A DNA stretch of 37,027 nt, from positions 1 to 37,027 of the forward strand of contig NW_013546885.1 in assembly GCF_000711695.1 (NCBI RefSeq). The letters run 5' to 3'. The notes below the pieces were generated by a model, which worked only from the letters and a program-made list of their open reading frames with translations, was not told where the DNA came from and searched no databases. The position numbers and the translations under genes are program-made. The DNA comes from Tilletiaria anomala UBC 951 (taxonomy: Eukaryota; Basidiomycota; Exobasidiomycetes; Georgefischeriales; Tilletiariaceae). Below, piece by piece: positions 1-37,027 of this stretch; position 1 is the first letter of the stretch; each line of letters opens with the position of its first letter.

Positions 1-70
1 CCCTAACCCTAACCCTAACCCTAACCCTAACCCTAACCCTAACCCTAACCCTAACCCTAACCCTAACCCT
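1..70. repeat. Telomere repeat tract (CCCTAA)n
   Basis: Eleven perfect tandem CCCTAA units followed by a partial CCCT. This is the C-rich strand of a TTAGGG telomere, read from the chromosome end inward, so position 1 is at or near the physical left end of a chromosome. The tract breaks off abruptly into unique sequence after a short CGTGC-rich stretch (71-90). TTAGGG telomeres are common in basidiomycetes and filamentous ascomycetes. Confidence 0.98.
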
Positions 71-1339
71 GTCGTGCCGTGCCGTGCACTATCAAAGGAT
101 AACGAACTTAGCAGATCAAACCAGATCAAGCTCGCAGACAGACTCGCAATGTGGCCCCTGGAGTTGAAAAACTCATGGAAATTTCGTCCTGCTTGCTCAC
201 CTGGTGAATCCTCGTGTAACACATGAAGCCCATAGCCATGTGCGAAGTGCCACACTGTGAAGTCCCATATCTCTTCCGGTGTCATTGCGCATCTTTGACT
301 CGGGATAGATAGAACTGCCATCCAACTGAAGAGAGCGACAGTGCCCGCGAACCCGGGTTTTCAGTCGACCCTCACGTTCTGGCGCTCTAACGCACACGGG
401 ATACGCGTGAAACAGCTTCCCGCGTATTTGCTGCACCCTGGAGCCTGCTGGTCCTGAAGCAAACGTCGCACATGTGGTTGCCGCGGCGCCAAGTAAGATG
501 ATACCTGCGATGCAGAACGCCATGTTGCGACACCGCAGACCAGAGCGACGAAACATCGAGCATCAAAAAAGTAGAAATTAACTAGCAATGATGGTATTCA
601 GACTGCATGGGAGTCAGAGGCTAGTCCCTGTAACTGGTTGTTAGTGTACCCCGTTACACGGCTGACAACCCCATGTAACCCACAAAATGATACATGAGGT
701 CCAAGGCATTGACATACTGTGCCTTCATATGGACTTTGTACTCCACGCCCTGCTATCTGTTCAGCTTGAGGCGCAGGTGCAACGCGTACGGCCTCCATTG
801 AACCGGCTGAGACCTCCACCATTTCTCCGACAAGCGACACCAGCTTGTTCCAGCAGTGCGTTCTCTTGGCTTGCACGACGGAAAACAGCTGAACTCGGCG
901 GGTCAACGCGAGTGCAAACCCGAGAGATTGACCATCCTCTCTCATATTGGTAGAAACCAATTCGCGAAGTTGATCGAAAGAAGGGAAACACCTATGCCAA
1001 CCAGCGAGCTGTGCCTATCCGGATAAAGTTCAATAGCAGATCCAATTTCACATTGATAGAAACTCGCCCTCGCCGCGGCCTAGCGCTTTGCGAGTTATTG
1101 TTGGATTCCGCTAATTGCGTCACGCTCCTGAAGTACTTATTCTGTATCCTGCCGCCTGTTTCGCAGACTACAGCTCATGTGGCAGTCGGGTCGACATGCA
1201 AGCTCGACGCTGGATTTGAAATGAAGGGTGCATATTGCAGTGTTGGTAAGCATACATTCATGTGATCCACCACAAGCGAAATCACCTGTTGCGCACTTAA
1301 AGCAAACAAAGTGCACGAGACGGATTCCGAGATTCGTCC
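71..1339. other. Short subtelomeric region without a recognisable gene
   Basis: About 1.27 kb between the telomere tract and the stop codon of TRM5. Open frames on both strands (for example 598-960 on the minus strand and 687-953 on the plus strand) are short and overlapping. I recognise no family in them, and several lack an ATG. I see no RecQ-type helicase, no transposon protein, no tandem repeat array and no interstitial telomere tract. It may hold the TRM5 3' UTR at its inner edge. Confidence 0.6.
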
Positions 1340-3693
1340 TCATTGCAATTCCTGCATGGGCAGGTCAAGGAGAATCTCTCTCGACAGCCTGAAGCTGAGG
1401 CAATACATGTCTTTATTTGGCGCAACAGAACGAACGAGGTGAATCGAGACCTCCTGCTTTGTTGGCGTCTCAGCATTATGTCCATCTCGGGGAGGCACAA
1501 GTGCAGCGGGATGTTCATTGTCTAGCCCAAGAGCCTCATTCGCGCGCTGAAATGACAAGAAGTTAGGTTGTGGGCTATGAAACCGAAGCGGAAAAGAAAA
1601 AGGACAAAAACTTACCCGGCAAATGTCTTCGAAGGGATGTTCTAGATCTTTTGTAAAGCAGTGTACGTGGACCATCGGCCACTCGCTTCCGTTTTCTTCT
1701 TCATTCGCCTTCCTCTCTTTCAGTTCCTTCTCTAAGCCCGTTTGGTCTCCAATCACACGGTAGGCTCCGCGATACGCGTCAAGAAACTCTAGCGCGCTGC
1801 CGGGTAAGTTCATGACAAAATGGTCAATCAGCCTCCTTCTACGGCCGCGGGCTGGCGGCTGCGCTGCCGATGCGGTCGGGTGGTTGTCGCCGTTCGTACC
1901 TTGTGCGATTGGCTCTTGTCGGCGCTTGCGCTCTTCTTTCAGCCGCGCCCTACGACTCGTGGCCTCCTCTGCACCACCTTTCACAAGCAGCTTTCCGTCA
2001 AATCCCTCCTCCCAAGTCTGTTTGATGCTGTTTCGTATGAATGTTCTGCCATCCTCACATGCTGCGGTGCAGAAATTATCGACGCGGTTGCGCTTGCAGT
2101 TGTCCTTTAGGCTACCATAGCTAGCGGGATTGAGATCATTTGCCAGGACCCAGCATCCCTTCTTCGCAGCAGGAATGGCAAACGGACCTACGCCCGCCAT
2201 CACATCAGACACTACGTCGTATGGCGAAAAAAGAGAAATGAGACGCGCGTGCTCCGTGTGCAATCGACTGTTCCAGTAGACTTGGCGAAAATCGAAACTG
2301 AAAAGACACCCTGATTCAGACTTCACAGGGGCATGAGCTTTGATCGTCGTATTCAAAGCTTCACCCTATATGCCCTCACCAACTCGACCTGATAGCTCGA
2401 CTCGCCTGCTAATAGCTCCATTGCAAAGAAGCGAAACTCGGTGTCGATGCTGTCCAGTTTGTTTACGACCGTGCGCACTGATGCATTTTTCTAAAGTGAG
2501 GTGTGGCGTGTGAGTATCCGCCATTCAATATCACTGCATGGGCTTTCGATAACCATCAGAGGTTACGTCACGTCGGCGCACCTCAAGTAGGACTTGGCTG
2601 ATGACGAAGCGGTAAGGTAAGTAATCGTCCCTCAGGTTGACATGGGCTGTGAGGATGGATTGAATATTCTCCATTTTCAGCATGCGAACATCTCGCCGCT
2701 ACTGATATTCCCTTACCAATGTGACCAGTCAATGTGTAGGCGGTCGGCGTGCCCTCAGGCATGCTCGCTGGCAAGAGGCTGCTGATGACTTGATCTGCGG
2801 TGAAATAGTTGTAATTAACATGTAGCACATGCTTGACAAGAGCTAGCCCCTGCTGCACAGCCGCAGCGGTGAGCGAACCTGGGAGCTCGTCTGTACAGAT
2901 GGAACTGGGTCCTGTCAGTCTGACCCGGATTCTATTGGATCAGCTGAATGGTCAGGTGCTCACCTTGAGCTGAATAATTGAGCAACACGAAGCGATTTTG
3001 CTTTGGGCTAGTAGGATCTTCGACGACAGACGCAATCCTTGACGCGCGAAGGACATGACTAGATTGTAGCGGCAAGAAAGAGACAGAGAAAATGGGCACA
3101 TGGCATACGAGATCCGCTGGCAAAAATCCTCACCTAGCAATATTGGGGTCACCAAGTAATTTACCTACACCCTTAGCTTCCACGCGAAGAGCCACAACAT
3201 TAATATTGGCATTAAAGCCCGCTTTGAAGTCGTCAAGATGCAAGCTCTTTGCAAATGAGTCGAGCTGGTCCCTCTGCTCTGCGGAAAGGTCGTGTCGCTG
3301 ACCGCCGACGAACCGATTGGGCGATACAGGAGGAGCCGGCAAGCGCCTTAAAGACTTAGGAGGTACAATGACGACCTCATTGGAAACCCCGGTGCCGGAA
3401 GCCGGCGTCACGAGGGGAGAGGCGATCATGCTGCGATACTGCTGCGAGAATGGAAAGCAACAGGGCCGAACGGGCGACCGGGGAGTGACAGACTGCAGTC
3501 CGGCGTTACCCACAGTTCCGTGTAGCGTAGTGAGTGAATAAGGCAAGATATATGGTGCGCGGCGTTGAATTGATGCTGCGAGTAATCCCATACCCAGTCC
3601 GCATACCACTTCCTCGCGACCAAAAGCAGCTTTGGCTTGTCCGTAGGCGAAAAAACAGAAGTTCGACGACAATTTTCTTGTGATCGATAGCAT
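1340..3693 (-). CDS. TRM5: tRNA (guanine-37 N1)-methyltransferase Trm5
   Basis: Trm5 methylates G37 next to the anticodon using S-adenosylmethionine, preventing +1 frameshifting; in fungi it acts in the cytosol and mitochondria. Seven exons were resolved: 3134-3693, 2964-3058, 2717-2890, 2582-2646, 2380-2490, 1616-2320 and 1340-1546, with all phases closing to give about 638 aa. The sequence shows the AHVNLRDDYLPYR segment at the exon 3/4 join, VVNKLDSIDTEFRFFAMELL in exon 5, the class I SAM-binding loop DVMAGVGPFA (about residues 374-383) and the catalytic NLP motif in HFVMNLPGSALEF (about 506). A Lys/Arg-rich insertion lies between the last two motifs. The ATG at 3693 gives an N-terminus (MLSITRKLSSNF) that could be a mitochondrial presequence; a downstream Met (MIASPLV) could start a cytosolic form. 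The exon 4 donor GTGCGC is weak, but the join is supported by homology. The gene's 3' end faces the telomere. Confidence 0.93.
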
Positions 3694-4295
3694 TCGTTGC
3701 TGTCCTGGTCGCTCAACAGGTTGGGCTCATGTGAGAAGAAGCCGCAGGCGCTTCACGTACATTCGCTCGACGGTGCTACAAATCTTTACAACGAGTTATC
3801 ATGCCCTAGAGGAGTCAATCTTTGAATGACAATATCCATGTTGCGTTTCAGTCACCAATGACAAAAGCAAGCGAGTCAAGAGCCAAATGTGTGCTGGACT
3901 ACGCAGCCTATGCGTGGTGAGCGGGATTCGGGATTCGGTATTCAGGCTGAGTTGCAAATTATGTGAGTAGACTGTCTCTGACTCAGCTCGCGGGTTGGAC
4001 GAGAATTGAAAGGCTGATCGGTAATACCAAAGACGGACAACTCACGATGGATCCGCTGTCTTACATGCCGACGCTCCTTTTGTAGTACATGGTGGGTGCT
4101 ATATGTGTCCACCTGGCGGCAAATACTCCATGCGACCGTACCTCCGAAAGGAGGTCGCAGAGCAAGCCGGCAAGTAACCCCGCAGGTGTATATATTAGGA
4201 TGCAGTTCCCAGCGCACCGGCCCTGAGAGTTGTTTTTAACGCAACGAGCGACCTACACCTACACCTTGCTAGTTCGTCAAAAACGCATACGCCAT
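3694..4295. other. TRM5 upstream region; no gene seen
   Basis: About 600 bp between the TRM5 start and the first recognisable remnant of the aldo-keto reductase. A 91-codon minus-strand frame (3942-4217) has no recognisable motif. The region presumably contains the TRM5 promoter; I see no clear TATA or operator. Confidence 0.4.
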
Positions 4296-5337
4296 AGACA
4301 CTCACAAGATTGAAACTACCGAGGTGCCGGTGATCCATTTTGGGGTAATTGGCCTCGCAGCCTTTTTGAGAAATGATTGGTCACTTGCTGTGCATCGATT
4401 TCGAATTCGACCTGACTTAAAATGGCCTTGGAATGCACAGTAAGGCAAGCCGAAGACCCAAGAAGAGGTGAACGCCGTGTTCTAGCACCAGTTAAGTTTT
4501 AGCTCCGGTGTGATGTTCGACGCATCTGTCAACTACACCTAGTGCCTTTTTCTCGGACAAGATGAAGAGCAGATCGGCGGATTCTTTGCGAGCAACCGCT
4601 CCGTCCGCGAAAGGAATTTCCTGGCCACCAAGCATGTGATCACGCTCGACTTGAATACACTGCGCGGCATGAAAGTCGGCCAGGAACATGTCCTTGAAGC
4701 TTGACTTGTGTCTCTCAAGCGCCTTCAAACAGGCCGGATAGACCTATACGACGCGCATCGTCCGACGCCCGACTACGTCGGCACGCAGGATGGCATTAAG
4801 GAACTGTATAAGCAGGACAAGAATTGCTATTGCGGCATCAGCGGGTACAATGTAGAGCAGGTTGACGCCACCGAAAAGGTTGAGCATATCGATACCTTGC
4901 ATATCAAACTGTCTCCGTGGATGCCCAAAATTACAACCAACGAAATCTTAGACTGGTGCAAGTCGCATGACGTAATCAGCATCGCATACAGCCTGATCGG
5001 TAGAGGTTCCTACCCGGCGTGATCAAGAGTCACGACGACTTCGGCGAGTGAAACTTTCGCAAATCATGCACGTTTCGGCGACGAAAACTTCCAAGAGAAC
5101 CTGCAGGTCGTGCAAAAGTTAAAGTTAGCTCACAAGTTGGGCTGCACGCCAGCGCATATCTCTCTGGCTAGGGTCGTCGCTCAGGCCGACAGCAGCATTC
5201 CAATCACTGGTTCCACTCTAAACAATAATATCACCGGGAACATGACCGCAGCCGAGATTAAGCTTTCTAAGGAGGAGCTTGACGAAATCGATGACATCAT
5301 CAAGTCTTTCGAAGTCTTTGGCAGCATATACTCATAG
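4296..5337 (+). pseudogene. Decayed aldo-keto reductase (AKR) gene
   Basis: Aldo-keto reductases are NAD(P)H-dependent TIM-barrel carbonyl reductases. Nearly the whole length of an AKR13/pyridoxal-reductase-like protein can be followed in pieces: the N-terminal strand THKIETTEVPVIHFG (about 4300), EEQIGGFFASNRSVRERNFL (about 4567), SLKRLQTGRIDLYDAHRPTP (about 4711), the middle GTQDGIKEL...GISGYNVEQVDA, then IKSHDDFGE (about 5020) and the C-terminal LGCTPAHISLARVVAQ ... ELDEIDDIIKSFEVFG, ending in TAG at 5337. In-frame stops interrupt it at about 4702 (TGA where the family has Cys or a similar residue), within 4490-4560 and at about 5050. At least two frame changes are needed (around 5015-5030 and 5050-5110). 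No usable start codon precedes the first piece. The last 75 codons are well preserved, so inactivation may be fairly recent. I infer a non-functional host gene in a subtelomeric position. Confidence 0.82.
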
Positions 5338-5472
5338 GCCGTGCAAAAAATGGTAACATTCTGAGGCTAGAGCAAGGACCTTTCCTCAGATCAATCTTAC
5401 GTCTATTGCATTGTAACGTTAGAACTGTCATCAGAAAAAAATGCTTGCAATGGATCTTAATATGTCCCGAGT

Positions 5473-7576
5473 CTACATGCGCTCCGCGGCTGTCCGAGAG
5501 AAATCAGAGGCTGGATGTTAGCGTTTTCATGCATGCGCTTCGCGTTGGAGGAGCACTCACGCTCGTTGGTCAACAGGCGCAACGCCGAGCCGAGCACTTC
5601 CCGAGCACACCTGTACATCCAGAGACGAGCCAGTGCGACGTCGCGCTCTGCGCCCTTGACAATGACGACCTGAGAAGGGGAATTAACGAGCATGAGCGTC
5701 AGAAATGAGCGCAAAATAAGCGATATCTCACGCACCTCCCAAGCGCTGGCGATAACATGGGTTAGCTTGAAGCAAAATGTGACTATAGTGCTGGGCTGCT
5801 GATCCTTCATGGCTTGGCGAATCGCATCAGGGTATGTCGCAAGGAGCATGATCAATTCCCGAGCCTTGGGCTCGATTAGCAAGTCAGACCGCAGCTGCTC
5901 CGGGTCAATCGGACTGGGCAGCTCGAGACCGGTTTCTCTGTTCTTGCGCTCGACCGAGCACATGCGGGCATGGTTGTATTGCAGGTATGGCCCAGTGTCG
6001 CCTTCAAAGCTCAGCATGCGAGCCCAGTCAAAGTTGTAGTTGTTGATACGCTTTCCGCTCATATCTTGGATCTTGACGGCCGTCATTCCGACTTGGTCAG
6101 CAGTGGCCTCTGGATCCTCGACTTGAGCATACTTGACCTCATTGGTACGCATGACAGCGTGCATGTTATCGCGAGCTTGCTCGAGAATATCATCCAGGAA
6201 GACGACAGTGCCTTTACGCGTCGACATTCCCAGGACCATGCCAAAGTTGACATGGACAAGCTTTCCTGCCGAGGGCTTTGCCCATTCGTAACCGAGGAGC
6301 TCGACAATCTTGAAAAATTGTGCGACGTGCAGATCTTGCTGAGACGCGATGACGTACACAAGCCTGTCATAGCCTTTGCCGTCGTGACGATCTGTCATTC
6401 GGTGGATAATGGATGCAATATCACGAGTGAGGTAAAGCGGGGTCCCGTCTTTGCGCTGGATGATGGCCTTCTCAAGCTTGTACTTCGTCAAGTCAGCGAT
6501 GACAGCGCCCTTGTCTTCGGAGAGCAGTCCTGGCACCTCGTGCAGCCTCTTCAAAACATTATTGATCTGCTCTTTGGTCACCTGCGACTCTCCATTATAC
6601 TCGTCAAAGTGGATGTTGAGACGGGCGTAGGTCTTCTTGAGCTTCTTGATGGAAAGGTCACGGAAGAGGCGCCATAATTTGAGGCATGCCTCATCCCCAT
6701 CCTCCATCCCCTTGAAGAATTCACGAGCTTGGTTGTGCACCTCCTCGGCCTCAGCTTTGGCCTGAGCAGTGTCCTGCTCGCTCGTCCCATCCGGAAAGCT
6801 CGGCTCTGCGATGCGATTGATGGCGACGTAGATTTCGTAAAGATGCTTGACTGCATCTGTTTCGAGTTTCTGTTCGTCTCCGAAACGCCTCCACGCTACT
6901 GCAAGGAGTCCGAACTGTTTCCCCCAATCTCCGAGGTAGTTCCAGCGCTCTACCGTCCACCCATTCGCTTCATACAAATTTGCCAGGAATGCGCCAATAA
7001 TGGTGCTGCGGAGATGCCCCGCGTGAAGCGGTTTTGCGATGTTGACAGATGAGAATTCGACGATTGCGGTTTTGCCTTGCGCGGAGAGGTTGGATCCGTA
7101 AGGAGCGGTGGGTGACTTGCTCTTTTCATACTCAGCAGTCATGCTGCTGATGTAGGACAGAGTGAGCTTGGCCAGCGTGGACGTGCGGACCTTGTAGTGA
7201 ACAAAGCCACCTTGTTGTGTTATTGATTCGATGTACCCATTAACTTGGGCCTGTCGATAAATGACGCAATCTGTCAGACCAAAAATGCGCTGGACCACAT
7301 TGAAGGACGTTAGTGCCTCACCTTTTCGGTCACCTTTTTTGCCCAATCGTCTGGTTTGCCGCCAAGCCTGTAGCGGGGCAAGGCAACGTTGAAGTCACTG
7401 TCACCTTTGGTGGTCAGCATGACGCCCTCTAGGGCTTTGTCCAATGAGATCTGCTCTGGTAGGGCCTTGTGGACCTGATCTGCGATCGCGATCCTAAAGC
7501 AGTCGAGCGGCGCACGGCTTGGCTCGGTTCCAGGGAGATTTGGCAGCTCTGGCAGCTGAGAGAGAAGGGATGTCAT
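5473..7576 (-). CDS. RRS1: Arginyl-tRNA synthetase
   Basis: Charges tRNA-Arg in the cytosol and probably in mitochondria. Four exons: 7322-7576, 5736-7250, 5561-5669 and 5473-5489 (a 17-nt last exon encoding PAERM and the stop). They give 631 aa, the usual fungal size. Class I signatures are present: the HIGH-type motif KPLHAGHLRSTIIG, the motif WNYLGDWGKQFGLL, and MSTRKGTVVFLDD at the KMSKS position as in eukaryotic ArgRS. The C-terminal anticodon-binding domain includes RINNYNFDWARMLSFEGDTG and ends LTNEPAERM, matching the family's conserved terminus and supporting the tiny last exon. Intron 5670-5735 is 66 nt, stop-free and a multiple of three, so its retention would insert 22 residues in frame. 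The ATG at 7576 (MTSLLSQLPELP) fits a cytosolic start. The frame stays open upstream without any ATG but with a mitochondrial-presequence-like composition (see findings). It shares the intergenic region with divergent AYR1. Confidence 0.95.
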
Positions 7577-8657
7577 CTTGTGTTTTGCGCTATGCGGTCG
7601 AGCCACAGGCTGGGGAAGGTTGGAAGCACTTCGAAGGTGGATGATTCTCGTTTTCAGTGGTGTGTGAGGTTGAGTCGCTGATGTTTGATACAGCTGTGGG
7701 TGTTTCAGCTGAAACGCCAGCCGAGTGCTCGAAGCTGTAGCAGTAAGTAGGAGAGCAGAAGCTGACGGCTGCAGGTAGCGCGTCAAGCAGGCATTCGATG
7801 GTCGAAGTATGGTGGAAACGCCGTGGAGCGGCAGCGTTGCACTTCAAATCTCCGTCAACGGTCTCGAACAGAAGTGAGCGTGTGACAGATACAACTTTGG
7901 TTCAGTTTGTACAAAGCTTGAACTGTGGTGCAGCGTGGCTGTTCGTAGACAAAGCGAAGTTTTTGTGACTCGAACCCGGACGATGATGAGCTGCAACCAA
8001 GCAGTTGTTGATTTTCGTACCCTAAGAACGTTGTTGCTTGATAAATTGGCAAGGGGTTTAGTGCCCGTTCCGCTCCACTAAGTACTAGCATCAGTTGTTT
8101 GATTTTCGTACCAAAAGACCTTGCTGCTTCGTACCTTAACAAGGGGCTTCGAGCCCCGTTCCGCTCCACTGTTCCAAGTACAAAGCAACAACATCTTATG
8201 GTAAGAAAATCAACAACCGATGCTAGCCATCGACGAAATTTTTATGCTGAAGGCGTCCAACCCTAACTCCATAACACCTTCTGTTGCACCGATACCACAG
8301 TATGTTCGAATATTACTGAAAGCAACGGGAAGGTTGCCCCCTCCCCCACCCCAACAGGCGGATGCTCACTGGATTCGCAGGCCTGGCGCATGTGAATCGA
8401 TAATCGGTCATCGGCACAGTTCGAATGCACTGCAACCAGCGGCTGCGAGTGGGGTCGGGTTCCTATACATACACCCAGGCTTGTTCTGTTTTGGGATGAC
8501 GGTGGTTGGTGGCATTGGCATCTTGGCTTCGATTCCTCGACCAGCCTTCATTTGGGTTCCTCATATCTGCCCGCATCCTGAGCAACGGCTTCGATTGCTC
8601 GTCCCTCCCCGTCGGAACAAACGGCCAGACCCTGAGCGCTCTGCACACGAAACCACC
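7577..8657. other. Divergent intergenic region between RRS1 and AYR1
   Basis: About 1.08 kb serving as the upstream region of both genes. It contains the presequence-like non-AUG extension of RRS1 (7577 to about 7840, minus strand), a diverged direct duplication (8002-8170) and, on the plus strand, a frame open from an ATG at 8220 straight into AYR1. I see no separate gene that I can support. Confidence 0.5.
8002..8170. repeat. Diverged direct duplication, two copies of about 78 bp, period about 90 bp
   Basis: Copy 1 spans about 8002-8079 and copy 2 about 8092-8170. Both begin CAGTTGTT(T)GATTTTCGTACC, share an AAGGGG core and end with the identical string CGTTCCGCTCCACT. Between the ends they have diverged by substitutions. 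Copy 2 contains a perfect stem GGGGCT-TCG-AGCCCC (8141-8155); in copy 1 the equivalent stem has decayed. The last bases of each copy resemble nothing I recognise. The repeat lies in the promoter region between RRS1 and AYR1. Confidence 0.75.
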
Positions 8658-9698
8658 ATGTCGCGCATAAATCACACTCCCGAGGAATTGTCGACCGCGC
8701 AGGACCCGCGACGCGTGGTTTTGATCACTGGCTGTTCCGAAGGCGGTATTGGATACGAGCTTGCCGTCGCCCTAGATAGTACATCCAGTTACCGCGTCTT
8801 TGCTACGGCCCGAAATATGGAGAAGATGCGCACCCTGCCGCTTACCATTGAGCGGATCAACATGGATGTCTCAGACCAGGAGAGTGTCGACCATGCGGTG
8901 GAAGATGTGATACGCGCGGCGGGCAGAATCGGTGTGTAGAGTGGGGCAGAGGTGCTCGCAATGAGATTCCTAATGACCGAAGACCCTTTGCATTACTTCA
9001 TCTCAGATGTCCTCGTCAACAATGCCGGTGTCAACACTGGCGTTGGGCCCGCGGTCGAAGTCAGCGTCGATCGCTACACCCAGACTTACGACGTGAACGT
9101 CTTTGGACTTTTGCGCGTCACCCAGGCTGTGGCAAAGCACATGATCCCTTACGCTCGTCAGCAAGGTACGGCCAAAGCCGGTATGATCGTCAACATCGGC
9201 TCCATCGTCGGCTATCTTGCGCTTCCTTACTCCGCGGCGTACAACTCATCCAAGGCTGCTGCCCACTCGATCAGCGACGCCATGCGACTCGAGCTGGAAC
9301 CGTTTGGCATTAAAGTCATCGTCGTCGCACCGGGAAAGATCAAGAGTCACTTTGGAGACAAGGGAGAGTCGGACATCGACACCCCACCCGATGGAGGCAA
9401 CTATGCCCACGTTTTAGATCAAGTCAGGGCACGTGCGCAGATCAGCCAGGTAGGTAACTCGATGCCTGCGCGCATATTTGTGAAGCAAGTGGTCAAGCAC
9501 ATGGAGCAGCACGGGAGCCTGGGCGATGGAAAGAGTTTGGGCCGCAAAGGCGCTTATCTCACCGTGGGCCCCGCTAGCTCGATGGCCTGGACCTGTTGGT
9601 ATCTTCCACCTTTCCTTAAGGATGCTCTTATCAAAAGGGTGTTCAAGCTTTCCAAGATTGGGCACTTCCCGTCTCAACAGAGTAAGAAGCTTAATTGA
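8658..9698 (+). CDS. AYR1: Short-chain dehydrogenase, Ayr1-like 1-acyl-DHAP reductase
   Basis: Predicted to reduce 1-acyldihydroxyacetone phosphate with NADPH to lysophosphatidate in glycerolipid synthesis at the ER or lipid droplets. Exons 8658-8931 and 9007-9698, joined in phase 1, give 321 aa. The Rossmann cofactor motif is TGCSEGGIGYELA near residue 24, DVLVNNAG lies across the exon join, and the catalytic Ser is in NIGSIVGYLALPYS with Tyr/Lys in YNSSK. The TGCSxGGIG form and the hydrophobic, basic C-terminal region (about 90 residues after the catalytic core) fit the Ayr1 branch better than generic SDRs, though substrate cannot be read from sequence alone. The ATG at 8658 has a good context (ACCACCATGT). 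An in-frame ATG at 8220 would add 146 low-complexity residues and is less likely. It converges with the FHA gene. Confidence 0.85.
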
Positions 9699-10116
9699 GA
9701 CTATAGTCCAAATCGCTTGTCAAACCAGCAATCACTTTTAATTGTCTATGTTCGCTTGTCTCTATATGGAATCCAGCATTTGTAAACATGTGGAGAGAAA
9801 ATCATCGCATGTGCGCGCCAACTCTTTGTGATCTTGCAAAGTCTCTGAATTGAAACAACAGTTAAAAATACAGGTCAAGGTAAAGTTATACATGCTGGGA
9901 CAGGAGCAAATATGGGTACTTCTCCAATGTGGGCGGACGAATGCGAAAGTGCAATGAACAAATTGTGAAAAGTAACGATGCGAACAGGTTCAGCTGTGGC
10001 CTCTTAAGTCAACATTGTGATAATTGTGAGTCTTGTGAAAATGAATTTGTGCGGACCGACGAGGCGAATCGGAAATCGAGCTCGGTATTCATCGAGGTTG
10101 GGGGGACGCTTGTCAT
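9699..10116. other. Convergent intergenic region (3' UTRs)
   Basis: About 420 bp between the stop codons of AYR1 and the FHA gene, locally AT-richer than the flanks. No gene seen. Confidence 0.5.
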
Positions 10117-11922
10117 TCAATCGGTAGAGGCGCCAAGGGCTGCGAGGCCAGCGAACATGCTGATGCCACCGACGATGCTTCCAACAACACCGGCTGCAAG
10201 CATGTCACGTGCACGCTCACGTCTCGTGCGCTTTGACTCTCGGTCAAATGGGCTGGGAGAGTTGCTGAGGTTGATGGCTGAATCAGTGCTGGAGCCAGAT
10301 GGAGAAGCGGCGAGATTCTCCTCTGCAAACGAATGGCTGCTATGCTTGCGCCTGTTTGAAAACTTTATCGGCGTGCCCATGTATTCTTGCGCAGCAGCTG
10401 CTGCTACTGGTGTAGGAATGTGGGCAACAGCGACCTCGGAGAGTCCGGCGCTTGAAGACTCCGAGTACGCTCCAGGCACAGCCGGTACGTCACTACTTGG
10501 CACTAACTGAACGTCCGTCATTTCTTGTTCGGGGACCAGCGTCACCTTCTGCGAAGGAGACAGGGGCGCCTCCACCTGCTCGGCCGTGACATTTTGCGAA
10601 GAAACCACGCGATGGATAGCAGGTGTTTGATTAGCGTCGAGATTGACGTTGTCCATTGTCTCAGAGCAGTCGCCATCCTCTTCGCAACTTGTAGCAATAG
10701 ACGCCTCATCCGAGCTGTCCGCAAAGATTTTGGCTTCCGTATCCCTGCCACAGAAGCTGTCATTTGCTCCCTTGACGACGGCATAGGATATTCCTCGAGG
10801 AGTTGTATCCAGATTTCCCATAAGGAAATCGTAGCGGCGCTCGGACACACATAGACAGCCAAGATTTATATCGAGAACGTGGTCGCAGAGGCGACAGACG
10901 ATGCAGGCGTCGCCTTCACCTTCGCTTGATGGGCCGCTGGTCTTGACCCTGAGCAGAGCAGTGCACTCACGACAAGCAGCCCTATCGCACAGTGCGCAGT
11001 GTCCACGCGTGTCGATTTGGCGCTGATGTTCGGAGATGCTGCATCTGGTGCAGCAGATATCGAGCTCGGAGAAGTTGTCGTATTTGACCGTGTATGTCCA
11101 GCCGTCGTCATTGTCATTATGGACCGAGTCAACGTCTTCTCCCAACAAGTTCGCGCATGGAAAACACACAAAGGGTAAATCTTTGATTGTTTGGCTGCCG
11201 GCTCCGCTGCACTGATCTTCTTGGTCGGGGCAAGTCCCCCTTTCTTCTTCGTCATCTTCGAGAATAATGCGCCCTGAGCGGGGTTTCGAAGACACCTCTG
11301 GATCATCCATAGTTGTCGTCAAGATATGGGGGCGAGTCACTTCGAGGAAGATCTGCAACACCCAAGCTTTCAACTTGCAAGTATCACCCGCATATCAGCT
11401 CCTTTAAGAGCAACTCACTTTGACATAAACGCCTGGATGAATGACTCCGTGCTCGTCTTCCCTTTCGTCACCGAGCTTCATGAGCATGGGCAGGCTGAGC
11501 AAAGATTCGCCGTCGACCCTTCTCTCGCCGCGGATGACAGAAGTTCCGTGCGTCGAAGACAAGTCCATAAGCTGCACTCTCCAGTCTTTCTCGCAGATGG
11601 AGTGAGGATTATTGGTAGCTGCGATGACGAGGGTCGCATGCAGGCGCGAGACGGTGCGAGAGTATAGCGCGGGGACGCTGAAGTCATTCGCTTCTGCAGG
11701 TTGGCCCTGAACTTGCGAGAGGGTACGAATCCTACCTCTCCCAAAGCGAATGCTCGTAGCACAAGAAGGCTCGACTTTGACCATCCGTTCATCCCTCTTC
11801 TTTGATGTCTCCCAAGAGTTTCCCTGCCACATTTGCACAACGATGGCAACAGGCATACACATGTCGGCGCTGGCAACCATGCTATCGCGGGTCGATGCAT
11901 TATCGCTGGAAGAGTTACTCAT
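10117..11922 (-). CDS. FHA domain + FYVE-like zinc finger + C-terminal hydrophobic segment, function unknown
   Basis: I do not recognise this protein as a whole. Exons 11419-11922 and 10117-11352 (66-nt intron, phase 0) give 579 aa. Residues about 55-170 form an FHA phosphothreonine-binding domain: FGR at 60-62, SRLHA at 92-96, SSTHGT at 122-127, LGD at 150-152. The FHA core ends across the exon join, which supports one gene. Residues about 269-324 carry paired Cys in the FYVE order, C-x2-C, then HC-x2-C-x4-C-x2-C (GHCALCDRAACREC), then C-x2-C (ACIVCRLC), but lack the RRHHCR lipid-binding patch. A Ser/Thr/Glu-rich, probably disordered region follows. The last 28 residues, after a basic stretch (KRTRRERAR), are hydrophobic and Gly/Ala-rich (AAGVVGSIVGGISMFAGLAA), like a tail anchor or amphipathic membrane helix. 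I infer a membrane-tethered phospho-adaptor. The start at 11922 is the first ATG in the open frame. Confidence 0.82.
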
Positions 11923-12615
11923 TTTGATACCTGCCCTTGAATGCACCTGCACGTTTAAATTGGCCGTAAGTTTCAGAGAAAAGGTGACGGGAACCTCCGA
12001 ACAGATTGTGTTGGTACGACGAGGAGGAAGGGGTGATGGCTCCTCTTGACCTTTGGTGATGGCACGCAAAAGCTAACACAGCGGCCAGTTGACCGCGCAA
12101 ACAGAGCTTGACGAGATAGGCGCTCTGAGGGCTTTGCCCGTTCCTTTGGCCAGCATGGAAATAAAGGTCAAGCGCCTCCGGCTTAATGAGTGGGTGTCGA
12201 TGCTCCCGCTACTTAATGCGCAGCTGTCAGTACGATGCGGGTGGGGTCCGAGCTCTCTTGATTGTGCGATTTTGGGTGCGTCGATAAGCACACAACTCAC
12301 ACTCGGCTCTCGCCCGCGCCCGCGCCGCGCACTACATCACAACCGAGACGGGACTCTCCATGATATCAGTCAACACCATTCATGTCCAGTTCCGCGCGAT
12401 TAGGGCTGATGCGCACAACCCTAACTTGCTGAACGTTAACTCCCAGGACCTGCGACACTTGCTTTGTTTCGGATAGGCGGCGAACAGCACGACATGCATC
12501 GGCAAGGGTTTGTTACAGCCGGCTAATATACAAATGTACTATGGATACATATACAAGAGAACATGTGGTTAGTGAGCGCGCCGCATTCCTGGCGGCGTAC
12601 CGGCCCTCCGGTCTA
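11923..12615. other. Intergenic region upstream of the FHA gene and downstream of POP4
   Basis: About 690 bp. The plus-strand frame 12089-12403 and minus-strand frame 12073-12300 lack an ATG at their 5' ends and have no recognisable motif. A donor-like GTGAGTTGTG on the minus strand near 12300 could belong to a 5' UTR intron of the FHA gene, but this is a weak inference. Confidence 0.4.
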
Positions 12616-13885
12616 CTATATCTCGATCGTCTTGCGCTGTTTCGCCTTGCGAGTGGCTCGACTGGGTAAGACGTATTTCATCTGATTGCCGTAGAGCTCT
12701 AGCTCAATGAGAGCTGTGGCCTCCTGGAACGTGGTAGCTGGCGGGACGGGAATCATGACCAGGAAATTGCTGTTGTGCTTTGAGATTTCTAAAGGGACAA
12801 TGTACAGTAAAGGTATAAGCGACAAGTTCGCCCAGCCGTGGCGAAGAACTCATAAAATGCACTCACGTCTGACTAAGGGATAATTGTCGAGCCGCCTTGC
12901 CCTTCCATTATTTGCATCTGCTGGAGAACGGTGCAAGTTATTATTCCTCTTCTTTTTGCCCTTGCCCTCAGAGTCGAGCCACAGAGGTGTGCCAAGCATC
13001 AGGGTCTGTTCTGTTTCTTGGATGACAATGCCCGATATCCCGATGCAAGAGGCGTTTGAAGAATGGGACACTGCGTAGGCAGATTCGGTAAAAAGTTCGA
13101 TGCACCTATTAAGGGTCAACCTTGACAAGATAGTCGAGACAGAGAAACACACCTTTCAATGTCGCACCTGTCAAGTCCGCCTTGCTAAGCGTGGTAGGTG
13201 CGCTGACGCTGAGCGAGCCAGTAATCGCTTGAGCCTGCTCCCCGACAGTTTGATCATGGCGTTCAGCTTGCTCTTGCAAAGAGGCGAGGGAAGTTGCCTT
13301 GCGCAAGCCCAAGATATCTTGCACGTACGACACCCACATCCTGTGAGTGACCTCGAGCAACTCAACGCTATATCGCAAAGAACACGGTAAGCCAAGTGTC
13401 CATCTTCGGTCGTGCAGCAGTGTACTCTCATTTTCTCACCTAGTTGCGGCTTTGCAGTCTTCCAAAGAGAGTCTTCCGGCCTTTGGCCTACGACTGAGCG
13501 GTGGATTCAGATCGAATTCAGTAGGCTGATATGATCTGTCCCGCCTTGCCTCTGCTCGCAAAGCTCGCCGCCATCTTTTCGTCATGCGCTGTTTCCTCTT
13601 CGCCTGTGATTTCGCCTGTGTGCTCCCTTGTGCTGGGCGTGGCATCGGTCGATCAGGATTGGATAATTGCAAGCGCCGACCGCGCAAGCGAGCGCTGAAC
13701 CTCGAACCCGGCTGCCCATCTCTTTGCGCACCATTCGCGGTTCCCTCATCTCCTGGCGTAGTTTCAGTATTTTTGCCTGCGCCTGCGCCAGGGACAGTAG
13801 CAGAGGCCTCGCTTAGGACGCTCTGGAAGAGAGACTCCGCAGTGGCTGCCGTTTCCGCATGAAAAGCTGCAGCGGCATCAGCCAT
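12616..13885 (-). CDS. POP4: RNase P / RNase MRP protein subunit Pop4 (Rpp29)
   Basis: A core protein of nuclear RNase P (tRNA 5' maturation) and RNase MRP (rRNA processing). Four exons: 13440-13885, 13153-13367, 12867-13070 and 12616-12788, giving 345 aa. The N-terminal about 150 residues are Ala/Gly-rich, then strongly basic (KRKQRMTKRWRRALRAEARR), a likely nuclear signal and RNA-binding extension. The conserved Rpp29 region starts with SVELLEVTHRMWVSYVQDIL and continues with KADLTGATLK, GISGIVIQETEQTLMLGTP across introns, then a Lys-rich insertion, and closes with ALIELELYGNQMKYVLPSRA, the family's C-terminal strand. All phases close (2, 1, 1). It is divergent from TLG1 with a 427-bp shared upstream region. 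Confidence 0.92.
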
Positions 13886-14312
13886 GATGAAGTGGCCAAC
13901 ACCCTGTTCCGACGTTGTTTACGTTAAGAGCGCAATAAGACTTGATTCTCGTCAGCTTTGACATTTAGGTGAGGCGGTTCCTCTTCCTGGCACACCCTTA
14001 CATCAGGGAAAAATGATCGCAACGTCTTGACAATGTGTTCCTAGTTCTCAATGGATCATAGCGGTACCAGCTGTACGCTCTTGAATAATGGAAATTATTG
14101 AGTGCCCCGAAGAAGTCGCCGATGGATACGAAAAGATGCCGACAAACAAAACGACCTCAGCATCATGCCCCCGTATTCATCGGGTGTGCATAGATGAGAG
14201 TGAGGTTTAGCTTGCATACGCAACTCGTACTCCTTGGGCCTGCTGCTACTGTCGCTGCACTGCCAGGTTGCATGTAACAATATCGCACACGTCTGGAACC
14301 CCATATCCAAAA
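13886..14312. promoter_or_regulatory. Shared divergent upstream region of POP4 and TLG1
   Basis: 427 bp between two divergent start codons, so it must hold both promoters. I see no clear TATA box or known operator. A minus-strand frame 14095-14418 mostly overlaps TLG1 and is not supported. Confidence 0.45.
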
Positions 14313-15164
14313 ATGTCGCATGATCCATACCACGAGTTTGCCCGAGATCTGCGCACCGACCTCGAGTCGGCCAAGGATCTCGCTCGATCCTACCAGTCCC
14401 TCCGCCAGAATCGATCACATTACACCGAGGCTGAGATCACTTCGTCTTGTGACAAGCTACAAGATGCGCTAGAAGGCCTGAAGTCGGACCTCGAGGACAT
14501 TAAGCAAAGCGTCGACGTTGTCAGCCGTGTGCCGAAACGATTTGGCCTCGATGAGGCCGAAATCGATCAGCGGCGACGGTTTGTGCAAGACTGCGAGCGA
14601 CAGATCGATGTGCGTCGACAATCATTAGGAAAAAGCTAAGCCTGTGCTGATATCCTCTCTGTCGCAGGATCTGTCTCGGTCAATGTCGCAATCAGCGCAG
14701 GCGCCGTCCTTCGGTGGCAAAGCAGGGCGGACCTACTCGGCTTCAAGAGAAGACGAAATGGACGGGCACGCGGATGACGAAGAGGATCCAAACGAAGCGT
14801 TCGAGCGCGAACATCAAGAGCAACTAATGCTAAAACAAGACTCAACCCTCGATCGGATAGGTTCGACGTTGACCAACCTTCGATCACAAGCCTCGGCCAT
14901 GGGCCAGGAGGTCGGCGAGCAACTCGAGCTTGTGGGCGCGCTGGACACAGAAGTGGATTCGACGCAGAATCGGCTGCAGAGAGCAATGGACAGGATGGAC
15001 GACTTGTTACAACGAAGTGACGAGCGACTAGGAGGGTGGTGTGTGTGGATTCTAATTGTGGTGAGACCGCATACGTTGGCACTCCGGCGCCAAGGTACTC
15101 GCTGACGCTCTTTGCGTGTTATCAGGTCCTCTTTCTATTACTGCTCATTGTGATGCTCATATGA
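14313..15164 (+). CDS. TLG1: Qc-SNARE Tlg1 (syntaxin-6/10 family)
   Basis: A SNARE for endosome-to-late-Golgi fusion. Exons 14313-14609, 14668-15060 and 15126-15164 join in phase 0 and give 242 aa. The N-terminal domain (residues 1 to about 110; DPYHEFARDLRTDLESAK) resembles the syntaxin-6 three-helix bundle. A charged linker follows, then the SNARE helix with LKQDSTLDRIGSTLTNLRSQ, the central-layer region QEVGEQLELVGALDTEVD and the closing NRLQRAMDRMDDLLQRS. The membrane anchor WCVWILIV is completed by the 13-codon last exon VLFLLLLIVMLI, leaving essentially no luminal tail. Both introns (58 and 65 nt) are short with clear GTGCGT/GTGAGA donors and CAG acceptors. Calling Tlg1 rather than Syn8 rests on the N-terminal domain and length. 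Confidence 0.9.
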
Positions 15165-15900
15165 TATGGGCGGCTGATTGAGATTGTGGTGGCCTCCCAC
15201 GACCACGCCATAAGCTTCCTCAGGGCATTCCAGGCCAGGATTATGCTGATCTGCGAACTGCTGGTTCCTTTCCAGCCGAAAGGACTCGCCTGACTATAGC
15301 AAAGCTATATCAAGTTGAAAGACCCGGTCAGAGCTTTTTTCCACGTGGCATGTCATACGCATCGACAGGTTGCCTTTGCGTACTTATGTGTCAGCGGTTT
15401 TACCTAATTCGACCGACTATCATCCATCGACAGCCTTCGCAAGACCATACGCGCACTGATCCACGCCAAGTACTAGCCCTATATGGCAATGACAAGAGAG
15501 CGCAGCGAAGGACGAAAGAGCATGTAGAATGCTGGAAAGAAGGAGTGGCATGGTAAGAAGACGGCAGGAGGAATGGAGAGCTTGATCGTCTTGGACCTAT
15601 GAGCCAATGCTTCGGCGTTGGCTAGCGAGTCCATGGCAGTGCCCAACGTAACCGAAAACACGAAGGCCTCTTGAAAACCAACCGACCAGGCATGACTTCA
15701 CTGTCCTCCAAGATCTCAACGCCCCATATCAAAGCGTACGGATCCCAAGTGGCAAAAGCATACAAGAAAACATGCATGCACAGTAAACGAATGAACGGAG
15801 AGTGTGTACTCGTAGATTACTGGGAAGGAGTGTAGTGAGACATAGTGCGCAGAATCGGTGTCCAGGGACAATAGGGAGAAGCAAAGAATCGGAAGTGAGC
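15165..15900. other. Convergent intergenic region; no gene supported
   Basis: About 735 bp between the stop codons of TLG1 and the Vip1-Ssp120 gene. Short frames at 15350-15556 (plus) and 15479-15661 (minus, no ATG) show no family signal. The region probably contains both 3' UTRs. Confidence 0.45.
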
Positions 15901-18389
15901 TCAAAACTCTCCAAAATATGAGCTCTTCTTGAGACGGCTCTGTTTTTGACCGATGGGAGGGTACTGGGAGCGCAACCAGTCGGATCAATGTTCGCACGCG
16001 CAGGGGAAGACTCTCGAAAGGACGGTCGGTACATCCGCTTACTCACCTTGTACGGTGCACCCTTCTTCATGGCCGGATCCTTTGGCATGGCCTTCTTGGT
16101 TGCACCCTGCTGCTTTTCCGCAGCCCACTTGGCCTTATTGAGCCTGCTCCGGTACGCCTCGTCCGACTCGCCGGGTAGCTTCTGCACCTTGACTGTGCCG
16201 CTCGCAGCGCCAATACCTGCACCGCCTTTGCCATTCTTGTTTTGGTCTTCCTGCAGCTTTTCAAAGTACGCGGCTGCGTTCTTGCGCTGCTCCCAGAGCA
16301 GCCTGCGCTGCGAGTAGCCCTCGCTGGTCTCGCCGGGGAGGCGATGCTCTTCCTGGTCGTGCATGCCGTCGGTGGCGGCGTGGCTCTTGACGAGGTGTGC
16401 GCCGCTGGGCCCGCGGAAGATGTGCTGGTCGCCCTGCGCCTCTTCCTGGGCATAGCCGCCGTAGTACTCGCCTCTCTGCGCCCCGTAGAACACACCATCG
16501 TGTACACCAGCCGCGTGCTGCTGCGCCTCGTACGGCGACCTGTACGTCTGTCCCTTGGCCTCGGCCTCCTTGCGCATCCGCTCATCTTCTTCGATGGACA
16601 GCATGCCCTCGGCGTGCCGCTCGCGCTGCTCCTCCTCGCGCTCGATGGCCTCATGGTGCGCAAAGTGTTCCACATCCGCCTTGTGGTTGTACGACTCGTC
16701 CTTCTGCGACTCTGGCGTGTTGTGGTAGATCTCCTCATGGTGGACAAAGTACTCGGACTCCTCATCGTAGTGGTGGCCCAGGACACCCTTACCGTACTGC
16801 TCGAAAGCAGGAAGGCCATTCGGCCCGCCGTTGATGAACTCACGTTTTGTCACCATGCCGTCGTTGTTGGAGTCGAGGCGGCGCAGCACCTCGGCGACGA
16901 CCTTCTCAGCCTTCTCGTCATGCACCTCTGGGGAAGGAGAGTGCTTGACAGATGTCGAGTGGTGGACGCCATAAATAGCCTCAATCTCTGCGCGATCAAG
17001 CACGCCGTCACGGTTGAGGTCGTGTAGGCTAAAGAAGCTGCCGAGGTCGAACGCGCCAATGTGGTGCTCGGATGCCATGTGCTTCTGCACGTAGCTCTCC
17101 TCGCCCGGCTTGTTTGGTTTGACGCCGGCAATATCTGCCGGGTGCATCTCTTCACCTATCCCTCCATGTGCAAGAGTACCCTGGATGCTGATCGAGCTAA
17201 AAAGCAAGAGAGCGACGAGAAGCCAGGATGAGGAAGATTTGCTTATGAAGGATGGCGCCGGCACGCCGGCTGGCAAAGACGCCACGTTGCTCCCTGTAGC
17301 ACCGGTGGGGTCCCCTGCAGCTTTTTGCTCCTTGATCCGCTTGGCCTCCTCGTGAACGTCAGCGACAGTCTTGCTGGCCTTTTCGTAAAAGCCCTTGATG
17401 GAAGGGTGATTCGCCGCCTTGTTATAGTACTCGCCAAACTTGCTCCAGACGAAATCGGTGCGCGACTTGACATCGGGGCGGTTAAGGATCTCGTTGGCGC
17501 GCGATTGGGCTTGTCCGACGATGCTGTTTGGATCATTGAGCACCTTATGTGCCTGCGACTGAACCTGTGCAACAAACGAGGTGGACTGGCCTTGCGAGCC
17601 CGTGGCGGCAGCACCTGCAGAAAGCACCTCTGTCGTGGTGGTAAGCCCTTCGGAGGTTGCAATGGCGCCCGGAGCCGGCAACTTGCTCGCATCTTCCTCA
17701 GCGACAGCCTGCTGGACCTCCTCGTCCTTGGCCTTCTCCTGGGTTTGCGTGGTGGAAGCGTCAGCGTTCTTGACCTGCGCCTGCGCGTAGCGCTGGCCGA
17801 GCTGGCGATCGATATGCTCAAGGTAGGAGCGGAACTGCGTGCTGAGGCCATGCTTGTTGTCGAGCTCGATGGCACGCTTGGTGATGTCGTCGCTCAGCTT
17901 ATAGCCATGCGCGAGGACTTCGGCAACAATGGCGCTGTGCGGCTTGTCCTCTTGCGCGAGTTTGTAGCCGGCGGCGAAAGAGGTATTGACGATAGGGACA
18001 GTGTGTACGCCTTTTGTTGCAACGGATGCCTCTGCGCAAGGGATGGCCACGTGGACCGTGGTTCCATCGAGCTGACCGCCATTTAGCCTGCTCAGAGACA
18101 TTCACACGTGTTATCAGCAGCGAGCCACCTGCAGCGTTTGTCGTCGGTCGACTTGGTAGACTTCTGACGCCACTCACATCGCAGCATTGCTGGCGGCACT
18201 GCTCTTGAGAAAAGTGACAGTTGCTTTCTGCTTGTCAGCAACATCAGCATCTATTTCGATTGACGAGGAGGCGATGGAGCCGCAAAAGGAGAAGTATTCT
18301 TCGAGTGATTGTTTGGTGGTGGTGGCAGAGAGGCCAGTGACTTGCACAGTCGCTGCACCAGCAGCAGTGGCGACGGTCGTCTGCGCCAT
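15901..18389 (-). CDS. Joint reading frame: Vip1-type RRM protein followed by Ssp120/nucleobindin-like EF-hand protein
   Basis: Exons 18178-18389, 16047-18087 and 15901-15963 give 771 aa with phases 2 and 0. Residues 1 to about 90 form an RRM (VQVTGLSATTTKQSLEEYF, then KATVTFLKSSAASNAAM). Residues about 115-330 match the fungal Vip1 body: EDKPHSAIVAEVLAHGYKLS, AIELDNKHGLSTQF, FVWSKFGEYYNKA, ending VHEEAKRIKEQK. With no stop codon the frame runs on into a signal-peptide-like segment (about 355-378, SSSSWLLVALLLFSSISIQG), then AHGGIGEEMH, and two canonical EF-hand loops at about 427-438 (DLNRDGVLDRAE) and 476-487 (DSNNDGMVTKRE), with HHEEIYH and similar His-rich motifs typical of yeast Ssp120. 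The C-terminus has two LPGE(T/S)xExYxxR repeats and ends KKSSYFGEF. In other fungi these are separate proteins, one cytosolic and one secretory. No Met occurs between residue 71 and the position after the hydrophobic segment. Confidence 0.8.
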
Positions 18390-18899
18390 GATGAATGAAG
18401 CTGATTTCTTTCGAGTCAGCGAGCCTTTGAGAGGTCGGTGAGCAGCAGCAGCGTCCTTAAGCGTTATTCATCTGCGCAAGGATGCAAAAGAGGAGCTGGC
18501 GGTGGTAATCCATTCCAAAAGAGGGATGGATGTTACAGAGAGGGTGAAGAAAGTGGTGCAGTGCCTGCACGGTGAGACTAGAGTGGTGAGTGGCGCTCCA
18601 GCGAGATGTTTGTGTTGCGTGTAATGTGTGGAGCAAGATATCACAACCCTACTTGATTGCGCAGCTCGTTCCCTTTGGAGTGTCTTCTTGGCCGGGTCTT
18701 CCGACGCAGATGAAGAGAACCTTGTACGAAATTTTGTGCGATCAACGTATATTTCTATCGATCAATAAACTGCCTCGAATGGATCTCGAAGCACGAGCCG
18801 TTTGCCATCTGCAGCACGCTTGCGCCATTCATCGGCCGCGGAGAGCTGCGGTGGATGTACCAGATCGAAGATTCAAGGGCCGTACCGCTGCACAACATC
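18390..18899. promoter_or_regulatory. Shared divergent upstream region of the Vip1-type gene and SEN34
   Basis: 510 bp between divergent starts. The plus-strand frame 18590-18970 has no ATG start or recognisable motif. An in-frame ATG at 18855 could extend SEN34 by 15 residues. No obvious TATA box close to either start. Confidence 0.4.
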
Positions 18900-20396
18900 A
18901 TGGCGGACAGTGCCCCGTCATGGTCGCCTTCCTCGGCGCTTCGAGCACTGGAAGCCCGCTATCCGGGTAAGGTTCCGGTCCACCTTGTCGATGGCCATGC
19001 TTATGTCTGGAGGGTGCAAGGTGAGCACATGATGCTGGGGCTTAGAATAATAAGCCAAACCACTGAACTTTCTGCACGTGATACCGTCACCTCAGATGCC
19101 TCGCGACTGCGGTCCGAGCACCACATCTGTGGTCTACTCTCCGGCACGCTCCCGCTGATCCCGCAACAGAATGTCTTTCTGGGCCTGCCACTCCAGCTAT
19201 TCCCGGAAGAAGTGGTCTATCTCATACGGAAGCGCGCAATCATCCTTATCGCCGATGAGCGAGCGTTTGACGTGCCTACTGCAGAAGAGATGGAGCGATA
19301 TTATACGGCGGCCAAGGAGGATCAAAGGCAGCAAGCGACGCAGAGTTCTCAAAATCTTGCAAATACCAAAGGCGCTCAGATCGAGCGGCTGCTACAAAAA
19401 GCAGCCATGAGCCGGGAAAACAGCGAGGCAGGCAGCATGGTCGGTGATGCGGAGGATGTGCAGAGTGGCGCCGCTGGTGGTGTTGCCTCCGAATCGGAGT
19501 CTGATTCTCCAGTGGGAAAGGGAGGGAAAGCAAAGCAGGAGGACCTGCTGCAAAAGGCTCTAGAGAAACGGCTACAGAGAGAGGACAAGCGCAAGCGTGC
19601 GGCGATAGCAGCATTGCAAGAGCACCAGCAAGGAAACGAGCCTCTTACTACCGGCGCTTCGGGGGGAGGAGCAGTCGCAGACAACAGCCTGGAGGTCTTC
19701 GCGCCGGATCTCAGCGCGTCCTCCTCACCTTCTACCTCTGCATCAGAGCAGCACGATGTGTCTCGAGCAGGCCAAGAAAGAGCCTCATTGACGGCCAGGC
19801 CCAATCACCCGCACGTAACATCCGGCTCTGCATTGGAGCCGCATCTTCCTATGGACTGGTACCACCCACATGCCCAAGCCTCCGCTTCCTGTTCACGGCC
19901 ACGGATACACACCACGCTCTCATCGGCCAAGGGAGCAAAGGACTTTTTCTACCCACGCAACCAGATGGAGCGCGCGAAATGCGCCGCTTTCGAGGATTTG
20001 CAGGCGCGAGGGTACTACATGGGCATTGGCCTGCGATTCGGTGGCGACTTTGTCGTGTATCCTGGTGAGTTTGTATTTGGTTCTGACTTGCAGATGACGA
20101 TCCGTCTGAACATGTACCCACCGGGATGGTGCACAGGTGACCCACTGCGCTACCACTCGCACTTTACATGCACGGTCCGCGCATCGCCAACAGCACCGCT
20201 GCCATGCATGGAGCTAATCGCCAACGGCCGCCTCGGTACAGCTGTGAAGAAGGCGCACCTGATCAGCGGCGTTAGCGGCGCGCGTGCCGATGTCGGTGAG
20301 GAGAGGGGGGATGTTCTGCGCAGGGAGGATGAGTACACACACAAGTGGGGACAAGTCGTGCACTTCAGCTTGACGTGGAGCGGGTTTGGGACGTGA
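18900..20396 (+). CDS. SEN34: tRNA-splicing endonuclease catalytic subunit Sen34
   Basis: Cleaves the 3' splice site of intron-containing pre-tRNAs within the Sen2-Sen15-Sen34-Sen54 complex. Exons 18900-19020, 19096-20064 and 20137-20396 give 449 aa. The N-terminal domain has the family signature RLRSEHHICGLLSGTLP and QNVFLGLPLQLFPEEV, followed by LLI-type strand AIILIADERAF. A long Ser/Glu/Lys-rich linker (about residues 135-300) precedes the nuclease domain, where the catalytic triad is visible: Tyr in ARGYYMGIGLRFGGDFVVYPG, His in RYHSHF and Lys in GRLGTAVKKA, closing with FSLTWSGFG. Both introns (75 and 72 nt) are multiples of three and lack stops, so unspliced RNA would still read through; splicing is required to restore the conserved YPG-GDPLRYHSH junction. 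The ATG at 18900 is preferred (CATCATGG context). Confidence 0.94.
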   Translation: MADSAPSWSPSSALRALEARYPGKVPVHLVDGHAYVWRVQGEHMMLGLRIISQTTELSARDTVTSDASRLRSEHHICGLLSGTLPLIPQQNVFLGLPLQLFPEEVVYLIRKRAIILIADERAFDVPTAEEMERYYTAAKEDQRQQATQSSQNLANTKGAQIERLLQKAAMSRENSEAGSMVGDAEDVQSGAAGGVASESESDSPVGKGGKAKQEDLLQKALEKRLQREDKRKRAAIAALQEHQQGNEPLTTGASGGGAVADNSLEVFAPDLSASSSPSTSASEQHDVSRAGQERASLTARPNHPHVTSGSALEPHLPMDWYHPHAQASASCSRPRIHTTLSSAKGAKDFFYPRNQMERAKCAAFEDLQARGYYMGIGLRFGGDFVVYPGEFVFGSDLQMTIRLNMYPPGWCTGDPLRYHSHFTCTVRASPTAPLPCMELIANGRLGTAVKKAHLISGVSGARADVGEERGDVLRREDEYTHKWGQVVHFSLTWSGFGT

Positions 20397-20845
20397 GAGC
20401 GGTGAATGGTGAAGGAGGCGGGTGCGTTTGTTTGCAAACGTGTACAATCCATCATTGCAAATAATGAAAGACTGACGGACAGAGAGGGATGAAAGCAGCT
20501 TCCTCCCAATTCAGGGGCATCCATCGCACGCATCAGCAGACATTGCGGCACCCTCCTGCAACGACGCAAGCAGGCTTATTCGAGGTATATATATCCGCGA
20601 GGCAGCAAGGCGGCGACAAGGGCTTGACCATCGAGCATCCAGCCCTTTTTTGCTTGAGGGGTTTCTAACGGAGTGGGCCGCTAGAGTAGGGTTGGAATGG
20701 AGGCTGGGTGGCCCCGGCGTCGAGTCGAGTATGCCGTAGTGCCCGAAGGGGGCACCAGCGCGCAGTGTCTGAGTTAACGGAGGACACCAGATCCTATCGT
20801 ATGTAACCCCCTTCATCTACTATAGATGCATCTTCCCTCCTTCCG
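20397..20845. promoter_or_regulatory. Upstream region of the intersectin-like gene
   Basis: About 450 bp between the SEN34 stop and the first in-frame ATG. It contains a TATATATAT run at 20586-20594, about 250 bp upstream of the start, possibly a TATA element. An out-of-frame ATG at 20826 begins an 85-codon frame overlapping the gene start and could act as an upstream ORF if included in the mRNA. No other gene seen. Confidence 0.4.
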
Positions 20846-23800
20846 ATGTACCATCCTACCCTTACACCACGCACAGCTCGGCTTGGCAACAGCATACATA
20901 CACCCTTGTCTGGCCACCCCACCCCCGCCATCGGCGAAATGTATGGCGGAGCAGGCGGCGTCAGCGGCGCTCCCTATGGGGGCCACGCCGGCCCCGGCGG
21001 CGGGTTCCAGCAGCAGCAGCAGCAGGTGCAGCAGATGCAGCAGATGCAGCAACCCGTGCAGACGGGCATGCTGTCGCAGATGACTGGCATGATCCCCCAG
21101 ATGACTGGCATGATCCCCCAGATGACTGGCATACCGATGGGAATTGGAATGGGCATGCGTGGCGGTATTGGGGGCTTTGGAAGCGCTGGAGGACTTGCAC
21201 CGCAACAGACCGGCTACATGAGCGGCCCAGCTCAGCAGAGGCTTGGCGTACCACCCATGGGCATGGGTGGCGGTCTTTCCTCTCGCATTGGTTCCGCCGG
21301 AGGACAAGGCGGCATGCTTCAACCGCAGGTTACCAGCTTCTACGGTGGCGGCGGCGGAGGAGGCGGCGTTATGCCGCAGATGACCGGCATGCCCATCTCT
21401 GACCCACGCCTGCAGCTCATGTCGGCCCAGTTTGCACCAGCGCTCCAGCCCTACTCTGGCGGGTACGCCTCACCGTCCAACATGAACTTCTCACAGCAGT
21501 CTATGCAGCCCGCCACGTTTCAGTCCACCATACAGAACCTCTCGCGGCAGCAGCAGGGCACAAATGAGCCCAAGATTCCCTGGGCGCTCAGCAAGGATGA
21601 GAAGCGCAGCTACGACAAGGTCTTCCGTGCCTGGGACCAAAAGGGTACTGGCTTCCTCGACGGAGACGTCGCTCGAGAGGTCTTTGGGCAGAGTGGTCTC
21701 GACACCGACCGCCTCATGCAGATCTGGCACCTGTCCGACACCAACAACCGCGGCAAGCTCAATCTGGCCGAGTTCCACGTCGCTATGGGTCTCATCTACA
21801 GAGGTGCGTGTTGGATGAAATCTCATCTGCAGCTATCCGTCTAATGTATCTATTTCTCCTCCCTTTGCTTTTGGTGCTGCATGCAGCACTCAACGGCAAC
21901 GACATTCCGCAAGAACTTCCCCCAGAGATGTTGCCAGCGTCCGCCAAGGACCTGAACGACTCCGTCGACTTTCTCAAAGACCTACTCAAGAAAGACTCGT
22001 CCGTTCGCAACGCAACTGCGCTCAACCTCCCCGAATCTGGCACCAACGCCAACGCCGCCTACGTCAAAGTCCGCTCCTTCCACCAGAACCCCATCGACAG
22101 GCAGGGTAACAATTATACCGGCAGTAGCAGCGGAAGCGGCCCGCGCGGTGTAGGTGACGCGGCAGCCTTCAAAAACGATGACACGGACGTCGGCTTGACG
22201 TACAGATCCAGCTCGCGGCACATTGACCGCAAGGCGGTCCGCTACGAGGGCCAGAGCGCTGCGGACGACCTAAGCGAGATGAAGCGGCAGCTTGCCAACA
22301 CGCAAAAGATGCTTGACAGCCAAGCCGGCGACGACGAGGAGGAGCTGGACCAGCGCGAGCTGCAGCGCGAGATGGACGACCTCCGCTACCAGATCCGACG
22401 CGTGCAGGACGACATTGAGTACTACAACCGCCGCCCTGGTCCGCAAAGCTCGGACAACCGCCGCAAGGCGGAGCGCGAGCTGATGCACCTTCAGCACGAG
22501 CGCCTCCCCCAGCTCGAGAAGCGCATCGAGGAGACCGAGCAGCGCAAACGCGCGCGCGAGAGGGAGCAGAGCGACGCGCGCAACCGCAGGAACGAGTTCT
22601 CGTCCGCTGCTGCTGCTACCAACAGTAGCAGCAGCAAGTACGGAAGTGAATTCGAGGCTTTTTCACTTTCTGCCAGCTCTGCGCGTGTCGCGGAGGATCA
22701 CGAGATCAAAAGAACGTATGAGCGCAAAAGCTACAGGGATACCGCTCCGCCGCCTCCGCAGCCACCACCTACGGAGTCAACAGCAGGCGCAGCTACGTCT
22801 GCTTCGGCGCCTCCGCCGCCTCCACTGCCGGCAGCAGCAGCAGCGCCAGCAACGAGCATCAGCACCCCCCCGCCAAACCTGTCGGGCCCGGAGCGCGCCG
22901 CATGGTTGCGCGAGCAGGCGCAGAAAAAGGTACAGGAGCGCATGCGTGCGCTCGGCCTAGGCGCACCGTTGCCCGTGCCCGCTGCCGCCGCCGGTGTCGA
23001 TACGACGGTCGAGGAGCGCCTCAAGATGGAGCGCGCCGAGGCTGAGGCGCGCAGCGCGCAGGCGGACCGCGAGGCGGCTGCGCGCGACGAGGCGCGACGC
23101 GTGCGCCTCGAGGAGCAGAAGCTTGAGCGCGAGAAGCATGCAGTCGCGGTCGTCAAGCAGGAGATCGCCAGCTCTGAGCGCAGCACGCACCAGCCGCCAC
23201 TGGCCTCCAACACCACGCAACACGAGCAGGTTGATGAGGATGAGGAGATGTTGCGCAACCGCGAGGAGGCTATCGCCAAGCAGAAGGCAGAGCGGCTCGC
23301 GCGTATCAAGCGGCTCGAGGAAGAGGAGGAGGAGATCAAGCGGCAGGAAGAGTCGTTCAAGAAGAAACAGGAACTGTTCAAGCAACAGCAGCAGCCTTCT
23401 TCGACTTTCTCTGCGCTGCCCCCGCCCGCTCGCAAGCTGGTCAAGAGTGCTGCACCGCCTGCGCCACCGACAAGGTCCAGGGCCCCACCCACGCTTGCTG
23501 CGCCTGCCGCCCCTGCACCCAGCCTTCCTGCTGGCTCGGCGCCGCCGCCTGGTGCTGGTGGTGGTACCAATCCATTCCATCGCATGCAGGCTGCCGGCAG
23601 CAGCCCCGCAAGTTCTAACGCTGCTTTGCCGACGCTGACTCCAACCGGCGGTGCCGGCAACACTGGCAACAGTACTAACCCTTTCTTGCGCAGTCAGCAG
23701 GCTGGCTCTACTGCTGCCGCCGACACGCCGCACTTCCTGAGCAATGACTTACCTGCCGCTCAGCGCTCCCTCCCGCCCACTGTGGCGTCCTTGCCTGCAA

Positions 23801-25060
23801 GCAGCAGTGCCGGAGTCAATGTCGCCGTTGCCAAGAGTGCCACCGCCCCTGATGACGACTGGGGTGATTCGGACAAGGATGACGACGATGACGACGACGA
23901 TAATGGCCCAGGAAGTAGCACGCGTGCCAAACGCTCGGCACTCGCGCAGCAACTCTTCAGCGGCCTTACACCTACCACAACGGGCAAGTCGACACCGCCT
24001 GCTTCTGCCACCCCCACCCGCAGCGAGACGCCCACTGCGGCTCCGGCTCCGCCAGCTGCGCCAGCGCCACCTGCTGCGCCCGCGGCTCCCGCTGCCCCGC
24101 CTGCAATGGCTGCAGCCCCGGTAGGGACGTCTGCAGATCGCGGGGCGCTCCTTTCGCAGATTCAAGGTGGTCTCAAGCTGAAAAAGACACAGACCGTTGA
24201 CAAGAGCAAAGTTCTCGCTACTGGTAAAGTCCTCAGCGATCTGAGTTCACCTGGGCAGACATTCGTCCCTCCGCCTTCCCCGCCGCCTTCTGCCATGTCT
24301 GTACCTGTGACGCTACCGGCGGAAAGCCCGTCGTCCGATGAGCTTGCTTTCAACCCCAACAGGCAGAGCGTCGACTGGGCGGGTCAGATGGCGCATGACC
24401 AGATCAACGGCAACAAGGCGAGCCAGGCACCTGTCCAGCCGTCTGTCATCGAGGAGGCGGAGGACAGTGGCGAGGAGGGGGGCCCCGAGGATGTGGATGG
24501 TGGCTACAAGTCCTTCAACGGCAATGACCACGGCAATGGAAATGGAAATGCCACGGCTGAGTATGCAGCAGAAGCAGCAGCGCGCGGGGATGAGCTTGAA
24601 GACTATGATCTCACCACATCCTTGCGTGTGCGCGCGCTGTACACCTACGAGGGCCAAAGGGCAGAAGATCTCTCGCTCCAAGAGAACGATGTAATCAATG
24701 CACACCCGGCCAAAGCGGACGACAGCGATTGGTGGTACGGATCTCTGGCGTCCAACCCTGCCAGCAAGGGTCTATTCCCCAAGACATATATCCAAGTGTT
24801 GTCAAATCGTGAGTGCGATAGTCGATTTATCCCTGCACGTTGCACAGACAGACTAATGACCACTTCGTACCGCGTGATCTGCAGTACAACGCGCAAAGGC
24901 TCTGTACGACTATGAGGCAGCCTCACCCGCCGAGACGACGCTCGCGGCGGAGGAGGAAGTGCTGATCGTCGCGCAGGAGGACGAAAACTGGTGGCATGTA
25001 GACCGAGGGAGCAGCGTCCTTCTCGCGCCGGCCACATACCTGGAACTCTTGAGTCAGTGA
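20846..25060 (+). CDS. Intersectin/Pan1-like endocytic scaffold: EH, coiled coil, WH2, two SH3 (short form)
   Basis: Exons 20846-21803, 21887-24808 and 24885-25060 give 1351 aa (1320 if the ATG at 20939 is used). In order: a Gln/Gly/Met-rich N-terminus with repeated (L/I/V/M)xxQxTG motifs; one EH domain (21571-21943; [47 protein letters not shown]); a charged coiled coil (22280-23400, with gaps); Pro/Ala-rich stretches; an acidic patch containing DDDWGD (about 23860); a WH2 actin-binding motif [16 protein letters not shown] (about 24139-24186); SH3-1 ([27 protein letters not shown]) and SH3-2 ([25 protein letters not shown]) spanning an intron. It acts in clathrin endocytosis and actin assembly. 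The combination matches the Cryptococcus intersectin Cin1 as I remember it, more than yeast Pan1, which lacks SH3 domains. Only one EH domain is visible. A donor-like GTCAGT overlaps the stop and could splice on to the DH-PH exons. Confidence 0.88.
21077..21133 (+). repeat. In-frame 21-bp tandem repeat encoding QMTGMIP
   Basis: CAGATGACTGGCATGATCCC recurs at 21077, 21098 and 21119 with a strict 21-bp period (about 2.7 copies). Each unit encodes QMTGMIP and supplies an (M)xxQxTG site, the recognition form of Ark/Prk actin-regulating kinases. Related sites follow at LAPQQTG and VMPQMTG in the same protein. Confidence 0.8.
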
Positions 25061-25220
25061 TCGCTGAATGGAGCTCCACAGTGAATATTTTTGGTCAGGG
25101 CCGGCGCTGAGTATAAATTGCTTTCCTCACATGTGTCTCGAAACAAACAAAACATTATTTTCCGAAATCAATGAAATGGACGAACACCATTCTTCTCTTC
25201 TGCGTTAATTGGCCACTCAG
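25053..25220 (+). other. Candidate alternative intron spanning the stop codon between SH3-2 and the DH-PH module
   Basis: A GTCAGT donor at 25053 (after TTG A, phase 1) and acceptors ACTCAG at 25220 or AACAG at 25235 (both phase 1) would remove the TGA at 25058-25060 and join SH3-2 in frame to the DH-PH exons. Downstream phases then close exactly to the stop at 27422. The 168-nt length is longer than most introns here and the donor is not the local favourite. If retained, the mRNA encodes the EH-SH3 short form. The segment also has a TATAAA at 25114, so an independent promoter is the alternative. Confidence 0.5.
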
Positions 25221-27422
25221 CCTCTACGCAAACAGTCCCGCCTTCCCTTGATTCGAAGCTCGCTGCGGCCCGTGGGACGCCCACGCTCGAATCTTCTACG
25301 GTAGACGACGATGAGAATGACTCGGAGTATTCGGAGACTGGCTGGACATCGAGCGAGGCCGAGAATGACGAGGATGGCGAGGAAGAGTCAGATGAAGCGC
25401 GGCAACAGAGGACGCTAGAGCAAATCCAGGTGCTGCATGCCGCGGGCTTGCTGGTATCTGCTGAAGATTCCAGGCCTGATCCAGACGGTACGGCTGCCAA
25501 GTCAAAGCCAGACGTTCCTGATCGTCTGCTCAAGCGTCGTAAGACGAAGAAAGCAAGACCTGAGCGGCCTCACCGCGGTTCATCCACACGTAGACTCAAA
25601 GCTGCTCCTGAACGGCCTCTACCTCCACCCCCAGCTCCAGCGGAAACATTGGAGGATGCATACGATCGGTACGTGCGGATGTCGCAGGAAGCGGCAAATC
25701 GACATCCCCAAGCCTATGTAGCGATGCCATCGACCCCGTCGCTCAGCTCCCCATCAATCTCGAGTCCGGCTCGTGTCGAGACACCCGACTCACCTGGAGA
25801 GACGCGCAGCCCAGGTCTGCTGCATGCAATCAAGAGCATGTCGCGGCCGCGCTATAGCGCGCCTCCGTCAGAGCGGCGTACGACGCCGACCATCTCTAGC
25901 CCGATCTCTAGCCCGCAGGCGATGAATAGCACGGCGCCAAGTCAAGCTTCAGGCATGATGGGCGAAGAGGCGACCTCGCTGAGTCCGTCGCTGAGTCCAT
26001 CTTTAGGAACAGCAAACGGCGGTGCATCATGGTCGGATCTCGTGGGGGCACCGGCCCTGGATATGATACCTGAGCGCGAGCGCAAGCGCCAAGAAGCGAT
26101 CTTTGAATTCATTCTAACGGAGAACTCGCATGTCCGCGACATGCAGATTATCGTAGAGGTGAGCGTATTCTGTCAAAAGGTCGACATGACAGTGTGAGTA
26201 CCTCCTGACACGCGCGCTTCAGGTCTTCTTCAATTCCATGCAGTCGCTCCTGAGCACGAAAGCGAGCACGGTCATCTTTGCGAATATTGAAGACGTGCTG
26301 CTGGCCGCTGCGTCTTTACTGTCAGATCTTGAAGACCGTCAGCGCGAGAGCAGGCTGTACATCGATCAAATCGGGGATGTCCTCGAAAATCACATGCCGA
26401 ATATGCAAGCCTAGTAAGTCATCTGATTCCGAACTTTGCTTCTGCCGTATCCTGGATCGTCTCACCTTATGCTATTAAAACAGTCTACCGTACTGCGTCA
26501 ACCAATCGTCAGCAGCCGAAATCCTTGCATCAGAGCGTCGACGCGATCCGACTATTGAGCAGCGCCTGCAAAGTTTGCGTGAAATGCACCCGTCGGCGCG
26601 CAAAATGGACCTTTCCAGTTTCCTTTTAATACCCAGTGAGTACCCGCCTACAGTGTGTTCATGGGGAAATTGCAATGGTCTCTTTGACTGACGATTGGCC
26701 CGTCAATAGTGCAAAGAATCACGCGCTACCCGCTACTGCTAGAACACATTTTACGCTACACCGACGCGGATCATGCAGACCACGCAGCCGTTCGAACTGC
26801 TCTGGGCTCTGCGCATGCCATTCTGAATGAAACGAATGAGGCGATCCGAGAACAAGAGACCACGGAAGAATTGAAGCGATTGAGCGAGTGCTTGTTCATC
26901 GGCCAAGCGGTGAGTACTTGTGCCAGCAACTGGATTGATTCAAGGAAAGGTACTGACGACCCTGGCAATCTGTGATGGCAGCGCCTCGATCTGACCAAAC
27001 CGACGCGCTTCATGGGGCCTCGCCGCATCCTCAAATCCGAGTACCTCTCCAAGGCGAAATCGGGGCGCAAGCTGCGGGTCCTCCTGTGCAACGACATGGT
27101 CCTGCTCCTGCTGGCAGGAGCGAGCAGCCACACTCAGACTCTGAGCAACGGCACAGAAAGTGGCAATGCGCAGCTATACCACATGCCATTTTCATTGGAG
27201 GAGATCAGCGTGCGCGAGCTGGTAGGAAAGCTGAGTGGACGGGACGAGAGTGGGTTCACCATCGTGCACCATGCGCGCAGTAGCAGCAGCAGTGCAGCTG
27301 GCGGCAAGTACGAAAAGGTCAGCTTACGCGCCAGCTCTCCGCGTGCTGCAGCTGCTTGGGTCAAGGCACTCGAAGCAGCGCGTGCAGAGGCAATTTCTGC
27401 TACGCAGGTGTTCTTGCAGTGA
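25221..27422 (+). CDS. DH-PH RhoGEF module, probable 3' part of the intersectin-like gene
   Basis: Exons 25221-26158, 26223-26413, 26484-26635, 26710-26909 and 26982-27422. The first exon encodes an acidic, Ser-rich stretch, then RKTKKARPERPHRG, Pro-rich segments and many SP sites. The DH (RhoGEF) domain starts at ERERKRQEAIFEFILTENSH and includes FFNSMQSLL, YLPYCVNQSSA and the signature FLLIPMQRITRYPLLLEHIL, which is split by an intron. The PH domain follows (RILKSEYLSKAKSGRKLRVL, FSLEEISVRELVGKLSG, AAAWVKALEAARAEA). It should activate a Rho-family GTPase. The frame is open from about 25173 but has no ATG until 25679, leaving about 150 well-formed codons before any Met. With the phase-compatible upstream intron this favours translation as the C-terminal half of the preceding scaffold (about 1989 aa in total), matching long intersectin (SH3-DH-PH). 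A separate gene with an unseen first exon remains possible. Confidence 0.85.
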
Positions 27423-27593
27423 GGCCTGCAAGCATCGATAGGTGTGGTTGCACCAGTGCGGATCAGTAGGATGTGTAACGCGTCAGCACAGATATCTGCA
27501 CCATGCAGATGGCGTATTGTAGATGCAATCGCCCAAGAATGCTATTGTCTTGTGCTAGTGATACAAAGAGTGTTCTCTGGTCGAGTCATGGCC

Positions 27594-28411
27594 TTAATCT
27601 TTTCGTGAACGCAATGTTCGCTCGATGACCTTATCCGGGGTGCTGTGAAAATGATCACGGGAACATCAGCGACAAAGTTCGATAGCAAGATCGGTGAGGC
27701 TACAAGCAGTCTGCGCTCGAGTTAGAGACTCACATCACTCGGACGATGGCGCCCAATCCGCTTAGCGCATCGCGCTCTAGCGCGCCGAGCAGCGTCTGCG
27801 ATACAGTCTCGAAGAGATCTTCAGGCTCCAGATCGGGCTCCCATAGGCCCTCTGCCATTCCGAACAATTTGTCGCTGCAAAGAGTGAGAGAGAGAAGAAT
27901 TCTTCAGTCCTCCTGCTCTCCTTGCATTACTTACTCATGCCTCCCTTCGATCTTCCTTGAATAGAAACGACACCCTGACTCACCTGGCAGTCCCGCTGAC
28001 GACGAAGTCCTTTGCAAAGTTGATGCAGCCAATGAGGTCTGTTGCGGCGATGAACGGCTCGTTGGTCTCAGTGTTGATACCCGCGATGACGGGCTCAACA
28101 AAGTACGGCCCAAATCTACGCTCATACAGCGTGCTGCTGACGAGCTTGGCAAACGTCTCGGGTTGGATCGTGCGCTCCTCCTTCATCTTGTACATGTTGA
28201 TCCGATGCCGGAAGGTCTGGCGGAGCGTCTCTGTGTCCGATGCGAGGCCTGGCAGGCCGACGTACGTGTGTGGAGTGATGGAAAACACTTTGTCAAAGTT
28301 GCAAGCGACCGACATGGCCTGCTGGCCCAGTCGCAGGTCGCAGGCAATGGCGACACAATTCTTGCCGACCATCGCGACGACGGAGCCGCCATTGTATTCC
28401 ATGATACTCAT
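27594..28411 (-). CDS. PUP3: 20S proteasome subunit beta-3 (Pup3)
   Basis: A non-catalytic beta subunit of the 20S proteasome core. Exons 27984-28411, 27734-27874 and 27594-27642 give 205 aa, the same length as human PSMB3. The N-terminus MSIMEYNGGSVVAMVGKNCV is nearly the metazoan one and fixes the start at 28411. The body has VAIACDLRLG, YVGLPGLASDTETL, KEERTIQPETFAKLVSSTLY, ERRFGPYFVEPVIAGI, DLIGCINFAKDFVVSGTA, then SDKLFGMAEGLWEPDLEPED and the 16-codon last exon ending TPDKVIERTLRSRKD. As expected for beta-3, there is no propeptide with a catalytic Thr. Introns are 109 and 91 nt. It ends 171 bp from the converging DH-PH exon and diverges from MSP1. Confidence 0.96.
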
Positions 28412-28973
28412 GCTGTGCAAATTGGGTGCGGAGGAAAGACCGCAATCTAGTTGTCGCACTCTGCCGTACTGTCCTTGATCGTATGGCCGAAGGTTGCTCC
28501 CCGCAAAGGATGGTGCCGACAAAGGTCCCAGCATATAATATACACCATGCATTGACGTCGTCCATTCTGGGTTGGGCTCCCATTGAAGGGGTTACATACG
28601 TACACGCGGCGACACGCAAGCGTCGACAGTGTCGTCTGTGAGAACGCATGGGGTTGCACCGAATGTATGACAACCCTACTTTCCAATCCCTCCCAACGTT
28701 TCACACACCGCATTTCATTCGAGGAGCACACGCATCGCATCCATCCTCCCTTGCCTGCTTCCCGCACAGCTCTTCCATTATCGCCCAATCAACTCATCGC
28801 AGGGGTCCAAGGGCGGTAGCAACGGCAGCAGAAGGAGCAACAGCAGGTGGCACTGCCAAGGGTTCAAGTGGACTGTGGAGAGGGCTCGGGGGAGGTGCTG
28901 GATTTTCGCGACACACGCGTGCGTGCATTGAAGGGAGAACAGGCGAACAAGTGCTTCGCGTGTACTAGGCAAG
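28412..28973. promoter_or_regulatory. Shared divergent upstream region of PUP3 and MSP1
   Basis: 562 bp between the two start codons. Partial frames on both strands show no motif. A GGTGGCAC at about 28845 is one or two bases off the yeast proteasome-associated element GGTGGCAAA; I do not call it a site. No other gene seen. Confidence 0.4.
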
Positions 28974-30278
28974 ATGAAGGAGGCATATCGAAAGATCGCC
29001 ACAGATGGTGAGTTTGATCCGCTCGTCAGCCAAGCATGGGCGCTATTTTGCTTTCAGCCTTAGTGAATACTAGTTGTGACTGGCAGGCTGACTCTATTGT
29101 GTCTTTTAGTGGCACTGTTCGCCGCCTCGCAAGTGGCGTTCTACTACGCTTTCAAGTATGTCATGCACAGCTTGGACCCCAACCGGCAAAAACGCATCGA
29201 CTCAAAAAAGGCGGCCGACAGCAAGCTCTCCTCGCTCGGGCTCAGTCCAGCAACCCACCCGCACCTGGCGCAGCTGAGCGAACACGAAGAGCAGATCTCC
29301 TCTGAGCTGATCCTGCCGCGCGATATCACCGAAACCTTCGACAGTATAGGCGGACTTGACGGCATCATCGGTAGCCTGCAAGAGAGCGTCATTGCGCCGC
29401 TCTGCTTTCCAGAGTTATTTTCCAGCTCCAATGGGCTGCTCGGCGCACCCAAGGGTGTCCTGCTGTACGGCCCACCGGGAACAGGCAAGACGATGCTGGC
29501 AAAAGCGCTGGCGAAAGAATCTGGCGCGACATTCATCAACATGCACGTCTCGACTTTGACGAACAAGTGGTTTGGCGAGTCGAACAAGCTCGTATCAGCG
29601 CTCTTCAGCTTGGCGCGCAAGCTACAACCGACGATCATCTTCATTGACGAAATCGATAGCTTCCTCCGCGAGCGAGGCACCGGCGATCACGAGGTGACGG
29701 GGATGATGAAGGCCGAATTCATGACTCTCTGGGACGGTCTTACGAGCGGCTCAGATCGCATCATGGTCCTCGGCGCAACGAACAGGCCGAACGACATCGA
29801 TGCAGCCATCCTGCGTCGCATGCCGAAGCGGTATGCCGTCTCGTTACCCGATCCGCTGCAGCGGCACAAGATCCTCTCCATCATGCTGAAGGGTACCGAT
29901 CTCGACAAGCGCTTCGACCTAGATGAAGTTGTCCGCAGGACAGAGGGCTACAGCGGCAGCGACCTCAAGGAGCTGTGCCGCGCAGCGGCCATGATCCCCG
30001 TGCGCGAGGTCCTGCGCAGCGAGAGCGGCCGCAAGATCGTCGGGCAGGCACAGGCAGCAGCTGGAGGGGGGATAGCAGGAAACGGCGGGCTAGCGTCCAT
30101 ATCACCCGAGAGCCAAAAGGAAATCTTCAAACGACGCCCACTGCGCAACGCAGACTTTTTCGTTAACGATTCAGCAGCGACACCCATGACGGTGCGCATG
30201 CACGTCGCGTCGCCACCGAACAAGCAGCAGGCGAATGGGAACGCGCGTAGGGCTCCGCCGCAAGATGGACTGGATTAA
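28974..30278 (+). CDS. MSP1: Mitochondrial/peroxisomal membrane AAA ATPase Msp1 (ATAD1)
   Basis: Extracts mislocalised tail-anchored proteins from the mitochondrial outer membrane. Exons 28974-29007 (11 codons) and 29110-30278 give 400 aa. The join at residue 12 completes the N-terminal membrane helix (about 12-32, VALFAASQVAFYYAFKYVM). The AAA domain has Walker A GPPGTGKT at 132-139, Walker B IIFIDEID at 187-194, the sensor 1 Asn in LGATNRPNDID and the second region of homology with arginine fingers in AAILRRMPKR. KWFGESNKLVSALFSLARK is the pore-loop region. The C-terminal domain has TEGYSGSDLKELCRAAAMIP. A Gly/Ala/Gln-rich insertion (about 345-360) and a low-complexity tail extend the protein somewhat beyond the yeast enzyme. 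The start is the first ATG that splices in frame. Confidence 0.95.
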
Positions 30279-30508
30279 GGGATGAATGCCCCCCCCCTCT
30301 CCCGGCAAACCCTGTCCATCATGACTGAAGACGATTGGAAGCGATACATAGAGACTTCTTTTTCCGAAGTCCGCATCCCTTCCCCCTTTGTACTCTATGC
30401 AATGTACCTTCTATTCCCATGCCACTCTGCACGTACGCTCTTATACACATGTTGCAAAGGAGGTAGACATGGAGAAGGGACGTAGCGCAACTCCCCTTGA
30501 AAAAACTA

Positions 30509-31698
30509 TTAAACGCGGCAGTTGTCGATGCTGGTGATAAGGATGTCGCTGGCGCCCACTTCTTCAAGCTGGTCCATGACTGTTGCGACTTCGGCACGGA
30601 GGATCATGCTGGACACTGCGCTCCACTCGCCGTCGTCGAGCGGCATGACTGTCGCCGCGCGGCGGCCAGGGGTGATCTTGAGCGCGCGTTCCAGGCCAGC
30701 GCGCTGCATGTTGTACGTGCAGAGGACGTAACGCGACGCAGCAATTACACCGCGGATGCGGGCCGTGATACGCGCGATCAGCGCCACGTTCGAGCGCGGG
30801 TGCGGCGTCGTCGGCTTGATCAACACCGCTTGTGAGGAGAGCAGCGTCGAAATGGCCGTCAGGCCACAGGCGCGCATGGTCTCGCCAGATTCTGCGTACG
30901 CAATTGATTCGCATCCCTCAGTCCAGTCAGCTCAGCTCAAGGAGAAGACACAACACTTGCGTTCTTGGACTCACCGACGAGGTCTACGATTCCATCCGCC
31001 AGACCCAGCGCGCATGCAGCCTCCACGCTCCCGCCGACGTACTCGATCGCTGTCCTCAGCGGCGCGTCGGTCGCCTTCATTTTCCTCTCCGCAAGACGCT
31101 TCTTGGTGGTCTCCTCATCGAGCTTCTTGAAGTATTCACCCGCGAGGAAGTCGAACGAGGTAGCGACTTTGCGCCCGACCAGGTCCTCTTCGTTCCTAAT
31201 GCAGTTTGTGTCAGCGCTGCCTTCTGCACTGGCGGATCGCGCAGCCGGCGATTCTGGGTCAGGGATCTGCACCTGAAGCTTGCATTTGCCGAAACCGAGC
31301 TCGAGGACCTCGCTGATGAGCGAGGAGACGCTTGTCCCCGCCTCTGCTACCATGTCCTGTCCTGTGATGCCGAGGTCGACGTTGCCCTCTCCGACAAAGC
31401 GCGGAATGTCGGCTGCAGGGAGAAAGACGAGAGCTATTGGAAGGTTCTGCACGAGCGCAACATCTAACCGGTGCTGCCTCTTGAACTGGATATCTGCACC
31501 CTGCAGCAGCTCGAGGCATTTCTCGTACAGCCGGCCTACAGCGTGAGACGCAGCGCCAAGTCCCAACAATCACCGAATAAGTCAGTGCTCTGCCATCACT
31601 CCTTGGAAGCTGAGTTACGACTTCAAACGCTCACCCTTCTTTGGGATGGCAAAGAGCAGCCGACCGTTCAGGTTTTCGGCGGACAAAAGATTCGACAT
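30509..31698 (-). CDS. HIS1: ATP phosphoribosyltransferase (His1)
   Basis: Catalyses the first step of histidine synthesis, ATP + PRPP to phosphoribosyl-ATP. Exons 31635-31698, 30975-31535 and 30509-30891 give 335 aa with both joins in phase 1. The N-terminus LNGRLLFAIPKKG joins GRLYEKCLELLQGADIQFKR across the first intron (99 nt). The PRPP-binding and catalytic region reads PAADIPRFVGEGNVDLGITG and the second domain has TSFDFLAGEYF, ADGIVDLVESGETMRACGLT (again across an intron) and NVALIARI. The C-terminal regulatory ACT-like domain (long-form HisG, feedback inhibited by His) ends VGASDILITSIDNCRV. It converges with MSP1 (230-bp gap). Confidence 0.96.
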
Positions 31699-32208
31699 GA
31701 TGGGCAAGCGTCAGTCGCTCGTTCTTTTCCTCCGTACTTGTCAGTCACCCGCGCACAGCCCGACACTGGGAGCGAGGTAAAGATGTTCGGTGTGCTTGGG
31801 GCCCCTCAGGCTATGAATGCTGGCGACTACGTTAGGATGGCTCCGAGTCACAGTTTTATCCATCATCCACATGTGCATCCTCAATCCATCTCGTATCGAA
31901 GCTCGGTCTCATATCTCCGCCTGGAATTTTGGGCGGAACGCTATTTCTTTCTTTCTTTTGTTCTGAAATAAGAGCTGGGGATGCCGTCAACACAAATCAT
32001 AATTCACTTGTTGCGTCGCTGGTAGCGCAGTGATGCCAGCGAGCAATGGAGCGCATAGGTTACACCGTGCTTCAACATGGCTTAGGAGATTCCTCGAGTA
32101 AACACTCGTGATGAATGGGCAAGTACGGGCGACTGCATGCTGTGCCTGCACTTACTCGTTCCCGGTCCACGTATCTGCGTGCGTTCGAGAGTCAATGTTT
32201 TTTTGGAT
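31699..32208. promoter_or_regulatory. HIS1 upstream region
   Basis: 510 bp between the HIS1 start and the S2P stop. Plus-strand open sequence here runs on from the antisense of HIS1 and is not a gene. It presumably holds the HIS1 promoter and the S2P 3' UTR. Confidence 0.45.
31845..31850 (-). promoter_or_regulatory. Possible Gcn4/Cpc1 binding site upstream of HIS1
   Basis: TGACTC on the minus strand, about 150 bp upstream of the HIS1 ATG. TGACTC is the core of the general amino-acid control element bound by Gcn4/Cpc1, which commonly controls histidine genes. A single 6-mer is weak evidence and the outer bases do not extend to the full palindrome. Confidence 0.3.
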
Positions 32209-34981
32209 CTATGCTACATGTCGTACATTCAGCCAGTGCGACAAGCCATCTATGACGATGACAGAAAGCTCCGCGAGCAGGAAGATCTGAAGTACCCGCC
32301 GGATGCATTGGATGCGGCGCGTGTGCATCTGAGCTGAACTCGTCGAAGCAGACGGCGACACTCCACCCTCCACGTCTTCTCCTTGCCATCCATCGTCTCG
32401 TTCCCGATGTGCCGAGAAGCGGGCGCTGAATAAGAGCAGGAAGGTGGCGAACAGCTCGAGCAGCTCGTTACCGTCCAAGCCCGGGAGTGGAAGCGAATTG
32501 ATCACGATCAAGCTCAGACTGACCAGGACAAAGTACTCTAGTGCAAGCTCTGCGAGTGCCAGAAAGCTGTCCGTCAGAAACGTCGGCAGCAGTGCGCGCA
32601 GCAGCGCTCGCGGTGTGTACGGCGAGACGGTCAACCGCGTCAGCAGCTCCGCTCGCGGAGCTTGAAATAGAAGCGTCGTCGATGGAAAACCTGCACCGCC
32701 GCTGGCCCTTGTCAAGGCTTCGACAGATCTGTCGAGCAGCGTCAGCCGTATCAATTGCTCCCTGGGATTTGGGCGGATGCACAGAGCGTCGCTCGAGGGG
32801 GTCACAGGGCATTCAATCGCACGTTCGCATCGCGAAGCGTTGTACCCGCCAACGCGTCCCTCGAGTAAGCTTGTGATGTCGACGCGATGCAATTCTTTGC
32901 CAGCGTTGTTTCCGCTCAGCTGGAAGCATATTCCCGACCGCGCCGCGTCGGAGTCGCCTTGTGCGATGTCGCAACCGTCCGTCGGTAGCCTCTTCCACTG
33001 TGCTTTGTCGTAGCACCATCCTTTGATCTGGCCATCGGCAGCTGGTGTAGCGATCCCCATCTCCCATTGGCGTAGACGCTGATCAGCATCAGTGCCATTA
33101 ATGCCATTCCAGACAGACTCTCCCCACGTGAAATTTGACGGTGTCTTGTAAAATGCGACGTCGTCGAGAGCAAGAATGATATCGTTGATGCGAACTGCGT
33201 CACCCATCGCTGGCGCCAGCAGAGGTGATGTGCTAGCAATGTTGCTGATGCGCAGGCCCCCTTGCAGGCCCTCGGCGCTTGCAGCTGATAGAGGGTCATC
33301 GCTCCATCCTGCAGCACGTGCGATCCCCGCTAGGTTCCAGGGATACGTATTGGCTCGAAGAAATGAACGATGCGCAACGAGGCCAAGCTGCGCACCTGCA
33401 TCTGGCGAAAAGCTGGAATCGGGCATCAGTCCGACAGTAAAGAAAAACGCAAGCAGCCATAGCACATTTGCACCAATGCCCGCAGCGACCGTGATGGCGT
33501 GCACGCTTTGCAGCTGCACAGCTTTCATGATGACGTCTAGCCGAGGCGCGTCCTGATCAGTCCCCGGCGGTTCACTCTGCATCTCGATATGCTCTGCGGA
33601 AGTGGTACAAGCAGCTGTGGTATTGCCGTTCGCGCTTTGTCCCCCGGACCTGCGGAGCTGGTCCACCGCACGTGCGATGTCCATCTTCTTGATCGCACGG
33701 GGAAAGACGACATAGGCGCCAGCAACGAAGCCCGGGATGGGCATCCAGATGCCGGCTCTTCTCGGCAAGTACGCTGTGGCAGCACCAAGAATGCGCTGGG
33801 ATGCGACTGCCGCCGTAAGCGTATGACCTAGGATTTCATGGATGAACTGAGCGAAAATGAGCGAACCAATCAACAGGGGCAAGTGGGACACCGGGAGCGA
33901 TATGCCGGGTATCTGAGAGCATCATTTTGAAGACTTAGCTGAACTCATCATCAAGGCATTACTTCAAGTGTACACTCACGAGTAAAGACAGATGAGGAGG
34001 TTCTGGTTGGAGTTCTGTCCCGTTGTATGGGGCATCCACATCGCCATCGTTACTGTTGCGACGTGCAAAGATGGAATTCGACAATATGGCATTCGTCTGT
34101 GAATTCCCATCCTGTGCACTGAGCATCACGAAGCGCCAGAACAGCGTTCCAGCCCATATGTGCAGAATGAGCAGGACCAAGAGGGAATAAACGAGTGACG
34201 CAACAATCGTTTGACCCGTGTATGCTCTCATGAGAGCAAGTCGAGATGCTCCGGTTGTGCCTGAGCGGCTTTCATTCGCGCAGTAATCGACAAAACGAGC
34301 CAAGCTGAGGTTGAAGTGCGTCGTTTCGAGCCGCAAGCTCCACCATGATAGTTGCACCGCTGTGACCGCCTCGGGGGACGAGTCGTCCTGTCCTTCGTCC
34401 TCTTCATCGTCGCTATCTGCACCACCTGCACTACTTTCCTCGTCAAATTTCGGGGGAGGAGGTGGGGTAACAGCAGGCGAATGGCCTGTCGGCGAGTCTT
34501 CACAACCGGTGGGCTGTGCAAGTTCATACGCTAAATGCGACCACCTTGACCCCACTGGGGCGCCTCCGTGCATCCACGACGGCAGCGCGCGCAATGCAGC
34601 CTTGACACCATGCAGATGATACTTGCGGACAAGTACCGAGAACGTCGACAGTGCACCACCGGCGGTACCGTAGTCGTACGCATAGCTTGCTTGGTTTCCA
34701 TTGCGGTGATGCAGCCAGGTTCGCAGGACGACTTGCAGGCACAGCCATGGCAGGACCATGGGAATGAGCGTGTGGGCCACGTCCTTCTTGTCTGGAACAT
34801 GCTCGGCCCAGGCACGAGCGAGGAAGATGATCTTGTCCTTGGCCGCGCTCAGCGCATGACCTTGACTTTGAGGAATGCCCATTGGTGTGACCGCCCCATC
34901 ACCCTCAGGTCGGGCCCAGCTATCGTGGGCGAACGCAAGGAGAAGTAAAGAACGGACCGCTGCGGTACACCATCTCGTCAT
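32209..34981 (-). CDS. Site-2 protease (M50 intramembrane metalloprotease), with altered HExxH motif
   Basis: Site-2 proteases cleave membrane-bound transcription factors such as SREBP within the bilayer. Exons 33980-34981 and 32209-33912 (67-nt intron, phase 0) give 901 aa, longer than usual. The N-terminus is hydrophobic (AAVRSLLLLAFA), with further membrane segments at PMVLPWLCLQVVLRTWL and IVASLVYSLLVLLILHIWAG, and an acidic insertion. The core begins IPGISLPVSHLP, typical of S2P, then FAQFIHEILGHTLTAA: His359-Glu360 and His364 are separated by three residues (HExxxH) instead of the family's HExxH. A PDZ-like stretch (GGLRISNIA, GDAVRINDIILALDD) and a Cys-rich luminal part follow. The third zinc ligand region NSLPLPGLDG (Asp814) is intact, followed by membrane helices. 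The start at 34981 (MTRWCTAAV) is the first ATG in the frame. It may be a full enzyme or a pseudoprotease. Confidence 0.88.
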
Positions 34982-35681
34982 TTGCGCTCGATGCGGTCGA
35001 CTAGACGGCCTTGAACACAAAGGGTGTCAGACCGAGGGATCCGCTTAGAAGGGCTGCGGGTGCAAGGACGAACATGTGTGATGCACCTGAAGCGACCAGC
35101 TCGATGACTGGCGCGACGAAGGCCGCTAAAGTCTCTCAGTCGCTCACGAACTTTCCTGGTCCGGTGCGAGTATGCTGGAATCGGGGCATCAAATGCGAAA
35201 GCTAGGATAGGAGGCTGAAGGACTACCACAATCAGCTCTATAATCTGCACGCTATAAGGCATAGTGAAACCCTTGCATATCACCTGGTTGTCAGAATTGA
35301 GTTCTGCCTTTGAACCACACTGAGGGACTCAACTGAAAGCACTACGCGTGCGCGATTACGTACATCTCTCAGGCCGGGTTCATGTACAAACAGAAGGCCT
35401 TACTGCTCATGCAAGGCTTTGCGATGACGTGGTGACATGCATCTTCGGTGAAGCGGCACAAGCATTTGTAACGAGCATCAACACATTCATTGCAAAGTTT
35501 CCTTCGCGCTGCGCTTGCCTCCTGCACAGGAAACAGAGTGGAAGCCAGCGCGAAAGTCGACATAAGCCATACACACGCGCTTCATAGACCCATCAGAGAA
35601 CCGAGATGAGAGACCAGGGAAGGGGAAAACAATGTGCGGACGGAACGCCTAGGAGAGAAGGCCGCCCTGACTGTAGGGCGC
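34982..35681. other. Intergenic region between S2P start and SNC1 stop
   Basis: 700 bp containing the S2P promoter and the SNC1 3' UTR. A 79-codon plus-strand frame (35348-35587) and its antisense show no motif. Nothing else seen. Confidence 0.45.
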
Positions 35682-36752
35682 TTACTTGTGCCCGAACTTA
35701 ACGACGATCGGGATGACGATGATGCCGAGAAGGATGAGGATACCGACGATGAGGATGATTCTCATTCTGCAGGGAGTTTGAAGTCAATCGATGAAATGAC
35801 ACTTCTATTTCTCGGAGGAGACAGTGTGGCGTTGGGCCATCGCCCAGAACAATACTCACTTCATCTGTGTAAGTCACACGTGTGCGTTCAACGAGACGTA
35901 ATCGGGATGTGGTGTTGCATGAGAGGAACAAAACCAAGGCAGTTAGCAATCACCACTCTGAAAGGGGGAAGGCGGTGAGTGTTTCCAAGCAGCCACACAG
36001 GCATTCTGCGGGAAGTTCCAAGCACATTTGTAATCGGAGTGCTCCGACTAAAGGCCACAACCCCCCCTGACACCACCGAGGTTACTAGCCGACCTAGCTT
36101 CTGCGGACATGCACTTGCGATTTGCACATTGTTGACCTTATAGGAAGAGCCGTTGAATGCTTGAAGCACCAGGCATGCCAGCCGAATGCAAACTGCCGGT
36201 TGCCCCAGGCCTTTCATCACAGCCGCTGGGGCTTCCCATCCTTGCCCTCCTCTACCCCTCACCTAGCCAAACATACAGCTGCCAACCGCAGCAGCCAGCC
36301 TTTATGGGAAAGGGTACTCACATCCTTCCACCACATCTGCTTCCGGACCCTGTTGGCGCCGCGTCGGAAACCTTGCGCCGAGACAGCGAGGTTGTCTGTG
36401 CGACGGGGTGGTCAAGGATTCCAGTCATTCCGGGAGGGAAAAGGGGGGAAGGACAGAGAGCAGTGCATCAGTATGCTGCGCTAATCAAGCGCTTGGAAGA
36501 TCGGTAATAGGCTCCTTGCGGCGCCAGGACAGCGTAAGCGGGAGAGCTAAACGCACCCGTCTTGTCCTGCAAGCTGTTCAAGTTCTCTCCACGCTCGTTG
36601 ACCTTGTTGATATTGTCCCTCATGACGCCGACCGTCTCGTCGATCTGCGCTTGGATCTGCGCAGTCTTCGTGTTGCCGGCGCCCTGGCGCTCGCCGCCTG
36701 CGGATGAGGGGATGTACGGATCATAGGCGCCGGTGGACTCGTTGTACGACAT
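35682..36752 (-). CDS. SNC1: R-SNARE synaptobrevin (Snc1/Snc2)
   Basis: A vesicle SNARE for exocytosis and endocytic recycling. Four exons: 36557-36752, 36322-36395, a 5-nt microexon 35860-35864 and 35682-35766. They give 119 aa, the normal size. After a short N-terminus ([17 protein letters not shown]) the SNARE motif runs [20 protein letters not shown], with the zero-layer Arg in NERGE, then LNSLQDKT joined to [19 protein letters not shown]. The juxtamembrane QMWWKD is followed by MK from the microexon, then [20 protein letters not shown] as the tail anchor and VVKFGHK at the end. Phases are 1, 0 and 2. Without the microexon, the third and last exons do not join in frame and the conserved WWKDMKMR is lost. 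Introns are 161, 457 and 93 nt, longer than elsewhere in the window. Confidence 0.93.
35860..35864 (-). other. SNC1: 5-nt microexon of SNC1 (ATGAA)
   Basis: On the minus strand the sequence TTACACAG-ATGAA-GTGAGTATTG has a perfect acceptor and donor flanking five bases. It adds Met and two bases of Lys, completed by the A that follows the CTGCAG acceptor of the last exon, giving [14 protein letters not shown], the conserved synaptobrevin juxtamembrane sequence. Confidence 0.88.
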
Positions 36753-37027
36753 GTTGTATGAGTGAATGTGTGCGAGTGCGAATGGCTCCTGCTGTGTGGC
36801 CCTGCGATTTCTACCGCTTTGCTGCTGGTGAGAGCCGAGGCGAAGCGATGAAGAAAGGTGCAAGCAAGAGCTGACCAGGACGAGACAGAACAGCACACTG
36901 TATCTGGGATGGGGGTTGTTGCGAAGGGCTCACCTGCCGGATATGGCATTATCGGAGTGCAGGACAACGAGGAGACGAGATGCCGACGGGAGCACGCACG
37001 CACAGCCGCCCGACATCAGGCGCCTGG
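36753..37027. promoter_or_regulatory. SNC1 upstream region
   Basis: The last 275 bp of the window lie upstream of the SNC1 ATG and probably hold its 5' UTR and promoter. Frame remains open for 48 codons upstream without an ATG and without SNARE-like content. No other gene is visible before the window ends. Confidence 0.4.

What the first reader, a model, noticed from the sequence alone, without database searches (positions are those of the whole stretch)
35682..36395. A 5-nt microexon rebuilds the conserved WWKDMKMR junction of synaptobrevin
Exon 2 ends ...KQMWWKD in phase 0 and the transmembrane exon starts in phase 2, so they cannot be joined directly. Between them, 35860-35864 reads ATGAA between a textbook acceptor (TTACACAG) and donor (GTGAGTATTG). 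Inclusion restores phase and gives exactly the juxtamembrane sequence known for synaptobrevins. Five nucleotides is near the lower limit for exon definition, and automatic gene predictors would very probably miss it, truncating the SNARE or losing its anchor. Skipping would give an anchorless SNARE, a possible switch.
Basis: partly seen in the sequence, partly recalled or inferred. Interest (0 to 1): 0.72.

Follow-up and report, generated by a model that had tools for sequence, protein, structure and literature searches.

The report
Five-base exon in fungal synaptobrevin gene
A fungal gene for a vesicle-fusion protein appears to contain an exon only five bases long that joins its fusion motif to its membrane anchor; such tiny exons are known in other organisms, so this is a neat but not revolutionary case that gene-finding software could easily get wrong.

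Summary
On the minus strand, the one Snc1-type synaptobrevin gene found in this genome has exons 36752-36557, 36395-36322, 35864-35860 (ATGAA) and 35766-35682. Joined, they give a complete 119-aa protein ending WWKD-MK-MRIILIV...KFGHK. Its Pfam Synaptobrevin score is 114.3 bits, against 81.6-104.3 for five other splice forms. In-frame TGA stops 12 nt before the exon and directly after ATGAAG fix its size. YAG-ATGAA-GTRAGT occurs once in the 18.4-Mb genome, here. A hydrophobic-plus-K 5-nt exon between YAG and GTRAGT arose in 4 of 20,000 shuffles.

No transcript and no orthologue could be examined. One single-intron rival, from a donor at 36262 and adding 20 residues, also has consensus sites and stays open; only family conservation argues against it.

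The likeliest working is constitutive inclusion by intron definition. The suggested anchor switch has no support: skipping shifts the frame and gives a 112-aa product without the anchor.

Microexons of 1-15 nt, a 5-nt one included, are established in plants, and 6-bp fungal exons are in print. This is a new member of a known kind.

The parts
36557..36752 (-). Exon 1 (196 nt): N-terminus and first half of the SNARE motif, ATG at 36752
   Evidence: PF00957 match at 36543-36674
36396..36556 (-). Intron 1 (161 nt), GTGCGT...CACAG
36322..36395 (-). Exon 2 (74 nt): second half of the SNARE motif, ends ...KQMWWKD in phase 0
   Evidence: PF00957 match at 36319-36402
35865..36321 (-). Intron 2 (457 nt), GTGAGT...TTACACAG; longest of nine homology-placed introns
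35860..35864 (-). Microexon 3 (5 nt), ATGAA: Met and the first two bases of Lys
35767..35859 (-). Intron 3 (93 nt), GTGAGT...TGCAG, branch-like TTGAC
35682..35766 (-). Exon 4 (85 nt): membrane anchor [27 protein letters not shown] and stop TAA
36261..36262 (-). Rival donor GTGAGG, in phase and open, for a direct join to exon 4 with a 20-residue insert

Best explanation
This is the one brevin-type (Snc1/VAMP2-like) R-SNARE gene found in a compact fungal genome. It has four coding exons, and the third is a constitutive 5-nt microexon, ATGAA, that supplies Met and two bases of Lys at the joint between SNARE helix and membrane anchor. The likely route is intron definition. The spliceosome pairs the GTGAGT after the microexon with the branch-like site and CAG of the 93-nt intron 3, and pairs the GTGAGT of exon 2 with the CAG before the microexon. 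If intron 3 leaves first, the microexon becomes the start of a 90-nt exon and its size stops mattering. The finished protein runs without interruption from the SNARE motif into the anchor. Shown: sequence, reading frames, splice-site matches, family scores. Inferred: transcript inclusion, order of intron removal, constitutive use.
For: The joined protein is complete and continuous with the family (PF00957 114.3 bits over profile positions 2-88 of 89). Skipping, intron-2 retention and an upstream donor score 83.2, 87.5 and 81.6; the 20-residue insert and a 2-nt CT exon score 84.2 and 104.3. Of the five PDB matches aligned four cover the joint: yeast Snc1 DLKMK, VAMP2 NLKMM (two sequences), VAMP4 GCKI; all four have K where the microexon gives K. 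The microexon's frame has TGA four codons upstream and TGA straight after ATGAAG, with only one AG between, so no longer exon in that frame is possible. Nine introns placed by homology in this genome, three of them this gene's own, all use CAG and GTG[AC]G; four of nine use GTGAGT (two of the six outside this gene). Genome-wide the site pattern occurs once, here. Shuffles.
Against: No RNA evidence. No orthologue found (0 relatives in viral contigs; 0 in genome contigs; neither collection is meant to hold fungi), so conservation of the two intron positions is untested. Intron 2 (457 nt) is the longest of the nine homology-placed introns (the others 58-161 nt), and under intron definition length counts against it. 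Its branch-like site starts 13 nt before the intron end, against 20-33 nt for the nearest one in the six other introns measured, so this acceptor may be weaker than usual. A single-intron join from 36262 also satisfies the local splice consensus. The 2-nt CT exon scores only 10 bits lower in Pfam. The nine reference introns were picked by eye with consensus in mind, so their uniformity is partly circular.
Confidence: 0.88

Rival explanations
1. There is no microexon: exon 2 runs on to 36263, uses the donor GTGAGG at 36262 and joins the last exon directly through one 496-nt intron, giving a synaptobrevin with [20 protein letters not shown] in place of MK. As a minor isoform it could exist beside the microexon form.
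For: Donor and acceptor fit the local consensus, the frame is open and the anchor is kept; simpler by one exon, and probably what a gene predictor would choose (inference).
Against: PF00957 score 84.2 against 114.3 bits; it puts 20 residues into a joint that the four solved relatives covering it keep without a gap; it leaves ATGAA with its good sites to chance.
Confidence: 0.07
2. The microexon is a regulated switch: included it gives an anchored SNARE, skipped it gives a soluble SNARE that blocks fusion.
For: Skipping would indeed remove the anchor (112 residues); intron 2 is long and its branch-like site sits close to the acceptor; a condition-dependent microexon is reported in Trichoderma virens (PMC11121469, abstract and passages).
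Against: 5 nt is not frame-neutral; the skipped product ends in a 22-residue frameshifted tail ([22 protein letters not shown]) that looks like out-of-frame anchor sequence; no expression data; no second brevin-type gene was found to cover for it.
Confidence: 0.04
3. A different tiny exon is used: the 2-nt CT at 36278-36277, giving WWKD-L-MRIIL.
For: Open, restores phase, CAG acceptor; Pfam 104.3 bits, the nearest to the microexon form.
Against: Its first intron would be only 43 nt (the shortest of nine homology-placed introns is 58) and its donor GTATGT does not fit GTG[AC]G; the protein loses one residue at the joint.
Confidence: 0.01

Closest known systems
Small constitutive microexons (1-15 nt) of plants, e.g. 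1-nt exons of APC11 and VPS55 and a 5-nt exon in rice (PMC8831610)
   Same: Same size class; the VPS55 exons have GTRAGT donors; missing the exon breaks a conserved protein; mostly unannotated; VPS55 is likewise a trafficking gene in which annotations without the exon give wrong membrane helices (abstract and passages)
   Different: Plant, RNA-seq and RT-PCR supported, conserved across species; here fungal, sequence only, one genome
Microexons of P450 genes in the basidiomycete Phanerochaete chrysosporium (PMC1184071)
   Same: Fungal; exons down to 6 bp among small introns (passages)
   Different: A different gene family; described as encoding 2-10 aa; proposed there, not shown by the passages seen, to promote alternative splicing
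Xlr2 microexon of Trichoderma virens (PMC11121469)
   Same: Fungal microexon that changes the protein made (abstract and passages)
   Different: Condition-dependent inclusion reported, in a transcription factor; the present exon has no sign of conditional use
Snc1 / VAMP2 synaptobrevins
   Same: SNARE motif, aromatic-K juxtamembrane stretch and C-terminal anchor; best PDB match yeast Snc1, E 1.7e-32
   Different: Only the gene's exon layout is unusual; the protein is ordinary

Membership tests
Brevin-type R-SNARE (synaptobrevin/Snc1) | Synaptobrevin domain above Pfam's cut-off | tested here: met
   PF00957 114.3 bits, cut-off 26.4; also met by the five other splice forms
Brevin-type R-SNARE (synaptobrevin/Snc1) | Arginine at the zero layer of the SNARE motif | tested here: met
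   The R of NERGENL aligns with the R of VAMP2 LERDQKL; that this R is the zero layer is recalled
Brevin-type R-SNARE (synaptobrevin/Snc1) | Aromatic-basic juxtamembrane stretch followed directly by a C-terminal membrane anchor | tested here: met
   [28 protein letters not shown], given the microexon; no topology program was run
Brevin-type R-SNARE (synaptobrevin/Snc1) | Short N-terminus without a longin domain | tested here: met
   Only PF00957 found in the 119-aa protein, starting at residue 27
Microexon (15 nt or less) | Length within 1-15 nt | tested here: met
   5 nt, bounded by in-frame stops on both sides
Microexon (15 nt or less) | Canonical acceptor and donor directly flanking it | tested here: met
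   TTACACAG and GTGAGTAT; nine of nine homology-placed introns of this genome use CAG and GTG[AC]G
Microexon (15 nt or less) | Included in mature transcripts | not testable with these tools
   No RNA reads or cDNA available
Microexon (15 nt or less) | Conserved in orthologues | tested here: inconclusive
   No orthologue in the two collections scanned, which are not fungal collections; the other R-SNARE-like hits of the genome are different family members by my reading
Regulated (switch) microexon | Frame-neutral length giving two working isoforms | tested here: not met
   5 nt; skipping gives a 112-aa frameshifted product without the anchor
Regulated (switch) microexon | Condition-dependent inclusion | not testable with these tools
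   No expression data

The most novel reading that the evidence does not exclude
Inclusion of the five bases is regulated, so that the cell can turn its one brevin-type R-SNARE from a membrane-anchored fusogen into a soluble inhibitor, or into the 20-residue-insert form from donor 36262, by splicing alone. The long intron 2 and the close branch-like site before the microexon would be the control points.
Probability: 0.04. Interest if true: 0.7.

Novelty: new member of a known kind. Interest (0 to 1): 0.3.

Why it matters
If transcripts confirm it, a housekeeping SNARE gene in a fungus depends on correct splicing of a 5-nt exon. That gives a small test case for how a spliceosome that works by intron definition handles exons too small for exon definition. 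It also warns that fungal SNARE annotations made without such exons may lack the membrane anchor or carry a false insert.

Tried and rejected
Splice-site weight matrix: a self-trained set from 237 kb was swamped by false introns (219 'introns' with nearly flat donors), so its percentiles (acceptor before the microexon 72nd, donor after it 88th) are not used as evidence. I used introns placed by protein homology instead: SNC1 i1-i3, YKT6, SEC22 and two of a Qc-SNARE, PUP3 (109 nt; sequence shown) and ArgRS (71 nt). The ArgRS look-up failed because I gave wrong anchor letters.

Orthologues: searched in viral contigs (31 stretches matched a pattern, 0 relatives) and genome contigs (173 stretches, 0 relatives). 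Neither is a fungal collection, so the absence says little.

Other exon models: the open direct joins that keep both frames (6 listed) and the open phase-restoring internal exons up to 90 nt (26 with any AG/GT; 3 with YAG and GTRNG; 1 with YAG and GTRMGT) were listed. A hidden intronic RNA was looked for: 0 Rfam matches in the window at gathering score and 0 at E up to 1 over 35760-36600.

Papers: searches for a synaptobrevin microexon (4 of 4 papers listed) and for fungal microexons or SNC1 gene structure (listed: 9 of 9, 3 of 3, 20 of 435, 20 of 28, 20 of 152, 2 of 2, 15 of 3,512, none of those 15 holding 'microexons') showed no 5-nt exon in a fungal synaptobrevin gene. I saw listings and some passages, not the full texts, and most of the long lists were not shown. 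In two SNARE papers I looked for intron and exon and got 0 (PMC10252874 by word start; PMC2639358 by whole word, so plurals were not counted). PMC3990503 and PMC4739763 (passages) name microexons only as a mapping setting, a method or in a reference. PMC8042270 and PMC13149111 were seen as passages for background. PMC6909477 was opened by mistake (outline only).

Full report
What is there. The window is a whole contig (C137) of an unnamed 18.4-Mb, 202-contig assembly. Genes such as arginyl-tRNA synthetase, a proteasome subunit, HisG and SNAREs with short GT-AG introns point to a fungus; the species was not identified. Near the contig end, on the minus strand, lies a synaptobrevin gene. A search of the assembly with its core exon found one match. 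A search with PF00957 gave seven matches: two are exons of this gene. The other five I read as a Nyv1/VAMP7-type gene (C23), YKT6 (C49), SEC22 (two matches, C125) and a weak hit inside a long frame on C35; these names rest on my reading of the sequences.

Gene model. Exons 36752-36557, 36395-36322, 35864-35860 and 35766-35682, with introns of 161, 457 and 93 nt, give a 360-nt reading frame and a 119-residue protein. The best solved relative is yeast Snc1 (9cru_J, E 1.7e-32). Of the five relatives aligned there, four cover the joint: WYKDLKMK (yeast Snc1), WWKNLKMM (VAMP2, two sequences) and WWRGCKI (VAMP4); here it is WWKDMKMR. The microexon supplies M and two bases of K.

Why five bases. Read in the frame that gives MK, the DNA runs GTG TGA CTT ACA CAG ATG AAG TGA. 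Stops on both sides and a single AG between them leave no room for a longer exon in that frame. The anchor frame likewise opens only just upstream of the last exon (open stretch 35682-35783), and the AG that ends at 35767 is the only one between that stop and the anchor's first ATG.

Alternatives. With donor 36321 and acceptor 35767 kept, 26 open phase-restoring internal exons up to 90 nt exist if any AG and GT are allowed, three with YAG and GTRNG, and one, ATGAA, with YAG and GTRMGT. Six open direct joins were listed from three donors; one of these donors, GTGAGG at 36262, fits the local consensus and adds 20 residues. Pfam scores rank the forms: microexon 114.3, 2-nt CT exon 104.3, intron-2 retention 87.5, 20-residue insert 84.2, skipping 83.2, upstream donor 81.6 bits.

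Chance. Dinucleotide shuffles of the 543-base stretch show that a phase-restoring mini-exon as such is cheap: 1857 of 4000 with YAG and GTRNG and 107 of 4000 with YAG and GTRAGT (2-20 nt), and 1119 of 5000 with CAG and GTG[AC]G (2-89 nt). Any 5-nt exon with YAG and GTRAGT came in 127 of 20,000. What is rare is the right residues between good sites: hydrophobic+K with YAG and GTRAGT in 4 of 20,000, with the looser GTRNG in 28 of 20,000, and ATGAA between any AG and GT in 27 of 20,000; hydrophobic+K with CAG and GTG[AC]G in 0 of 5000. In the genome YAGATGAAGTRAGT occurs once, here, and the reversed control never. By arithmetic about one random occurrence per two genomes of this size would be expected with even base use, so the weight lies in where it falls. 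These patterns were chosen after seeing the site.

Local splice habits. Nine introns placed by homology, three of them this gene's own, all end in CAG and begin GTG[AC]G; four of nine have GTGAGT, two of these outside this gene. Lengths are 58, 65, 65, 71, 93, 107, 109 and 161 nt, and 457 nt for the intron before the microexon. In the seven introns measured, the nearest branch-like NTRAY starts 20-33 nt before the end in six and 13 nt before it in this one. The set is small and was partly chosen by consensus.

How it probably works. Review passages say that under intron definition efficiency depends on intron length, not exon length, and that Prp40 is needed for exons too small for enhancers (PMC8624252, passages). 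I infer that the short intron 3 leaves first, which turns the five bases into the head of a 90-nt exon, after which intron 2 is removed. The length of intron 2 counts somewhat against an easy ride. Skipping gives 112 residues with a frameshifted basic tail and no anchor; retaining intron 2 gives 110 residues; retaining intron 3 alone ends right after MK at 92 residues. None of these looks like a selected isoform.

What is known. A plant study reports 2,398 small microexons of 15 nt or less in 10 species, most of them unannotated, with 1-nt exons in APC11 and VPS55 and a 5-nt one in rice confirmed by RT-PCR sequencing; the donors of the 1-nt VPS55 exons are GTRAGT (PMC8831610, abstract and passages). 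In fungi, P450 genes of Phanerochaete chrysosporium have exons down to 6 bp (PMC1184071, passages), and Trichoderma virens has a condition-dependent microexon; that paper calls fungal work limited (PMC11121469, abstract and passages). What my searches listed shows no such exon in a fungal synaptobrevin gene. The case is a new member of a known kind.

Verdict. The microexon is very probably real and probably constitutive. The switch is a conjecture without support.

Noticed in passing
window 14400-15170 (+): A Qc-SNARE gene (SNARE domain PF05739, E 0.00032, below the family's cut-off; Syn8/Tlg1-like by my reading) whose membrane anchor is also split by a short phase-0 intron (WILIV|VLFLLLLIVMLI, 65 nt). 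One contig thus carries an R-SNARE and a Qc-SNARE about 21 kb apart, both with the anchor cut by or from the SNARE exon by an intron.
   Followed up: partly
L002 (C23:147941-148171, minus): The Nyv1/VAMP7-type R-SNARE of the same genome keeps its WWKNIKVLG joint in one exon, so the intron pair around the joint is not shared with this paralogue.
   Followed up: partly
window 35888-36262 (-): Intron 2 holds a 124-codon stretch open from stop to stop on the sense strand; probably chance at about 55% G+C, not tested.
   Followed up: no
window 32209-35026 (-): Neighbouring open stretches, one with a weak Peptidase M50 match (E 7.1e-05, below the family's cut-off) and one with no Pfam match; probably a site-2-protease-like membrane protein in two pieces.
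   Followed up: no
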